Below, one piece after another: positions 1 to 64,000 of a DNA stretch of 64,000 nucleotides. A program made the translations under genes and the position numbers. The stretch is from the NCBI GenBank assembly GCA_016125335.1, contig WGLY01000024.1:1-64000 (forward strand), written 5' to 3'. Below the pieces are notes generated by a model. The model saw nothing but the letters and a program-made list of their open reading frames with translations. It did not search any database and was not told where the DNA came from. This DNA comes from Frankiales bacterium. GTDB lineage: Bacteria; Actinomycetota; Actinomycetes; S36-B12; CAIYMF01. Numbering within the stretch: position 1 is the stretch's first letter; each line of letters begins with the position of its first letter.

Positions 1-341
1 ATCACGATCGGCTCGCGGAAGATGACGCCGCCGAGGATGTTGCGGATCGTGCCGTTCGGCGACTTCCACATCTTCTTCAGGCCGAACTCCTCGACCCGCG
101 CCTCGTCCGGCGTGATGGTCGCGCACTTGACGCCGACGCCGTGCTCCTTGATGGCGTTCGCGGCGTCGACGGTCACCTGGTCGTCGGTCTCGTCGCGGTG
201 CTGGATGGACAGGTCGAAGTACCTCAGGTCGACGTCGAGGTACGGGAGGATCAGCTTGTCCTTGATGAACTGCCAGATGATCCGCGTCATCTCGTCGCCG
301 TCGAGCTCGACGATCGGGTTGACGACCTTGATCTTCGCCAC
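1..341 (-). CDS. icd: NADP-dependent isocitrate dehydrogenase, 5' part (truncated by window start)
   Basis: Only the N-terminal ~113 codons are present; the gene runs off the left edge. The start is GTG (protein begins [14 protein letters not shown]) with GAGGAG about 7 nt upstream. The motif [12 protein letters not shown] and the later [12 protein letters not shown] segment are typical of the dimeric, eukaryote-like NADP-IDH family, which converts isocitrate to 2-oxoglutarate in the TCA cycle. The substrate and metal-site residues further downstream are outside the window. It follows mdh in the same direction with 95 bp between, so the two TCA genes may be partly co-transcribed, though two small hairpins lie between them. 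Identity is confident from the N-terminus alone. Confidence 0.93.
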
Positions 342-364
342 GGTGGCTCCTCGCTCGGTGCGGT

Positions 365-407
365 GACGCCCTCGGGGCGTCGCTGGGGGTCGGACGCCGG
401 TGGCGTC
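365..407 (-). terminator. Two small tandem hairpins between mdh and icd
   Basis: A GACGCCC/GGGCGTC stem (365-371 with 375-381) and a GACGCC/GGCGTC stem (393-398 with 402-407) lie just after the mdh stop. There is no T-run, so at best they are weak terminators or processing sites after mdh and before icd. Confidence 0.35.
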
Positions 408-436
408 GGGGTCGGTGTGGTCGTGCGGCGTGCTGG

Positions 437-1808
<1,372 letters not shown>

Positions 1809-1813
1809 GGCGC

Positions 1814-2677
1814 TCAGGCGCCGCCGGCGGTCGCCGCGCGCTCGGCCGCCTCGACCACGTTGAGCAGGAGCATCGCGCGGGTCATCGGGCCGGTGCCGCC
1901 GGGCATCGGCGCGAGGTGCCCGGCGACCTCGCGGACGTCGGGGTGCACGTCGCCGACGAGACCGGCGTCGGTGCGCGTGATGCCGACGTCGAGCACCGCC
2001 GCCCCCGGCTTGACCATGTCCGCGGTGACCAGGTGCGCCACGCCCGCCGCGGCGACGACGATGTCGGCCCGGCGGGTGTGCGCGGCGAGGTCGCGGGTGC
2101 CGGTGTGGCACAGCGTCACGGTGGCGTTCTCGCTGCGCCGGGTGAGCAGCAGCCCGAGCGGGCGGCCCACGGTGACCCCGCGCCCGATGACGGCGACCTC
2201 GGCCCCCGCGATCGGGACGTCGTAGCGGCGCAGCAGCTCGACGATGCCGCGAGGCGTGCAGGGCAGCGGCGCCTCGATGCCGAGCACCAGCCGGCCGAGG
2301 TTCGTGGGGTGCAGGCCGTCGGCGTCCTTGGCCGGGTCGATGGCCTCCAGCGCCCGGCTCTCGTCCAGGCCCTTCGGCAGCGGCAGCTGCACGATGTAGC
2401 CGGTGCACGTGGGATCGGCGTTGAGCTCGGCGATGGCGGCGTCGACCTGCTCCTGGGTGGCGTCGGCCGGGAGGTCGACACGGTGCGAGGTGATGCCCAC
2501 CTCGGCGCAGTCGCGGTGCTTGCCGGCGACGTAGGAGCGGCTGCCCGGGTCGTCGCCCACGAGCACCGTGCCCAGCCCCGGGGTGACCCCGTTCTCGCGC
2601 AGCTTGGCGACGCGGGCGGCGAGCTCGGCCTTGATCGCGGACGCGGTCGCCTTGCCGTCGAGGAGGGTGGCCGTCAC
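1814..2677 (-). CDS. folD: Bifunctional methylenetetrahydrofolate dehydrogenase / methenyltetrahydrofolate cyclohydrolase
   Basis: A 287-residue FolD that interconverts 5,10-methylene-, 5,10-methenyl- and 10-formyl-tetrahydrofolate, supplying formyl groups for purH and purN encoded upstream. Visible family motifs are [18 protein letters not shown] (the catalytic Lys follows the conserved Y-V-x-x-K pattern), [13 protein letters not shown] and the nucleotide-binding [14 protein letters not shown], ending in [13 protein letters not shown]. The start is GTG. Full length for the family. DUF3017 and mdh follow on the same strand. Confidence 0.95.
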
Positions 2678-2690
2678 GGGTCGGATCCTC

Positions 2691-3158
2691 TCACGCGTGC
2701 TCGGCGGCGGGCGCCGGCGCGGCGTCCGCCCCGAACGGGACGCGCAGGGTGAACGCGTGCGCCGTCGGCCCGTGCGCTCGCAGGTGGTCGAGGCGCTCCT
2801 TCGCCTCCACGAGGCTGGGCCGGTGCCCCTCCGGCACCCACCAGAGCACGAGGGTGTCGACGGGCACGGGGGTGAAGAACGCGCGCCGCTGCCGCAGCAC
2901 CTCCACGTGGGCGCCGGAGTAGACGTACTCGCGCAGCGACTCGACGTCGGTCCACGTGCTGAGGTTCACGATGATCGTCGGGCCCCACGGCCGGACGTCG
3001 GTGGCGTTGCCGTTCTCCTCCTGGAGCCGCCACACGAAGCCGGGGGCGGCGTCGGCCATCGCGTTGACCGGCTCGAGGCTGGCGACGAACGGCGCGAGGT
3101 CCGGGTGGTCGAGGTCGTGGGCGAGGTGCGCGATGTTGAGCTGCGCGAGGTGGGCCAT
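2691..3158 (-). CDS. DUF3291 domain protein
   Basis: A 155-residue cytosolic protein beginning [21 protein letters not shown]. It contains the DUF3291 pattern: an N-terminal A-Q-x-[11 protein letters not shown] at about residue 46, [12 protein letters not shown] near 64, a [10 protein letters not shown] segment and [11 protein letters not shown] near 110. The fold is predicted to be a dimeric alpha+beta barrel related to antibiotic-biosynthesis monooxygenase (ABM)-like proteins. No substrate is known. It lies 13 bp from folD and on the same strand, between the transporter gene and folD, but no functional link is evident. Confidence 0.75.
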
Positions 3159-3211
3159 GCCCCGACCCTGCCACAGGCGTCCCGGCCCGGACGACGGGAC
3201 CGCGGGCGGGA

Positions 3212-4237
3212 TCAGCCCGGCTGGACGGACCGGCGCCGCGCGCCTCTCGGCGGCATGGCGGCCACCGCGACGGACAGGCCGGTGAGCACCACGCCCACCA
3301 CGACCGGCCACCCCACCACGGTGCCCGCGGTGGGGAACAGCAGGTCCGACACGAGCGACCCGACGAGCTGCCCGCTGATGTTGAGAAGTCCGAAGAGCAG
3401 CACGCCCAGGGGCTCGACCAGGGCGGAGGCGCTCGCGATGAACACGACGCCGATGGGGCCGCCCAGCCACAGCAGCGGCGCCTGCCACGGCCAGGGGGGC
3501 GTGGTCCAGGCGTGCCCGAGGAGGTGCTCGACGCCGACCGCGACGAGCAGCGCCGCCAGGCCGACGGTGAAGTTGACGACCGTGGCGGTGAACGGGTCGC
3601 CGGTGCGGGCGGCGACCTGCCCGTTGAGCGCCGGCTGCACCGCGACGGCCGCCCCGGCCACGAGGGAGAGGACCGCGGCGGACACGACGAGCTGACCGCT
3701 CGAGGCCCGGCCGGAGACCGCGATCGCCACGGCCACCGTCGCGCCGACGGCGGCCACCACGCGCCGCGCGGTGACCGGCCGGGCGCGGCCGGGTCCGATC
3801 CCGGCGCGGTCGACGCCCAGCGAGGTGCCCGTGGTCCCGGCCACGGTCAGCACGGTGAACATCGCGACGCCCAGCAGCGGGACGGCGATGCCCTGGCCGG
3901 CGACGAGGGTCGCCCCGCCGAGCCCGCCGAGCAGGTGCCACCAGCGCAGCCGGCGCGCGCGCAGCTCGGCCGGGAGCCGGTGCGCGAGCGCCTCGCGCGT
4001 GACCGGGCGCAGCAGCGCGATGACACCGAGGATGAGCAGGCCGGCGATGAACGACAGCGTCGCGGCCAGGAGCCCGTCGCCGATGGTGACCGCGAGCTCG
4101 CCGGTGCTGCGGCTCTGGGCGACGACGAGCAGCCCGATGCCGAAGGCGAGCGAGAGCGCCCAGAGCGGCGGATGGTGGTGGGGCTCCGTACCGCCGGCCC
4201 CCGTGGGGGCCGTCGCCGGGCCGTCAGTGGAAGAAAT
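3212..4237 (-). CDS. DMT-superfamily transporter of the YdcZ (DUF606) type; start uncertain
   Basis: An integral membrane protein of about 325 residues with around ten hydrophobic helices arranged as two similar halves. The first helix is followed by [11 protein letters not shown] and the second half has [17 protein letters not shown]; both are variants of the Q-x-x-x-N-G-x-L motif of the YdcZ/DUF606 transporters. The C-terminus ([12 protein letters not shown]) is basic. No ATG, GTG or TTG lies in frame between the purH-overlapping region and the first helix. An ATT at 4237 inside the end of purH is the nearest permissive codon, so the start is a guess. Translation may be coupled to purH. The substrate is unknown. 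Confidence 0.7.
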
Positions 4238-5789
4238 GGCGCGTTCCGGTGAGGTACATCGTGACGCCGGCGGCCTGCGCGGCGGCGACGACCTCGGCGT
4301 CGCGCACCGAGCCCCCGGGCTGCACCACGGCGCGCACCCCCGCCTCGAGCAGCACCTCGAGGCCGTCGGGGAACGGGAAGAAGGCGTCCGAGGCCGCCAC
4401 GGCGCCACGGGCACGCTCCTCGCCGGCGCGCGAGACGGCCAGGCGGCAGGAGTCCACGCGGTTGACCTGCCCCATGCCGACCCCGACCGCCGCGCCGTCC
4501 TTCGCGAGCAGGATCGCGTTGCTCTTCACCGAGCGGACGGCGGTCCAGGCGAACCGCAGGTCGCGCAGGGTCGCGTCGTCGGCCGGCTCGCCGCAGGCCA
4601 GCGTCCAGCTCGCGGGGTCGTCGCCGGGCGCGTCCACGCGGTCGACGGTCTGCAGCAGGACGCCGCCGGACACCGGCCGGATCTCGATGCCCTCGCCGGC
4701 GGGGACGTCGGGCGCCACGAGCAGGCGCAGGTTCTTCTTGGCCGACAGCAGGGCGAGGGCGTCCTCGTCGAAGCCCGGGGCGACGATCACCTCGGTGAAC
4801 ACGTCGGCGACCTGCGCGGCCAGCTGCGCCGTCACGGGGCGGTTGGCGGCGATGACCCCGCCGTAGGCGGACACCGGGTCGGTGTCGTGCGCCTTGCGGT
4901 GCGCCTCGGCGACGTCGGCCCCGATGGCGATCCCGCACGGGTTGGCGTGCTTGATGACCGCCACGGCGGGCTCGGCGAAGTCGTACGCCGCCCGGCGTGC
5001 GGCGTCGGCGTCGACGTAGTTGTTGTAGGACATCTCCTTGCCCTGGAGCTGCTCGGCCTGGGCCAGGCCCGGGCGGGGCGTGCCGGCCGTGACGTAGAGG
5101 GCCGCCCGCTGGTGCGGGTTCTCGCCGTAGCGCAGCACCTCGGCGCGCTCCCAGGTGGCGCCGATCCACGCCGGGAAGCCGGTGCCGCCGTCGGTGGGCG
5201 ACACCACGTTGCCGAGGTAGGACGCCACCGCGACGTCGTAGCTCGCCGTGTGCACGAACGCCGCGACGGCGAGGGCCTGCCGCTGCTCGAGGGTGAAGCC
5301 GCCCGAGCGCACCGCGGCGAGGACCTCGTCGTACGACGACGGCGAGGTGACCACGGCGACGCTGGGGTGGTTCTTCGCCGCGGCGCGCACCATGGTGGGG
5401 CCGCCGATGTCGATCTGCTCGATGCACTCGTCCGGCGTGGAGCCGGAGGCGACGGTCTCGACGAACGGGTAGAGGTTGACGACGACGAGCTCGAACGGCG
5501 CGATGCCGAGGTCCTCGAGCTGACGGCGGTGCTCGTCGAGGCGGAGGTCGGCCAGGATCCCGGCGTGCACCTTGGGGTGCAGCGTCTTCACCCGGCCGTC
5601 GAGGCACTCCGGGAAGCCGGTGAGGTCGGCCACCTGCGTCACCGGCACCCCGAGCGAGGCGATGCGGGCGGCGGTGGACCCGGTGGACACGATCTCGACG
5701 CCGGCCTCGTGCAGGCCGCGGGCGAGCTCGTCGAGGCCGGTCTTGTCGTAGACCGACACGAGGGCGCGACGGACGGGTCGGGTGCTCAC
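4224..5789 (-). CDS. purH: Bifunctional AICAR formyltransferase / IMP cyclohydrolase
   Basis: A 521-residue PurH that performs the last two steps of IMP synthesis. The N-terminal MGS-like cyclohydrolase domain starts [17 protein letters not shown] and includes [14 protein letters not shown]. The formyltransferase domain carries [16 protein letters not shown] and [13 protein letters not shown] (the conserved K-H-x-N-P-C-G segment). The C-terminus has [11 protein letters not shown] and VQPGGSVRD. The start is GTG at 5789, overlapping the purN stop by four bases (GTGA), so the two purine genes are translationally coupled. It uses 10-formyl-THF, which FolD encoded just downstream supplies. Confidence 0.97.
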
Positions 5790-6409
5790 GGGATGGTGGC
5801 CTTCCTGCCGGTGACGGTCCAGCCGTCGCGGGCCATGCGGCCCACGACGTCGACGAGGAGCGCGCGCTCCGCCGTCTTGATGCGCTCGTGGAGGGACTCG
5901 ACGTCGTCGTCGTCGCGGACCTCGACCGCGGCCTGCGCGAGGATCGGGCCGGTGTCGACGCCGGCGTCGACGACGAACAGCGTGCAGCCGGTCACCTTGA
6001 CGCCGTGCGCGAGCGCGTCCGCGGCGCCATGCATCCCGGGGAACGACGGGAGCAGGGCGGGGTGCGTGTTGACGTACCGGCCGGCGAACCGCTCCAGGAA
6101 CGCCGGGCCCGCGAGCTTCATGAAGCCGGCCGACACGACGAGCCCGGGGTCGTGCGCCGCCGTGGCCTCCGCGAACGCGGCGTCCCACTCGGCGCGGGAG
6201 GCGAAGTCCGAGACGCGCAGCACGAAGGTGGGCACCCCGGCACGGCGGGCCCGCTCGAGCGCGAGGATCCCGTCGCGGTCGGCGCCCACGGCCACGACCT
6301 CGGCGGGGTAGTCGGGCGAGGCGCACGCGTCGAGCAGCGCCTGCAGGTTGGTCCCCTCGCCCGACACGAGCACCACGAGGCGCAGCCGCGCGCGGGCGGG
6401 ATCGGGCAC
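5786..6409 (-). CDS. purN: Phosphoribosylglycinamide formyltransferase
   Basis: A 207-residue GAR transformylase that transfers a formyl group from 10-formyl-THF to GAR in purine synthesis. The N-terminal [15 protein letters not shown] is the phosphate-binding loop; [13 protein letters not shown] holds the catalytic His region and [13 protein letters not shown] the essential Asp. The start is GTG at 6409, with GGAGGA about nine nt before it. It overlaps purH by 4 bp. The gene order purN-purH with the DUF6350 gene upstream is common in Micrococcales. Confidence 0.95.
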
Positions 6410-6503
6410 GACGGAGGTCCTCCACGGACGGGGGGCGGGACACGCGGTCGGCGGCCCGGGCCGATCCTACGGGGCGCGCCGCGGGCGCCCGGCCGTCGGT
6501 GGG

Positions 6504-7712
6504 TCAGGCCTCGTCGTGGACCCAGACCACCGGGCGCAGGTGCGCGGCGAGGGTGACCACCAGGCCGCCCGCACCCACGAGGCCGGCCACGGCCAGCCCG
6601 GTGGCGAGGGCGGAGGGGCCGACGTCGGCGAGCCGGCCGTCGCCGAGCGAGCCGCCCGCCGCCAGGCACGCGACCGCGCTCGCCAGCCCGACGAGCCCCG
6701 CGGCGACCAGCACGACGATCGACTCGTCGAGCACGTCGCGCTCGCCGCGACGGCGCAGCACCACCGTGCCGACGACGCCGGCCACCACGGGCAGCAGGAG
6801 CAGCAGCGGGCCCGCGGCCGGGGCGTCGAGCGGGACGGCGCCGAGCACCGGGACGCCGGGCAGGAGCCCCCCGGACGCCGAGAACGGGTCCACCACGGTG
6901 CCGCCGCCCACGGCGAAGCCCGGGCCGGCGAGGTAGGACAGCGCCCAGACGATCAGGTTGGGCAGGTAGGCCAGCTGCACGAGCAGCAGCCCGACGGCGT
7001 CGCCGGCCCCGGGTGCGGCCTGGCGCGTCATCGCCAGCACCGCGCCCCAGTGCGCCAGCAGGGCGCCGGCGGCCACCAGGCCGGCAGCCACCACCAGGCT
7101 CGCCCCGCTCGCCGCGGCCACCGGCAGCGCGGCCGCCAGCCGATCGGGCAGACGGCGCCGCCACCGGCGGGCGAGCCCGGTCTCGCGCGCGACGCCGGTG
7201 CCGAGCCCGGCGCCGGACACCAGCGCCGCCCAGGCGAACGCCGAGGGCGTCGGCACGTCGGCGCCGCCGAGCCCGGACACCTCGGCGACGAGCGCGGCGA
7301 CGCATGCGTAGGCGGCGGTTCCGGTGACGACGAGGAGCACGGCGTCCGGGGTCTCGGTGGTACGGCTGATGCGGGCCGCCCACCGGCCCGCGCGCACGAG
7401 CAGCAGCAGCACGAGCACGAGAAGGAGGAGGGGCAGCAGGGTGACGGTGGACGCGGGGGTGTCCACCGGCGCGTGGTGCGCGGCCAGCCACACGACGCCG
7501 GCGGCCTGCAGTGGGGTCCCGATGCCGTCGTCGCCGCGCGCCCCCACCGCCCACACGAGGGTGACCAGGCCGCCGACCACGACGAGGCCCACGGCGGCGG
7601 CCCACGCCGCAGCGGTCAGGGCGGCGACCGGCCGGGTGCCGCCCAGCGCGCGCGGCAGGCGGCGGCGCGGTGACGGGGAGCCGGGCGCGGACGGAGGAGT
7701 CCGCTCCAGCAT
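6504..7712 (-). CDS. DUF6350 polytopic membrane protein
   Basis: A 402-residue protein with roughly ten transmembrane segments and a short basic, proline-rich cytoplasmic N-terminus (MLERTPPSAPGSPSPRRRLP). Its position immediately upstream of purN-purH matches the actinobacterial DUF6350 family, which has no assigned function. ATG at 7712 is preferred over GTG at 7721, because GAGAGG sits 8 nt before the ATG. Loop motifs WALSYLAGPGFAVGGGT and DPFSASGG near the middle are the most conserved-looking part. No enzyme motif is visible. Confidence 0.7.
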   Translation of the reverse strand: MLERTPPSAPGSPSPRRRLPRALGGTRPVAALTAAAWAAAVGLVVVGGLVTLVWAVGARGDDGIGTPLQAAGVVWLAAHHAPVDTPASTVTLLPLLLLVLVLLLLVRAGRWAARISRTTETPDAVLLVVTGTAAYACVAALVAEVSGLGGADVPTPSAFAWAALVSGAGLGTGVARETGLARRWRRRLPDRLAAALPVAAASGASLVVAAGLVAAGALLAHWGAVLAMTRQAAPGAGDAVGLLLVQLAYLPNLIVWALSYLAGPGFAVGGGTVVDPFSASGGLLPGVPVLGAVPLDAPAAGPLLLLLPVVAGVVGTVVLRRRGERDVLDESIVVLVAAGLVGLASAVACLAAGGSLGDGRLADVGPSALATGLAVAGLVGAGGLVVTLAAHLRPVVWVHDEA

Positions 7713-7863
7713 CGAGGTCACCTCTCGATGCTCGCACCGGTGCCCCCGGGCGCCCGCGAGCGACACGGCCGAATGCGGCCGGCCCGCGCGTGCGTCCTGC
7801 ACGCCGGCGCCGACTGCGCCGCGCGTTTCGTGCTGCGCCGCACTCCGTCAGGAAGCAGCCGTC

Positions 7864-7884
7864 AGCACTCGGATGCCAGCACTC
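7864..7884. repeat. Pair of AGCACTC direct repeats upstream of the DUF6350 gene
   Basis: AGCACTC occurs at 7864-7870 and 7878-7884, 14 bp apart and in the same orientation, in the 204-bp gap between the DUF6350 gene and the hydroxyacid oxidase gene. The half-site looks like part of CIRCE, but CIRCE is an inverted repeat, so this is not one. The rest of the gap contains no gene. Confidence 0.3.
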
Positions 7885-7916
7885 GACCGTCGTGCCGGCC
7901 CGGGACGGGGCGCGGG

Positions 7917-8942
7917 TCAGGCGGGGCGGGTGACGATGTCGGGGCCCACGTCGCCGCAGCCGGTGCAGCCGGCCAGGGCGAGCGCCTCGTGCACGTCGCG
8001 GGTCAGGTCCGCGAGCAGCTCGCGCACGCCCTCGGCGCCTCCGGTGGCCAGCGCCCAGAGCACCGGACGGCCGAGCAGCACGGCCCGGGCGCCGAGCGCG
8101 AGCGCGCGCAGCACGTCCGACCCGGTGCGCACCCCGCCGTCGGCGTAGACCTCCACGCGGTCGCCCACGGCGTCGACCACCTCGGCGAGCGCGACCGGCA
8201 CCGGCACCACGCCGTCGAGCTGGCGGCCGCCGTGGGTCGAGACGATGACGCCGGCCGCCCCCGCGTCGACCGCCCGCGCCGCCTCGTCGCCCCGCAGGAC
8301 CCCCTTGACCACGACGGGCAGCCCGGACGCGGCCGCGAGCCGGCCGATGTCGGCGGGCACGAGGTCCGGCGCCTGGTGGTAGCGGGCGTCGGACCAGTTG
8401 CGGTCGTCGAGCTCGGCCACGATCCCGGTGCGCGGCATGGCCGAGGCGAAGCCGTGCATCTTGCGGGCGATCATCGGGGTGTCCACGGTGAGGACGAGAG
8501 CCGTAGCGCCGGCCTCGGCCGCGCGCCGCGCGACGTCGTCGGAGATGCCGCGGTCGCCGAGCACGTAGATCTGCTGCCAGAACGATCCCGCCGCGGCCGC
8601 GACGTCCTCGAGCCGGGCGCTGGCCCGCATCGAGAGCACCAGCAGGCTGCCCGCGCCGCGGGTGCCCGACGCCGTGGCCACCTCGCCGTCCGGGTCGCAC
8701 AGCGCGTGCGCCGCGGACGGCGCCACGAGCACCGGCGCCGCGACGGGGGTGCCGAGCACGGCGGTGGCGGTGCTCACCGTGCTGACGTCGCGCAGCACCC
8801 GCGGCCGCAGACGCACCGCGGCCCATGCAGCCTCCTGCTCGGCCAGCGTGCGCCCCTCCCCCGCCCCGCTGTCGAGGAACCCGAACACGTCGGGCGGCAG
8901 GACGCTGCGCGCGCGTGACTCGAGCTCGTCGTAGGCCGTCAT
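7917..8942 (-). CDS. FMN-dependent alpha-hydroxyacid oxidase/dehydrogenase family protein
   Basis: A 341-residue TIM-barrel flavoprotein of the lactate oxidase / glycolate oxidase family, which oxidises 2-hydroxyacids to 2-oxoacids. It shows the N-terminal DVFGFLDSGAGEGRTL (usually YxxGxAxD...T), an FWQQIYVLGDR segment, LVLTVDTP, VVKGVLRGDEAAR with the flavin-binding Lys, STHGGRQLDG carrying the catalytic His and Arg, and VYADGGVRTGSDVLRAL for FMN phosphate. Two cysteines (CTGCG) close the C-terminus, which is unusual. ATG at 8942 is chosen; a GTG 18 codons upstream is also open. It is transcribed in the same direction as the catabolic operon, 152 bp after E2, and may process a hydroxyacid product. 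Confidence 0.85.
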   Translation of the reverse strand: MTAYDELESRARSVLPPDVFGFLDSGAGEGRTLAEQEAAWAAVRLRPRVLRDVSTVSTATAVLGTPVAAPVLVAPSAAHALCDPDGEVATASGTRGAGSLLVLSMRASARLEDVAAAAGSFWQQIYVLGDRGISDDVARRAAEAGATALVLTVDTPMIARKMHGFASAMPRTGIVAELDDRNWSDARYHQAPDLVPADIGRLAAASGLPVVVKGVLRGDEAARAVDAGAAGVIVSTHGGRQLDGVVPVPVALAEVVDAVGDRVEVYADGGVRTGSDVLRALALGARAVLLGRPVLWALATGGAEGVRELLADLTRDVHEALALAGCTGCGDVGPDIVTRPA

Positions 8943-9094
8943 GACGACGATCCTGTCATCGGGACGCCGCACCACGCTCGCCCGCTCGAGGGGCATCGCT
9001 ACGCGGTCCGCTCCGGGACCGGTCCCCCGCCGAGCCGCGTCGGGACCGGCATGTCACCCCCTGGTCGACCGGCACGTGCCCTGCCTTCCGTGCG

Positions 9095-10414
9095 TCAGGC
9101 GATCTCGGTCTCGAAGCGGCCCGCCTCGAGCCGCTCCTTGATCGTGGTGAGGAATCGTGCCGCGTCGGCCCCGTCGACGAGGCGGTGGTCGTAGGTCAGC
9201 GCCAGATGGGCCATCGACCGGATGGCGATGACGCGCTCGCCGTCGGGCCTGCGGACCACCACCGGACGCTCGACGACGGCGCCGGTGCCGAGGATCCCGA
9301 CCTGACCGGGGACGAGGATCGGGGTGTCCCACAGCGCGCCGCGGCTGCCGGTGTTGGTGAGCGTGAAGGTCCCGCCCGCCAGCTCGTCCGGGCCGATCGT
9401 GCCGCCCCGGGTGCGGGCGGCCACGTCCTCGATGCGGCGCGAGAGCCCGAGGACGTTGAGGTCCTGCGCGTCCCGGACCACGGGCACCATGAGCCCCTTG
9501 TCCGTGTCGACGGCGACACCGAGGTGCACGCCGGCGCGGGTCACCACGGTCGCGCCGTCCGGCTCGATCGAGGAGTTGAGCACCGGGTGCGCGCGCAGCG
9601 CCTCGACCGCGGCCTTGGCGAAGAAGGCCGTCAGCGTGAGTCGCACGCCCAGCCGGTCGCGCAGGTCCGCGGCGACCTCGCGGCGCAGCTCCACCACGCG
9701 GGTGACGTCGACCTCGACGACGCTCGTCAGCTGCGCCGACGTGTGCAGCGACGTCATCATCCGCTCCGCGACGACGCTGCGCAGGCGCGACATGGGCTCG
9801 CGCCGGTCGCCGGCGCCGAGCGGCACCGACGGCGTGGCGGGCCGTGCTGGAGCCGCCGCCGGGCCCGGAGCAGGTGCCGCCGCCATCCCGGGCGCGGCCG
9901 CGGCGGCACGCTCGACGTCGACCGGTGTGACGCGTCCGTGCGGCCCGGTGCCCGCGACGGCGTCGAGGGCGATCCCGTGCTCGCGCGCGAGCCGGCGCAC
10001 CCGCGGCGAGTGCACGTGGCGCGGCGCGCCCTCCACGCGGTCGGCGACGGCCGGCCCGCTGGTGCGCGCGGCCGGTTGCTCCGGCGCCGGCGCGGGGGAC
10101 GGCGGGGACCCGGGCGCGGAGGGAGCGTCGTCGGCCTCCGCGGCCGCGGGGGTGCCCCCGCCGCCCGTCGCGGCGCCGGCGGACCCGATCACCGCGAGCA
10201 CGGCGCCCACGGACACCGTCGAGTCCTCGCCGACGACGATCTCGAGGAGCGTGCCCGCCGCGGGCGAGGGCACCTCGGTGTCGACCTTGTCCGTGGAGAT
10301 CTCCAGCAGCGGCTCCTGGTCGGCGACGAGGTCGCCCACCTTCTTCAGCCAGCGGGTGACGGTGCCCTCGGCCACCGTCTCCCCCAGCTGCGGCATCGTG
10401 ACGTCCACGTTCAC
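9095..10414 (-). CDS. 2-oxoacid dehydrogenase E2 (dihydrolipoyl acyltransferase)
   Basis: A 439-residue E2 core. It has one N-terminal lipoyl domain (lipoyl Lys in EISTDKVDTEV, about residue 43), an alanine/proline-rich linker, an E1/E3-binding domain near residues 130-170 (SPRVRRLAREHGI...GTGPHGRVT) and a C-terminal catalytic domain ending with the acyltransferase motif YDHRLVDGADAARF. It transfers the acyl group from the E1 product to CoA. The start is GTG at 10414, overlapping the E1beta stop by 4 bp. No E3 (dihydrolipoamide dehydrogenase) is encoded nearby, so E3 must be shared with other complexes. It is the last gene of the operon. The exact oxoacid substrate cannot be read from sequence. 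Confidence 0.93.
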   Translation of the reverse strand: MNVDVTMPQLGETVAEGTVTRWLKKVGDLVADQEPLLEISTDKVDTEVPSPAAGTLLEIVVGEDSTVSVGAVLAVIGSAGAATGGGGTPAAAEADDAPSAPGSPPSPAPAPEQPAARTSGPAVADRVEGAPRHVHSPRVRRLAREHGIALDAVAGTGPHGRVTPVDVERAAAAAPGMAAAPAPGPAAAPARPATPSVPLGAGDRREPMSRLRSVVAERMMTSLHTSAQLTSVVEVDVTRVVELRREVAADLRDRLGVRLTLTAFFAKAAVEALRAHPVLNSSIEPDGATVVTRAGVHLGVAVDTDKGLMVPVVRDAQDLNVLGLSRRIEDVAARTRGGTIGPDELAGGTFTLTNTGSRGALWDTPILVPGQVGILGTGAVVERPVVVRRPDGERVIAIRSMAHLALTYDHRLVDGADAARFLTTIKERLEAGRFETEIA

Positions 10415-11388
10415 GGCTGCAGGGCCTTCTCCACCGTCGCCGCCACGCTGTCGGCGGAAGGCATCACCAGGTCCTCGAGCGAGTCGGCCGAGGGCAGCGG
10501 CACGTGCGGGGTGGTGATGCGCTGGACCGGGCCGTCGAGGTCCCAGAAGCACTCGTCGACCGCGAGCGAGGCGATCTCCGCGCCCCAGCCCAGCAGCCTC
10601 GGGTTCTCCTCGACCGTGAACAGCCGGCCCGTCCGCGAGACCGAGCCCAGGATCGTCGTCGTGTCCAGCGGCACCAGGGAGCGGACGTCGATCACCTCGG
10701 CGTCGATGCCGCGCGCCGCCAGCTGCTCGGCCGCGGCGAGGGCCCGCGGCACCATCATCCCGAGCGCGAGGATCGTCGCGTCGGAGCCGGCACGGCGCAC
10801 CTTCGCCACGCCCAGCGAGTCGACGACGTCGCCGTCGGGCACCTCGGCCTTCGTCGCGTACAGGCCCTTGTGCTCGAAGAAGAGCACGGGGTCGTCGCAC
10901 CGGATCGACGCCGCCATGAGCCCGACGACGTCCTCCGGGGTGGACGGCGTCACCACCTTGAGCCCCGGCACGGCCATCGCCCAGTTCTCGATCGACTGCG
11001 AGTGCTGGGCGCCGAAGCGCAGGCCGCCGCCGTTGCCCGTCTTGATGACCAGGGGGACGGTCACCTGGCCGTTGGTCATGTACCGGGTCTTGGCGATCTC
11101 GTTGACCACGATGTCCCAGCACACGGCGAAGAAGTCGCTGAACATGATCTCGGCGACCGGGCGCAGCCCGGTCATTGCCGCGCCCATCGCGGCGCCCAGG
11201 ATCGCCTGCTCGGCGATGGGGGTGTCGATCACCCGCTTCGGGCCGAACTCGTCGAGCAGCCCGACGGTGGTCTTGAACACCCCGCCGGCCCCGGCGACGT
11301 CCTCGCCGATGAGGACCACGTTCTCGTCGCGGCGCATCTCCTGCGCGATGCCGCGTGCGACCGCGTCGCGGTAGGTCAGCTCCGCCAT
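10411..11388 (-). CDS. 2-oxoacid dehydrogenase E1 beta (acetoin/pyruvate type)
   Basis: A 325-residue transketolase-like beta subunit that pairs with the E1alpha encoded just upstream to decarboxylate a 2-oxoacid (or cleave acetoin) with thiamine diphosphate. Characteristic segments are VVLIGEDVAGAGGVFKTT, RVIDTPIAEQAILGAAMG with the ThDP-binding Glu, FGAQHSQSIENW, KVVTPSTPEDVVGLM and EVIDVRSLVPLD. The start is ATG at 11388, overlapping the E1alpha end by 13 bp. The resemblance is closest to AcoB/PdhB of acetoin- or pyruvate-type complexes rather than to branched-chain enzymes, by motif memory only. Confidence 0.92.
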   Translation of the reverse strand: MAELTYRDAVARGIAQEMRRDENVVLIGEDVAGAGGVFKTTVGLLDEFGPKRVIDTPIAEQAILGAAMGAAMTGLRPVAEIMFSDFFAVCWDIVVNEIAKTRYMTNGQVTVPLVIKTGNGGGLRFGAQHSQSIENWAMAVPGLKVVTPSTPEDVVGLMAASIRCDDPVLFFEHKGLYATKAEVPDGDVVDSLGVAKVRRAGSDATILALGMMVPRALAAAEQLAARGIDAEVIDVRSLVPLDTTTILGSVSRTGRLFTVEENPRLLGWGAEIASLAVDECFWDLDGPVQRITTPHVPLPSADSLEDLVMPSADSVAATVEKALQP

Positions 11389-12440
11389 GACGAACCCCCA
11401 TCGGCCCACACGTCGGTGAAGGCGCTCTCGGGTGCGGGCAGGTCGCCGGCGATCGCCTCCTCTGTCGCGAGCTCGACCGCGCCGAGGACCTCCTCGTCGA
11501 GCCGGTCGAGGGTGCTCTCCTCGACGCCGATCCGCAGCAGGCGGCCCCGGTAGATCGTGATGGGGTCGTACGCCTTCCACGCCTCCACCTCGGCATCGGG
11601 CCGGTACTTGCCCGGGTCGGCGCGCGAGTGGCCGCCGTGCCGGTAGGTGAGCGCCTCCACCAGGGAGGGGCCGCCACCGCCGCGGGCCCGCTCGATCGCC
11701 GACCGCGCGGTCAGGTACACCTCGTCGACGTCGTTGCCGTCGATCACGATCGGCTCGAGCCCGTACGCCGGGGCGCGGTCGGCCGCCGGATGCGTGACCG
11801 CGGTGATGTCGGCGATCGACGTGTACTCCATGTACAGGTTGTTCTCGCAGACGAACACGATCGGCAGCTGATAGACGGCGGCGTAGTTGAGCGCCTCGTG
11901 GAACGCGCCGATGTTGGTGGTGCCGTCCCCGAAGAAGCACACCGCCACCTGGCCGGAGCCGCGGTACTGCGCGGACCACGCAGCACCGTTCGCGATGGTC
12001 ATGTGCGCGCCGATGATGGCGTAGGACCCCATCATCCCGTGCTCGACGCTGGTGAGGTGCATGGAGCCGCCCTTGCCGGCCATGAGGCCGTTCGAGCGCC
12101 CCAGCAGCTCGGCGAGCACCGGCGTCATGGGCACGCCGCGCGCCAGGGTGTGCGCGTGTCCGCGATAGGTGGCGAAGGTGTAGTCGTCCTTGCGCATCGC
12201 GGCGCCGAACCCGGCCGAGATCGCCTCCATGCCCAGCGAGAGGTGGCTGGTCCCCTTCACCAGCTGGCGCATGAACAGGTCGTAGGCGCGCTTCTCGAAC
12301 AGCCGCATCTCCTGCAGCTTGCGGTACATCGCCAGGCGCAGGTCGAGGTCGATGTCCGCGTCGTCGTGCCGGTCCTGTGCCTCGGGCGGGAGGACGACAC
12401 CGTGCTCGCCGTAGCGATGGTCGGACAGCGGGAGCCTCAT
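11376..12440 (-). CDS. 2-oxoacid dehydrogenase E1 alpha (acetoin/pyruvate type)
   Basis: A 354-residue ThDP-binding alpha subunit. The ThDP/Mg motif is GDGTTNIGAFHEALNYAA...CENN (the GDG...NN pattern), preceded by YRGHAHTLARG and GKGGSMHLT, with TYRHGGHSRADPGKYR after it. The N-terminal 40 residues form a short charged leader. The start is ATG at 12440, overlapping the M24 gene by 4 bp (ATGA). It acts with E1beta and E2 on an unknown oxoacid or acetoin-like intermediate made by the upstream enzymes of the operon. Confidence 0.92.
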   Translation of the reverse strand: MRLPLSDHRYGEHGVVLPPEAQDRHDDADIDLDLRLAMYRKLQEMRLFEKRAYDLFMRQLVKGTSHLSLGMEAISAGFGAAMRKDDYTFATYRGHAHTLARGVPMTPVLAELLGRSNGLMAGKGGSMHLTSVEHGMMGSYAIIGAHMTIANGAAWSAQYRGSGQVAVCFFGDGTTNIGAFHEALNYAAVYQLPIVFVCENNLYMEYTSIADITAVTHPAADRAPAYGLEPIVIDGNDVDEVYLTARSAIERARGGGGPSLVEALTYRHGGHSRADPGKYRPDAEVEAWKAYDPITIYRGRLLRIGVEESTLDRLDEEVLGAVELATEEAIAGDLPAPESAFTDVWADGGSSWRS

Positions 12441-13789
12441 GCGGTGGCTCCGGAGCCGGACCCGAGCTCGGTGTTGAGGTGGGACTGGCTGTCGCGCACC
12501 GCCGGAAGGTAGCCACCCGTCGTGTAATAGCGCTTGCCCGCCACCAGCAGCTCCTCCGCGGGGAACTTCGTGATGACCTCGCAGCCGGTCGCGGTCACGA
12601 CCAGCTCCTCCTCGATACGTGCCGCGCCCCAGCCGTCGCTGGCCGGCCAGTAGGTCTCGAGAGCGAAGACCATGCCTTCCTCGAGGGTCTCGGGGGCGTC
12701 GAACGAGGTGTAGCGCGAGAAGATCGGGCGCTCCCAGATCGACAGTCCGACGCCGTGCCCGTACTGCAGCGCGAACGCCGCCTCCTCGTCGGCGAAGCCG
12801 AACTCCTGCGCCGTGGGCCACAGCGAGACGATGTCCGCCGTCGTCGCCCCCGGCTTCACCGCCGCGATCGCCGTGTCCATGAGCTCCCGGCAGACGACGT
12901 AGGCGTCCCGCTGCGCCCGTGACGCGGACCCGACGGCGAACGTGCGGTAGTAGCAGGTCCGGTAACCCATGAAGCTGTGCAGGATGTCGAAGAACGCGGG
13001 GTCGCCGGGTCGGATGAGCCGGTCCGAGTACACATGGGGGTGGGGTGAACAGCGCTCCCCCGAGATGGCGTTGACACCCTCGACATGCTCCGAACCCAGG
13101 TCGTACAGCGTCTTCGCGACAAGCCCTACGCACTCGTTCTCGCGGACCCCTGGTCGCAGGAACTCGTACAGCTCCTCGTAGGCGGCATCGACCATCGATG
13201 CTGCCTGCGTCAGCAGCCCGATCTCGTCCGCGGTCTTGATGCGACGGGCCGCCAGGAAGCACTGCTGGCCGTCCACCACCGGCACGCCGGCCGCTTGGAG
13301 CGCGAGCAGGACGTCGGGCTCGATGACGTCGACACCGACAGGCTGGTGCTCCAGCCCGAAGTCACGCAGCACCTCGACGATCTTGTTGGCGACGTCCTCG
13401 GCGCGCCTCGCGCCGGGGCCTATCGTGCCGCGAAGGGTCGAGATGCCGGCTCGGTTGCCGTAGTGCTGACCGCGGCCTGCCTCGGCATGCGGTTCATCGA
13501 GCCACTCTGCCTGCAGCTGGTGGTGCCGGGCAGCCGATCCGAAGTCCCACAGGACCGGGTCGCCGCCGCGCGGCAGCAGGGCGAAGCGAATCATCTTGTC
13601 CATCGCCCACGTGCCGATGTGGGTCGATGTCATGTACCGGATGTTGTGGAAGTCGAAGGTGAGGAGCGCACCAAGGTCCGACCTCTCGAGCTCCGCCTTG
13701 AGGCGGGCCAACCGCTCGATCCGGAGGCGGCCCATGTCGAGCCGGTGCTCCCAGTCGACCTGGTTGGTGCCGTAGGTGGGGGAAACCAT
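12437..13789 (-). CDS. Creatinase/prolidase-like M24 family protein with an altered metal site
   Basis: A 450-residue pita-bread-fold protein: an N-terminal creatinase-like domain (about 1-190) and an M24 domain (about 195-430). Against the usual metal ligands D-D-H-E-E it has the first Asp (PAFFDILHS), but the second Asp position falls in GYRTCYYRTF, where Cys stands in the place of Asp. The His (YGHGVGLS) and both Glu (FALETYW, RIEEELVV) are present. The C-terminal ITKFP is a creatinase-like signature. It may be a C-N hydrolase such as a creatinase- or ectoine-hydrolase-like enzyme rather than a peptidase. ATG at 13789 has AGGAG 6 nt upstream; the gene lies 2 bp after the transporter gene. 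Confidence 0.8.
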   Translation of the reverse strand: MVSPTYGTNQVDWEHRLDMGRLRIERLARLKAELERSDLGALLTFDFHNIRYMTSTHIGTWAMDKMIRFALLPRGGDPVLWDFGSAARHHQLQAEWLDEPHAEAGRGQHYGNRAGISTLRGTIGPGARRAEDVANKIVEVLRDFGLEHQPVGVDVIEPDVLLALQAAGVPVVDGQQCFLAARRIKTADEIGLLTQAASMVDAAYEELYEFLRPGVRENECVGLVAKTLYDLGSEHVEGVNAISGERCSPHPHVYSDRLIRPGDPAFFDILHSFMGYRTCYYRTFAVGSASRAQRDAYVVCRELMDTAIAAVKPGATTADIVSLWPTAQEFGFADEEAAFALQYGHGVGLSIWERPIFSRYTSFDAPETLEEGMVFALETYWPASDGWGAARIEEELVVTATGCEVITKFPAEELLVAGKRYYTTGGYLPAVRDSQSHLNTELGSGSGATA

Positions 13790-13791
13790 CG

Positions 13792-16305
13792 CTACTCCTG
13801 ACTCGAGGAAGCGGACACCAGCGCGCGCCTGCGAGCGCCGGAGAAGATCGCGGCACCGAGGAGGATGAGCAGGCCCGGGAGCCACTCCTGCCACGCCTGA
13901 TCGAGGTTGAGGAAGCTCGTGGCCGAGATGACCGTCTGGATCAGCAGCGCTCCCAGGAGCGCTCCGACGTACGATCCTCGGCCGCCGAAGATGCTGGCCC
14001 CGCCGAGGACCACGGCGGTGATGCTGGTGAGCGTGTACTGCGCCCCGACCCCGGCCTGACCCACCCCGACCAGGCTGCACAGCACGACGCCCCCCAGCGC
14101 GGCGAACGCGGCGCAGACCACGTGCGCCAGCACCACGGTCCGGGCGACCGGCGCGCCAAGGCGGCGTGCTCGGATCTCGTCGGAACCCACGGCGCGCAGG
14201 GTGATGCCCGCGCGGCTGCGGCGCAGGAGGTACTCGGCAGCGACCACGACGGCGAGGGTGACCAGGAAGGCCACCGGAACCGGACCGAGCTTGGCCTGGA
14301 GGAGCGAGATGGTGGACGAGTCGATGTAGCCCTCGGGGTTGGGTCGCAGCAGCAGGGCCAGACCCTGGAGCACGATGTAGGCCACCAGCGTCGCGATGAC
14401 GGCAGGAAGTCTGAGGAACCTGACCGCGACCCCGTTGACGAGTCCCACCACTGCGCCGACGAGCACCGACACGAGGGCCCCCTGCAGGAGCCCGGCTGAC
14501 CCGGCGCCGTCCACGGCGAAGAACGACATGATCACGATGACGAGCCCGACTAGCGGTCCGACGGACAGGTCGATGCTTCCCACGAGGAGCGTGGTGAGCT
14601 GGCCCACCGACACGAGCACGAGAATGGCCGTGAGGAGCAGGAGGCCGGACAGGTTGCGGGCGCTGAGGAACAGCGGATTCCTGCTGTACGCCAGGGCCAT
14701 GAGCGCGACGAGCAGCACCCCGAGCACGAGGCTCGGGGCGTAGTCGCCTCCGGCGAGTCGACGAAGGCCGGCCCTGCGGTCGGAGCTCGACCCCTCGGCC
14801 CTGCCGGTGCCGACGCGGCTGGTGCGAGCCGTGATGGCCGCGCCGGTGATCGCGCGCTCCGTCAGCTCGTCCCCGGTGAGCTCCCTGACCACCTGCCCGC
14901 GCGAGAACACCAGCACGCGGTCGCAGAGACCGGCCAGCTCGACCGCGTCCGACGACAGCGCGACGACGACCTTGCCGGAGTCGGCGAACTCTCGGAGGAG
15001 CCGGTAGATCTCGACGCGCGCCCCGACGTCGACGCCGCGCGTGGGCTCGTCGGCCAGCAGCACGGACGGCTCCGCCGCGAGCGAGCGGGCGAACAGCACC
15101 TTCTGCTGGTTGCCGCCCGACAGGCTCGAGACCGGGGATTCGGTACCAGGTGTCCGGATGGCCAGGGAGGAGACGGCGTCTGAGGCCACCTCGCGTTCGC
15201 GGCGCGCGTCGATGACACCGCCGCGGGACACCCCTGAGAGCACCAGGGCGGTCGTGTTCTCCCGCACCGTCAGGGGGAGGAAGAGCCCTTCGACGTGGCG
15301 GTCGCCCGGAAGATGGACCACGCCCGAGGCGGCTACGGACGCCGGGGAGCGGTGGCCGACCTCGCGCGAGTCGATGCTGATCCTCCCGACGGAGGGGGTC
15401 AGCCCGGCGAGCGCCCGCAGGAAGTCGCGTTGACCGTTCCCCTCGACGCCCGCGAGCCCGATGATCTCGCCCCGGCGAGCACCCAGGTCGACTCCGGAGA
15501 ACCGTGCACCCGACAGCCCCGACACCTCGAGGAGCGGTGCACCGTCCGTGGGAGCGTGGTCCGGTCTGACCGGGAAGACGTGGTCGACCTCGCGACCGAC
15601 GATGAGCTCGAGGATGTCGTCCTCGGTGACGTCGGATGCCGGGAACGTGCCGCGCAGCCTGCCGTCCCGGAGCACGCTGATGCGATCGGCGATCCGCTGC
15701 ACCTCGGGGAACCGGTGCGAGATATAGACGATGCCGGCACCGGCCGTGCGCAGCGCCGAGATCTGCTCGAAGAGCAGCTCGCTCTCGGCCTCGGTGAGCG
15801 ACTCGGTCGGCTCGTCCAGGACGAGCACCTGGCTCTCGAGCGCGAGTGCGCGGGCGATCTCGACGAGCTGGCGCTGCGCCTGGCCGAGCTCCTCGACCCG
15901 GTCCCCGGCCCGCGCGGTGCACCCGACCGCGGCGAGGTGGCCACGCACCCACTCTGCGGCCTCGGAGCCGGCAGGACGCCGGTCCTCGGGCAGCGCGACG
16001 AGCAGGTTCTCCCGGACCGTGAGGTCGTCGAGCGTGGTGGCGTGCTGGTAGACGACGGCGAGACCGAGCTCTTGGGCCGCCGCCGGCGCCACCCGCGACA
16101 ACCGACGTCCCCCGATCTCGACCGAGCCCGCGTCCGGCGCGAGCGCACCGGCCGCGATGGCCATCAGCGTCGACTTGCCCGCACCGTTCTCGCCGACGAG
16201 GGCGTGGACCTCGCCGGGGCGCACGGTGAAGGACACGTCCGAGAGCGCGCGGACGCTCCCGAAGGTCTTCGAGATGGAGTCGAGTCGGAGGACGTCGGTA
16301 GTCAC
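13792..16305 (-). CDS. Sugar-type ABC importer: two ATPase domains fused to a permease
   Basis: An 837-residue single polypeptide. ATPase domain 1 spans about 1-240 (Walker A GENGAGKST at 38-46, Walker B VLVLDEPTESL). ATPase domain 2 covers about 250-500, with a degenerate Walker A (GVEGNGQ) but a good signature LSGGNQQ, as in RbsA/MglA. A permease domain covers about 525-837 with around ten helices and the family loop GSIDLSVGPLVGL and GGASIFGGRGSYVGALLGA. RbsA-type ATPases (~500 aa) and RbsC-type permeases (~320 aa) are normally separate proteins, so this is a fusion. No stop or frameshift is visible at the junction. The GTG start is preceded by AAGGGA. The protein works with the lipoprotein and the second permease encoded upstream. 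Confidence 0.9.
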   Translation of the reverse strand: MTTDVLRLDSISKTFGSVRALSDVSFTVRPGEVHALVGENGAGKSTLMAIAAGALAPDAGSVEIGGRRLSRVAPAAAQELGLAVVYQHATTLDDLTVRENLLVALPEDRRPAGSEAAEWVRGHLAAVGCTARAGDRVEELGQAQRQLVEIARALALESQVLVLDEPTESLTEAESELLFEQISALRTAGAGIVYISHRFPEVQRIADRISVLRDGRLRGTFPASDVTEDDILELIVGREVDHVFPVRPDHAPTDGAPLLEVSGLSGARFSGVDLGARRGEIIGLAGVEGNGQRDFLRALAGLTPSVGRISIDSREVGHRSPASVAASGVVHLPGDRHVEGLFLPLTVRENTTALVLSGVSRGGVIDARREREVASDAVSSLAIRTPGTESPVSSLSGGNQQKVLFARSLAAEPSVLLADEPTRGVDVGARVEIYRLLREFADSGKVVVALSSDAVELAGLCDRVLVFSRGQVVRELTGDELTERAITGAAITARTSRVGTGRAEGSSSDRRAGLRRLAGGDYAPSLVLGVLLVALMALAYSRNPLFLSARNLSGLLLLTAILVLVSVGQLTTLLVGSIDLSVGPLVGLVIVIMSFFAVDGAGSAGLLQGALVSVLVGAVVGLVNGVAVRFLRLPAVIATLVAYIVLQGLALLLRPNPEGYIDSSTISLLQAKLGPVPVAFLVTLAVVVAAEYLLRRSRAGITLRAVGSDEIRARRLGAPVARTVVLAHVVCAAFAALGGVVLCSLVGVGQAGVGAQYTLTSITAVVLGGASIFGGRGSYVGALLGALLIQTVISATSFLNLDQAWQEWLPGLLILLGAAIFSGARRRALVSASSSQE

Positions 16306-16316
16306 GTCAGCATCCC

Positions 16317-17504
16317 TTACGGCTTGCCGTACTTCGCGAGCTCGTCAGCCGTGATCTGGTTGCTGTTGTAGAAGTCGTCACCCTGCGACGCGTCGCACTT
16401 GGGCTCGAGACCGGCGGTCGAGTCCTCGATCAGCGGCAGCGTGTACGTGCTCGGCTCGTTGATCGTGACACCCTCGGCGGCTGCGATCGCCTGGCGTGCG
16501 GCGACCCGCCCGAGCCAGTTGCGCGACGAGATCGTGGCGAGCTGGAACTTGGTGTCGCCCGCCGCCTTCTCCTTCTGGTACAGGCAGCCGAGTCCGTTCG
16601 CCTCGAGCGTGGCGATCGGCACGAGCGGGCGCCCTGCGGCCTGCATGGCACGCGTCGCGGCGAGCGCGTCCGTGCCGTAGTCGGAGATGATGCCGTCGAT
16701 CTGCGGGTACTTGGCGAGCAGCGACGCCATCACCTTCTGCGCCGTGGCCGGGTCCCAGTTGGTGACGGGCCAGTCCTTGTCACCGGTCAGCAGCTTCATC
16801 CCGGGGTTCTGCGAGAACACCTGGACGACGGACTTGAGCTGTCCGGCCGTCACGGGGTTGCCGGCCGGACCGCCGATGAAGACGACGTTGCCCTTGCCGC
16901 CGAGCGTCTTGACCATCCACTCAGCCCACTTGGTGCCGGCGTCGGGGCTGCTCCAGTCGACGTAGGTCACGTAGTCGGTCCCCGGCGTCCCGCCCGGGTC
17001 CGCAGCCCACGGGACCACCTTGACGCCGGCGTCCGTCGCGGCCTTGATCGACGCGAGCTGCGCCTGCCCGAAGTCGGGGATGATGACGAGCGCGTTCGCG
17101 CCCTGCGCCACCATCGAGTTGACCTGAGAGATGCTCTTCTGCAGGTCGCCCTCACCGATCTGGACCACGGTGGTGACGTTGGGGCACTTGGCGGCCTCGG
17201 AGCGCACGGCCGCGAGCGACGCCTGCGACCAGGCGTTGACACCGAACCCGTCGTGGACCGCCAGCGTGATGGGCTTGTCCCCGCAGAACGCCGTGCTGTC
17301 GGTCTTGCCGGCGGAGGCCAGCTCTTGCGCCTCGGTCATCGTGAACGTGGACGCCGACGCCGCTGGGGACGACGCGGACGAACCGTCCGTCGCCGCCGGG
17401 GAGGACGAGCCCGTGTCGGTCGAGGAGCCGCAGGCGGCGAGGAGCGCCGCCGACAGCACGACGGAGAGTGCGCCCAGGAGTGGGCGCCGTGCGTTGGTGT
17501 GCAT
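16317..17504 (-). CDS. Sugar-type ABC transporter solute-binding lipoprotein
   Basis: A 395-residue exported lipoprotein. The signal peptide has a basic start, a hydrophobic core and the lipobox LLAAC (Cys at about 25), followed by a Ser/Thr/Ala linker. The mature part is a type I periplasmic-binding fold (Peripla_BP_4 / ribose-binding group) with INxxxxxxADALVI-type features: SQVNSMVAQGANALVIIP, VKVVPWAADPG and IDGIISDYGTDALAA. It delivers an unknown ligand to the fused ATPase-permease and the second permease. ATG at 17504 has GGAGG upstream. The next gene starts 11 bp after its stop. Confidence 0.9.
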   Translation of the reverse strand: MHTNARRPLLGALSVVLSAALLAACGSSTDTGSSSPAATDGSSASSPAASASTFTMTEAQELASAGKTDSTAFCGDKPITLAVHDGFGVNAWSQASLAAVRSEAAKCPNVTTVVQIGEGDLQKSISQVNSMVAQGANALVIIPDFGQAQLASIKAATDAGVKVVPWAADPGGTPGTDYVTYVDWSSPDAGTKWAEWMVKTLGGKGNVVFIGGPAGNPVTAGQLKSVVQVFSQNPGMKLLTGDKDWPVTNWDPATAQKVMASLLAKYPQIDGIISDYGTDALAATRAMQAAGRPLVPIATLEANGLGCLYQKEKAAGDTKFQLATISSRNWLGRVAARQAIAAAEGVTINEPSTYTLPLIEDSTAGLEPKCDASQGDDFYNSNQITADELAKYGKP

Positions 17505-17606
17505 ACGTGGTGCCTCCGAGCGGTGCGAGCGCGCGAGGTGCGCGAGGGGAGTGGTGCGACGAGGTGGAGAACCCTCCGGGCACGGGCCCGGTGGCGGTGC
17601 GGTCGG

Positions 17607-18644
17607 CTATGCGGAGCCGACGGGTGGTGCGCCGGGCCGAGCGGCCCGAAGGCGGTCCCACGGGATGGTGCGCGCTGCCATGCCGATGCCGATGGCAGCG
17701 CCTTGGATCAGGAGCTGGACCGACTGCGGGGCACCAGCCCCGAAGACGACCTGCTGGAGCTGGGTGAGGAAGAGAGCTCCCACAGCGCTCGCCACGACGC
17801 TGCCTCCTCCGCCGACGAGCGACGTCCCGCCGAGCACGACGGCCGCGATCGAGGGGAGCAGGTAGGTGTCGCCGACGGACAGACCTGGCGTGCGCAGATA
17901 GCCGGCGATGAGGATGCCGCCGACGGCGTACAGGAACCCGGCGACGACGTAGGTCGAGACGACGAACCGCCGTACCGGCATGCCCGCGGCACGTGCCGCG
18001 GGGGCGCTGGTCCCTATCGCGACGAACCGGCGGCCTACCGTGGTCGTCCGGATCACGAGCGCGACGACGAGGATGACGGTCACTGCGACAAGCACCAGGT
18101 TGGGCACCCCCAGGACGTCGCCGAAGGCGAAGTCACCCAGCGCGGGCGGCGCGGAGGCGGTCGAGCTGCCGCCCGTGACCTTGAGGATCACTCCCAGCAG
18201 CACGGCGTTCACCCCGAGCGTCGCCACCAGCGGGGTGATGCCGAACCGTGCGATGGCCACGCCGCTGACGAGTCCGGCCAGCACCCCCACGAGAAGCGCG
18301 ACCGCGACGGCCTTGAGCAGCTGGTCGTCGTTCCCGTCACTGAGCTTCGTCACCGCGATCGCTGACAGCGACATGACACCCGGCACCGCGAGGTCGAGCC
18401 CGCGCTGCTGGATCACGAGCGTCTGGCCCGCGGCGACGACGGCGAGCACGGCCGCGAAGGGCAGCATGCTCTGCAGAGCCGAGACGCCCGCGCTCCCGGA
18501 CGCGATGAACGGGCTGACCAGGAAGAGCACCACCGTCGCGGGCCAGATGGGGAAGTACGGCGAGCGCACGACGGATCGCAGCCTGCCGGCAGCGGCGCTG
18601 CCGGGTGCCTCGGCCGCACGGGCCGGGCTCTGCGTCGTGCTCAC
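17607..18644 (-). CDS. Sugar-type ABC transporter permease
   Basis: A 345-residue inner-membrane permease of the ribose/xylose (RbsC, BPD_transp_2) family with about nine helices. It has the conserved QRGLDLAVPGVMSL (usually GGIDLSVG), GITPLVATLG and LGGTSLVGGGGSVVASAVGALFL. GTG start at 18644. It probably forms a heterodimeric channel with the permease half of the fused protein, because the operon encodes two different permease domains. It sits between the SDR gene (42 bp) and the binding-protein gene (102 bp). Confidence 0.88.
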   Translation of the reverse strand: MSTTQSPARAAEAPGSAAAGRLRSVVRSPYFPIWPATVVLFLVSPFIASGSAGVSALQSMLPFAAVLAVVAAGQTLVIQQRGLDLAVPGVMSLSAIAVTKLSDGNDDQLLKAVAVALLVGVLAGLVSGVAIARFGITPLVATLGVNAVLLGVILKVTGGSSTASAPPALGDFAFGDVLGVPNLVLVAVTVILVVALVIRTTTVGRRFVAIGTSAPAARAAGMPVRRFVVSTYVVAGFLYAVGGILIAGYLRTPGLSVGDTYLLPSIAAVVLGGTSLVGGGGSVVASAVGALFLTQLQQVVFGAGAPQSVQLLIQGAAIGIGMAARTIPWDRLRAARPGAPPVGSA

Positions 18645-18686
18645 AGCGCTCCCCTCGGTGGCAATCGTCCGCGTGTGGTGCCAGGG

Positions 18687-19439
18687 CTACTTGGCGGTCC
18701 AGCCACCGTCGACGACGAGGCTCGCGCCCGTGACGTAGGACGCGGGCGCCGAGAGGAGGAAGACGACGGCAGCGGCGATCTCGTCCGCCTCACCGATGCG
18801 GCCCACGGGGGTGAACTCGGACAGCGAGTCCTCGTATCCCGGTGTGGCGTCGAGGATCGGGGTCAGCATCGGGGTGCGCACGAAGCCCGGCGCGAGGCAG
18901 TTGACGCGGATCGTGGGAGCGAGCTCGACCGCCAGCTGGCGAGCGAGCGACTCGGTGGCCCCCTTGGTCGCCGAGTAGGCGGCGCAGGCCGGGAATCCCG
19001 CGTGCGCCGTCGTGCTCGAGACGAAGACGACGGACGAGCCGGCGGCCATCAGCGGAGCCGCTCTCTGCACCATCAGCAGGTGCGACACCACGTTGGTGTT
19101 CCACTGGCGCTGGATCGAGTCGAGGGTCATCTCCGCGAGCGGACGCGGGTCGAACAGGCTGGCGTTGAGGACGAGCCCGTCGATGTGGCCGAAGGCCGAG
19201 ACGGCGGTGTCGACGAGCCCGGGGACTGCCTCGAGATCCTCGAGGTCGACCGGCGCCTGGACGGCTCGGCCCCCGCTGTCCTCGACCGCCGACTGGACGG
19301 CCTGCAGACGCTCGGGGTCCCGCCCCTGCAGGACGACGGCCGCTCCACGACGCCCGAGCTCTCGTGCCACGGCGGCGCCCATGCCCGAGCTCGCCCCGGT
19401 GACGACGACGCTGCGGCCCTGCATGTCGCGTTCGGTCAT
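18687..19439 (-). CDS. Short-chain dehydrogenase/reductase, first gene of the catabolic operon
   Basis: A 250-residue classical SDR. The NAD(P)-binding TGASSGMGAAVA is near residue 15, the NNAG-equivalent reads LNAS, the catalytic Ser lies in FVSSTT, and YSATK holds the catalytic Tyr-Lys. LAPGFVRTPM and the C-terminal YVTGASLVVDGGW are typical. It likely oxidises a secondary alcohol in the pathway served by the operon. ATG at 19439 with AGGAG upstream. It is the promoter-proximal gene of an apparently single transcription unit running down to the E2 gene. Confidence 0.88.
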   Translation of the reverse strand: MTERDMQGRSVVVTGASSGMGAAVARELGRRGAAVVLQGRDPERLQAVQSAVEDSGGRAVQAPVDLEDLEAVPGLVDTAVSAFGHIDGLVLNASLFDPRPLAEMTLDSIQRQWNTNVVSHLLMVQRAAPLMAAGSSVVFVSSTTAHAGFPACAAYSATKGATESLARQLAVELAPTIRVNCLAPGFVRTPMLTPILDATPGYEDSLSEFTPVGRIGEADEIAAAVVFLLSAPASYVTGASLVVDGGWTAK

Positions 19440-19512
19440 CTGAGTGCTCCTCCTGGGCGTCGTGGCGTGGCCGGTCGGGACTGTGTCCGTGGCGGGTGCC
19501 GGGTGGAGCGGG

Positions 19513-19542
19513 ACGCTAGGCGGGAGTTAACAGCACTGTCAA
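19513..19542 (-). promoter_or_regulatory. Promoter for the SDR-transporter-M24-E1/E2 operon
   Basis: Reading the minus strand, TTGACA (19542-19537) is followed after 18 bp by TAGCGT (19518-19513), a strong sigma70-like pair; transcription would begin near 19506, giving a leader of about 67 nt. Two AGCACTG repeats overlap or abut the -35 box. Confidence 0.7.
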
Positions 19543-19624
19543 GCACTGCTAAACGGCGCGACACAATCGTGACCGTCGGCAGCACTGAAGCGGCGGCCGG
19601 GCACGGAATCGTTCACAAGCACTT
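19532..19624. promoter_or_regulatory. AGCACT(G/T) repeat array in the divergent control region
   Basis: AGCACTG occurs at 19532-19538, 19542-19548 (one helical turn apart) and 19581-19587, and AGCACTT at 19618-19624, all in the same orientation. The first two cover the minus-strand -35 box and the last overlaps the plus-strand -35 box. The arrangement suits an operator for coordinated control of the divergent catabolic genes. Confidence 0.5.
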
Positions 19625-19653
19625 GACGCGCCCCGGATGCCCGTCGTTACAGT
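19623..19653 (+). promoter_or_regulatory. Promoter for the amidohydrolase gene
   Basis: TTGACG at 19623-19628 and TACAGT at 19648-19653 are spaced by 19 bp (18 if TTACAG is taken). The predicted start is near 19660, about 50 nt before the ATG. Confidence 0.6.
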
Positions 19654-19708
19654 GCCGACCTCCCGAGGGTCGTCACCGGCCCCCTCCCCCTGCCACCGAG
19701 GAGCCCTC

Positions 19709-21085
19709 ATGGCCGCTGGCCGGTACCTCATCAAGGGCGCCTGGGCGCTCACCCAGGACCCGCAGCTCGGCGAGATCCGCTCCGCCGACGTCCTCGTCGA
19801 GGACGGAGTGATCCAGGCCGTGGCGCCGGACCTGGGGGACGTCGACGCCGAGGTCATCGACGGCACGGACCGTTTCGTGCTCCCAGGCTTCGTCGACACG
19901 CACCGCCACAGCTGGCAGTCGCTGATCCGTCACATGTCCACGGACTGGACCCTGCCCCAGTACTTCTCGGGCGTCCGCGGGGTGCTCGGCAACAAGTACA
20001 CGGCCGAGGACATGTACGCCGCGAATCTCATCGCGATGCTCGACGCCCTCGACTCGGGCATCACCACGCTGGTCGACTGGTCGCACAACAACAACTCCCC
20101 CGAGCATGCGGACGCCGCGATCCAGGCGGTGCTCGACTCGGGGATCCGCGCGGTGTGGGCCTACGGCAACTCCAACGACGAGTGGCTGCCGGTGAGCGAC
20201 GTTCCCCAGTCGCGGGACGTGGTGCGCATCGCTGAGAAGTGGTTCTCCTCCCCGGACCAGCTCGTGACGCTGGCGCTCGCGCCCCGCGGTCCGCAGTTCG
20301 CCACCCGCGACGTGACGCTGCAGGACTTCGCGCTGGCGAAGGAGCTCGACATCCCCGTCACCGTCCACGTGGGCGACGGCGCCTGGGGCAAGAGCCTTCC
20401 CGTCCTCTGGATGGAGGAGAACGGCCTCGCGACCGATCGGACCACGTACGTCCACTGCAACGCCCTGTCCGACGCCGAGTACGACGTCATCGCACGGACA
20501 GGCGGCGCGATCTCCATCGCTCCTGAGCTCGAGATGCACATGGGGCACGGGACGCTGGCCACGCTGCGTGCGATCTCTCGGGGGATCACGACGTCACTGT
20601 CGATCGACGTGTGCACGTCCGTCGGCGGTGACATCTTCAGCGCGATGAGGGCCTGCCTGGCGGGCACGCGGTACCTCGTCAACGTCGAGGCGCTCGCGCA
20701 GGACGTCGCGGTCGACCCGCTTCCGGTGCTCGCCACCCAGGTGCTCGAGTTCGCGACCCAGGGCGGCGCCACGGCGGCTTGGCTGGGCGACAAGGTGGGC
20801 TCGCTGACACCGGGCAAGCGCGCAGACATCGTGCTGCTCCGCACGGACGTCTACGGCATGCAGCCGCTGAACTACCCCGCCGGCGCGGTGCTCGAGTCAG
20901 GGAACCCGCAGCTCGTCGACACGGTCATGGTCGACGGCACGATCGTGAAGCGGGACGGCGCTCTCGTGGGCCACGACTTCGCCCGTGTCCGCCGCCTGGC
21001 GGAGCAGGCGCGCGACCGGGTGCTCGCCGCGTCCGGCGTCTCGGACCCAGGGCGTTGGCTGCCCGAGGTCTACCCGGCGTCCTGA
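19709..21085 (+). CDS. Metal-dependent amidohydrolase (cytosine deaminase / TrzA-AtzB-like)
   Basis: A 458-residue amidohydrolase-superfamily TIM-barrel enzyme. It has the N-terminal beta-sandwich, the H-x-H metal motif in GFVDTHRHSWQS, HVGDG with a third His, YVHCNALSD, and the catalytic Asp in SIDVCTS, followed by LTPGKRADIVLL. Family members remove amino, halide or alkylamino groups from heterocycles (cytosine, guanine, S-adenosylhomocysteine, s-triazines); the substrate here is unknown. ATG at 19709 has AGGAG upstream and a good promoter. It is divergent from the transporter operon and ends at a 14-bp hairpin, so it is monocistronic. It is a likely key hydrolytic step for whatever the transporter imports. 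Confidence 0.88.
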   Translation: MAAGRYLIKGAWALTQDPQLGEIRSADVLVEDGVIQAVAPDLGDVDAEVIDGTDRFVLPGFVDTHRHSWQSLIRHMSTDWTLPQYFSGVRGVLGNKYTAEDMYAANLIAMLDALDSGITTLVDWSHNNNSPEHADAAIQAVLDSGIRAVWAYGNSNDEWLPVSDVPQSRDVVRIAEKWFSSPDQLVTLALAPRGPQFATRDVTLQDFALAKELDIPVTVHVGDGAWGKSLPVLWMEENGLATDRTTYVHCNALSDAEYDVIARTGGAISIAPELEMHMGHGTLATLRAISRGITTSLSIDVCTSVGGDIFSAMRACLAGTRYLVNVEALAQDVAVDPLPVLATQVLEFATQGGATAAWLGDKVGSLTPGKRADIVLLRTDVYGMQPLNYPAGAVLESGNPQLVDTVMVDGTIVKRDGALVGHDFARVRRLAEQARDRVLAASGVSDPGRWLPEVYPAS

Positions 21086-21090
21086 TCGCC

Positions 21091-21138
21091 GCGGGAGGGA
21101 GGGCCCGGAGCCGGACGTCTCCTGGCCCTCCCTCCCGC
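21091..21138. terminator. Hairpin between convergent amidohydrolase and alcohol dehydrogenase genes
   Basis: A perfect 14-bp inverted repeat, left arm 21091-21104 and right arm 21125-21138 (GCGGGAGGGAGGGC and its complement), loop 20 nt. It lies between stop codons of convergent genes, so it can act in both directions; there is no T-run. Confidence 0.7.
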
Positions 21139-21148
21139 GTGGTGCCCG

Positions 21149-22168
21149 TCACCGGACGTGGATGACGACCTTCCCGCCGGAACGGCCCTCCGCAAGGGGT
21201 ACCAGCCCTTCGTCGACCGCCGCCTCGAGCGGGACGTCGACGTGGCGCAGCGACGGCCGGGCGGCGTCGAGAATCTCGAGCGCGCGCGGCAGATCGGTGT
21301 CGACGACGTGTGCCACCGAGGTCCGGACGTCGACTTCGGCCAGCACCCACGGGGTCAGCGCGACCGGCTGCGGTCCTGACGGCAGTCCCACCGCCTGCAC
21401 GGTCCCTCCCCTGCGCACCAGCGACAGCGCCCGTCCGAAGGCCCCCGCGGCTCCCGACGTCTCGAACACCACGTCGGCGCCACGTCCTGCGGACAGGCTC
21501 GACACCACGCGCTCGAGGTCGTCGACGTGCACGACGGTGGCCGTCGGCGCCAGCTGACGCGCGCTCGCCAGGCTCGCGGCAGCGACGTCGGCCACGACCA
21601 GGTGCCCGACCGCGGTGGCAGCCAGGCCCAGCAGCACGAACGAGCCGATCGCACCCGCCCCCAGCACCACGACCAGGTCTCCGTCGCCGGCGCCGGATCG
21701 GTCCACTGCATGCAGCCCCACAGCCAGAGGCTGCGCGAGGACCGCCAGCTCGTCCGGGAGGGTGTCGGGCACCGGCTTCAGGGTCGCGACGGGGACCGCC
21801 ACCCGCTCGGCCGCGCCGCCGTCGAGGGACAGGCCGAGCGTGGCGTAGGCCCAGCACAGGTTGGTCCTGCCCTCCCGGCACCGCGGGCAGGCGCCGCACG
21901 AGACGCCCGCCCCGCTCACCACACGGCTGCCCCGCGGCGGGCCCTCGCCCGCCGGGTCCGGCTCGAGGACCGTCCCCACGAACTCGTGCCCGATCACGGT
22001 GGGGACCTCGCGACGCATCAGCGTCGGACCCTTGGCGTACTCGCTCGCGTCCGTGCCGCACAGGGCCGCCAGCGACACGGCCACGACGCACGAGCCGGAC
22101 GTCGCCGCCGGCTCGGGGCGGTCCTCCACCCGGACGTCGTGTGGACCGTGATAGACGACGGCGCGCAT
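21149..22168 (-). CDS. Zinc-dependent medium-chain alcohol dehydrogenase
   Basis: A 339-residue MDR enzyme. The catalytic zinc site is CGTD plus GHEFVG; the structural zinc cysteines lie in SCGACPRCREGRTNLC; the Rossmann motif is VVLGAGAIGSF. It resembles the threonine/sorbitol/butanediol dehydrogenase group that oxidises secondary alcohols. Start ATG at 22168 overlaps the upstream stop (TGATG), so translation is coupled to the beta-hydroxyacid dehydrogenase. The C-terminus (GGKVVIHV) is complete. It likely acts in the same catabolic route as the neighbouring operon. Confidence 0.88.
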   Translation of the reverse strand: MRAVVYHGPHDVRVEDRPEPAATSGSCVVAVSLAALCGTDASEYAKGPTLMRREVPTVIGHEFVGTVLEPDPAGEGPPRGSRVVSGAGVSCGACPRCREGRTNLCWAYATLGLSLDGGAAERVAVPVATLKPVPDTLPDELAVLAQPLAVGLHAVDRSGAGDGDLVVVLGAGAIGSFVLLGLAATAVGHLVVADVAAASLASARQLAPTATVVHVDDLERVVSSLSAGRGADVVFETSGAAGAFGRALSLVRRGGTVQAVGLPSGPQPVALTPWVLAEVDVRTSVAHVVDTDLPRALEILDAARPSLRHVDVPLEAAVDEGLVPLAEGRSGGKVVIHVR

Positions 22169-23049
22169 CAGACCTCCCACGACAGCCGCGCCAGGTCATC
22201 GGCGCCGAGGCCAGCCTCCCGCGCGGCATCGATGCCGCGAGCGACCGCCTCCCAGACTGGTGTCCCGACACCTGCGGCAGCTGCCAGGTCTACTGCGAGC
22301 CGGAGATCCTTCGCCGCCAGGTCGAGGCTGAAAGCGACCGGCGACCCGCGCTCCAGAAAGGCCTCGCGCTTGTACGCCAGGTACGGCGCGGCCACCGCGC
22401 TCCGAGCCAGGACGTCGTACGCAGCGTCACGGTCGACTCCGCTCGACTCCGCGACACGCAGAGCCTCGGCGAGTCCGGCGTTGAGCGCGAAGAGCACCGC
22501 GTTCACGCAGAGCTTCATGGCGGCCCCCGCACCTCCCATGCCGACATGGACGACCTCGCGGGCCAGGACGCCGAGGAGCACTGATCGCAGGGACTCGACG
22601 TCCTCGGCAGCACCGCCGGCCATCACCAGGAGGCTGCCATCGCGCACGGCCGCGATGCTGCCCGACACAGGTGCGTCGACGAACCGCACCCCGGAGGAGC
22701 GCAGCGCCGCGTGCACCCGGCCCACGGACCCGGGCCCGGAGGTGCCCAGATCCGCGAGCAGCACGTCGTGCCCCTCTGCCCCGGAGAGGACGCCGTCGGC
22801 ACCGAGCACGACGTGCTCGAGCGCCGAGCCGTCGGACAGGAATGCCAGCAGGTGGTCCGCCGAGCGGGCAGCGTCCGCCGGTGTCTCCGCGAGCGTGACG
22901 TGCGCGTCGGGATGATCGTGGCGCCAGCGCCGCACCGACGCGGGCGTGCGGGACCAGGCCGTGACGCTCATCCCGCGAGCGGCCAGGCGGGCGGCGGCCG
23001 CGCCACCCATCCGTCCGAGCCCGAGAACAGCGACGGACCTGGCGCTCAC
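22168..23049 (-). CDS. NAD(P)-dependent beta-hydroxyacid dehydrogenase (3-hydroxyisobutyrate dehydrogenase family)
   Basis: A 293-residue two-domain enzyme. The N-terminal dinucleotide motif is LGLGRMGGAAAARL; the substrate-binding DAPVSGS is near residue 122, and GGAGAAMKLCVN contains the catalytic Lys. The C-terminal helical domain ends with ARLSWEV. Family members oxidise 3-hydroxyisobutyrate, tartronate semialdehyde or related compounds. The start is taken as GTG at 23049; the ribosome-binding site is weak, and longer starts upstream are open but carry no family-like sequence. It forms a two-gene unit with the alcohol dehydrogenase. Confidence 0.82.
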   Translation of the reverse strand: MSARSVAVLGLGRMGGAAAARLAARGMSVTAWSRTPASVRRWRHDHPDAHVTLAETPADAARSADHLLAFLSDGSALEHVVLGADGVLSGAEGHDVLLADLGTSGPGSVGRVHAALRSSGVRFVDAPVSGSIAAVRDGSLLVMAGGAAEDVESLRSVLLGVLAREVVHVGMGGAGAAMKLCVNAVLFALNAGLAEALRVAESSGVDRDAAYDVLARSAVAAPYLAYKREAFLERGSPVAFSLDLAAKDLRLAVDLAAAAGVGTPVWEAVARGIDAAREAGLGADDLARLSWEV

Positions 23050-23240
23050 TTTCGGGCCCCGCCCTTCGCCGGGTCGAGCCGGGCGCACCACACCCGTGCG
23101 GTGGTGAAGCCTGACTCGACACATCTGCTTCGGTCGGACCAATAGTTCAGTATTCATTGACTTCTCGTCCAGTCCCGCTGAACAATCCGGGACACGCGGC
23201 GGGCCCGGCCGGGTCACGCCCTCGCCCCGGGAGGACAGAC

Positions 23241-24191
23241 ATGACGGACCGGAAGACGATCGCCGTGGTCGGCGCGACGGGCGCCCAGGGAGGCGGGCTG
23301 GTCCGCGCCATCCTCGCCGACCCCGACGGAGGGTTCGCCGCGCGAGCACTCACGCGTGATCCCTCGTCCGAGGCCGCTCGCGCCCTGGCCGACGCCGGTG
23401 CCGAGGTGGTCCAGGTCGACATCGACGACGACGCCTCGCTCGCGGCCGGGCTCGACGGCGCCCACGGCGCGTTCTTCGTGACGTTCTTCTGGGCGCACTT
23501 CTCCGCCGAGCAGGAGGACGCGGAGGCGCAGCGCTTCGCCCGGTCCGCGGCACGAGCCGGCCTCGAGCACGTCGTGTGGTCGACACTGGAGGACACGCGG
23601 CGGTGGGTCCCCCTCGATGACGACCGCATGCCCACCCTGCAGGAGCAGTACAAGGTTCCGCACTTCGACGCGAAGGGCGCCGCCAACCACTACTTCACCG
23701 ACGCCGGCGTCCCGACCACGTTCCTGCAGACCACCTTCTACTGGGACAACATGATCCACTTCGGGATGGGGCCGCAGCGGGGCGCGGACGGCGCGCTGAC
23801 GCTGACCCTCCCGATGGGTGACGCCCGGCTGTCGGGGATCTCGGCCGATGACATCGGCGTCGTCGCGTACGGCATCTTCACGGCAGGCAGAGACCTGGCC
23901 GGGGAGACGGTGTCGATCGCCGGCGAGCACCTCACCGGCAGCGAGATGGCGGCCCAGTTGTCGAGCGCTCTCGGGGAACCGGTCACCTACGCCGCGATCG
24001 AGCCCGACGACTACCGTGCGCTCGGCTTCCCGGGCGCCGACGACCTCGGCAACATGTTCCAGTTCTACCGGGACTTCAACGACTACTTCGTCTCGGAGCG
24101 GCCGCTCGACGCCGTGCGGCGGCTGCACCCGGGGCTGAAGTCGTTCGACGACTGGCTGGCAGTCAACAAGGACCGCATCCCGCTGGGCTGA
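23241..24191 (+). CDS. NmrA/HSCARG-like NAD(P)-binding protein
   Basis: A 316-residue atypical SDR of the NmrA family. It has an N-terminal VVGATGAQGGGLVRAIL, RALTRDPSS, a VFFVTFFW-like stretch (FFVTFFWAHFS) and the TTFYWDNMI segment seen in HSCARG-type redox sensors. It has no classical YxxxK, so it may be a cofactor-sensing regulator or a dehydrogenase. ATG at 23241 has GGGAGGA upstream. It is divergent from the beta-hydroxyacid dehydrogenase gene across a 191-bp gap whose centre (23140-23165) is notably AT-rich for this genome. It is convergent with the XRE regulator across a hairpin. Confidence 0.82.
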   Translation: MTDRKTIAVVGATGAQGGGLVRAILADPDGGFAARALTRDPSSEAARALADAGAEVVQVDIDDDASLAAGLDGAHGAFFVTFFWAHFSAEQEDAEAQRFARSAARAGLEHVVWSTLEDTRRWVPLDDDRMPTLQEQYKVPHFDAKGAANHYFTDAGVPTTFLQTTFYWDNMIHFGMGPQRGADGALTLTLPMGDARLSGISADDIGVVAYGIFTAGRDLAGETVSIAGEHLTGSEMAAQLSSALGEPVTYAAIEPDDYRALGFPGADDLGNMFQFYRDFNDYFVSERPLDAVRRLHPGLKSFDDWLAVNKDRIPLG

Positions 24192-24199
24192 TGCCGGCC

Positions 24200-24236
24200 G
24201 CCTGCGGACCGGGGGCTCGGCGCCTGGTCCGCAGGC
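24200..24236. terminator. Hairpin between convergent NmrA-type and regulator genes
   Basis: A perfect 11-bp inverted repeat, GCCTGCGGACC (24200-24210) with GGTCCGCAGGC (24226-24236), in the 63-bp gap between the two stop codons; a probable bidirectional terminator without a T-run. Confidence 0.65.
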
Positions 24237-24254
24237 AGAGCGGGCGTCGACCCC

Positions 24255-24971
24255 TCAGTGCGAGTGACGCACGAACCACACGCCGCGCGCCGGTGTCTCT
24301 CCCAGGTTCCGGAAGATGTGAGGGGTCGCCGAGTCGAACCCCACGGAGTCGCCCGGACGCATCGTGAACGAGTCGAACCCGATGGTGATCTCGAGCTCGC
24401 CCTCGAGCAGGAACCCGCACTCGAATCCTGCGTGCTGAAGCATGCGGTCGTCGGTCGTCGAGCTCCCGTGGGGTGGATAGATGATCTCGATGAAGTCGAG
24501 GTCGTCACCCGTGTTGGCCGCCAGCTGCTCCCACACGACCCCGCTGTCCATGACGATGCGCGGTCGCTCGTGGGGCCGGACCACGGACCACTGCGAGCGG
24601 CCCACACCACGCTCGAAGGCGTCCGCGGGGGAGCCCAGAGTCGACCGGTTGACCCGGCCGGCCAGCACCGCGCTCACGCTCGGCGCCTCCGGCGCGCTCG
24701 GCTCCGCGCCGTTCTCCCCCGGGACCGGGGGCGAGGATGCGACAGCCTCACCGCTGTCGTGGAAGAGAGCGTCGATCGACGTGTCGAGCAGCCTGGACAA
24801 CGAGTACAGGGTCGCGACGGAGGGCTGCGACTTGCCGTTCTCCATCTGCGAGACGAACGACGGGCTCACCCCCAGCTGCCGCGCGAGCTCGCGAAGGCTC
24901 AGGCCTGCAGCGACCCGCGCATCGCGCAGTCGTGATCCGAGCTGATCGGCAGGCGAATCCGCTGCGCCCAC
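24255..24971 (-). CDS. XRE-family regulator with C-terminal cupin domain
   Basis: A 238-residue transcription factor. The N-terminal helix-turn-helix (about 12-66) reads LRDARVAAGLSLRELARQLG then VSPSFVSQMENGKSQPSVATL. A variable linker follows, and a C-terminal cupin_2 sensor (about 160-235) has GFLLEGELEITI and PHIFRNLGE. Proteins of this layout (PuuR-like) control catabolic operons and bind small ligands in the cupin. GTG at 24971 has GAGGTGAC before it. As the only transcription factor in the 7.9-25.1 kb region, it is the best candidate for controlling the catabolic genes. Confidence 0.9.
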   Translation of the reverse strand: MGAADSPADQLGSRLRDARVAAGLSLRELARQLGVSPSFVSQMENGKSQPSVATLYSLSRLLDTSIDALFHDSGEAVASSPPVPGENGAEPSAPEAPSVSAVLAGRVNRSTLGSPADAFERGVGRSQWSVVRPHERPRIVMDSGVVWEQLAANTGDDLDFIEIIYPPHGSSTTDDRMLQHAGFECGFLLEGELEITIGFDSFTMRPGDSVGFDSATPHIFRNLGETPARGVWFVRHSH

Positions 24972-25017
24972 GTCACCTCCCCGCGTCGACGCCGCGTGAT
25001 CGCGAGCACCGGACCGA

Positions 25018-25046
25018 ATGTTAACTGCTTCTGCACAGACCGTCCA
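25018..25046 (-). promoter_or_regulatory. Promoter for the XRE-cupin regulator, with GTTAACTGC
   Basis: Minus-strand TGGACG (25046-25041), a 17-bp spacer and TAACAT (25023-25018). The -10 box overlaps GTTAACTGC (25020-25028), nearly the same as GTTAACAGC at 19526-19534 in the divergent control region. A shared site would mean autoregulation. Confidence 0.5.
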
Positions 25047-25134
25047 CGCGACGCCGGCCGCTTCCTCGAGCTGGCCGGCTGATCCACCGAGACTCGCACC
25101 CGCCGCCCTCCGTCTCGGCCGGGCGCGGGGCCGC

Positions 25135-26106
25135 CTAGAGGCGCTTGGCGTAGCGGAGGATGCCGACGAGCAGGGCGTGCGCGACCTGCTGGCGACCGAG
25201 CCGCGACGTCGCGATGCGGGCGTCGTAGCGGTTGCGCATGTTGAGGGTCTCGACCACCGCGACCGGGACGTTCGACATGTTGAGCGTGCCCTGGTCCTTG
25301 CGCACCGAGAGCACGTTCGACAGGTAGGTCGTGCGCTGGAACGAGGTGGACATGCCGGCGATGAGGTCGTTGCCCAGCACGCGCGACCGCGCGGCGATGT
25401 CGTCGGTGTAGCCCTTGTAGTACGCCGGCACGATCACGTGGAAGCCGCGGCCGGTGGACGGGCCGCCGTCGGCGTGCACCGACAGCATGAACGCGGCCTT
25501 CTCGAACTGCCCGAAGGAGCCCCGAGCGCTCACGCAGGGGCCGTAGGTGGTGGCCGAGTTGCGGTCACGGGTGACCACCACGGTGGCGCCGTTGGCGACC
25601 AGCATCCGGCGCAGCCGGGCGATGACGTCCCAGTTGTACGTGGCCTCCGGGTAGCCGCTGTTGGTGGCCGTGCCGGTGGTGTTGCAGATCTTCGTGAGAC
25701 CGACCCAGTAGGTGTGGTTCAGCTGCGCGACGTGGTTGCGGTTGCCGATGTTGTGGCCCGGGTCGAGCGCGATCACCAGGCCCGTGAGCGGCCCCTTGCG
25801 GGTGGGCGAGAACGCGACGGGCCGGGGCCACGCGGACGGCCACGGCGCCGAGGCGTGGCTGTAGCCCTGCGGCCACCAGCGCGGCGCGACGGCCACCGCG
25901 TGGCCGCCCTCCCACGACGACGGGGTCGGTCCGGCGGCCGCGACCACCGGGGCGGGCACGGCGGCCGGCCGCACCACGGCCTCGACCGTGCGCGGCGCGG
26001 CCCCCACGGGGGCGCGCACCGCCACGCTCGGCGCGGCCCCCGCCACGAGGACGGCGGGCACGATGGCTGCCACCAGGAGGGCCGGGCCGAGCGTCGTCCT
26101 GCGCAT
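25135..26106 (-). CDS. Secreted N-acetylmuramoyl-L-alanine amidase (Amidase_3)
   Basis: A 323-residue exported zinc amidase that cleaves the lactyl amide bond of peptidoglycan. An N-terminal signal peptide (about 1-30, hydrophobic ALLVAAIVPAVLVAGA) precedes an Ala/Pro linker. The catalytic domain starts near residue 105: IALDPGHNIGN (first zinc His), a Glu in YPEATYNWD, the second His in LSVHADGG, and a terminal catalytic Glu in VVETLNMRN. ATG at 26106 lies 9 bp after the sucD stop, so it is probably co-transcribed with sucCD. It has no separate wall-binding domain. Confidence 0.9.
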   Translation of the reverse strand: MRRTTLGPALLVAAIVPAVLVAGAAPSVAVRAPVGAAPRTVEAVVRPAAVPAPVVAAAGPTPSSWEGGHAVAVAPRWWPQGYSHASAPWPSAWPRPVAFSPTRKGPLTGLVIALDPGHNIGNRNHVAQLNHTYWVGLTKICNTTGTATNSGYPEATYNWDVIARLRRMLVANGATVVVTRDRNSATTYGPCVSARGSFGQFEKAAFMLSVHADGGPSTGRGFHVIVPAYYKGYTDDIAARSRVLGNDLIAGMSTSFQRTTYLSNVLSVRKDQGTLNMSNVPVAVVETLNMRNRYDARIATSRLGRQQVAHALLVGILRYAKRL

Positions 26107-26115
26107 GGCGCGAGG

Positions 26116-27000
26116 CTACTTCGCCTCGATGATCTCGCGCATGAGGCGGGCGGTCTCCGACGGCGTCTTGCCCACCTTGACGCCCACGGCCTCGAGCGCC
26201 TCCTTCTTGGCGGCGGCGGTGCCCGACGAGCCGGACACGATGGCGCCGGCGTGGCCCATCGTCTTGCCCTCCGGCGCGGTGAACCCGGCGACGTAGCCGA
26301 CGACCGGCTTGGTGACGTGCTCGGCGATGTAGGCCGCCGCGCGCTCCTCGGCGTCGCCGCCGATCTCGCCGATCATCACGATGGCGTCGGTCTCGGGGTC
26401 GGCCTCGAACGCGGCGAGGCAGTCGATGTGGGTGGTGCCGATGACCGGGTCGCCGCCGATGCCGACGGCGGAGCTGAAGCCGAGGTCGCGCAGCTCGTAC
26501 ATCATCTGGTAGGTCAGCGTGCCGGACTTCGACACCAGGCCGATGCGCCCGGCCTTCGTGATGGTGCCGGGGATGATGCCCGCGTTGGACTTCCCGGGGC
26601 TGATCAGGCCGGGGCAGTTGGGGCCGATGATCCGCGTGGTGCCCTTGCTCTGCGCGTAGGCGAAGAACTCCGCGGTGTCGTGCACCGGGACGCCCTCCGT
26701 GATCACCACCACGAGCGGGATGCCGGCGTCCACCGCCTCGACGACGGCGCCCTTGGTGAAGCGCGGGGGCACGAACACGACGGACACGTCGGCGCCGGTC
26801 GCCTCGACCGCCTCCTGGCACGAGGAGAACACCGGGATGGTGCGCCCCTCCGCCTCGACGACCTGGCCGCCCTTGCCCGGCGTGACGCCCGCGACGATGT
26901 TCGCGTGCGACCCGAGCATGCGGATCGTGTGCTTGGTGCCCTCGGACCCGGTGATGCCCTGGACGAGGATCTTGGAGTCCTCGGTGAGGAAGATGGCCAT
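26116..27000 (-). CDS. sucD: Succinyl-CoA synthetase alpha subunit
   Basis: A 294-residue CoA-binding subunit of the ADP/GDP-forming succinyl-CoA ligase of the TCA cycle. [11 protein letters not shown] is the CoA-binding loop, IGPNCPGLI and GDPVIGT follow, and [13 protein letters not shown] contains the phosphorylated His. Full length. ATG at 27000, 5 bp after the sucC stop; sucC-sucD form an operon, with the amidase after them. Confidence 0.97.
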
Positions 27001-27005
27001 GGTCG

Positions 27006-28184
27006 TCAGGCTCCCTGTGCCGCAAGCTCGGCCACGCGTCGCGCGGCACCGTCCATCGTGTCCACGAGCTCCACGAGCGGGTTCGCCGCGTCGCGGAGGA
27101 TCTGCCGACCGAGGTCGGCGTTGTTGCCGTCGAGGCGCACCACGAGCGGCTTGTCGACGGCCTCGCCCTTCGAGGCGAGCAGGTCGAGCGCCTGCACGAT
27201 GCCGTTGGCCACGGCGTCGCACGCCGTGATGCCGCCGAAGACGTTGACGAAGACCGACCGCACCTCGGGGTCGGACAGGATGATCTCCAGCCCGTCCGCC
27301 ATCACCTCGGCGCTGGCGCCACCGCCGATGTCGAGGAAGTTGGCCGGCTTCTGCCCGCCGAACTCCTCGCCGGCGTAGGCCACGACGTCGAGCGTGCTCA
27401 TCACGAGCCCGGCGCCGTTGCCGATGATGCCGACGGAGCCGGACAGCTTGACGTAGTTGAGGTCCTTCTCCTGCGCGCGCAGCTCGAGCGGGTCGGTCTG
27501 CGTGGCGTCGGCCAGCGCCGCGTGCTCCGGGTGCCGGAAAGCGGCGTTGTCGTCGAGGGTCACCTTGCCGTCGAGCGCGACCACCTGGCCCTCGGGGGTC
27601 TTCACGAGCGGGTTGACCTCGACCAGCGTCGCGTCGGCCTTGACGAAGACGTCCCAGAGCCGCTGCAGGACCTCGATGACCTGCTCGCGCACCGAGGCGT
27701 CGAAGCCGGCGGTGTCGGTGATCTCCTCGGCCTTGGCGCGGTCGACCCCCACGAGGGCGTCGACCGGCACGCGCGCGAGCGCGTCGGGCCGCTCCACCGC
27801 GAGCTGCTCGATCTCCATGCCGCCCTCCTTGCTCGCCATGGCGAGGAAGGTGCGCTGGGCGCGGTCGAGCAGGAAGGAGACGTAGTACTCCTCCGCGATG
27901 TCCGCGGCCGGGTTGACGAGCACCTGGTGGACGATGTGGCCCTTGATGTCCAGGCCGAGGATGTCGTGGGCCTTCTCGAAGGCCTCCTGGGGCGTGGCGG
28001 CGAGCTTGACGCCGCCGGCCTTGCCGCGGCCGCCGGTCTTCACCTGGGCCTTGACCACCACGAGGCCGCCGATGCGCTCGGCGGCCTCCTTGGCCTGGTG
28101 CGGCGTGCGCACGACCTCGCCGCTCTGCGTCGGCACGCCGTGCTGGGCGAACAGCTCCTTCGCCTGGTACTCGTAGAGATCCAC
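27006..28184 (-). CDS. sucC: Succinyl-CoA synthetase beta subunit
   Basis: A 392-residue ATP-grasp subunit that pairs with SucD. The start reads (GTG)[37 protein letters not shown] is the nucleotide-binding region, EVNPLV holds the metal-binding residues, and [10 protein letters not shown] and [11 protein letters not shown] are near the C-terminus. Full length. The GTG start at 28184 has AGGA upstream. A 261-bp stretch without genes precedes it (28185-28445) and should hold its promoter; I see no clear -35/-10 pair there. Confidence 0.96.
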
Positions 28185-28445
28185 CGCTGGATGTCCTGAC
28201 TCGTCGAGGGTGACGCCGGGGCCCGTCCCGTGCGGACCGGCGGCGACGCGGAATCGCTCGCGACTCTAGCCCCGGCGCCTCCCCCCGCCACCGCCGGTCC
28301 CGGGCCCCGGGCGCAGTGCGACCGAGGTCACAGCCGTTGGGCGACGCGGGACGGCCGGGCCGACCGTTCGGCGTGCCGGGCGTACCGCTCGCCGCCCGAT
28401 CGGCGGAGCCGGGCGGGGATGGCCGGGATGGTCGAGGACGAGGCC

Positions 28446-28877
28446 TCAGGCGCTGGCGCCGACCCGCTCGACGACCCAGTCGACGATGCTGGCGGTGGTG
28501 GTGCCCGGGGTGAAGATCTTCGCGACGCCCATCTCCTCGAGCACGGGGATGTCGTCGGCGGGGATGATGCCGCCGCCGAACACCACGATGTCGGCGGCGT
28601 CGCGGGCGCGCAGCTGCTCGAGCACGGCGGCGAACAGCGTCAGGTGGGCGCCGGAGAGCACCGAGAGCCCGATGAGGTCGGCGTCCTCCTGGATGGCGGT
28701 CTCGACGATCTGCTCCGGTGTCTGGTGCAGGCCGGTGTAGACCACCTCGATGCCGGCGTCGCGCAGCGCCCGCGCGACCACCTTCGCCCCGCGGTCGTGC
28801 CCGTCGAGGCCGGGCTTGGCCACGATGACCCGGATGGGCGCGCCCGTCGGTGTGCGGGGGACGGTGGCGGTGCTCAT
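28446..28877 (-). CDS. Stand-alone cobalamin-binding protein (mutase small-subunit type)
   Basis: A 143-residue protein made only of a B12-binding Rossmann domain. It has [22 protein letters not shown] with the D-x-H-x-x-G motif whose His ligates cobalt, then [12 protein letters not shown] (the S-x-L motif) and [11 protein letters not shown] (the GGG motif). It matches the C-terminal domain of methylmalonyl-CoA or isobutyryl-CoA mutase small subunits. No mutase large subunit lies in this window, so its partner is elsewhere or it serves as a B12 carrier. ATG at 28877 with GGAGG upstream. Transcribed alone. Confidence 0.88.
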
Positions 28878-29072
28878 CGACGGCCTCCTGGGGGGACTGC
28901 TGCGGGGGCCGCGCCACGGGGCGCGACCGGCCCGGCCGGCACTGCGTCGAGCGTAGCGAGCGGGCCTCCCGCGACGCCCCGCGGGCACCGGGGACGCTCA
29001 CGCCCGGTCACGATGACGTCGCACCCGCGTCACGATGCGCGTCGCGCGGCGCGAGGTCCGGGTGGCGGCGGC

Positions 29073-29078
29073 TACCCT
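29073..29078 (+). promoter_or_regulatory. -10 box for a leaderless hydrolase transcript
   Basis: TACCCT ends 6 nt before the GTG start at 29085 and there is no ribosome-binding site, so transcription probably starts at the start codon itself. Confidence 0.45.
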
Positions 29079-29084
29079 CGCGGG

Positions 29085-30098
29085 GTGCCGCAGGACGCCG
29101 ATCCGCGCCAGGCAGCCGCCCGGGAGCCCGGGCGGCTCGAGCGGCTCGCCCAGGCGGCCGACGAGGCGCGGGCGGGCGTGGCCCGGGTGGGCCGGTCGCT
29201 GGTGTCGCCCAGCGGGGTGCGCGGCGTCGCGGTCGAGGTCGCGTGGTGGACCGCGCACCTGGCCATGTGGCCGTTCAGCATCCTCGAGGAGCGCACGCTC
29301 GACGTCGTGCACCACACGCACCTCGGCGGCCTCTCGCCCGTGCAGCGCGGCCTGGTGGTGGGCGACGTGGAGGCCGCGGGGACGCCGATCATCCTCATGC
29401 ACGGCATCGTCGACAACCGCTCGGTGTTCACGCTGCTGCGGCGCGGGCTGCGCCGCCGCGGGTTCGGCCGGGTCGTCGCGGTCAACTACCGCTCCCTCAC
29501 CGGCGACGTGCGCGTGCTGGCCACCCGCCTCGGCGAGGTCGTCGAGCAGGTGTGCGAGGAGACCGGCTACGAGCGGGTCCACGTCGTCGGGCACTCGCTG
29601 GGCGGCCTCGTGGCGCGCTACTACGTGCAGCGCCTGGGCGGCGACGCGCGGGTGCACACGCTGGTCACCCTCGGCAGCCCCCACGACGGCACGCTCCCGG
29701 CGTACGCGCTGCCGCACCCCCTGGTGCGCCAGATGCGCCCGGGCAGCGACCTCGTGCGCGAGCTGTGCGAGCCCGCGCCGGCGTGCCGCACGCGGTTCGT
29801 CGCCGTGTGGAGCGACCTCGACCAGATGATCGTGCCGTCGAGGTCCGCGCAGGTGGTGCACCCGGACCTCTCGGCGCGCAACGTGTTCGTGCGCGGCGTC
29901 GGCCACATGTCGCTGCCGGTCGACGGACGCGTGGTGCACGAGATCTGCACGACCCTCGCCCACCTCGACCACGACGGGCACACGCTGGCCGCGGGTGCCA
30001 CCTCGATCGCGAGCAGCCGGGGCCGGTCGTCCGCCTCGGTGCCGCGCCAGCGCGCCCCGCGCGCGCAGGCCCGCGCCGCGCGCGGCCCGTCGTCCTGA
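29085..30098 (+). CDS. Alpha/beta hydrolase, lipase/PGAP1-like
   Basis: A 337-residue serine hydrolase. A helical, alanine/arginine-rich N-terminus (about 1-85) precedes a lipase core with PIILMHGIVDNRSVF (oxyanion region), the nucleophile elbow VVGHSLGGLVARYY, TLGSPHDGT, and a GVGHMSLPVD catalytic His near the end. The C-terminal 40 residues are a basic tail rich in R, A and S. There is no signal peptide; WTAHLAMWPFSIL could be membrane-associated. The substrate is unknown, possibly a lipid ester. The GTG start appears leaderless. The gene is convergent with pcrA, 15 bp away. Confidence 0.82.
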   Translation: MPQDADPRQAAAREPGRLERLAQAADEARAGVARVGRSLVSPSGVRGVAVEVAWWTAHLAMWPFSILEERTLDVVHHTHLGGLSPVQRGLVVGDVEAAGTPIILMHGIVDNRSVFTLLRRGLRRRGFGRVVAVNYRSLTGDVRVLATRLGEVVEQVCEETGYERVHVVGHSLGGLVARYYVQRLGGDARVHTLVTLGSPHDGTLPAYALPHPLVRQMRPGSDLVRELCEPAPACRTRFVAVWSDLDQMIVPSRSAQVVHPDLSARNVFVRGVGHMSLPVDGRVVHEICTTLAHLDHDGHTLAAGATSIASSRGRSSASVPRQRAPRAQARAARGPSS

Positions 30099-30113
30099 GC
30101 CCCGCCCGACGGG

Positions 30114-32432
30114 TCAGAGCTTCTCGACCGGGGCGTAGCGCAGCAGCAGGCGCTTGGTGCCCTCCGCGCCGAAGTCGATGGTCGCCTCCGCCTTCTCGCC
30201 CATACCGCTCGTGGACACGACCGTGCCGAGCCCGAACTTGTCGTGGGTGACCCGGTCGCCGGCCGAGAGCGAGACCACCTCGCGGTTGCCGGGGCTGCGG
30301 GCGCCGGGGCGCGTCGCGGCGGCGAGCAGCGAGGGCGCCGCGCCGAAGCCGCCGCGGCTCGGCCGGCTCGCGGCCGGCCCCGCGGACGAGACCGGGTCCT
30401 CGCGGTTCCAGTGCACGAGCTCGCCCGGCAGCTCGTCGAGGAACCGGCTGGGCGGGTTGTACGACGGCGCGCCCCACGCGGAGCGCACGATCGCGCGCGA
30501 GACGTAGAGCCGCTCGCGCGCGCGGGTGATCCCGACGTAGGCCAGGCGGCGCTCCTCCTCGAGCTCGTGGACGTCGCCGAGCGAGCGCATGTGCGGGAAG
30601 ACGCCGTCCTCCATGCCGGTGAGGAACACGACGGGGAACTCGAGTCCCTTGGCGGTGTGCAGCGTCATGAGCGTGACGACGCCGCCGTGCTCGTCGGCGT
30701 CGGGGATCTCGTCGGAGTCGGCGACCAGCGACACGCGCTCGAGGAAGTCGGCCAGGGTGCCCTCGGGCTGGTCGGTCTCGAACTCGCGCGCGACCGACTC
30801 GAGCTCGGCGAGGTTCTCGACGCGCGTCTCGTCCTGCGGATCGCTGCTGGCGGCGAGCTCGGCGAGGTAGCCGGTCTGCTCGAGCACCGCGGCGAGCACC
30901 GTGGCCGGCCCGCTGCCCGCCTCCACGAGGGTGCGCAGGTCGGACATCAGCTGCACGAACGCCTGGATCTGCGTCAGCGAGCGCGTGGCGATCATCGGCG
31001 CCTCCTCGGCGCGTGCGAGCGCCGCGCCGAAGGAGATCCGCTCGCGCTGGGCGAGGACCTCGACCACGGCCTCGGCCCGATCGCCGATGCCGCGCCGCGG
31101 CACGTTGAGGATGCGGCGCAGCGAGATGTCGTCGTCGGGGTTGGCCAGGGCACGCAGGTAGGCGACGGCGTCGCGGATCTCCTTGCGCTCGTAGAAGCGG
31201 ACGCCGCCCACCACGCGGTAGGGCAGGCCCACCCGGATGAACACCTCCTCCAGCGACCGCGACTGCGCGTTGGTGCGGTAGAACACCGCGACGTCGCGGG
31301 CCGGGACGCCGTCCTCGTCGGCGAGGCGGTCGATCTCCCCCGCGACGAACGCCGCCTCGTCGTGCTCGTTGTCGGCGACGTACCCGATCACCTGCGCGCC
31401 GTTGCCGGCGTCGGTCCACAGTCGCTTGGGGCGGCGCGAGGTGTTCTTGGTGATGACGGCGTTCGCGGCCGAGAGGATGGTCTGCGTGGAGCGGTAGTTC
31501 TGCTCGAGGAGCACCGTGTCCGCGTCCGGGTAGTCGCGCTCGAACTCCTCGATGTTGCGGATGGTCGCGCCGCGGAAGGCGTAGATGCTCTGGTCGGCGT
31601 CGCCGACGACGCACAGCTCGGCCGGCGGCACGCCGTCGTCGCCGCGGCCCACGAGCTCGTTGACCAGCACGTACTGCGCGTGGTTGGTGTCCTGGTACTC
31701 GTCGACCAGGATGTGCCGGAACCGCCGGTGGTAGTGCTCCGCGACGTCCGGGAACAGCTGGAGCACCGAGACGGTGGAGAAGATCAGGTCGTCGAAGTCG
31801 AAGGCGTTGGCCCGGCGCAGCCGGCGCTGGTAGTCGGCGTAGGCCTCGGCGAGGGTGCGCTCCTGGTGGTTGGTGGCCCGCTCGGCGAACGTCTCGTGGT
31901 CGATCAGCTCGTTCTTCAGGTTCGACACCTGGTTGCTGAAGGCGCGCGGCGGATAGCGCTTGGGGTCGAGGTCGAGGTCGCGGCACACGAGGGTCATGAG
32001 CCGCTGGGAGTCCGTGGCGTCGTAGATCGAGAACGACGACGACATGCCCAGCCGCGGCGCCTCGCGGCGCAGGATGCGCACGCAGGCGGAGTGGAACGTG
32101 GAGACCCACATCGCCTTGGCCCGCGGGCCGACGAGCTCGACGACGCGCTCGCGCATCTCGCCCGCGGCCTTGTTGGTGAACGTGATCGCGAGGATCTCGC
32201 CCGAGCGGGCGTCGCCGGTGGCGAGCAGGTGGGCGATGCGGCGGGTGAGCACGCGGGTCTTGCCGGACCCCGCGCCGGCCACGATGAGCAGCGGCGAGCC
32301 GCGGTGCTCCACGGCGGCTCGCTGCTCCGGGTTGAGGTCGTCGAGCAGGGCGGCCGGCTCGACCGAGGCCGGGCCGCGCGACGGCTCGGGCTCGGGGCGC
32401 GGCAGGCCGAGGTCGTCGAAGAGGGTGGTCAT
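30114..32432 (-). CDS. pcrA: ATP-dependent DNA helicase PcrA/UvrD
   Basis: A 772-residue superfamily 1A 3'-5' helicase for repair and replication-fork maintenance. Motifs in order: LNPEQRAAV (Q motif), VAGAGSGKTRVLTRRI (Walker A), ITFTNKAAGEMRERV (Ia), VDEYQDTNHAQY (Walker B, DEXQD), GDADQSIYAFRGA (III), LEQNYRST (IV), VTLMTLHTAKGLEFPVVFLTG (V) and YVGITRARERLY (VI). The C-terminal GDRVTHDKFGLGTVV Tudor-like domain is the PcrA hallmark for RNA polymerase contact. ATG at 32432. Confidence 0.97.
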   Translation of the reverse strand: MTTLFDDLGLPRPEPEPSRGPASVEPAALLDDLNPEQRAAVEHRGSPLLIVAGAGSGKTRVLTRRIAHLLATGDARSGEILAITFTNKAAGEMRERVVELVGPRAKAMWVSTFHSACVRILRREAPRLGMSSSFSIYDATDSQRLMTLVCRDLDLDPKRYPPRAFSNQVSNLKNELIDHETFAERATNHQERTLAEAYADYQRRLRRANAFDFDDLIFSTVSVLQLFPDVAEHYHRRFRHILVDEYQDTNHAQYVLVNELVGRGDDGVPPAELCVVGDADQSIYAFRGATIRNIEEFERDYPDADTVLLEQNYRSTQTILSAANAVITKNTSRRPKRLWTDAGNGAQVIGYVADNEHDEAAFVAGEIDRLADEDGVPARDVAVFYRTNAQSRSLEEVFIRVGLPYRVVGGVRFYERKEIRDAVAYLRALANPDDDISLRRILNVPRRGIGDRAEAVVEVLAQRERISFGAALARAEEAPMIATRSLTQIQAFVQLMSDLRTLVEAGSGPATVLAAVLEQTGYLAELAASSDPQDETRVENLAELESVAREFETDQPEGTLADFLERVSLVADSDEIPDADEHGGVVTLMTLHTAKGLEFPVVFLTGMEDGVFPHMRSLGDVHELEEERRLAYVGITRARERLYVSRAIVRSAWGAPSYNPPSRFLDELPGELVHWNREDPVSSAGPAASRPSRGGFGAAPSLLAAATRPGARSPGNREVVSLSAGDRVTHDKFGLGTVVSTSGMGEKAEATIDFGAEGTKRLLLRYAPVEKL

Positions 32433-32441
32433 CTCACGACG

Positions 32442-32447
32442 AGTCTA
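32442..32447 (-). promoter_or_regulatory. -10 box for pcrA
   Basis: Minus-strand TAGACT ends 9 nt before the pcrA ATG and no ribosome-binding site is present, which suggests a leaderless or nearly leaderless transcript. Confidence 0.45.
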
Positions 32448-32487
32448 GGTCGCCCGTGGGACAGCGGCGACGGGCCGCCGAGGGGTG

Positions 32488-34326
32488 TCAGGACGTGTAG
32501 CCCAGCACCGTCACGCGGAAGTGCGACCCGATCGACGCCGTGCCGAGGGCCATCCGGCCGTTGCCCCGCAGCGCGATCAGCACGGTCTCGTGGGCCCACT
32601 CGCGGGCGCCGAACGAGACGGCCGGCATCCACCGGACCGACCCGAGCGACAGCGTCCCCTCGGTGCGGCCGCCGTGCACGTCCACGGCGAGCAGCAGCCC
32701 CGTGGCGCCGGCGGGCACGACGTCGCCGGTCATGGTGACCACCCGGGAGGTCGCGTGCAGGACGCCCGTGGGCAGGCCGACGTGGCGGGCGGTGTCGATC
32801 ACTGTGGCAGGCGTGTCGAGCAGGGTGAGGGCCGCGCCCGGCGTGGGCGTGGCGTCGAACCACCCGTCGAGCCGCAGCGTCACCTGCGCGGGCGCGGCGC
32901 CCAGGTTGCGCAGGACGACGTCGCCGGAGCCCGGGACGATCACCTGCGTGCTGCGCGGCGCGGTCGTGCTCGAGCGCAGCGAGCCGAGGAACGCGCGGCC
33001 GGTGTCGGTGACCACGCCGACGAGGCCGGGCCGGGCGGTCGGCGCCACGGTGAGGGTGACCGCCACCCCCGTGACACCGGAGGCCGGCAGGCCCCCGAGC
33101 CCGGCGAGGTGCACGGTGCGCGTCTCGCGCGGCGCGAGCGGGTCGGCGCCGGAGTACACGACGGCGGCCGCCACGGCGTGGGTGGTGCCGGAGGTGACGG
33201 TGGCCGACGGCCCGGTGACCGGCGGGGCGGCCGGCACGACCGGTGCCCAGCCCACGACGTCGAGGGACACGTCGGCACCCCCGCGGTCGAGCCCCACCCG
33301 GATGGTCCCGTCCGAGGCGACCGGGAGGACCGTCGTCGACCCGTAGGACAGCGACGTCGGCGAGGTCACGACGGGGATCGACGGCGAGGACGCCGTGGAA
33401 CGCAGCGACACCGTCGGCCCGGGTGCGCTGGTGCGGCCGACGTTCACCCGCACCGCGACCGCGCCGACGCCCTCGGCCGGCACGTCGCCCACGCCCGTGA
33501 CGCGGACCACGGCGTCGCCGCGGGTCGTGTCCCACGACGGCTCGGCCTCGAGCCGGCACGGGGAGTCCAGGCCGGTGCCCCCGCGTGTCCCATGCACGCG
33601 GACCGCGGCCACCGGCACGAGGTCGCCGGCCGGGCCCGCGGTGGTGGACGCCGCGCCCCAGGGCGCCGAGCAGGCCGGCTCGATTGCCGAGCCGGACCAG
33701 TACGAGGTGAGCCCGGCCGCGCCGTCCCAGCTCAGCGAGAGGTGCACGTGGTTGCGGTGGCAGTACGTGTCGTAGCCGCTGGCCTTCTTGGCCGGGTCGG
33801 TGGTGCAGCCCTTGAGGTCGGTCCAGCCGTCGGCGGCGCGGTAGGACGCCCAGAAGTGGTTGTTCCACCCGATGTACATCACGCCCAGGCGCCGGGCCAT
33901 CTCGGCGGGCTGGCCGTCGGCCCCCGGGGCGAGCAGCCAGTGCAGGAACGCCTCGGCCTTGGCCCGCTGGGCGGGCACGCGGTGGCTCACCATCCAGTCG
34001 ATGGCGCGTCCCTCCTTGTGCTCGCTCGTGCCGCCGGAGGAGCACGACCGGCCCACGCCGATGCCGGCGCTCCCGTACGTCGTGAGCAGCAGCCGGACGA
34101 GCTTGGCGGTGCCCGGCTTGGTCGAGGGGGTGCACAGGGTCTGCCCCTCGTAGCCGGCGTAGGCGTCGATCGCCTCGGGCACCGTGCGCGGGGCGGGGAC
34201 GGCCGCCCGGGCCGGCGCCGGCACCAGCACGGGGAGGGCCGAGAGCACCAGGGCCACGGCCAGCAGGACCGGGGCGGGGAGGGCGCGAGGAGCGCGGCGG
34301 GTGGGCGGCGGCGTCGCGAAGCTCAT
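32488..34326 (-). CDS. Secreted M15-like peptidase with C-terminal RLLDTR-type repeats
   Basis: A 612-residue exported protein with a signal peptide cleaved near residue 41 (APARA/AVPAP). The catalytic-looking domain (about 42-250) has a Zn-type motif SEHKEGRAIDW (His103, Asp110) and HRNHVHLSLSW (His193/His195), as in D-Ala-D-Ala carboxypeptidase/endopeptidases of the M15 clan. The remaining ~350 residues hold about three degenerate copies of an actinobacterial secreted-protein repeat, each with a VP.SGV(T/G)AV segment and a terminal (D/L)xxGW. Its likely role is cell-wall hydrolysis outside the cell. ATG at 34326 lacks a good ribosome-binding site; GTG at 34365 with TAGGGA before it would add 13 residues. 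Confidence 0.78.
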   Translation of the reverse strand: MSFATPPPTRRAPRALPAPVLLAVALVLSALPVLVPAPARAAVPAPRTVPEAIDAYAGYEGQTLCTPSTKPGTAKLVRLLLTTYGSAGIGVGRSCSSGGTSEHKEGRAIDWMVSHRVPAQRAKAEAFLHWLLAPGADGQPAEMARRLGVMYIGWNNHFWASYRAADGWTDLKGCTTDPAKKASGYDTYCHRNHVHLSLSWDGAAGLTSYWSGSAIEPACSAPWGAASTTAGPAGDLVPVAAVRVHGTRGGTGLDSPCRLEAEPSWDTTRGDAVVRVTGVGDVPAEGVGAVAVRVNVGRTSAPGPTVSLRSTASSPSIPVVTSPTSLSYGSTTVLPVASDGTIRVGLDRGGADVSLDVVGWAPVVPAAPPVTGPSATVTSGTTHAVAAAVVYSGADPLAPRETRTVHLAGLGGLPASGVTGVAVTLTVAPTARPGLVGVVTDTGRAFLGSLRSSTTAPRSTQVIVPGSGDVVLRNLGAAPAQVTLRLDGWFDATPTPGAALTLLDTPATVIDTARHVGLPTGVLHATSRVVTMTGDVVPAGATGLLLAVDVHGGRTEGTLSLGSVRWMPAVSFGAREWAHETVLIALRGNGRMALGTASIGSHFRVTVLGYTS

Positions 34327-34449
34327 GGGAGGGTCATCGGCAGGGCCGGCGTCGTCCTTGCGCACCGTCCCTACGATGGCAGCCGAAATCCCCCGCCCGG
34401 AGCCGTGACCGCAGCAACTGGTCCGGAGACCGGACATCCAGGAGGTCCT

Positions 34450-35172
34450 GTGCTCGACGATTCCGAGGTCACCCGCGTCCTGTCGATCACCGCCCACCCC
34501 GACGACGTCGACTTCGGCGCCGCCGGCACCGTGGCCGGCTGGGTCGACGCAGGCGTCGAGGTGACCTACTGCGTGATCACCGACGGCGACGCGGGCGGCT
34601 TCGACCCCGACGTCCCGCGCTCGGAGATCCCCGCGATCCGCCGGGCCGAGCAGGTCGCGGCGGCCGCCGCGGCGGGTGTCACCGACGTGCGGTTCCTCGG
34701 CTACCACGACGGCTCGCTGACCGTGACCCACGACCTGCGCCGCGACCTGTCGCGCGCGATCCGCCAGATCCGTCCCCAGCGGCTGCTCATCCAGACCCCG
34801 GAGCGCAACTGGGAGCGCATCCCGGCGTCGCACCCGGACCACATGGCGGCGGGCGAGGCCGCGATCCAGGCCGTCTACCCCGACGCGCGCAACCCGTTCG
34901 CCCACCCGGTGCTGCTGCGCGACGAGGGCCTCGACGCCTGGAGCGTGCAGGAGGTGTGGGTGATGGGCCACCCCACGATCACGCACTACGTGGACATCAC
35001 CGACACGTTCGACCGCAAGCTCGCCGCGCTGCGCGCGCACGAGTCCCAGACCGGCCACCTCGACACGCTCGAGGAGTTCGTGCGGGGCTGGGCCGCGCGC
35101 AACGCCGAGGCCGCCGGGCTGCCCGAGGGCCGCCTGGCCGAGGGCTTCTTCGTCGCGACGATGCCCGCCTGA
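34450..35172 (+). CDS. PIG-L family zinc deacetylase
   Basis: A 240-residue LmbE/PIG-L protein. The metal motif is ITAHPDDVDFGAAGT with the A-H-P-D-D signature, and the third ligand His lies in SHPDHMAAGEAA. TYCVITDGDAGG and VRFLGYHDGSL are also family-like. These enzymes remove N-acetyl groups from GlcNAc-containing molecules, as in mycothiol synthesis and detoxification; this short form with no extra C-terminal domain could act in either. The GTG start at 34450 has a strong AGGAGG 6 nt upstream. Divergent from the secreted peptidase gene, with 123 bp between. Confidence 0.88.
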   Translation: MLDDSEVTRVLSITAHPDDVDFGAAGTVAGWVDAGVEVTYCVITDGDAGGFDPDVPRSEIPAIRRAEQVAAAAAAGVTDVRFLGYHDGSLTVTHDLRRDLSRAIRQIRPQRLLIQTPERNWERIPASHPDHMAAGEAAIQAVYPDARNPFAHPVLLRDEGLDAWSVQEVWVMGHPTITHYVDITDTFDRKLAALRAHESQTGHLDTLEEFVRGWAARNAEAAGLPEGRLAEGFFVATMPA

Positions 35173-35183
35173 CGCCTCTGCGT

Positions 35184-35253
35184 CCCGTCGTCACCGCCCG
35201 AAGGCACGGAGATCTCGCCGGTCCCCGCGCTCTCGGGCAGTGACGTCGACGGG
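35184..35253. terminator. Long imperfect palindrome between convergent PIG-L and AraC genes
   Basis: CCCGTCG...CACCGCCCGA on the left (from 35184) pairs with TCGGGCAGTGACGTCGACGGG on the right (to 35253), with a small bulge. It lies between two convergent stop codons and shares sequence with the palindrome at 35704-35770. Confidence 0.55.
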
Positions 35254-35254
35254 G

Positions 35255-35671
35255 TCAGGGGGTGACGGCCGGCGTCCGGACCGGGCGCAGCGCCACCTTC
35301 GCGACGCAGGCCGGCACCACCTGGGCCGCCGCGTGGTCGCGGGCGCGGTAGGCGCTCGGCGTGACGCCCACGATCTCGGTGAACCTCGAGCTGAACGACC
35401 CGAGCGACGTGCAGCCCACCGCCATGCACACGTCGGTGACCGACATCGTGCCCTGGCGCAGGAGCGTCTTGGCCCGCTCGATGCGGCGCGTCATGAGGTA
35501 GGAGTACGGCGTCTCGCCGTAGGCGGCGCGGAAGCGCCGGGAGAAGTGCGCCGGCGACATGTGCGCCGTGCGCGCGATAGCCGGGACGTCGAGCGGGCGC
35601 GCGTACTCGCGGTCCATGAAGTCGCGGGCGCGGCGCAGCGCCGTCAGCGTCGCGAGCTCGTCGGCGTCCAC
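35255..35671 (-). CDS. Minimal AraC-family regulator
   Basis: A 138-residue protein that is almost only the AraC DNA-binding domain. The first HTH is LDVPAIARTAHMSPAHFSRRF, then GETPYSYLMTRRIERAKTLL, and the second HTH carries VTDVCMAVGCTSLGSFSSRF and VGVTPSAYR. There is no ligand-binding domain, only about 30 extra residues after the second HTH. Such short members (MarA/SoxS-like) are usually controlled by expression level. GTG start at 35671. It is flanked on both sides by related palindromic elements. Confidence 0.88.
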   Translation of the reverse strand: MDADELATLTALRRARDFMDREYARPLDVPAIARTAHMSPAHFSRRFRAAYGETPYSYLMTRRIERAKTLLRQGTMSVTDVCMAVGCTSLGSFSSRFTEIVGVTPSAYRARDHAAAQVVPACVAKVALRPVRTPAVTP

Positions 35672-35703
35672 GTCGGCAGCGTACGTCCGGCCCCCGTCCC
35701 CTT

Positions 35704-35770
35704 CCCGTCGTTACTGCCGGAAGAACCGGAGACCGGGCCGATCTCCGGTCATCCGGGCAGTAACGACGGG
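35704..35770. terminator. 67-bp palindromic element after the response-regulator gene
   Basis: The 29-bp arms (35704-35732 and 35742-35770) match at nearly every position, with a 9-nt centre. It lies just downstream of the response-regulator stop and upstream of the AraC gene, so it can terminate the kinase-regulator transcript. Its outer arm sequence (CCCGTCGTTACTGCC) resembles the element at 35184-35253. Confidence 0.6.
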
Positions 35771-35783
35771 GTGGGTTGCGCGG

Positions 35784-36452
35784 TCAGACGATGCGGTGCG
35801 CGGCGGCCCAGCGGGCGAGCTCGTGCCGGTTGGACAGCTGGAGCTTGCGCAGCACGGACGACACGTGGGTCTCGACCGTCTTGACCGAGAGCACGAGGTC
35901 GCGCGCCACCTCGCGGTAGGTGTAGCCGCGGGCGATGAGCCGCATCACCTCGCGCTCGCGCGGGCTCAGCGCGTCGAGGCCCTCCTCGTCGACGTCGAGG
36001 GACCCGGCGCTGAAGGCGTCGAGCACGAACCCCGCCAGCCGCGGCGAGAACACGGCGTCGCCGTCCGCGACGCGCCGGATCGCGTCCACGAGGTCGTCGC
36101 CGGAGATCGCCTTCGTGACGTAGCCGCGGGCGCCCCCGCGCACGACGCCGATCACGTCGTCGGCCGCGTCCGACACCGACAGCGCGAGGAACCGGACGTC
36201 GATGAGCTCCGAGGCGCAGGCGTCGAGCACGGCCCGGCCGCCCCCGCCGGGCAGGTGCACGTCGAGGAGCACGACGTCGGGACGCTCCCGCCGGATCACC
36301 GCGACCGCCTCGTCGACGTCGCCGGCCTCGCCCACCACCTCGACGCGGTCGCCGAGCTCGGCGCGCACGCCGGAGCGGAACAGCCGGTGGTCGTCCACGA
36401 GGACGATCCGCAGCAGCCGTGTGGACGGCGTGGCGTCCGTGCCGTCGCTCAT
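35784..36452 (-). CDS. NarL/LuxR-family response regulator
   Basis: A 222-residue two-component regulator. The receiver domain (about 14-130) has VLVDDHRLFRSGV, the phosphoacceptor Asp64 in VLLDVHLPGG, and GYVTKAISGDDL. The C-terminal LuxR HTH (about 155-218) reads LSPREREVMRLIARGYTYRE and VKTVETHVSSVLRKLQ. It overlaps the histidine kinase gene by 4 bp (ATGA) and is its cognate regulator. The likely theme is envelope stress, given the PspC domains of the kinase and the divergent gene. Orthologues of this pair in actinobacteria are often called MacR- or PspC-associated, but I do not assign a name. Confidence 0.92.
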   Translation of the reverse strand: MSDGTDATPSTRLLRIVLVDDHRLFRSGVRAELGDRVEVVGEAGDVDEAVAVIRRERPDVVLLDVHLPGGGGRAVLDACASELIDVRFLALSVSDAADDVIGVVRGGARGYVTKAISGDDLVDAIRRVADGDAVFSPRLAGFVLDAFSAGSLDVDEEGLDALSPREREVMRLIARGYTYREVARDLVLSVKTVETHVSSVLRKLQLSNRHELARWAAAHRIV

Positions 36453-37678
36453 GACCGGACCCTCGCCGCGAGCGGCGCCGGCAGCACCAGCGACACCTCG
36501 GTGCCCTCGCCCGGCGTCGAGCGCACGCGGGCGCTGCCGCCCACGCGCGCCATCCGCGCCATCACCGACTCGCGCAGGCCGAGCCGGTCGTCGGGCACCT
36601 GCTCCGGGTCGAAGCCCGGTCCGCGGTCGCGCACGAACACCTCCACGCCCTCCTGCCCGCACTCCACGTACACCGTCACCTGGCCGCCGGCGTGCTTGGC
36701 GGCGTTGACGACAGCCTCGCGCGCCGCGGCGAGCAGCGCGTCGACCCGCTCGTCGCGCGGCGCGTCGCCGACGTGCACCAGCTCCACCGCGCACGCGTAC
36801 GTCGACTCGATGTCGGCGATCTCGGTCTCCAGCCCGGCGACCAGCGTGGCGGCCGGGTCGCCCACGGGCGCGTAGAGCCACCGGCGCAGGGCCCGCTCCT
36901 CGGTGCGCGCGAGGCGCGTGACCTCGTCCGGGTCGTGGGCCGAGCGCTGGATGAGGGTGAGGGTCTGCAGCACCGAGTCGTGCACCTGCGCGGCGACCTC
37001 CGCCCGCTCCTCGGACCGGATGCGGGCGCGGCGCTCGGCCACCAGGTCGCGCCACCAGCCGAGCACCACCGGCAGCAGCACGAGCGCGACGCCGAGCACC
37101 GCGAGCAGCGCGGCGGCCAGGCCCTTGAGCGAGTCGACGAGGCTGCCCTGCGAGGCGAGGACGCCGAGCACGCCGAGCGCCACGAGCGCCAGCCCGAGCG
37201 CCACGCGGGGCCCGGCGTAACGGACCGCCGTCCGGGTGGTGGCCCGCGCGCTGGCGCCGACCTCGGCGAGCAGCTCGGTGCGGCGGGCGTCGTCGGACTG
37301 GCGCCACAGCAGCGCGACGCCGGCCCCCACGAGCACGAGCGGGGTCACCCACGTGCCCACGAGGTCGACCCCGCGCAGCGAGAGCAGGAGCAGGACGCCG
37401 ACGGCCAGGACGCCCAGGCCCAGGGCGCCGGCCAGGTCGCGGCCCTCGGCCCGTCGGCCCGCCTCGCCGCGGGCGCCGTGGTCGAGCGGCAGCCAGGCCC
37501 AGTAGGCGGCGTAGAGCACGAGGCCGAACCCGCTGGCCAGGGTGAGGAGCACGAACAGCGCGCGCACCAGGCGCACCGACCAGCCGAGGTGGGCCGCGAT
37601 GCCCGTGCACACGCCGCCGAGGACGCGGCCGTCCGACACCCGGGTTGCCCGGCGCGGTTGACTGGGTGCGTGATCCAC
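36449..37678 (-). CDS. PspC-domain sensor histidine kinase
   Basis: A 409-residue membrane kinase. The N-terminal PspC domain (about 12-65, RVLGGVCTGIAAHLG) is followed by several transmembrane helices, then a HisKA_3 dimerisation domain with the phospho-His in AAQVHDSVLQTLTLIQ, and a HATPase_c domain with EAVVNAAKHAGG and VRDRGPGFD. The GTG start at 37678 gives VDHAPSQPRR. It is coupled by overlap to the response regulator and divergent from a PspC/LiaF-like membrane protein gene (132-bp gap), an arrangement typical of cell-envelope stress sensing. Confidence 0.9.
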   Translation of the reverse strand: MDHAPSQPRRATRVSDGRVLGGVCTGIAAHLGWSVRLVRALFVLLTLASGFGLVLYAAYWAWLPLDHGARGEAGRRAEGRDLAGALGLGVLAVGVLLLLSLRGVDLVGTWVTPLVLVGAGVALLWRQSDDARRTELLAEVGASARATTRTAVRYAGPRVALGLALVALGVLGVLASQGSLVDSLKGLAAALLAVLGVALVLLPVVLGWWRDLVAERRARIRSEERAEVAAQVHDSVLQTLTLIQRSAHDPDEVTRLARTEERALRRWLYAPVGDPAATLVAGLETEIADIESTYACAVELVHVGDAPRDERVDALLAAAREAVVNAAKHAGGQVTVYVECGQEGVEVFVRDRGPGFDPEQVPDDRLGLRESVMARMARVGGSARVRSTPGEGTEVSLVLPAPLAARVRS

Positions 37679-37810
37679 GTGTCCATGATCCCCGGCGCGG
37701 CCCCGCGGCACATCGGGGTCCGGCCCGGCCCTCGCGTCAGGGTCCGGCCGGGGTCGGTTCAGGGCTGATCCCGGATGTGGCGCGACCCCGCCCGGCCGGA
37801 AGGTGAGGGC

Positions 37811-38905
37811 ATGAACGAGACACCCACCATCGCCGAGCCGACCGGCACCGGTCCGCAGCCCGAGGGCGCCGGACCGTCGACGGCCGCTCCCCCGCCGCCC
37901 TACCCGCCCGTGTACGCCCGCGTGCCGCGTCCCCCGCTGCGCCGCTCCCGCACCGACCGCGTGCTCGGCGGCGTGTGCGGCGGCATCGGCCGCCACTACG
38001 ACGTCGACCCCACGCTGCTGCGCATCCTCACCGTGGTGCTGACCATCTTCACCGGCGGCGGGTTCGCGATCGCCTACCTCGTCGGCTGGATCTTCATCGA
38101 GAACGAGCCCGAGCTGCTCCCGGCGGCCCTGCCGGGCGGCCCCGGCAGCTGGCCCCCGCCCGGCTCCTACCCGCCCCCCGTCGCGCCGCAGCCGGCGGGC
38201 ACTGGCTACGCGGCCGGCGGCACCGGCGTCTACGTCGACCCCGGCAGCGGCGCGGTGGCCGGCTCCTACGGGCCGCCTGCCCCGCCCGCCCCGCGCGAGC
38301 CGCGCTCCTACCTGGGGCTGGTCGCGGTCTCCCTCGCCGTGCTCGTCGGGGGCGTGCTCGCCCTCGTCGAGGTGGCGGGGGCGGACCTGCCCGACGCCGT
38401 GATCCCCGCGTCGATGCTGCTCGTGCTCGGGCTCGGCCTGCTGGTCGGTGCCGTCCGCGGGCGGGCCCGCTGGCTCATCGCACCGGCCGCGCTGCTGCTC
38501 GTCATCACCCAGGCCGCCGCGCTCGTGCCCTCGCTGAGCACGGCGACCTCCGGCGGGGTCGGGCAGCGCCGCTGGACGCCGACGGTGTCGGCACCGGCGC
38601 CCTTCGACCTCGGGATCGGCGAGGCGCGCCTGGACCTCGGCCGGCTGCCGGCCGGCCCCGCGACCGTCACCGCCCACGTGGGCCTGGGCCACCTGCTCGT
38701 CACCGTGCCACCGGACACGACCGTGCACCTGCACGGCACCGTCGGCGCGGGCGACATCACGGTGCCCGGCCAGCCCGACCAGTCGGGCACGAGCCTGCGC
38801 ACCGACACCACGATCGACGCCGTGACGGGGACCCCCACCACGACCGTCGACCTCACGGCCGACATCGGCCTCGGACAGCTGGAGGTGCGTCGTGCGACGT
38901 CATGA
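37811..38905 (+). CDS. PspC-domain membrane protein with LiaF/toastrack-like C-terminus
   Basis: A 364-residue protein. A proline-rich cytosolic N-terminus (about 1-48) precedes a PspC domain (RVLGGVCGGIGRHYDVDPTLLR, about 50-110), a Gly/Pro/Tyr-rich linker, four hydrophobic helices (about 165-255) and a beta-rich C-terminus (about 265-364: LDLGIGEARLDLG, HVGLGHLLVTVP, VGAGDI) of the kind found in LiaF and toast_rack proteins. It probably monitors membrane state and talks to the divergently encoded kinase. ATG at 37811. Confidence 0.85.
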   Translation: MNETPTIAEPTGTGPQPEGAGPSTAAPPPPYPPVYARVPRPPLRRSRTDRVLGGVCGGIGRHYDVDPTLLRILTVVLTIFTGGGFAIAYLVGWIFIENEPELLPAALPGGPGSWPPPGSYPPPVAPQPAGTGYAAGGTGVYVDPGSGAVAGSYGPPAPPAPREPRSYLGLVAVSLAVLVGGVLALVEVAGADLPDAVIPASMLLVLGLGLLVGAVRGRARWLIAPAALLLVITQAAALVPSLSTATSGGVGQRRWTPTVSAPAPFDLGIGEARLDLGRLPAGPATVTAHVGLGHLLVTVPPDTTVHLHGTVGAGDITVPGQPDQSGTSLRTDTTIDAVTGTPTTTVDLTADIGLGQLEVRRATS

Positions 38906-39215
38906 CCTCGACTGGATCTCGCTCATCGCGGGAGCGGCCTTCGCCGGACTGGCCCTGCTCTACCTCGTGGCCACCTCGACCGACCTGACCGTCGACGCCC
39001 GGATCGTCTGGCCGGTGCTGTTCGTGGCGCTCGGCGCCGCCGGCGTGGCCGCGGCGGTGACCGCCACGCGCCGCGAGGAGTCGGCCTACGCCCGGGCGCA
39101 GGTCTCCGAGGCCGGCACCGCCGTCGCCGTGCCGGACCTCGGCGACGCCGGGGTCGGCACGCCGCCCGACGACGCCCCCGCGGACCCGAACGGGCCGCCG
39201 GGTCACGGGGGCTGA
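38892..39215 (+). CDS. Small two-helix membrane protein
   Basis: A 107-residue protein with two helices (ISLIAGAAFAGLALLYLVA and IVWPVLFVALGAAGVAAAV) and an acidic, proline-rich tail of about 45 residues. It overlaps the PspC gene by 14 bp with GGAGG before its GTG, so it is translationally coupled and probably works with the PspC/LiaF-like protein. I do not recognise a characterised family. Confidence 0.75.
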   Translation: MRRHDLDWISLIAGAAFAGLALLYLVATSTDLTVDARIVWPVLFVALGAAGVAAAVTATRREESAYARAQVSEAGTAVAVPDLGDAGVGTPPDDAPADPNGPPGHGG

Positions 39216-39228
39216 CGGGACGGGAGAC

Positions 39229-39265
39229 CGACGACGGGACGCGCACCACGCGCGTCCCGTCGTCG
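39229..39265. terminator. Perfect 16-bp hairpin, bidirectional terminator
   Basis: CGACGACGGGACGCGC at 39229-39244 pairs perfectly with 39250-39265 across a 5-nt loop, between the convergent small-membrane-protein and methyltransferase genes. No T-run follows in either direction. Confidence 0.7.
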
Positions 39266-39281
39266 TCGCGTGGGGCTGCTC

Positions 39282-40673
39282 TCAGCCCAGCAGTGCCAGC
39301 ACCCGCTCGCGCACGCTCGGGTGCAGCCGCTGCACGAGCGCGTCGTCCACGCGCGCCCGCAGCGCGCCGTTGACGGCGGAGAACGCCAGGCGCAGCGCCA
39401 CGAACAGCGTGAGGTCGAGGATCGCGGCGTCGTCGAGCCCGATCGAGCGCAGGGCCGACACCTGCTCCGGCGTCGTCGCGCGGGGCGCGAGGGCCAGCTG
39501 CCGCGCCCACGCGGCCAGCGCGCGCTCCCGCTCGGTGAGCGGCTCGTCCCGGCCGGTGAGCACCGCCGCCGAGACCTCCGGCGAGCCGAACCTTGAGAGC
39601 CGGTCGCCCCACGCGGCCGAGCAGTAGGGGTCGCCGGCGTGCGAGGCCGCGGCCGACACCAGCACGCCCCGGTCGACCAGGTCGAGACCCACCCGGTCGA
39701 CGAGCTCGCCGAGCAGGGCGAAGAGACCGTCCAGCGCCGCGGGGTCGTGCATCCACAGCCGGGTGGCGTTCATGACGAAGCCGAGCTCCTCGACGTCGTC
39801 GTCGATGAGCCGCTGGCCCTCGGGCGTCAGGGGTGCGGACCCGAGCAGCGACGCGTCGGCGGCCGGCGCGGGCGGCGGCGCCGGCTGCGGTGCCCGCGCC
39901 GTGAACGCCACGACCGGGAGCACGGCGCGCAGGGGCAGGCCGTGGCGCACGCGCTCGGCGGCCAGCTCCTCGGCGTGGCGGAGGAACTCCTCCTCCCCGA
40001 TCGCGCGGATCGCCTCGTAGGCCGGACCGGTCGAGGCCAGCGCCCGCGCGTAGCCCTGCGGGTCCGGGAACTCCCAGGCGAAGGGGACGTCATGGCGGCG
40101 GACGTCGGTGAACCCGTGGTCGGCCAGGGCCTGCTCGCCCACGCCGGGGCGGCCCAGGGCGTTCATGGCCGACTGGTCGGCGAGCTTGTCCGACGGCGCG
40201 AGCCGGAAGGGCGCCAGCGCCCACGAGCCCTCGGCGGCCTTGAGGTGGCCCCACACCGTGAGGCAGAGCCGGCCCGAGGGCCGCAGCACGCGGCGGACCT
40301 CCTCGAGCACCTCCGGCGTGGTGCCCCAGATGCCGCGGCAGCTCGTCACGACGTCGAAGGAGGAGTCGGGCCACGGCAGCGCCCGCATGTCGCCCACCCG
40401 CACGTCGCCGTCGGGCACCCGCTCGCGGGCGACCGCGACCAGGCGCTCCGAGGCGTCGATGCCGGCCACCCGGGCACCGGCGACGCCGGCCAGCTCGAGC
40501 GCGAGGCCGGAGCCGCACGCCACGTCGAGGAGGCGGTCGCCCGGGCGCAGCCGGGCCAGGCGCTGGACCGCGACGTACTCGCGGCAGTTCGCGGGCTCGG
40601 ACAGCGAGGCGAAGTCGGCGGCGCGCCGGCCCCAGCCCTCGTCGACGGTGAGCCACTGCTCGGGCTGCGGCAT
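39282..40673 (-). CDS. SAM methyltransferase fused to a carboxymuconolactone-decarboxylase/AhpD-like domain
   Basis: A 463-residue fusion. The N-terminal class I methyltransferase (about 1-265) has LLDVACGSGLALELA (SAM motif I), GIDAS, DMRALPWPDSSFDVVTSC and VLRPSGRLCL. A proline/alanine linker (about 262-275) leads to an all-helical C-terminal half (about 290-463) with AASHAGDPYCSAAWG, similar to AhpD/CMD proteins (E...H...Cys region) but with a single Cys instead of CxxC. The pairing is unusual. ATG at 40673 has GAGGAG upstream. The neighbouring LuxR regulator and tautomerase genes lie on the same strand. Confidence 0.78.
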   Translation of the reverse strand: MPQPEQWLTVDEGWGRRAADFASLSEPANCREYVAVQRLARLRPGDRLLDVACGSGLALELAGVAGARVAGIDASERLVAVARERVPDGDVRVGDMRALPWPDSSFDVVTSCRGIWGTTPEVLEEVRRVLRPSGRLCLTVWGHLKAAEGSWALAPFRLAPSDKLADQSAMNALGRPGVGEQALADHGFTDVRRHDVPFAWEFPDPQGYARALASTGPAYEAIRAIGEEEFLRHAEELAAERVRHGLPLRAVLPVVAFTARAPQPAPPPAPAADASLLGSAPLTPEGQRLIDDDVEELGFVMNATRLWMHDPAALDGLFALLGELVDRVGLDLVDRGVLVSAAASHAGDPYCSAAWGDRLSRFGSPEVSAAVLTGRDEPLTERERALAAWARQLALAPRATTPEQVSALRSIGLDDAAILDLTLFVALRLAFSAVNGALRARVDDALVQRLHPSVRERVLALLG

Positions 40674-40781
40674 GCGGTTCTCCTCGGTGGGTCGGCCCCG
40701 CGCGGCGGGACGGCGGTGTCGGGCGGTGTCGGGCGGGCGCAGGCTGGTGCGCCGGCGCGGGCGGCGTGCCGGGCGGTCGCG

Positions 40782-42455
40782 CTAGATCAGGCCATGGCCG
40801 GCGGCGTAGGCCGTCGCGGCGGCACGGGTGCCCAGCCCCAGGGCGGTGAGGATGTTCGAGACGTGGCGGTGGACCGTGTGCTCGCTCAGGTGCAGGGCGG
40901 CGGCGATCTCGGCGTTGGTGCGTCCCTGCGCGATGAGCCGCAGGATCTCGGTCTGCCGGGCGGTGAGGGGCGAGGCGTCGGGGCCCGCGCCGAGCAGCGA
41001 CCGCGCCCGCTCGAGGTGGGCGCCGGCCGCCAGCGCGGCGAACGCGTCCGCGGCCAGGAGCACCTGCTCCCGCCCGGACCCGCGATCGCCCTCGGCGAGC
41101 AGCGCCTCCCCCAGGCGCAGCCGGGCCTCGGCCTCGTCGAACCGCAGCCCGGCCGAGGCGTAGCGGCGCACCGCCTCCGACCACCGCGCCACGGCGTCCG
41201 GCCCGTCGTGCAGGGCGGCCTCCACCGCGGCGGCGTGGCCGAGGAGCGCGTCGGTGCCCACCAGGTCCGCGGTCTCGCGCAGCTCGTCGGCCACCGCCGC
41301 GGCCGTGTCGCGCTCGCCGGCGGCCAGGGCCGCGGCGGCCGCGGCCGGCAGCACCGCGGCGCGGGCGAGGCGGTGGGCCGGCGGGATCTGCGCGAGCTGC
41401 TCGGCGAGCATGCGCCGCGCGGCGGGGGCGTCCCCCCGGGCCAGACGCACGAGAGCCCGGCTCACCACCGCCTCGGGCACGAACTCCGCCTGCGCGAGCA
41501 GGGCGTCGGCCTCGTCGAGCCGGCCCTGGCGCCGGCGCAGCTCGCCCAGCTGCGCCACGGCGTCGAGGCGCGAGCCGCGCTGCGACCCGGCCAGCCGGTC
41601 GAGGGCGCCGGTGAGCTCGCGCTCGGCGTCGGGCCAGGTGCCGCGCGAGACCTGGAGGGAGGCGTACTGGATGCGGCAGACGTTGAACAACGGGCGCAGG
41701 TCTCGGTCGAGGCAGATCGTCTCGACCCGACGGCACCAGTCGGCGGCGCGTTCGACGTCCTGGGTCTCGTGGCAGGCCACGATCAGCCAGCAGCAGATCT
41801 TGCCCATCCACATGAGGTCGCTGACGTCGCCAGCGGTGGCCCCGGCGACCGCGGCGTCCAGGCGTGCCATCCCCTCGGCGAGCTGGCCCCCGCTCACCTG
41901 CGCCAGGCCGGAGAACGCCTGGCCGGCCAGCTCGAGGTCGCTGTCGCCGAGGCGGTGGCCGAGGTCCCGGGCACGCTCGGCGGACGCCTGCGCGGCCACC
42001 TGGTCGTGGCCGAGGGCGAGCGCGAGCTCGGCCTCGCGCACCGCGAGCCACCCGTGCTCGGCCGCCTCGGGCACCGCGCCGAGCAGGTCGCGCGCGCGCC
42101 GTGCCCAGCCCTGGGCCACGGCGGCGCCCCGGCCGAAGAGCAGCGAGTCCCAGGCCAGCGCGGTGGCGGCGCGGGCCGCGCCGAGGTCGTCGCCCGCGGC
42201 GCGGTGGCAGCGGTAGGCCGCCTCCCGCGACCCGAGGCAGACCTCGGCGTCGTCCTGCCACCACGCGCATTGCGCCAGTCCCTCGAGGGCGGCAGCGTCC
42301 TCGCCGTCGGCCAGCACCGCGCGGAAGCCCGCGGCGGCCCCGGCCCAGTCCCCCTGCGCCAGCGCCGCGCGGGCCGCGTCGAGGGCGGAGGGGCCGGCAG
42401 GCACGGGCTCAGCCTCCATCGGGGCGCGCGGGCGCGGCAAGACCGCCGTGAGCAC
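40782..42455 (-). CDS. LuxR-type regulator with helical-repeat sensor region
   Basis: A 557-residue protein. The first ~480 residues are alanine/leucine-rich helical hairpins of TPR type (for example ARAALAQGDWAGAAAGFRAVL and LGELRRRQGRLDEADALLAQ). The C-terminal 65 residues are a LuxR HTH: SPLTARQTEILRLIAQGRTN, AEIAAALHLSEHTVHRHVSN. There is no P-loop, so it is not a full LAL/MalT protein. GTG at 42455 has TGAGGA 5 nt before it and begins 8 bp after the tautomerase stop; ATG at 42419 is a shorter alternative. It probably controls the methyltransferase gene that follows on the same strand. Confidence 0.82.
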   Translation of the reverse strand: MLTAVLPRPRAPMEAEPVPAGPSALDAARAALAQGDWAGAAAGFRAVLADGEDAAALEGLAQCAWWQDDAEVCLGSREAAYRCHRAAGDDLGAARAATALAWDSLLFGRGAAVAQGWARRARDLLGAVPEAAEHGWLAVREAELALALGHDQVAAQASAERARDLGHRLGDSDLELAGQAFSGLAQVSGGQLAEGMARLDAAVAGATAGDVSDLMWMGKICCWLIVACHETQDVERAADWCRRVETICLDRDLRPLFNVCRIQYASLQVSRGTWPDAERELTGALDRLAGSQRGSRLDAVAQLGELRRRQGRLDEADALLAQAEFVPEAVVSRALVRLARGDAPAARRMLAEQLAQIPPAHRLARAAVLPAAAAAALAAGERDTAAAVADELRETADLVGTDALLGHAAAVEAALHDGPDAVARWSEAVRRYASAGLRFDEAEARLRLGEALLAEGDRGSGREQVLLAADAFAALAAGAHLERARSLLGAGPDASPLTARQTEILRLIAQGRTNAEIAAALHLSEHTVHRHVSNILTALGLGTRAAATAYAAGHGLI

Positions 42456-42463
42456 GGTGGTCC

Positions 42464-42688
42464 TCAGACGCCGACGCCGGCCGCGAGGGCGCGCAGGTCC
42501 TCCGTGGTGAGCGGGGTCCCCGCGATGGCCCACGACCCGCTCGCGACCTCCTCGACGACGCACCAGGTGACCGGGCGCATGTTCTCGCCCTCGACGGCCA
42601 CCAGGGCGTCCGTGAGCCGACGGACGATCTCGTCCTTCTGCTCCGGGGTGAAGACGTTCTCGATCACCTTGACCTGGATGAACGGCAC
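42464..42688 (-). CDS. 4-oxalocrotonate tautomerase family protein
   Basis: A 74-residue tautomerase. After removal of the initiator Met the protein begins Pro-Phe-Ile-Gln-Val, giving the catalytic N-terminal proline. FTPEQKDEIVRRLTDALV and a TWCVVEEVASGSWAIAG segment follow. Family members move double bonds in oxoacid intermediates or act on halogenated acrylates. The GTG start has GAGGAGG upstream. It is transcribed with the LuxR-type regulator. Confidence 0.88.
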   Translation of the reverse strand: MPFIQVKVIENVFTPEQKDEIVRRLTDALVAVEGENMRPVTWCVVEEVASGSWAIAGTPLTTEDLRALAAGVGV

Positions 42689-42812
42689 GGGGGCCTCCTC
42701 GAGTCGGGTACGACGCCCGCCAGCGTGCCCGCCACTCGCGTCGTCGCGCGTCGGCCGCGTCGGCCATCTCGGTGGCCGGGCCGGCATGACCGGTCCGGGC
42801 CATGCGCGCCGG

Positions 42813-43442
42813 TCAGCCGGACCGGTCCTCGATCTCCCAGGCGTGGTCGAGCACGTGCCAGGCCGTGCGTCGCACGGCGTACGACGCCGGCCACGGGCCC
42901 TCGGCCGTGCCGGCGAGCAGGGCGGCGACGAGCTCGGCGCGCATCACCGCGACGTCACCGGGGGCGCGATAGGGCGGGTGGCGCACGCCGACCTTGCGGG
43001 CGTAGGCGCGCTCGGCGTCCTCGACGTGGCGCACCACCTCGTCGCGGTCGCGGCCGCCCCCGCGCGGGCCGCGCCGCAGGGCCGCCGGGGCGCCGGCGGC
43101 GACGTCGGCGAGCACCGCCCACGACGCCTCGAGCAGGGCGACCTGGCGGCGGCGCGCGGCGGGCGTCGCGGACGCGGACTCCGCGGCGGCGGGACGCGAG
43201 GGCGCGCCGAAGTCCGTGGTGGTGTCGCCGGGCACGCGCTCGACGACCTCGAGGCTCACGGACGCCGGCAGCGCGAGCCCCGCCCGGCGGGCCACGACGG
43301 CGTAGCGGTCGGCGTAGGACAGGAGCGCCTCGAGCGCCGACGCCTCGTCGCGCCCGGACCGCGACCAGCCCGGCCAGGGCAGCGCGGAGGCGAACGTGCG
43401 CGAGCGGCCCTGCTCGACGACGACGGGGATCCGGGTGGCCAC
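42813..43442 (-). CDS. DinB/maleylpyruvate-isomerase-like protein
   Basis: A 209-residue protein. Its C-terminal half is a four-helix DinB-type bundle with putative metal His residues in VVRHVEDAERAY and RRTAWHVLDHAWEIED. The N-terminal ~90 residues (ALPWPGWSRSGRDEASALEAL) form a separate alpha/beta part common in actinobacterial hypothetical proteins. DinB-type proteins in actinobacteria are often thiol (mycothiol)-dependent, but no activity is assigned. GTG at 43442; the ribosome-binding site is weak. Divergent from the LacI-type regulator. Confidence 0.65.
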   Translation of the reverse strand: MATRIPVVVEQGRSRTFASALPWPGWSRSGRDEASALEALLSYADRYAVVARRAGLALPASVSLEVVERVPGDTTTDFGAPSRPAAAESASATPAARRRQVALLEASWAVLADVAAGAPAALRRGPRGGGRDRDEVVRHVEDAERAYARKVGVRHPPYRAPGDVAVMRAELVAALLAGTAEGPWPASYAVRRTAWHVLDHAWEIEDRSG

Positions 43443-43507
43443 GCGCCCACCGTGCCAGGCCGGTCCGACGGCGCGCACCCGAACCGGCCCTCGGCCCGCG
43501 ACGGGAG

Positions 43508-43521
43508 TGGGAGCGCTCCTA
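43508..43521. promoter_or_regulatory. CebR-type operator overlapping the -10 box of the LacI-family gene
   Basis: TGGGAGCGCTCCTA matches 13 of 14 bases of the CebR operator TGGGAGCGCTCCCA. It abuts and overlaps TAGGAT (43520-43525), itself 7 nt before the ATG, so the regulator should repress itself from a leaderless transcript. Confidence 0.75.
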
Positions 43522-43525
43522 GGAT
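43520..43525 (+). promoter_or_regulatory. -10 box of the LacI-family gene
   Basis: TAGGAT ends 7 nt before the ATG at 43533, with no ribosome-binding site; a leaderless transcript is likely. Confidence 0.5.
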
Positions 43526-43532
43526 CGGGGCG

Positions 43533-44615
43533 ATGACCACGACGCCCCCGCCCGACGACGCGGCCGACGCGACCGACGCGACCGAGTCCGGCGGCGCGCG
43601 TCCGCCCTCGCGCCCCACGCTGGAGATGGTGGCCGCGCGCGCCGGCGTCAGCCGCGGCACGGCGAGCCGGGTGCTGTCCGGGGCCACCAACGTCAGCCCG
43701 CAGGCGGTCGCCGCCGTCACCGCCGCCGCGGCCGAGCTGCGCTACCGGCCCAACCTCACCGCGCGCAGCCTGGTCACCGGGCGCACCGGGCTGGTGGGCC
43801 TCGTGGTCAACGAGACCAACGAGCGGCTGTTCAGCGACCCGTTCTTCGCCGGCATCGCGCGCGGCGCGCACGCCGCGCTCGCGGCGGCCGGCGTCGGGCT
43901 CGTGCTCTCGCTCGCGGCCGACACGGCCGAGCGCGACCAGCTGCTCGGCCTGGCCGCCGACCGCCTCGACGGGCTGCTGGTGGTGCACGGCCACGGCGAC
44001 GCCGAGCTCGTGGAGAGCCTGGTCGCCTCGGGGCTGCCCGCGGTCTACGCGGGACGGACGAGCACGGCGTCGCGGCAGGACCTGTGGTGGGTCGACTCCG
44101 AGAACGAGTCCGGCGCCCACGAGGCGGTGGCGCACCTCGTCGGCCGCGGACGGCGGCGCATCGCGACGATCACCGGGCCGCTGGACATGGGGGTCGGCGT
44201 CGACCGGCTCGCCGGCTGGCGCCGGGCCCTGACCGAGGCCGGGATCGAGCCGGACGACGCGCTCGTGGCGCACGGCGGCTTCAGCGTGGAGTCCGGACAG
44301 GAGCGCATGGCCGAGCTGCTCGCGCGCGACCCCGGCATCGACGCGGTGTTCGCCGCCAACGACCTCATGGCCGCCGGCGCGATGCGGGTGCTGCGCGAGC
44401 ACGGCCGCGTGGTGCCCGACGACGTCGCCGTGGTCGGGTTCGACGACAGCGAGACGGCGCGGCAGTCCGTGCCGCCGCTGAGCTCGGTGCGCCAGGAGGT
44501 CGAGCGCGCGGGCCACCGCATGGCCGAGCTGCTGCTCGAGCTCGTGGGCGGCGCCGGCGAGCCGCGCCAGGAGGTGCTCCCCACGCACCTCGTGGTGCGG
44601 GAGAGCTCCGGCTGA
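43533..44615 (+). CDS. LacI-family repressor, CebR-like
   Basis: A 360-residue repressor. After a ~27-residue disordered start the HTH reads PTLEMVAARAGVSRGTASRVLSG, with the hinge YRPNLTARSLVTGR. The effector domain has LVGLVVNETNERLFSDPFF, and near the C-terminus VVGFDDSETARQSVPPLSSVRQ. In actinobacteria CebR-type LacI proteins bind TGGGAGCGCTCCCA and respond to cellobiose or related beta-glucosides. The two matching sites here (43508 and 46313) and the convergent GH1 gene support that role. Named only to family level because the inducer cannot be read from sequence. Confidence 0.9.
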   Translation: MTTTPPPDDAADATDATESGGARPPSRPTLEMVAARAGVSRGTASRVLSGATNVSPQAVAAVTAAAAELRYRPNLTARSLVTGRTGLVGLVVNETNERLFSDPFFAGIARGAHAALAAAGVGLVLSLAADTAERDQLLGLAADRLDGLLVVHGHGDAELVESLVASGLPAVYAGRTSTASRQDLWWVDSENESGAHEAVAHLVGRGRRRIATITGPLDMGVGVDRLAGWRRALTEAGIEPDDALVAHGGFSVESGQERMAELLARDPGIDAVFAANDLMAAGAMRVLREHGRVVPDDVAVVGFDDSETARQSVPPLSSVRQEVERAGHRMAELLLELVGGAGEPRQEVLPTHLVVRESSG

Positions 44616-44622
44616 CGCCCGG

Positions 44623-46041
44623 CTACGCCCAGCCGTTGTCGCGCACGACGCCGGAGTAGGCGCGGGCGCTGGACTTCACGATGCGCTCCTGGGTGTCGTA
44701 GTCGACCCGCACGACGCCGAAGCGGCGCGTGTAGCCCCAGGCCCACTCGAAGTTGTCGAGCAGCGACCAGACGAAGTAGCCGCGCAGGTCGACCCCGGCG
44801 TCGACGGCGTCGAGCGCCGCGCGCAGGTGCGCGTCGATGTAGCCCCAGCGCTGCTGGTCGTCGACGGCGCCGTCGACCACCTCGTCCTCGTAGGCCGCGC
44901 CGTTCTCGGTGATGTAGATCGGCGGGGCGTCGTACTCGCGGGCGATGCGCTCGAGCACGTGGGTGAGGCCGGCGGGGTCGACGTCCCAGCCCATGTGGGT
45001 GCGCGGCAGGCCGCGGTCGAGCAGGCCGACGTCCTCGAGCCCCACCCACGGGGTGGGCCGCTCGCCCTCGGCCGGCGGCACCGGCTCGGGCAGGCCCTGC
45101 GCGACGAACGAGCTGTAGTAGTTGACGCCGAGGTGGTCGAGCTTGGTCGAGATGGTCTCGAGGTCGCCGTCGTGCACGAACGACAGGTCGGTGAAGCGCG
45201 CGAGGTCGGCGACGACGTCGGCCGGGTAGGTGCCGCGCAGCACGGGGTCGAGGAACCAGCGGTTCTGCATGCCGTCGAGACGGCGGGCGGCCTCGACGTC
45301 GGCCTCGCTGTCGCTGGCCGCGGTGACGTCGTAGAGGTTGAGCGTGATGCCCACCTGGGCCGGACGCCGGCCCCCGCGCAGCGCCTGCGCGGCCAGGCCG
45401 TGGGCCAGCAGCAGGTGGTGCGACGCCGTGATCGCGGCGACCGGGTCGGTGGCGCCCGGCGCGTGCTCGCCCGAGGCGTAGCCGAGGAACGAGGAGCACC
45501 ACGGCTCGTTGAGCGTCGTCCAGCTCCGCACCCGGTCGCCGAGGCGGTGCTGGGTGATGGCGGCGTACTCCGCGAAGCGCAGCGCGGTGTCGCGGTTGCG
45601 CCACCCGCCGAGGTCCTCGAGCTCCTGCGGCAGGTCCCAGTGGTAGAGGGTGACGAACGGCTCGATGCCGCGCTCGAGCAGGCCGTCGACGAGCCGGTCG
45701 TAGAAGGCCAGGCCGGCGGCGTTGACCTCGCCGCGCCCGGCCGGGATCACCCGGGGCCAGGCGATCGAGAAGCGGTACGCCGAGAGTCCGAGGTCGCGCA
45801 GCAGGTCGAGGTCGGACTCCCACCGGTGGTAGTGGTCGCAGGCGACCGAGCCGTCGGACCCGTCGAGGATCGCCCCGGGCCTGGCGCACAGGGTGTCCCA
45901 GATGGACCGGCCGCGGCCGTCCTCGGTGGTGGCGCCCTCGATCTGGAACGCGGCGGTCGCCGCCCCCCACACGAAGCCGTCGGGGAATCGGCGCGGGGTC
46001 CTCGCCTCGACCGGGGTGGTCAGCGCGGGTACGGCGGTCAC
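44623..46041 (-). CDS. GH1 beta-glucosidase
   Basis: A 472-residue family 1 glycoside hydrolase that hydrolyses cellobiose and other beta-glucosides in the cytoplasm (no signal peptide). FPDGFVWGAATAAFQIEGA is the N-terminal signature; the acid/base Glu179 is in TLNEPW and the nucleophile Glu379 in YITENGA; FVWSLLDNFEWAWGY is the C-terminal GH1 motif. GTG at 46041 is chosen because AGGAAGG lies 8 nt upstream. It is convergent with the CebR-like gene (7 bp apart) and has a perfect CebR operator in its upstream region. No sugar ABC transporter lies next to it. Confidence 0.95.
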   Translation of the reverse strand: MTAVPALTTPVEARTPRRFPDGFVWGAATAAFQIEGATTEDGRGRSIWDTLCARPGAILDGSDGSVACDHYHRWESDLDLLRDLGLSAYRFSIAWPRVIPAGRGEVNAAGLAFYDRLVDGLLERGIEPFVTLYHWDLPQELEDLGGWRNRDTALRFAEYAAITQHRLGDRVRSWTTLNEPWCSSFLGYASGEHAPGATDPVAAITASHHLLLAHGLAAQALRGGRRPAQVGITLNLYDVTAASDSEADVEAARRLDGMQNRWFLDPVLRGTYPADVVADLARFTDLSFVHDGDLETISTKLDHLGVNYYSSFVAQGLPEPVPPAEGERPTPWVGLEDVGLLDRGLPRTHMGWDVDPAGLTHVLERIAREYDAPPIYITENGAAYEDEVVDGAVDDQQRWGYIDAHLRAALDAVDAGVDLRGYFVWSLLDNFEWAWGYTRRFGVVRVDYDTQERIVKSSARAYSGVVRDNGWA

Positions 46042-46161
46042 GGGGGTCACCTTCCTGAAGCGTGCGTCGTGCTCGTGCGGTGGTGCGTCGTGCTGGCGGG
46101 CCGGTGCGGGCCGGCGTCCCCCGCCGCGCCGGTCGACCACCCTGGCACGCCGGGGCGGCGC

Positions 46162-46208
46162 GCGCGGAGGCGGGTCGAGGCTCCCTCGATCCCGACCCGC
46201 CTCCGCGC
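46162..46208 (-). terminator. Strong hairpin in the long leader of the beta-glucosidase gene
   Basis: A perfect 16-bp inverted repeat, 46162-46177 with 46193-46208, loop 15 nt. It lies between the putative promoter/operator and the beta-glucosidase start, so it could attenuate transcription or mark an older gene end. The remainder of the 412-bp gap 46042-46453 shows no gene. Confidence 0.5.
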
Positions 46209-46312
46209 CGGCGGCGGGCGGCTCCCCCGGCCCGGGCCCCTGCCCGTGCCGAGCACCCGACGTCGACGCCTGCCGCGCCGCCGGCGGGCCGGACACCGGT
46301 CCCCCCGCGGCT

Positions 46313-46326
46313 TGGGAGCGCTCCCA
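46313..46326. promoter_or_regulatory. Perfect CebR operator upstream of the beta-glucosidase gene
   Basis: TGGGAGCGCTCCCA is the exact 14-bp palindrome recognised by CebR-type regulators. It covers the expected transcription start (about 46321) of the promoter at 46328-46357, where a bound repressor would block initiation. Confidence 0.85.
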
Positions 46327-46327
46327 C

Positions 46328-46357
46328 AGCCTGCCGCGGGCGCGCCGGGCCTGTCAA
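46328..46357 (-). promoter_or_regulatory. Candidate promoter for the beta-glucosidase gene
   Basis: Minus-strand TTGACA (46357-46352), 18 bp, CAGGCT (46333-46328). The start point would fall inside the CebR operator, giving a leader of about 280 nt. Confidence 0.5.
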
Positions 46358-46441
46358 CGTCCGGGGCCGCCCAGCGGTGGCGCAGCCGTGTCGGCCCGGG
46401 CGGCGCGGGGAATCCGGGGCGGACGTCGGGGCCGGGCGCCG

Positions 46442-46447
46442 TAGCGT
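46442..46447 (+). promoter_or_regulatory. -10 box of the threonine-aldolase-like gene
   Basis: TAGCGT ends 6 nt before the GTG at 46454 and no ribosome-binding site is seen, fitting a leaderless transcript. Confidence 0.45.
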
Positions 46448-46453
46448 GTGGCC

Positions 46454-47575
46454 GTGCCATCCGAGGAGAAGGCCGCGCTCGCGGCGCGCAGGAGAGCGGC
46501 CCTCGACGCGTGCGGTCGCACCCTGGTGGGCCACCGCGGCGTCGGCCCCGAGCAGGCGCTGGAGCGGGCCGCGCAGGCCGTCACCACCGACGCGCTCGAC
46601 CGCTACGGCGAGGGCGGCGAGGTCGCCGCACTGGAGGCCGAGGTGGCCGCGCTGCTCGGCAAGCCCGCGGCGGTCCTCATGCCCAGCGGGATCATGGCGC
46701 AGCAGGCGGCCCTGCGCGCCTGGTGCGACCGCTCGGCGAGCCGGGCGGTCGCCGTCCACGCCCTCTCGCACCTCGTGCTGCACGAGCTGGGGACCCTGAC
46801 CGAGCTGCACGGCCTGCGGGTGCAGCACCTCACCACCGACCCGCGCCCCTCGACCGCCGCCGACCTCGAGGAGCTGGCCGAGCCGCTGGCCGCCGTCGCC
46901 GTCGAGCTCCCGCTGCGCGACGCCGGCTACCTGCTGCCGGACTGGGACGAGCTGGTCGCGCTGAGCGAGGCGGCGCGGGCGCGCGGCGTGCCGCTGCACC
47001 TCGACGGGGCGCGCATCTGGGAGTCGCAGCCGTTCTACGACCGGCCGCTCGCGGAGATCGCGGCGCTCGCCGACTCGGTCTACGTGTCGTTCTACAAGGG
47101 CCTCGGCGGGCTGGCCGGGGCCGTGCTCGCCGGGCCGGAGGACCTCGTGGCCCAGGCCCGCCGCTGGCAGTGGCGCCACGGCGGGCGGCTGTTCTCGCTG
47201 CTGCCCTACGCCGTCCTGGCCCGCCACGGGCTGCGCACCTACCTGCCACGCATGGCCGCCTACCGCGACCGCGCCGTCGAGCTCGCGGCCGCCCTGGCCC
47301 GCCTCGACGGGGTGCGTGTGCTCCCGGATCCCCCGCGCACCAACGGTTTCCGCGTGTTCGTCGACCTGCCGCACGAGCGGCTCGAGACGGCAGGGCTCGA
47401 GCAGATGGAGCAGGACGGCGTCGCTGTCAGCGCGTGGTGGCGCCCCGCCGAGGTGCCCGGCTGGTCGATGACCGAGGTGGTCGCCGGCGAGGCGACGCTC
47501 GAGTGGGACGTCGAGGAGCAGGTGGCCGCCGTGGCCGCCCTGCTCGACCGGGCCCGGGGCCTGCCGGGGGACTGA
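46454..47575 (+). CDS. Threonine aldolase / beta-eliminating lyase family PLP enzyme
   Basis: A 373-residue fold-type I PLP enzyme of the low-specificity threonine aldolase group, which cleaves threonine-like beta-hydroxy amino acids to glycine and an aldehyde. It has YGEGGEVAALEAEVAALLGKPAAVLMPSG-type order (conserved small-domain start), LHLDGARIWE with the PLP-contacting Asp, and the Schiff-base Lys in VSFYKGLGGLAG. The usual N-terminal 'SD(N/T)' part is replaced by a ~45-residue helical leader, so specificity may differ. GTG 46454 is preferred to GTG 46448 because of the -10 box spacing. Convergent with the LPXTG gene. Confidence 0.82.
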   Translation: MPSEEKAALAARRRAALDACGRTLVGHRGVGPEQALERAAQAVTTDALDRYGEGGEVAALEAEVAALLGKPAAVLMPSGIMAQQAALRAWCDRSASRAVAVHALSHLVLHELGTLTELHGLRVQHLTTDPRPSTAADLEELAEPLAAVAVELPLRDAGYLLPDWDELVALSEAARARGVPLHLDGARIWESQPFYDRPLAEIAALADSVYVSFYKGLGGLAGAVLAGPEDLVAQARRWQWRHGGRLFSLLPYAVLARHGLRTYLPRMAAYRDRAVELAAALARLDGVRVLPDPPRTNGFRVFVDLPHERLETAGLEQMEQDGVAVSAWWRPAEVPGWSMTEVVAGEATLEWDVEEQVAAVAALLDRARGLPGD

Positions 47576-47586
47576 GCCCGCAGGCG

Positions 47587-48300
47587 CTAGTGGCGCCGGG
47601 CGCTGGCCGGCGCACCGGCCCCGACGTAGAGGACGGCACCGGCCACGAGCGCACCGAGGGCGGACCACACGAGCACGGGGTCGGCCCCGGTGCGCGGCAG
47701 CTGGGCGCTGTTGCCGGTGCTCGGCAGGGTCGTCGGGTCGCCGCCCGAGCCGCTGCCCGCGGCGGCGGCGCTGCCCGAGGCGGTCGGCGTCGCGCTGTGG
47801 TGCGTGGGGCTCGCGGACGAGGTGGGCTTCGCGGTCGCCGTCGGCGAGGTCCACGGCGAGGTCGGCTGGGTGGGCGAGGGGTCGCCCACGAGGGTGTCGG
47901 AGATGACGCCGGCCACCGGCACCGCGTGCGACCCGTCGTCGTCGGTGTAGACGAACGTGGCCTGGAAGGCGCCGAGGGCCGCCGCGCCGATCGCGTCGCA
48001 CGTCGTGCCCGTGTCGCCGGTGGTGAACCTGTTGGACGCCGTCTGCCCGTCCTCGGAGGTCCACTCCAGGACGCCGATGGTGTTGGGCGCGAACCCCTGC
48101 ACGGAGATGCTGAAGGGCAGCGTCACCAGCGAGCCCCCGGGCAGCGCCGGGCCGCTGCAGTCGGCCGACTGGTGCAGCACGAGCTCGCCCACGGGGGCGT
48201 CGGCGGACGCCGCGGGGGCGGCCGCCAGGGCGGCCCCGGCCAGGCCCAGCAGGAGCAGCGTCGCGGCGGCGGCGCGCCGGGGAACGGGGGTCACGCGCAC
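47587..48300 (-). CDS. LPXTG-anchored secreted surface protein
   Basis: A 237-residue exported protein with a signal peptide (about 1-33: AAAATLLLLGLAGAALAAAPAASA), a beta-rich domain with two Cys (SADCSG, TTCDAIG) that could form a disulphide, a Thr/Ser/Pro-rich stalk, then LPSTGNSAQLPRTG, a hydrophobic helix and a basic tail (ARRH). Sortase would cut at an LPxTG and attach the protein to peptidoglycan. Two LPxTG motifs lie nine residues apart. No sortase gene is in the window. The GTG start is weakly supported; GTG at 48294 is an alternative. Confidence 0.82.
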   Translation of the reverse strand: MRVTPVPRRAAAATLLLLGLAGAALAAAPAASADAPVGELVLHQSADCSGPALPGGSLVTLPFSISVQGFAPNTIGVLEWTSEDGQTASNRFTTGDTGTTCDAIGAAALGAFQATFVYTDDDGSHAVPVAGVISDTLVGDPSPTQPTSPWTSPTATAKPTSSASPTHHSATPTASGSAAAAGSGSGGDPTTLPSTGNSAQLPRTGADPVLVWSALGALVAGAVLYVGAGAPASARRH

Positions 48301-48461
48301 CAGGATGACGCCTCGGAGCCGTCCTCGGCCACGGGACTCGCCCGGACGGGTGAGCGCCGACAGCGCAGCGTCACCCTCCCGGGCCCGATGTCACGGGTGG
48401 ATCGGTCGTCTCCCGGGCCGGGAAGCAGCCCTTCCACCGGTGACGTCGCGAACGGGGGAGG

Positions 48462-50036
48462 TCACTCCCACTCGATGGTGCTGGGCGGCTTGCTCGTGAT
48501 GTCGAGCACCACCCGGTTGACCTCGCGCACCTCGTTGGTGATCCGGGTCGAGATCCGCGCGAGCAGGTCGTAGGGCAGGCGCGACCAGTCGGCCGTCATC
48601 GCGTCCTCGCTCGACACCGGGCGCAGCACGACCGGGTGCCCGTAGGTGCGGCCGTCGCCCTGCACGCCCACCGAGCGGACGTCGGCGAGCAGCACCACCG
48701 GCAGCTGCCAGATCGAGCGGTCGACGCCGGCGGCCGCGGTCTCCTCGCGCACGATCGCGTCGGCCTCGCGCAGCACGGCGAGCCGCTCGCGCGACACGGC
48801 GCCCACGATGCGGATCGCGAGGCCCGGGCCCGGGAACGGGTGGCGCCACACCATCTCCGGCGGCAGGCCCAGCTCCGTGCCGACGGCGCGCACCTCGTCC
48901 TTGAACAGCGTGCGCAGCGGCTCGACGAGCGAGAACTGGAGGTCCTCGGGCAGGCCGCCCACGTTGTGGTGGCTCTTGATGTTGGCGGTGCCGGTGCCGC
49001 CGCCGGACTCGACGACGTCGGGGTAGAGCGTGCCCTGCACGAGGAACTCCACCTGCTGGCCGTGCGCGCCGGCCTCCTCGACCACCTCGCGCGCGGCGTC
49101 CTCGAACACCCGGATGAACAGCCGCCCGATGGTCTTGCGCTTCTCCTCCGGGTCCTCGACGCCGTCGAGCGCGTCGAGGAAGCGGTCCGAGGCGTCGACG
49201 ACCTTGAGCCGGATGCCGGTGGCCGCGACGTAGTCGTTCTCCACCTGCTCGCGCTCGCCCTTGCGCAGCAGGCCGTGGTCGACGAAGACGCACGTGAGGT
49301 TGTCGCCGACCGCGCGGTGCACGAGCGCGGCGGCCACGGCGGAGTCGACGCCGCCGGACAGCCCGCAGATCACGAGCTTGTCGCCCACCTGCGCGCGGAC
49401 CGCCTCGACCTGCTCCTCGATGACGTTGGACGCCGTCCACGTCGGCTCGATGCCGGCCACGGAGTAGAGGAAGTGCTCGAGCACCTTCTGGCCGTGCTCG
49501 GAGTGCATCACCTCGGGGTGGAACTGCACGCCGGCCAGCCGCCGGGTGAGGTCCTCGAAGCCGGCCACGGGAGCGCCGTCGGTGACGGCCGTGACCGTGA
49601 AGCCGGCGGGCGCTCGGCGTACCGAGTCGCCGTGCGACATCCACACGAGCTGCTCGGTCGGCGTCCCCGAGAACAGCGCGGACACCGGCTCGGTGACCGT
49701 GAGGGTGGTGCGCCCGAACTCGGAGAGACCGGTCTGCGCGACCTCGCCGCCGAGCGCCGCGGCCATGGCCTGGAACCCGTAGCAGATGCCGAAGGTCGGC
49801 ACCCCCGTGGCGAACAGCGCGGGGTCGACCTGGGGGGCGCCCTCGGCGTAGACCGACGACGGCCCGCCGGAGAGGATCACGGCCGCGGGGTCCTTCGCGA
49901 GCATCTCCTCGACCGGCATGGTCGACGGGACGATCTCGCTGTAGACCCGGGCCTCGCGCACCCGGCGCGCGATGAGCTGCGCGTACTGCGCCCCGAAGTC
50001 GACGACGAGGACCGGGCGGTGCGGGGGGATGGTCAC
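48462..50036 (-). CDS. guaA: GMP synthase (glutamine-hydrolysing)
   Basis: A 524-residue enzyme that converts XMP to GMP. The N-terminal glutamine amidotransferase has [17 protein letters not shown], the nucleophile Cys in [12 protein letters not shown], and the triad His-Glu in [13 protein letters not shown]. The ATP-pyrophosphatase domain has the P-loop [17 protein letters not shown], and the C-terminal dimerisation domain ends [20 protein letters not shown] at 50036. It completes, with guaB in this window, the route from IMP to GMP. Confidence 0.98.
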
Positions 50037-50141
50037 CGGTTCGCAGGCCTTCCGTCGGTGGCCGCGCGCCCTCCGTCGGGCGGCGCGTGGCCCGATCCTA
50101 GTCGGCGGCGCGCGCCGTCCCCGCCGGCGGCGGCGCCGTCG

Positions 50142-50639
50142 TCAGCCCGACGTGATCGACGAGGACCAGCTGCCGCTCGCGAGCAGGTACACCAGCCATA
50201 CCGCCCACAGCACGAGGCCGATGATGCCCAGCACGAAGCCGGCCTGGGCCGTGCCGCGGTTGGTGGCCAGGCCCTGGTCGGCCAGCGCCATCCCCTTGCG
50301 CCCCTGCACGATCGCCACGATCCCCAGGATGATCCCGCAGCAGACCAGGCTCAGGATCCCGGTGACGAGCGCGGTGGTGCCCGGACCGTTCTGCGGCTGC
50401 GCGTAGCCCCAGGCGGGCGCGCCGGGCTGCCCCGGCGCCGGCGGGTACGTGGGCGGCGGGACCGCGCCCGCGGCAGGCGGGGGCGGTGGGGTGCCGTAGA
50501 CAGGGGACGGGCTCCCATACGGGGGCGGGGGCGCGCCGTAGGGAGGAGGGGGCGGCGGGGCGGGGGTGCCGCCATAGCCCGGAGGGGGCGGCGGCGGGAC
50601 GAACGGGTCGCGCTCGGGCGGGACGTCGGACTCGCTCAC
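50142..50639 (-). CDS. DUF4190 membrane protein with proline-rich N-terminus
   Basis: A 165-residue protein. The first ~90 residues are low-complexity Pro/Gly/Tyr/Ala (repeated PPPPYG-like runs). Two transmembrane helices follow (ALVTGILSLVCCGIILGIVAIV and AGFVLGIIGLVLWAVWLVYLL) separated by QGRKGMALADQG, the DUF4190 pattern. Its function is unknown; such proteins are common in actinobacterial envelopes. GTG at 50639 has GAGGTGATG upstream. Divergent from the ABC exporter operon. Confidence 0.8.
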   Translation of the reverse strand: MSESDVPPERDPFVPPPPPPGYGGTPAPPPPPPYGAPPPPYGSPSPVYGTPPPPPAAGAVPPPTYPPAPGQPGAPAWGYAQPQNGPGTTALVTGILSLVCCGIILGIVAIVQGRKGMALADQGLATNRGTAQAGFVLGIIGLVLWAVWLVYLLASGSWSSSITSG

Positions 50640-50748
50640 AGCATCACCTCGAGGTGCCGGGCCGGACGTCCCGGCGCGCACGCACGACGGTAGCGACGGG
50701 GGCGTCCTCTGGCCGGAAACCGGGGCGACCGGCGTGCCGGGCCGGACC

Positions 50749-50754
50749 TACGCT
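50749..50754 (+). promoter_or_regulatory. -10 box of the ABC exporter operon
   Basis: TACGCT ends 9 nt before the ATG at 50764 (12 nt before the GTG at 50767); no Shine-Dalgarno is evident, so a leaderless or near-leaderless transcript is likely. Confidence 0.4.
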
Positions 50755-50763
50755 CGACCGGCC

Positions 50764-52563
50764 ATGGTGATGTCGGACCTTCCCCTCCCGGACCCGGGAA
50801 GACCCGACCTCCGCTCCCCCGCCGCGTACCTGCTGTGGCTGGCGCGCCGTCAGTGGCGACCCCTGGCGCTCGGCACCACGTGGGGCATCCTCTGGATGGT
50901 CGCGATGGCCGCGGTGCCGGCGGCCATCGGCGCCGGCGTGCAGGCCGCGGCCGACGGGGACGAGGCCGGTGTCGTCCGGGCCACCGTCGTGCTCGTGGTG
51001 CTGGGCGTCGTGCAGGCCGCGGGAGGCGTGCTGCGGCACCGCATGGCGGTCACCAACTGGATCACCGCCGCGAGCCGCACGCAGCAGCTCGTCGTGCGGC
51101 ACGCGGCCTACCTCGGCGCGACGCTGCGGCGCACCATCGCCACCGGCGAGGTCGTCGCGGTGACGAGCAACGACGTCGAGAAGATCGGCAGCGGCTTCGA
51201 CGTGTTCTCGCGGTTCATGGGGAGCGTCGTCGGCTTCGTCGCGGTGCTGGTCGTGCTGCTGCGCTCGGCGCCGCTGCTCGGTGCGCTCGTCCTCGTGATC
51301 GTCCCGCTGCTCGCCCTCGCGGTCGGCCCGCTGCTGCGCCCGCTCGAGCGGCGCGAGTCGGCGCAGCGCCACCTCGTCGGCCGCGCCTCCGAGCTCGCGT
51401 CCGACACCGTCGCCGGCCTGCGCGTGCTGCGCGGCATCGGCGGCGAGGAGCTGTTCCTGCGCCGCTTCCACGAGGCGTCCCAGCGCGTGCGCTCCGCGGC
51501 AGTCGACGTCGCCAAGGTGCGCTCCCTTCTGGAGGCCCAGCAGGTGGCCCTGCCCGGCCTGTTCCTCGTGCTCGTCACCTGGGTGGGCGCCCGGCTCGTG
51601 CAGAACGGCACGCTCGAGGTGGGGCAGCTCGTCGCGTTCTACGGCTACTCCGCGTTCCTCATGACGCCTCTGCGCACCTTCACCGAGGCGGCGCAGCGCT
51701 GGACCCGCTCCTACGTCGGCGCCGCCCGCGTGGTGCGCGTCCTGCGGCTCGAGCGCGACGACGCCGACGCGCCCGCCGGCGGATCGGCGATCGCGCCGCT
51801 GGCCGTCCTGCACGACCCGACGTCGGAGCTCACCGTGGAGCCCGGCGTGCTCACGGCGGTGGTGTGCGCCGAGCAGTCCGTCGCCGACGCCATCGCGCTG
51901 CGCCTGGCCGGCATCGGCCCCGGCGGCCGCGACGTCACCCTCGACGGCGTGCCGCTCGCGCGCATCCCGCGGGCGCAGGCCCGCGCCGCCGTCCTCGTGC
52001 AGGACAAGGACCCGGTGCTGCTGTCCGGCACCCTCGCCGACCTCGTCGACGTCCCGCGCTCGGGCCGCGTCACCGTGTCCGACGCCGTCCGCACGGCCTC
52101 GGCGTACGACGTGCTCGACGCGCTGGTCGACTCCTCCCCCGAGGTGTCGGACCCGCTCGCCGCCCGCATCACCGAGCGCGGCCGATCGCTGTCCGGCGGC
52201 CAGCGCCAGCGGCTGGCCCTGGCCCGCTCCCTGGTGGCGGACCCGCCGGTGCTCGTGCTCGACGAGCCCACGAGTGCGGTCGACTCGCACACCGAGGCGC
52301 GCATCGCCTCCGCGCTGCACGAGGCCCGCGCCGGTCGCACCACCGTGGTGCTCACGAGCTCACCGCTCGTGCTCGACCGCGCCGACCGGGTCGCACTCGT
52401 GCTGGACGGTCGCGTCGTGGCCACCGGACGGCACCGCGAGCTGCTGCGCGACGACCCGGCCTATCGCGCCGTCGTCACGCGCGAGGTGGCCGAGGCCGGC
52501 GAGCCGGGGGCCGCGGCCGACCACGCAGCGGGCGGCCCGCGCGAGGAGGTGACGTCGTCATGA
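50764..52563 (+). CDS. ABC exporter subunit lacking Walker A (heterodimer partner 1)
   Basis: A 599-residue type IV ABC exporter half: six transmembrane helices (about 30-320) followed by an ATPase domain. Around residue 367, where Walker A should be, the protein reads VCAEQSVADA with no GxxGxGK(S/T). The signature LSGGQRQRLAL (about 476) and Walker B VLVLDEPTSAVD are intact, while the H-loop His is replaced by Ser (LTSSPL). So this subunit contributes the signature half of one good ATP site and a dead Walker half. It overlaps its partner by 4 bp. Unknown cargo (lipid, peptide or drug). Confidence 0.9.
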   Translation: MVMSDLPLPDPGRPDLRSPAAYLLWLARRQWRPLALGTTWGILWMVAMAAVPAAIGAGVQAAADGDEAGVVRATVVLVVLGVVQAAGGVLRHRMAVTNWITAASRTQQLVVRHAAYLGATLRRTIATGEVVAVTSNDVEKIGSGFDVFSRFMGSVVGFVAVLVVLLRSAPLLGALVLVIVPLLALAVGPLLRPLERRESAQRHLVGRASELASDTVAGLRVLRGIGGEELFLRRFHEASQRVRSAAVDVAKVRSLLEAQQVALPGLFLVLVTWVGARLVQNGTLEVGQLVAFYGYSAFLMTPLRTFTEAAQRWTRSYVGAARVVRVLRLERDDADAPAGGSAIAPLAVLHDPTSELTVEPGVLTAVVCAEQSVADAIALRLAGIGPGGRDVTLDGVPLARIPRAQARAAVLVQDKDPVLLSGTLADLVDVPRSGRVTVSDAVRTASAYDVLDALVDSSPEVSDPLAARITERGRSLSGGQRQRLALARSLVADPPVLVLDEPTSAVDSHTEARIASALHEARAGRTTVVLTSSPLVLDRADRVALVLDGRVVATGRHRELLRDDPAYRAVVTREVAEAGEPGAAADHAAGGPREEVTSS

Positions 52564-54341
52564 GGCCGCCCGAGGACGCCGTCGCCGCCGCGACGCTCAC
52601 CGGCCAGTCGCTGCCGGTCGCCAGCGACCCGACCATGCGCCGTTACGTCCGCCGCCTGCTGCTGCGCCACCGCCGCGCGTTCGGCGTCGTCATCGCGGCC
52701 AACGCCGTGGCGTCGGTCGCCGGCCTGGCCGGCCCGATCGTGCTCGGCGGCCTGGTGGAGAGCCTCACCACGGGCACCACGACCGAGTTCATCGACCGCG
52801 CCGCGCTGTGGTTCCTCGCCGCGCTCGTCGTGCAGACCGTGTTCACGCGGATCACGCGGCTGCGCGCCGGCATCCTCGGCGAGGAGGTGCTCGCCGACCT
52901 GCGCGAGGACTTCCTCGGCCGGGCCGTGGCGCTGCCCACCGGCGTCGTGGAGCGGGCCGGCACGGGCGACCTCGTGTCGCGGACGACGACGGACATCGAC
53001 AAGCTCAACCACGCGGTGCGCGACGCGATCCCGCAGATCACCATCTCGGTGGTCACCGCCGCGCTGGTGGGCGGCGCGCTCGTGGTCACGGCGCCGCAGC
53101 TCGCGCTCGTGTGGCTGCTCGCCGTCCCGCCGATCCTCATCGCCTCGCGGTGGTACTTCCGCCGGGCGCCGCAGGCCTACCGGGCCGAGTCGGCCACGTA
53201 CGCCGCGGTGAGCGCGTCCATCGCCGAGACCGTCGACGCCGGGCAGACCATCGAGCTGTACCGGCTCGAGGAGCAGCGGGCCGAGGTCACCGACCGCCGC
53301 ATCCGCCGCTGGGTGTCCTGGGAGCGCTACACGCTGTGGCTGCGGTGCACGTGGTTCCCCTTCATCGAGGCGGGCTACGTGCTGCCGCTCGCCGGCGTGC
53401 TGGCGTTCGGCGGCGTGCTCGTCGGCAACGGCACCATCACCCTCGGCCAGCTGACCACCGGCCTGCTCTACACGCAGATGCTCGTCGAGCCCGTCGACCT
53501 CATCCTCATGTGGTACGACGAGCTCCAGGTGGGGCAGGCCTCGCTGGCCCGGCTCGTCGGCGTCCACGAGGTGCCGGACCCGGAGACCGACGACACCCTC
53601 GAGCCGGCCGACGACCGGCTCGTCGTCGACGACGTGCGCTTCGGCTACCGCGCCGGGCGCGACGTGCTGCACGGCATCGACCTCGACGTGTCTCCGGGCG
53701 AGCGCGTGGCGCTGGTGGGCCCGTCCGGGGCGGGCAAGTCGACCCTCGGCCGGCTGATGGCCGGCATCTACGCGCCGCGCACCGGCACGGTCGAGATGGG
53801 CGGCGCGGCGCTCTCGCTCATGCCGACGGAGACGGTCCGCACGCAGGTGGCCCTGGTCAACCAGGAGCACCACGTGTTCGTCGGCACGCTGCGCGACAAC
53901 CTGCTGCTGGCCAAGCCCGACGCCGACGACCACGAGCTGCTCGCCGCCCTGGAGGCCGTCGACGCGATGCCCTGGTACGACACGCTTCCCGACGGCCTGG
54001 GCACCGAGGTGGGCCAGGGCGGCCACTCGCTGGCACCCGGGCAGGCGCAGCAGGTCGCCCTCGCCCGGCTGATCCTGGCCGACCCGCACACCCTCGTGCT
54101 CGACGAGGCGACGTCGCTGCTCGACCCGCGGGCGGCGCGCCACCTCGAGCGCTCGCTCAACGCGGTGCTCGAGGGCCGCACCGTGATCGCGATCGCGCAC
54201 CGCCTGCACACCGCCTACGACGCCGACCGCATCGCGGTGATCGAGGACGGCCGGGTGAGCGAGCTCGGCAGCCACGACCAACTCGTCGCGGCCGACGGCG
54301 CCTACGCCGCGCTCTGGCGCAGCTGGCGCGACGCCGACTGA
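52560..54341 (+). CDS. ABC exporter subunit with intact Walker A (heterodimer partner 2)
   Basis: A 593-residue exporter half with six helices (about 40-330). The ATPase domain has a normal Walker A GPSGAGKST (about 387), Q-loop VNQEHH, Walker B LVLDEATSLLD and H-loop AIAHRL, but its signature is changed to LAPGQAQQ (about 490) from LSGGQ. Together with partner 1 this leaves one complete and one degenerate ATP site in the heterodimer, as in TmrAB-like exporters. ATG at 52560 within the ATGA overlap. Likely exports lipids, peptides or hydrophobic compounds. Confidence 0.92.
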   Translation: MRPPEDAVAAATLTGQSLPVASDPTMRRYVRRLLLRHRRAFGVVIAANAVASVAGLAGPIVLGGLVESLTTGTTTEFIDRAALWFLAALVVQTVFTRITRLRAGILGEEVLADLREDFLGRAVALPTGVVERAGTGDLVSRTTTDIDKLNHAVRDAIPQITISVVTAALVGGALVVTAPQLALVWLLAVPPILIASRWYFRRAPQAYRAESATYAAVSASIAETVDAGQTIELYRLEEQRAEVTDRRIRRWVSWERYTLWLRCTWFPFIEAGYVLPLAGVLAFGGVLVGNGTITLGQLTTGLLYTQMLVEPVDLILMWYDELQVGQASLARLVGVHEVPDPETDDTLEPADDRLVVDDVRFGYRAGRDVLHGIDLDVSPGERVALVGPSGAGKSTLGRLMAGIYAPRTGTVEMGGAALSLMPTETVRTQVALVNQEHHVFVGTLRDNLLLAKPDADDHELLAALEAVDAMPWYDTLPDGLGTEVGQGGHSLAPGQAQQVALARLILADPHTLVLDEATSLLDPRAARHLERSLNAVLEGRTVIAIAHRLHTAYDADRIAVIEDGRVSELGSHDQLVAADGAYAALWRSWRDAD

Positions 54342-54518
54342 CGTCGGCACTCCGTCGCGGGCGCCGGTGGTCGGCCGCGAGCAGGCATGTCTCCTGCCCG
54401 ATGGCGATGCTGCGTCCGACGGGCTGGTCGGGCTCGACGCGCGCCCTGGACGGTGCGCGACGCTGCCCTGATCGACCTGCGCGCCGCCGATGTCACGGCA
54501 CCTCGGGCGCGGGCCGCG

Positions 54519-54965
54519 TCAGTCGAGCGGCGACGGGGTGTCGTTGACGGCGAACACCTCGCGCCCGGTGAGGCACGGACCGGCGAGGGTGCCTGCCGAC
54601 GGCTCTCCGCCACCGACATGCAGCGGCGCACCCGTCCTCGCCACCACCGCGCCGGCCACGTTGCGCACCTCCACGACTCCGTCCGCCCGGGTGACCGCCG
54701 TGTACCCCTGGGGCCAGAGCACCACGATGCCGCCCACCACGAGGCAGCCCGATGCGTCCCGGGTGAGCGATCCCTCGAGCAGGGCCGCCATGCCCGGGCC
54801 ACCGTTCCAGTCCGAGGTCGGGATCGGCGTCGGCGTCCCTGCCGAAGCCGCCGCGGAGCCGCATGCCGACACGGTGAGCGCCGTGAGCCCCATCAGCACC
54901 GCACCCGCGACGCCGACCACTGTCCTGCGCGTACCGCTGATGACGCTCACGCGGGTTCGACGCAT
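54519..54965 (-). CDS. Small hypothetical lipoprotein
   Basis: A 148-residue protein with a basic N-terminus (MRRTRVSVIS), a hydrophobic core and the lipobox LTVSAC, so it should be lipid-anchored outside the membrane. The mature part is small and rich in G/V/T, with two Cys (SGCLVV and GPCLTG) that may form a disulphide. It resembles no family I know. ATG at 54965 has GGAGGTG upstream. The 177-bp gap after it (54342-54518) has no gene. Confidence 0.75.
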   Translation of the reverse strand: MRRTRVSVISGTRRTVVGVAGAVLMGLTALTVSACGSAAASAGTPTPIPTSDWNGGPGMAALLEGSLTRDASGCLVVGGIVVLWPQGYTAVTRADGVVEVRNVAGAVVARTGAPLHVGGGEPSAGTLAGPCLTGREVFAVNDTPSPLD

Positions 54966-55066
54966 CGCGACACCTCCGGGATCCGCACCGAGTGTGCCGC
55001 GACGGGACCGACGAGGCTCCGTAGTCAGCGAGGCGCGAGGGAGGCCCTGCGCAAAGCGGGTCGGAG

Positions 55067-55085
55067 GTCCACAGCTTGTGGACAA
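55067..55085. promoter_or_regulatory. GTCCACA-N3-TGTGGAC palindrome containing a DnaA-box-like TGTGGACAA
   Basis: A 17-bp inverted repeat at 55067-55083; the right half extends to TGTGGACAA (55077-55085), the complement of TTGTCCACA, an exact actinobacterial DnaA box. It lies in the 234-bp divergent gap before the DUF222-HNH gene. Confidence 0.35.
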
Positions 55086-55125
55086 CGAATCGGCGAAATC
55101 CCCTGATATTGCTGGTGATTAGGGG

Positions 55126-55154
55126 TTGTGCCTGTCCGTGGTCTTCGATAGCAT
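55126..55154 (+). promoter_or_regulatory. Candidate promoter of the DUF222-HNH gene
   Basis: TTGTGC, a 17-bp spacer and TAGCAT precede the gene by about 45 bp in an AT-rich stretch (55088-55175) unlike the surrounding DNA. Confidence 0.4.
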
Positions 55155-55199
55155 TCCTACATTCATCCGAAACTCCGTGGATCCGGTGGGAGGTGCCCG

Positions 55200-56711
55200 A
55201 TGACCGCCGTCGACGACCGGGACACCGCCCTGGGCTTCCGTGCGGTGGGTCTGGGGTTCCACCCGGACTGGGACGTGCACGACCCGATCGCGTGGCTCAC
55301 CGGGGACCCCCACGCACTGCCGCTGCTGCTCGAGCAGCCGGTGGACGCGACCGACCTGATCCTGCTCGAGCAGGTCGACGTCGAGGCGATCGCCGAGCCG
55401 GCCGAGCTGATCGACTACCTCTCCGTCGCGACCCGGCTGGAAGCCCACCTCGCATCGCTGCGCCTGGCGGCCGAGGCCGCGTTCGCGGCGAAGGCGTGCC
55501 CGGACTCGACGAGCGTTCACGCGACGTACGCGGACGCGGCGGCCGAGCAGGAAGTCGCCTACGCCACCCACAACAGCGTCTACGGCGCGTCCAAGGAGAT
55601 CGACCGCGGCCGCGCGCTCAAGGAGCTCTTCCCGGGGTTCGGGGCGGCGCTGGCTGCGGGGGAGCTCACCGAGCGGCACTGCGCCGTCCTCGTGGACCAG
55701 ACCCGGCACATCACGGACCCCGAGGTACTCGCGACGATCGAGAGCGCGGCGCTGGAGAAGGCCCGCACCCTGACCGCCTCGGAGCTGCGCAAGCACCTCG
55801 ACAAGCTGATCTCCCGCCTCGACCCCGACGCGACCGTCCGCGCCCACAAGGCCGTCGCGACACGGGACGCGTACCGGCAGCCCCTGGGTGACGGGCTGGC
55901 GTTCCTCGGCGTGACCCACCAGGCGCCCGTGATCGACGCGGTGTTCGACGCGATCGAGGCTGCGGGCAAGGCCCTGCGCGCGCAGCGCGGCGGCGCCGAG
56001 GCCCTGCAGGCCGGGAATGACGACGCAGCGTCGGGTGCCTGCCGCGCCGACGCGCTCGCCGCCCTCGTGCTCGGGACCCGCAACCAGGAGGGCGAGCTCG
56101 TCTACGACGCCTCCCGGACGCAGACCGAGGTGCACGTCGTGATGGACCTCGACACCCTCCGCGGAGGGCGCGACGGGCTCGCCCTCCTCAACGGCACCCC
56201 GATACCCGCGCCCATCGCCCGTGAAGTCGCCGCGGTCGCCGACTGGTGGCGCCGGCTGGTCGTGGACCCGGTCGACGGGCACCTCCTCGACTACGGCACC
56301 CGCCAGTACCTGCCCGCCGCGCTGCGCGAGTTCGTGCTGCGCCGCGACCCCGTCTGCCGCCGCCCGGGCTGCACGCGCCGCGCGCAGGAGATGGACCACG
56401 CCCTCCCGTTCCCGCAGGGCGCTAGCGACACGGCGAACTGCGGCGGGCTGTGCTCGCGCTGCCACCAGGTGAAGACCGCCGGGCACGCCACCCTCGAGGA
56501 CAGCGCCCCCGACGGCTCCGGAACGTGGGTCACCCGATGGCGGCAGCGCATCCGCATCCCCGCCCAACCGGTCCTCGAAGCACCACCACAGGCTGCATCG
56601 CCTGTGGGAGCCCCGATTGCGCCAGGTGCCGCGCCACCGGGCGACGATGACGATGTCGCCCCCGGCGACGACCCCGGCTCATCGGCCCCGCCCGACCGTC
56701 CGCCGTTCTGA
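55200..56711 (+). CDS. DUF222-HNH endonuclease domain protein (13E12-repeat type)
   Basis: A 503-residue protein. The N-terminal and middle DUF222 region (about 35-350) is followed by a C-terminal HNH nuclease motif near residue 390: RDPVCRRPGCTRRAQEMDH with two Zn-type Cys, then NCGGLCSRCHQVKTAGH with two more. Such proteins are multicopy in actinobacteria and behave as mobile or recently duplicated genes; their role is not established. ATG at 55200 has GGGAGGTG upstream. The C-terminal ~60 residues are Pro/Ala/Asp-rich. Confidence 0.9.
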   Translation: MTAVDDRDTALGFRAVGLGFHPDWDVHDPIAWLTGDPHALPLLLEQPVDATDLILLEQVDVEAIAEPAELIDYLSVATRLEAHLASLRLAAEAAFAAKACPDSTSVHATYADAAAEQEVAYATHNSVYGASKEIDRGRALKELFPGFGAALAAGELTERHCAVLVDQTRHITDPEVLATIESAALEKARTLTASELRKHLDKLISRLDPDATVRAHKAVATRDAYRQPLGDGLAFLGVTHQAPVIDAVFDAIEAAGKALRAQRGGAEALQAGNDDAASGACRADALAALVLGTRNQEGELVYDASRTQTEVHVVMDLDTLRGGRDGLALLNGTPIPAPIAREVAAVADWWRRLVVDPVDGHLLDYGTRQYLPAALREFVLRRDPVCRRPGCTRRAQEMDHALPFPQGASDTANCGGLCSRCHQVKTAGHATLEDSAPDGSGTWVTRWRQRIRIPAQPVLEAPPQAASPVGAPIAPGAAPPGDDDDVAPGDDPGSSAPPDRPPF

Positions 56712-56822
56712 CCCGACCCCGGGGTCACGTCGCACGTCCGCGCTGCTCGCTGCGTGCCCGCGGCCGCCCGGAGCCTCTGCGGTCCCGCTCGTGGCGGCCG
56801 TCCTCGGCGCGCCCGCCGGAGC

Positions 56823-56841
56823 TCCCCCACGATCAGGGGGA
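56823..56841 (-). terminator. Short hairpin after the GMC oxidoreductase gene
   Basis: TCCCCC (56823-56828) with GGGGGA (56836-56841), loop 7 nt, lies 10 bp beyond the GMC stop in the gap between convergent genes; weak evidence. Confidence 0.4.
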
Positions 56842-56850
56842 ACGGCACGC

Positions 56851-58614
56851 TCAGGCGCGGGTGGGATCCGGACGGGCGGCGGCGCCGTGGCGCACGTCGA
56901 CGACGGGAAGGCGCAGGGCGCCCGGCGCCGACTCGGGCACGACCGGGCGCGCCGGGGGCACGGCGTCGACCTCCGTGTACGCCGAGCCGAGCGGCGGCCG
57001 GGGGTCCGGCTCGCCCTTGTTGGGCCACAGGGCCATCGCGCGCTCGGCCTGCGCGGTGATGGTGAGGGAGGGGTTCACCCCGAGGTTGGCCGTCACCGCC
57101 GCGCCGTCGACCACGTGCAGGCCCTCGTGCCCGAACACGCGGTGGTAGCCGTCGATGACGCCGTGCCCCGCGTCGGCGCCGATGCAGCACCCGCCGACGA
57201 AGTGCGCGGTCAGCGGGGCGTCGATGAGCTCGCCGAGGTTGCCCATGGGGAAGCCGTCGATGTGCTCGGCGATGCGCCTGGCTGCCTCGTTGCCCGCGGG
57301 GATCCACGTGGGGTTGGGCTCGCCGTCGCCCTGGCGCGAGGTGAGCTTCCACCGGCCCAGCCGGGTGCGGATCGAGGACACCGTCACGGAGTTGTCCACC
57401 GACTGCATCACGAGCGCGATGGCGCCGCGCTCGGACCAGCGCCGCACCGACAGCGACCGCACGGCGTCGCCGGGGTTCGCCGCGAGGGTGCGCGCCCACA
57501 CCTTCCAGCGCGGGACGCCGTCGACCCCGTCGGTGAGCACCGTGCCGAGCAGCCCCATGAAGTTCGAGCCCTTGCCGTAGCGCACCGACTCGACGTGCGT
57601 GCGCTCGTCGGGGTGGAACGACGACGAGATGGCCACGCCGCGGGTGAAGTCGGTGTCGCGCCGCCGCGAGATCGCGCCGACGAGCGACTCGGAGTTGGTG
57701 CGCGAGGTGTGGCCCAGCCGCGGCGAGAGCCGGGGCAGCGCGCCCTCGTCGCGCATCCGGTGCAGCAGCGCCTGCGTGTTGTACGTGCCCGCCGCGAGCA
57801 CCACGTGGTCGGCGGTCACCGTGCGCCGCCCACGCATGAGCGGACCCGTGCGCACGGACTCGACGACGTAGCCGCCCTCGGGACGCGGCCGGATGCCCGT
57901 CACGGTCGTGAGCGGCCGGACGACGGCGCCCGCCCGCTCGGCGAGACCGAGGTAGTTCTTGGGCAGCGTGTTCTTCGCGTTGTGCCGGCACCCGGTCATG
58001 CACGAGCCGCACTCGCGGCAGCCGGTGCGCGCCGGGCCGACGCCGCCGAAGAACGGGTCGGGCACCGTCTCCCCCGCCGGGGCGCCGAAGAACACGCCCA
58101 CCGGCGTGAGCCGGAAGGTGTCCCCCACGCCCATCTCCTCGGCGACGGCGGCGAAGGTCTCGTCGAGCGGGGAGCGGTGCGGCACGTCGGTGACGCCGAG
58201 CATCCGCGACGCCTGGTCGTAGTACGGCGCCAGCTCGCGCTCCCAGTCGGTGATGCCGGCCCACTGCGGGTCCTCGAAGAACTCCCGCGGCGGCACGTAG
58301 AGCGTGTTGGCGTAGACGAGCGAGCCACCGCCGACGCCGGCGCCGGCCAGCACGAGGACGTCGGGCAGCAGGTGGATCCGCTGGATGCCGTAGAGCCCGA
58401 GGCGCGGGGCGTAGAGGAACGAGCGCAGCCGCCACGAGGTCTTTGCGAACTCGTCGTCGGTGAACCGGCGCCCGGCCTCGAGGACGAGCACGCGGTAGCC
58501 CTTCTCGGTGAGGCGCAGCGCCGTCACCGAGCCGCCGAAACCCGAGCCCACGACGACGACGTCGACGTGCTCGGCCGGCGCCGACTCCTGCGCGCGACGC
58601 GCCGCCGGGCTCAT
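56851..58614 (-). CDS. GMC-family flavin oxidoreductase (cholesterol-oxidase-like)
   Basis: A 587-residue FAD enzyme. The dinucleotide motif VVVVGSGFGGSVTALRL is near residue 20, LVLEAGRRFTDDEF follows, AGAGVGGGSLVYANTLYVPP is next, and a Cys-rich TGCRECGSCMTGCRHNAKNT near 205 is typical of a subgroup of cholesterol-oxidase-like GMC proteins. VDGAAVTANLGVNPSLT and the C-terminal His region close it. Substrate unknown: an alcohol or sterol-like compound. Start ATG at 58614 overlaps the aldehyde dehydrogenase stop by 4 bp, suggesting alcohol oxidation coupled to aldehyde oxidation. Confidence 0.88.
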   Translation of the reverse strand: MSPAARRAQESAPAEHVDVVVVGSGFGGSVTALRLTEKGYRVLVLEAGRRFTDDEFAKTSWRLRSFLYAPRLGLYGIQRIHLLPDVLVLAGAGVGGGSLVYANTLYVPPREFFEDPQWAGITDWERELAPYYDQASRMLGVTDVPHRSPLDETFAAVAEEMGVGDTFRLTPVGVFFGAPAGETVPDPFFGGVGPARTGCRECGSCMTGCRHNAKNTLPKNYLGLAERAGAVVRPLTTVTGIRPRPEGGYVVESVRTGPLMRGRRTVTADHVVLAAGTYNTQALLHRMRDEGALPRLSPRLGHTSRTNSESLVGAISRRRDTDFTRGVAISSSFHPDERTHVESVRYGKGSNFMGLLGTVLTDGVDGVPRWKVWARTLAANPGDAVRSLSVRRWSERGAIALVMQSVDNSVTVSSIRTRLGRWKLTSRQGDGEPNPTWIPAGNEAARRIAEHIDGFPMGNLGELIDAPLTAHFVGGCCIGADAGHGVIDGYHRVFGHEGLHVVDGAAVTANLGVNPSLTITAQAERAMALWPNKGEPDPRPPLGSAYTEVDAVPPARPVVPESAPGALRLPVVDVRHGAAARPDPTRA

Positions 58615-60221
58615 CGGACGCCGACCCGCTTGAGGGTGCGCACCGCGGTGGTGAGCAGTCCCGCCCACTGCTCGTCGGTGCGCCCGAACGACGCGCCCAG
58701 CCCGAGCCCGCGCTGGACGGACACCGTCTGGGTCTCGGTGTACTTGAGGATGCCCTCGACCCCGTGCCGGCGGCCGAGGCCCGAGGCCTTCATGCCGCCC
58801 ATCGGCGCCGACGTCGAGCCCCACGTGGAGCCGTACGCCTCGTTGACGTTGACGGTGCCGGCCTGGATGCGCAGCGCCATGGCCGTCCCGGCGCGCAGGT
58901 CGCGGGTGCACACCGACGCGTTGAGCCCGTAGTCGGTGTCGTTGGCCCGGGCGACGGCCTCGTCGTCGGTGCGGAACGTCGAGACGCTCACGACCGGCCC
59001 GAAGGTCTCCTCGCGGCAGGCGAGCATCTCGGGCGTGACGCCGGTGAGCACGGTCGGCTCGACGAAGAAGGGGCCGATGTCCGGGCGGGCCCGTCCGCCG
59101 GTGAGCACCTGGGCGCCCTTGGCGACGGCGTCCTCGACGTGGGCGAGGACGTTGTCGCGCTGCTTGGCCGAGATGAGCGAGCCCATGTCGGCCCCCCAGC
59201 CGACGCCGGGCTTGAGCCGCAGGGCGCGCACCCGGGCGAGGAACGCCTCGAGGAACGCGTCGGCGACGTCCTCGTGCACCAGCACGCGCTCGATCCCGAT
59301 GCACAGCTGCCCGGAGTTGGCGAAGCAGGCCCGCTCGGCGATCTCCGCGGTGCGCTCGATGTCGGCGTCGGCCCGCACCACCAGCGCGTTCTTGCCGCCC
59401 AGCTCGAGGGAGCAGCCCACGAGCCGCTCGCCCGCCCGCGCCGCGACCTCGCGGCCGACCCGGGTCGACCCGGTGAACATCACGTAGTCCGCGCGGTCGA
59501 GCACCGCGCGGCCGACCGTGGCGCCGTCGCCGATGACCACGGGCATGAGCCCCTCGGGCAGCCCCGCCTCGCGCATGAGGTCCACCGCCCACAGCGCCGT
59601 CACGGTGGTCTGCGGGTCCGGCCGGAGCACGACGCCGTTGCCCGCGACGAGCGCCGGCAGCGCGTCGGTGACCGCGAGGGTGATCGGGTAGTTCCACGGC
59701 GAGACGACGCCGACCACGCCCTTGGGGTGGTGGTGCTCGGTGGTGCGGGTGAGCGTCGGGAAGACGCCGAGCCTGCGCTGCGGGGCCAGCAGCGCCGGAC
59801 CGACCCGCCCGTAGTGGCGCGCGTTGAGCGCGCAGTCGAGCAGCTCCTCGAAGGCGTCGCGCCGGGCCTTGCCGGTCTCGGTCTGGGCGATGTCGAGCAC
59901 CTCGGCCTGCCGGTCGAGCACGAGGTCGTGGAAGCGCAGGAACACCCGCGCGCGCTCGCGGGCCGGGCGGGCGGCCCACTGCCGCTGGGCGCGGCGCGCC
60001 ATGGCGTAGGCGGCGTCGACGTCGACCTCGGTCGAGAGCGGCAGCCGCGCCGCGAGGCCCCCGGTGAACGGCGCGACGGTCTCGCGCACCTCGGCCCCGG
60101 GAGAGACGACGGCGTGGCGCAGCAGGCGGGTCACGAGCTCCGGGCGCAGGGCGGGGCCGGCGCGGTCGGAGCCCGTGGGCGGGGCGGTCGAGGAGGGTCC
60201 GGCGGATGCCTGCGCGCTCAT
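58611..60221 (-). CDS. Succinate-semialdehyde dehydrogenase (NADP+) family
   Basis: A 536-residue aldehyde dehydrogenase superfamily member. It has SPWNYPITLAV, FTGSTRVGREVAARAG, the catalytic Glu in LELGGKNALVV, the catalytic Cys in NSGQLCIGIER, and EETFGPVVSV. It resembles the actinobacterial GabD2-type enzymes that oxidise succinic semialdehyde. A ~35-residue extra N-terminus and a ~30-residue C-terminal tail are present. Its -10 box TACGCT lies 6 nt before the ATG, so it is leaderless. It forms an operon with the GMC oxidoreductase gene, so its true aldehyde may be a GMC product. Confidence 0.88.
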   Translation of the reverse strand: MSAQASAGPSSTAPPTGSDRAGPALRPELVTRLLRHAVVSPGAEVRETVAPFTGGLAARLPLSTEVDVDAAYAMARRAQRQWAARPARERARVFLRFHDLVLDRQAEVLDIAQTETGKARRDAFEELLDCALNARHYGRVGPALLAPQRRLGVFPTLTRTTEHHHPKGVVGVVSPWNYPITLAVTDALPALVAGNGVVLRPDPQTTVTALWAVDLMREAGLPEGLMPVVIGDGATVGRAVLDRADYVMFTGSTRVGREVAARAGERLVGCSLELGGKNALVVRADADIERTAEIAERACFANSGQLCIGIERVLVHEDVADAFLEAFLARVRALRLKPGVGWGADMGSLISAKQRDNVLAHVEDAVAKGAQVLTGGRARPDIGPFFVEPTVLTGVTPEMLACREETFGPVVSVSTFRTDDEAVARANDTDYGLNASVCTRDLRAGTAMALRIQAGTVNVNEAYGSTWGSTSAPMGGMKASGLGRRHGVEGILKYTETQTVSVQRGLGLGASFGRTDEQWAGLLTTAVRTLKRVGVR

Positions 60222-60227
60222 GGGCGC

Positions 60228-60233
60228 AGCGTA
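60228..60233 (-). promoter_or_regulatory. -10 box of the aldehyde dehydrogenase-GMC operon
   Basis: Minus-strand TACGCT ends 6 nt before the ATG at 60221 and there is no ribosome-binding site; leaderless start likely. Confidence 0.5.
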
Positions 60234-60280
60234 CCCACGGTGGTTACCCGCCGGTAGCCTGCCGGGCGCCGCCCCGCTGC

Positions 60281-61402
60281 TCAGCGGTTGGTGGTGACGA
60301 CGACCTCGACCCGCTGGAACTCCTTGAGGTCGGAGTACCCGGTGGTGGCCATCGCCCGGCGCAGCGCGCCGACGAGGTTCATCGTGCCGTCGGCCGTGCG
60401 CGACGGGCCGTGCAGGATCTCCGCGAGGGTGCCGACCTGGCCGAGGTGCACCCGCTCGCCCCGCGGCAGCTCGGCGTGGGTCGCCTCGATCCCCCAGTGG
60501 TAGCCGCGCCCGGGCGCCTCCTCGGCGCGCGCGAGCGGCGAGCCGACCATCACGGCGTCGGCGCCGCAGGCGATGGCCTTGGGGAGGTCGCCCGAGCGGC
60601 CGACGCCGCCGTCGGCGATGACGTGCACGTAGCGCCCGCCGCTCTCGTCGAGGTAGTCGCGCCGGGCGGCCGCGACGTCGGCGATCGCGGACGCCATGGG
60701 CACCCGCACGCCGAGCACGTCGCGCGTGGTGTGCGCGGCGCCGCCGCCGAAGCCCACCAGGACCCCGGCCGCACCGGTGCGCATGAGGTGCAGGGCGGCC
60801 TGGTAGGTGGCGCAGCCGCCGACGATGACCGGCACGTCGAGCTCGTAGATGAACTGCTTGAGGTTCAGCGGCTCGGGCGCGCCCTCGCGGGTGACGTGCT
60901 CGGCGCTCACGGTGGTGCCGCGGATGACGAACAGGTCGACCCCGGCGTCCACGACGGTCTTGGCGAACTGCGCGGTGCGCGACGGCGAGAGCGCCGCCGC
61001 CACGGTGACGCCGGACGCGCGGATCTCGGCGATGCGCGCCGTGATGAGCTCCTCGCGGACCGGCGCGGTGTAGATCTCCTGCAGCCGCGGCACGACCCGC
61101 TCGTCGGGCAGCGAGGCCACCTCGTCGAGCAGCGGGGTGGGGTCCTCGTGGCGGGTCCAGAGGCCCTCGAGGTCGAGCACGCCGAGGCCGCCGAGCCGGC
61201 CGATCTGCACCGCCGTCGCCGGGGAGACGACCGAGTCCATCGGCGCGGCGAGCACCGGGGTGTCGAAGCTGTAGGCGTCGATGCGCCAGGCCACCGACAC
61301 GAGCTCGGGGTCGCGGGTGCGCCGGCTCGGGACGACCGCGATGTCGTCGAGGGAGTACGCGGGACGCGCGCGCTTGGCGCGGCCGATCTCGATCTCGGTC
61401 AC
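60281..61402 (-). CDS. guaB3: GuaB3 family IMP dehydrogenase-related protein
   Basis: A 373-residue TIM-barrel protein of the IMPDH/GMP reductase family, without CBS domains. It begins MTEIEIGRAKRARPAYSLDD. DGGVGRSGDLPKAIACGADAVMVGSPLA is the phosphate-binding region. The catalytic-Cys loop of IMPDH/GMPR is replaced by VGFGGGAAHTTRDVLG, which has no Cys, so the standard mechanism is not supported; a Cys occurs earlier in IVGGCATYQ. Actinobacteria carry this protein next to guaB. GTG at 61402 has GAGGAC upstream. It follows guaB with a 55-bp gap. Confidence 0.93.
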   Translation of the reverse strand: MTEIEIGRAKRARPAYSLDDIAVVPSRRTRDPELVSVAWRIDAYSFDTPVLAAPMDSVVSPATAVQIGRLGGLGVLDLEGLWTRHEDPTPLLDEVASLPDERVVPRLQEIYTAPVREELITARIAEIRASGVTVAAALSPSRTAQFAKTVVDAGVDLFVIRGTTVSAEHVTREGAPEPLNLKQFIYELDVPVIVGGCATYQAALHLMRTGAAGVLVGFGGGAAHTTRDVLGVRVPMASAIADVAAARRDYLDESGGRYVHVIADGGVGRSGDLPKAIACGADAVMVGSPLARAEEAPGRGYHWGIEATHAELPRGERVHLGQVGTLAEILHGPSRTADGTMNLVGALRRAMATTGYSDLKEFQRVEVVVTTNR

Positions 61403-61457
61403 GGGTGTCCTCACGACGAAGGGTCAGCGGGCGACCGCCGGGCGCGGCTGCGCGGGG

Positions 61458-63297
<1,840 letters not shown>

Positions 63298-63390
63298 AAG
63301 GCCGTGGCGCCCGTCTGGCAAGGCGGACGACGAGAGGCGCACTGGGGTGCGCCCGAGGAGGACAACGCCGCCAGGCGGGATGCCACGGGC

Positions 63391-64000
63391 TTACCTCAGG
63401 AAGCCCCAGCGGAAGCCGAGGGCGACAGCCTGCGCCCGGTCGGCGGCGGCGAGCTTGCGGAACAGGCGGCGCGCGTGGGTCTTCACGGTGTCCTCGGACA
63501 GGTACAGCTCGCGGCCGATCTCGGCGTTGGACTTCCCGCGGCTCATGCCGTCGAGCACCTGCTGCTCGCGCTCGGTGAGGGCGGGCGGGCTGCCGGCGGG
63601 GCGGATGCGGGCCGAGCGCGACGCCGGGCTCTCGCGCGTCGCGGCCAGGGCCAGGGCGACCGTGGCCGCGACCTCCTCGCGAGAGGCATCCTTGGCGACG
63701 TACCCGCGGGCACCCGCCGAGACCGCCCGGGCCACGCCCTCGGGGTCCTCCCCCATGGTGAGCATGACGATGGCGGCGTCCGGGTGCGCCGCGACGAGCC
63801 GGCGCGAGGCCTCCACCCCGCCGATGCCGGGCATCCGGACGTCCATGAGCACGAGGTCGGGCCGCTCGATGGGGAAGCGGGCGAGGACCTCCTCGCCGCT
63901 GCCCGCGGCCGTCACGCGCTCGATCCCGGGCACGGCGCCCACGGCCCGGCGGATCGCCTCCCGCGCCAGCGGGGCGTCGTCGCACACGAGAACGGTGGTC
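63391..64000 (-). CDS. BldM-like orphan response regulator (5' end cut by window end)
   Basis: The last ~203 codons of a NarL/LuxR-family response regulator; its start lies beyond the right edge. The receiver part shows VLVCDDAPLAREAIRRAV, the Asp in LVLMDVRMPG, LTMGED and YVAKDASREE. The C-terminal HTH reads LTEREQQVLDGMSRGKSNAE and IGRELYLSEDTVKTHARRLF, ending ALGFRWGFLR. This matches Streptomyces BldM in motif detail and in position beside guaB. In Streptomyces BldM controls development with WhiI. Identity is by recall of the BldM sequence. Confidence 0.88.
   Translation of the reverse strand, partial: TTVLVCDDAPLAREAIRRAVGAVPGIERVTAAGSGEEVLARFPIERPDLVLMDVRMPGIGGVEASRRLVAAHPDAAIVMLTMGEDPEGVARAVSAGARGYVAKDASREEVAATVALALAATRESPASRSARIRPAGSPPALTEREQQVLDGMSRGKSNAEIGRELYLSEDTVKTHARRLFRKLAAADRAQAVALGFRWGFLR

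Follow-up and report, generated by a model that had tools for sequence, protein, structure and literature searches.

A predicted 17-bp palindromic operator shared by the promoters of an actinobacterial degradation cluster and of its XRE-cupin regulator

The closest described relatives of the regulator considered here are the XRE-cupin proteins of Pseudomonas, which are reported to be local repressors that bind core promoters beside their own genes through palindromes (PMC7901475). For the XRE family as a whole, 223 motif clusters are described as having been derived by upstream scanning (PMC12565409), and the palindrome defined below may already be among them. The literature that names 'XRE-cupin' is concerned, as far as its accessible text goes, with Pseudomonas or with general XRE motifs. 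Our literature search found no description of such an XRE-cupin operator in actinobacteria, and a search with the letters of the palindrome returned unrelated papers only.

The window, which is the whole stretch of DNA that was analysed, comprises 64,000 nucleotides of high-GC actinobacterial DNA within a 3.93-Mb assembly. Positions 19440-19708 part a run of genes on the minus strand from an amidohydrolase gene of the PRK08204 group on the plus strand (19709-21085). The minus run is headed by an SDR dehydrogenase gene (18687-19439), with genes for a CUT2-type ABC transporter (permease, 17607-18644; sugar-type substrate-binding protein, 16317-17504; ABC ATPase-permease fusion, 13792-16305), an M24 family protein with the prolidase/creatinase fold (12437-13582) and the E2, E1-beta and E1-alpha components of a 2-oxoacid dehydrogenase type complex (9095-12440), all on the minus strand. 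On the other side lie genes for a zinc alcohol dehydrogenase-like protein (21149-22180, minus strand), a 3-hydroxyisobutyrate dehydrogenase-like protein (22168-23085, minus strand, with an uncertain start between 23010 and 23085), an NmrA-like NAD(P)-binding protein (23241-24191, plus strand) and an XRE-cupin regulator (24255-24971, minus strand). The M24 gene was considered as the DMSP lyase DddP and rejected at 72 bits against an NCBIfam equivalog cut-off of 600, and its scores as an ectoine hydrolase or prolidase fall far under the cut-off. Its product is 92.7% identical to that of L084 4707-5852 in a genome of the same genus (G008), and the adjoining amidohydrolase there is 37% identical. 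No Rfam family matched in the window, and PADLOC gave matches on it at the HTH level only.

The regulator combines an N-terminal XRE/Cro-type HTH (HTH_3, E = 9e-17, residues 15-68) with a C-terminal cupin sensing domain (Cupin_2, E = 1.2e-13, residues 164-233), and it probably binds each of the six operators described below. Its recognition-helix segment, SPSFVSQ (S-P/A-S-x-x-S-Q), is largely conserved across XRE-cupin relatives. The best solved relative by sequence is the HTH_3 family regulator of PDB 1y9q, to which the HTH aligns well and the cupin part weakly. The best NCBIfam match is PuuR, an HTH-cupin repressor of E. coli with the same two-domain layout, at 60.6 bits against an equivalog cut-off of 211, and an assignment as PuuR was rejected. 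The targets of PuuR differ from the genes of this cluster.

Comparison with other loci shows that the conserved unit is a 17-bp interrupted palindrome, GTNNA(S)-N5-(S)TNNAC (idealised as GTTCAGTGNCACTGAAC), one half of which is usually the TTGAC of a -35 box. It was recognised by side-by-side reading of intergenic sequences, where GTNNA is followed after seven bases by the TTGAC of the -35 box. A symmetrised matrix was built from 13 sites first spotted by eye and was afterwards kept fixed. The top six matches to this matrix in the 64 kb, which begin at 23145, 19538, 19611, 23167, 25020 and 23104, all fall in three control regions of the cluster, and three of them (23167, 25020 and 23104) were not among the training sites. 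When the idealised GTTCAGTGNCACTGAAC was searched with at most three mismatches only the site at 23167 was matched in the window, so this consensus suits the family better than it suits this genome.

Two of these sites occupy the divergent control region. The TTGAC of operator O1 (GTTTAGCAGTGCTTGAC; 19538-19554, minus strand; score 17.6) is the -35 box of the predicted SDR/ABC operon promoter, TTGACA-18-TAGCGT (19513-19542, minus strand), and the TTGAC of operator O2 (GTTCACAAGCACTTGAC; 19611-19627, plus strand; score 17.1) is that of the predicted amidohydrolase gene promoter, TTGACG-19-TACAGT (19623-19653, plus strand). Both promoters were read from the sequence by eye and are present as the initial annotation gave them. 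A further control region lies between the dehydrogenase and NmrA-like genes, where the predicted promoter TTGACT-18-AACAAT (23157-23186) has one operator on its -35 box (GTTCAGTATTCATTGAC; 23145-23161, plus strand; score 20.5) and another on its spacer and -10 box (GTCCAGTCCCGCTGAAC; 23167-23183, plus strand; score 17.1). A weaker operator (GTGAAGCCTGACTCGAC; 23104-23120, plus strand; score 15.1) lies at least about 20 bp ahead of the dehydrogenase gene, the start of which is uncertain. The three operators of 23104-23183 are thus packed into about 80 bp around the sole sigma-70-like promoter found in 12-30 kb, and the top-scoring site of the cluster (23145, 20.5) lies outside 19440-19708. The last operator (GTTAACTGCTTCTGCAC; 25020-25036, plus strand; score 15.6) is 65 bp ahead of the XRE-cupin start and overlaps the -10 box and spacer of the likely promoter of that gene, TGGACG-17-TAACAT (25018-25046, minus strand, identified by eye). 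All window operators except the one at 23104 overlap a predicted -35 box, spacer or -10 box.

The strict pattern GTNNA-N7-TTGAC has three matches in the window (19538-19554, 19611-19627 and 23145-23161), where 0.19 would be expected, and none of 100 shuffles had as many. The 3.93-Mb genome contains 17 matches (10 for the reversed control), three of which lie within 3.6 kb in the cluster. Three of the other 14 score at least 14. In this genome the regulon seems to be local, as judged from the strict pattern genome-wide and a full matrix scan of the window, because the strict matches elsewhere that reach this score all fall inside predicted ORFs.

We assign a probability of roughly 0.78 to the reading that 19440-19708 is an operator region with two palindromes, where a dimer of the XRE-cupin protein represses the promoters of the cluster and its own until a pathway compound binds the cupin domain. 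The initial annotation had likewise proposed an operator region with the XRE-cupin protein as its likely regulator and a related site in that gene's own promoter at 25020, and on these points it agrees with the palindromes. The region would then be the divergent control region of a degradation cluster with one 17-bp operator for each -35 box. The XRE-cupin protein (24255-24971) would dock on these operators as a dimer and block RNA polymerase at the SDR/ABC, amidohydrolase and dehydrogenase/NmrA promoters and at its own by hiding the -35 or -10 box, and it would be a local, self-regulating repressor that releases the DNA once its cupin domain is occupied by a pathway compound. Comparison with the XRE-cupin proteins of Pseudomonas, which bind core promoters and repress, makes repression by occlusion likely. 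What the analysis shows is the sites themselves, where they stand on the predicted promoters, how they are conserved and how they go with this regulator family; we infer that the XRE-cupin protein binds the operators, that it represses rather than activates, and that there is an inducer. The palindrome could instead be the site from which the same protein activates, placed beside RNA polymerase at the -35 box, and this is improbable. Class II activators also use the -35 position, which the sites overlap in most promoters, but the -35 boxes come close to the consensus (TTGACA, TTGACG and TTGACT), and two sites (25020 and 23167) are placed on the spacer or the -10 box, an unlikely spot for an activator. 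The Pseudomonas relatives that were tested are, moreover, all described as repressing (PMC7901475).

The same palindrome is found in other genomes. Amidohydrolase loci of 70-78% identity were taken from public genomes (L031-L037 and L041) and from genome G196, and several of these loci have the same ABC/SDR genes in divergent orientation to the amidohydrolase gene. Exact matches to the palindrome occur twice in G196 (L082) and twice in L043, and once each in L032, L033, L034, L036, L039, L040 and L084; none was found in L031, L035, L037, L038, L041, L042, L044-L051, L083 or L085-L087. The strict pattern was scanned over L131-L150 before the matrix was built, so these loci are a hold-out for the matrix and not for the idea. 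Among the 21 loci without a training site (L084 and L131-L150), the best site exceeds all 60 shuffles in 10, against 0 of 12 controls. At a cut-off of 14, the 27 hold-out loci have three sites in 326 kb of coding sequence versus 35 in 78 kb of intergenic sequence, with 7 of these 35 coming from L135 and L143, which are lower in GC and have almost no genes called, the simple gene caller failing there. The 12 control loci have one coding site and no intergenic site at this cut-off, in an intergenic length that is inflated by the simple gene caller. Because codon periodicity blurs whole-locus counts, the offset counts were redone on intergenic sequence, for which 6 of the 12 control loci were usable. 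In the intergenic sequence of 33 hold-out loci, GTNNA stands exactly 12 upstream of 10 out of 105 TTGAC, and the 25 other offsets combined give 39 matches.

The sites recur with the regulator gene. Two groups of loci with an XRE-cupin relative were examined, a first of 21 (19 of L084 and L131-L150, plus L037 and L042) and a second of 20 that was fetched later. A site scoring at least 14 lies within 1.5 kb of the relative in 15 loci of the first group and 10 of the second (0.7 expected in each). With the fixed matrix, this amounts to 25 of 41 XRE-cupin loci (1.4 expected), whereas none of the 18 amidohydrolase loci that lack an XRE-cupin relative has such a site (0.9 expected), in counts that treat loci as independent though many are related. 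A site of at least 12 stands just upstream of the XRE gene in only 17 of 34 relatives, a result that uses scores only; the per-locus background fraction was discarded because short loci consist mostly of the site's own region, which spoils it. Sites in the hold-out loci are found ahead of XRE genes and also ahead of M24 genes (L138, L139, L143 and L149), SDR genes (L084 and L131) and gene runs for a permease or alcohol dehydrogenase (L131, L132 and L134). The same module occurs in a genome outside the class (G727), in a cluster (L170, 7538-9028) where two XRE-cupin genes adjoin each other. One possible operator precedes M24 there, and three fall between SDR and XRE.

A regulator encoded elsewhere might own the palindrome, with the XRE-cupin gene merely its neighbour. 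We think this quite unlikely. It would fit L035 and L036, which have sites and no XRE-cupin gene in the stretch examined, and the 16 of 41 XRE-cupin loci that have no site of at least 14 within 1.5 kb (L136, L140, L141, L142, L144, L037, L169 and L171-L179), but the sites accompany the XRE-cupin gene and not the amidohydrolase alone, they occur within the XRE gene's own promoter, and the genes scanned between 7.9 and 25 kb yielded no DNA-binding protein other than the XRE-cupin protein. Also at odds with the favoured reading, some 11 kb separate the regulator gene from the divergent promoter in G196. In L175-L179, which contain amidohydrolase, M24 and XRE genes, the matches near XRE are only weak (9.7-13.8), and the operator may have drifted there along with its regulator.

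The initial annotation had described two motif classes, taking GTTAACWGC as the XRE site and AGCACT(G/T) as a second operator, possibly bound by that regulator or by a different one. Every one of these short motifs is present (AGCACTG at 19532, 19542 and 19581, AGCACTT at 19618, GTTAACAGC at 19526 and GTTAACTGC at 25020), yet a division into two operators is very improbable, as a single 17-bp palindrome accounts for both classes. In orthologous promoters it is this palindrome that recurs; the short motifs as originally written are not the conserved unit. Four AGCACTK copies on one strand in 93 bp were seen in 0 of 5000 dinucleotide shuffles of 19440-19708. Of the motifs that were first described (REINTERPRETING), however, the AGCACT copies at 19542 and 19618 lie within the two operators as their inner bases, not as the site of another regulator, and it is these two that cover the -35 boxes as the initial annotation had said of the repeats. 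The copy at 19532 is just downstream, on the -35/spacer of the minus promoter and within a 12-bp continuation of O1 (TTGAC-N7-TTAAC, minus strand). The copy at 19581 (19581-19587, plus strand) is between the two promoters and outside the operators, and together with the AA that follows it resembles an isolated half-site, CACTGAA.

GTTAACWGC has exactly two copies in the 3.93-Mb genome, both in the cluster (19526 and 25020), and the backwards pattern has one. As an XRE site it holds at 25020, where GTTAACTGC is the left end of the operator, and fails at 19526-19534 (plus strand), where GTTAACAGC is no operator by matrix score: no 17-mer starting at 19526 scores above 0, and the 17-mer ending in GTTAAC (19515-19531) reaches 7.9 only. 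Of the two copies genome-wide, the one at 25020 alone fits an operator. At most, GTTAACAGC may be a half-site or a decayed copy that has perhaps lost one base, because a Frankiales locus (L034) carries a full operator (GTTAAGCAGCACTGGTC, score 14.9) at the corresponding position. Both short motifs were rejected as conserved units, AGCACTK with no enrichment in the window and GTTAACWGC with two genome copies only, of which the one at 19526 does not score as an operator. That the repeats are chance products of promoter sequence with a biased composition is hardly credible: across the whole window AGCACTK shows no enrichment (7 copies against 6.5 expected), and the four-copy repeat alone is only moderately surprising because one 6-mer or another turns up four times in 2.6% of the 5000 dinucleotide shuffles of 19440-19708, but for the palindrome this explanation is already contradicted by the hold-out loci, and the strict matches in the window, the strong sites at XRE-cupin loci and the preferred offset of GTNNA from TTGAC all speak against it.

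The distances between XRE-cupin operators suggest how the dimers might be arranged. Twelve neighbouring pairs that score at least 14 in one control region have start-to-start spacings of 22, 22, 22, 24, 41, 43, 43, 53, 63, 64, 73 and 104. In this first set most of them lie close to a multiple of 10.4 (R = 0.86, Monte Carlo p = 1e-5; p = 8e-4 for the 9 distinct spacings). A scan of periods from 5 to 25 over all 23 pairs scoring at least 12 peaks at 10.3. A later set of six pairs (41, 43, 51, 52, 78 and 91) taken alone did not confirm the phasing (p = 0.31). O1 and O2 are 73 bp apart, which is 7 turns of 10.4, and the corresponding operators of the divergent region are 53 bp apart in G196 and 104 bp apart in L034, with the phase kept. 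Tentatively, XRE-cupin dimers could bind cooperatively from one face of the helix, with a small loop bridging both operators at the divergent promoter, an arrangement that we consider possible but doubtful. The spacing varies between orthologous regions yet stays near whole turns, so that a single looped complex would silence the two promoters at once.

What began as a loose repeat is now a defined operator for which a regulator and a regulon are predicted, and the regulator's family has been characterised mainly in Pseudomonas. The matrix offers a handle on an actinobacterial gene set that includes an M24 protein, an amidohydrolase, an SDR, dehydrogenases and a CUT2 transporter, and a compound that frees the XRE-cupin protein from its operator should belong to the pathway of the cluster. 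Among XRE regulators, DdrO of Deinococcus has no cupin domain, a DNA-damage regulon and a motif of different sequence. It likewise belongs to the XRE family and is described with a motif 17 bp wide (PMC12565409). The local XRE-cupin repressors of Pseudomonas (PsdR, PauR, ErfA, PA1359 and others) resemble the present system; they are described as joining an HTH to a cupin domain, as controlling neighbouring metabolic genes from palindromic sites in core promoters, and as having suspected autoregulation and small local regulons (PMC7901475). Here, six predicted palindromic operators are found in three control regions, in the core promoters of neighbouring metabolic genes. The present locus differs in its phylum and gene content and in that several operators share a control region, often at close to whole helical turns from one another. 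The type of system is a known one, described in Pseudomonas, with an operator and a regulon that appear to be newly predicted here.
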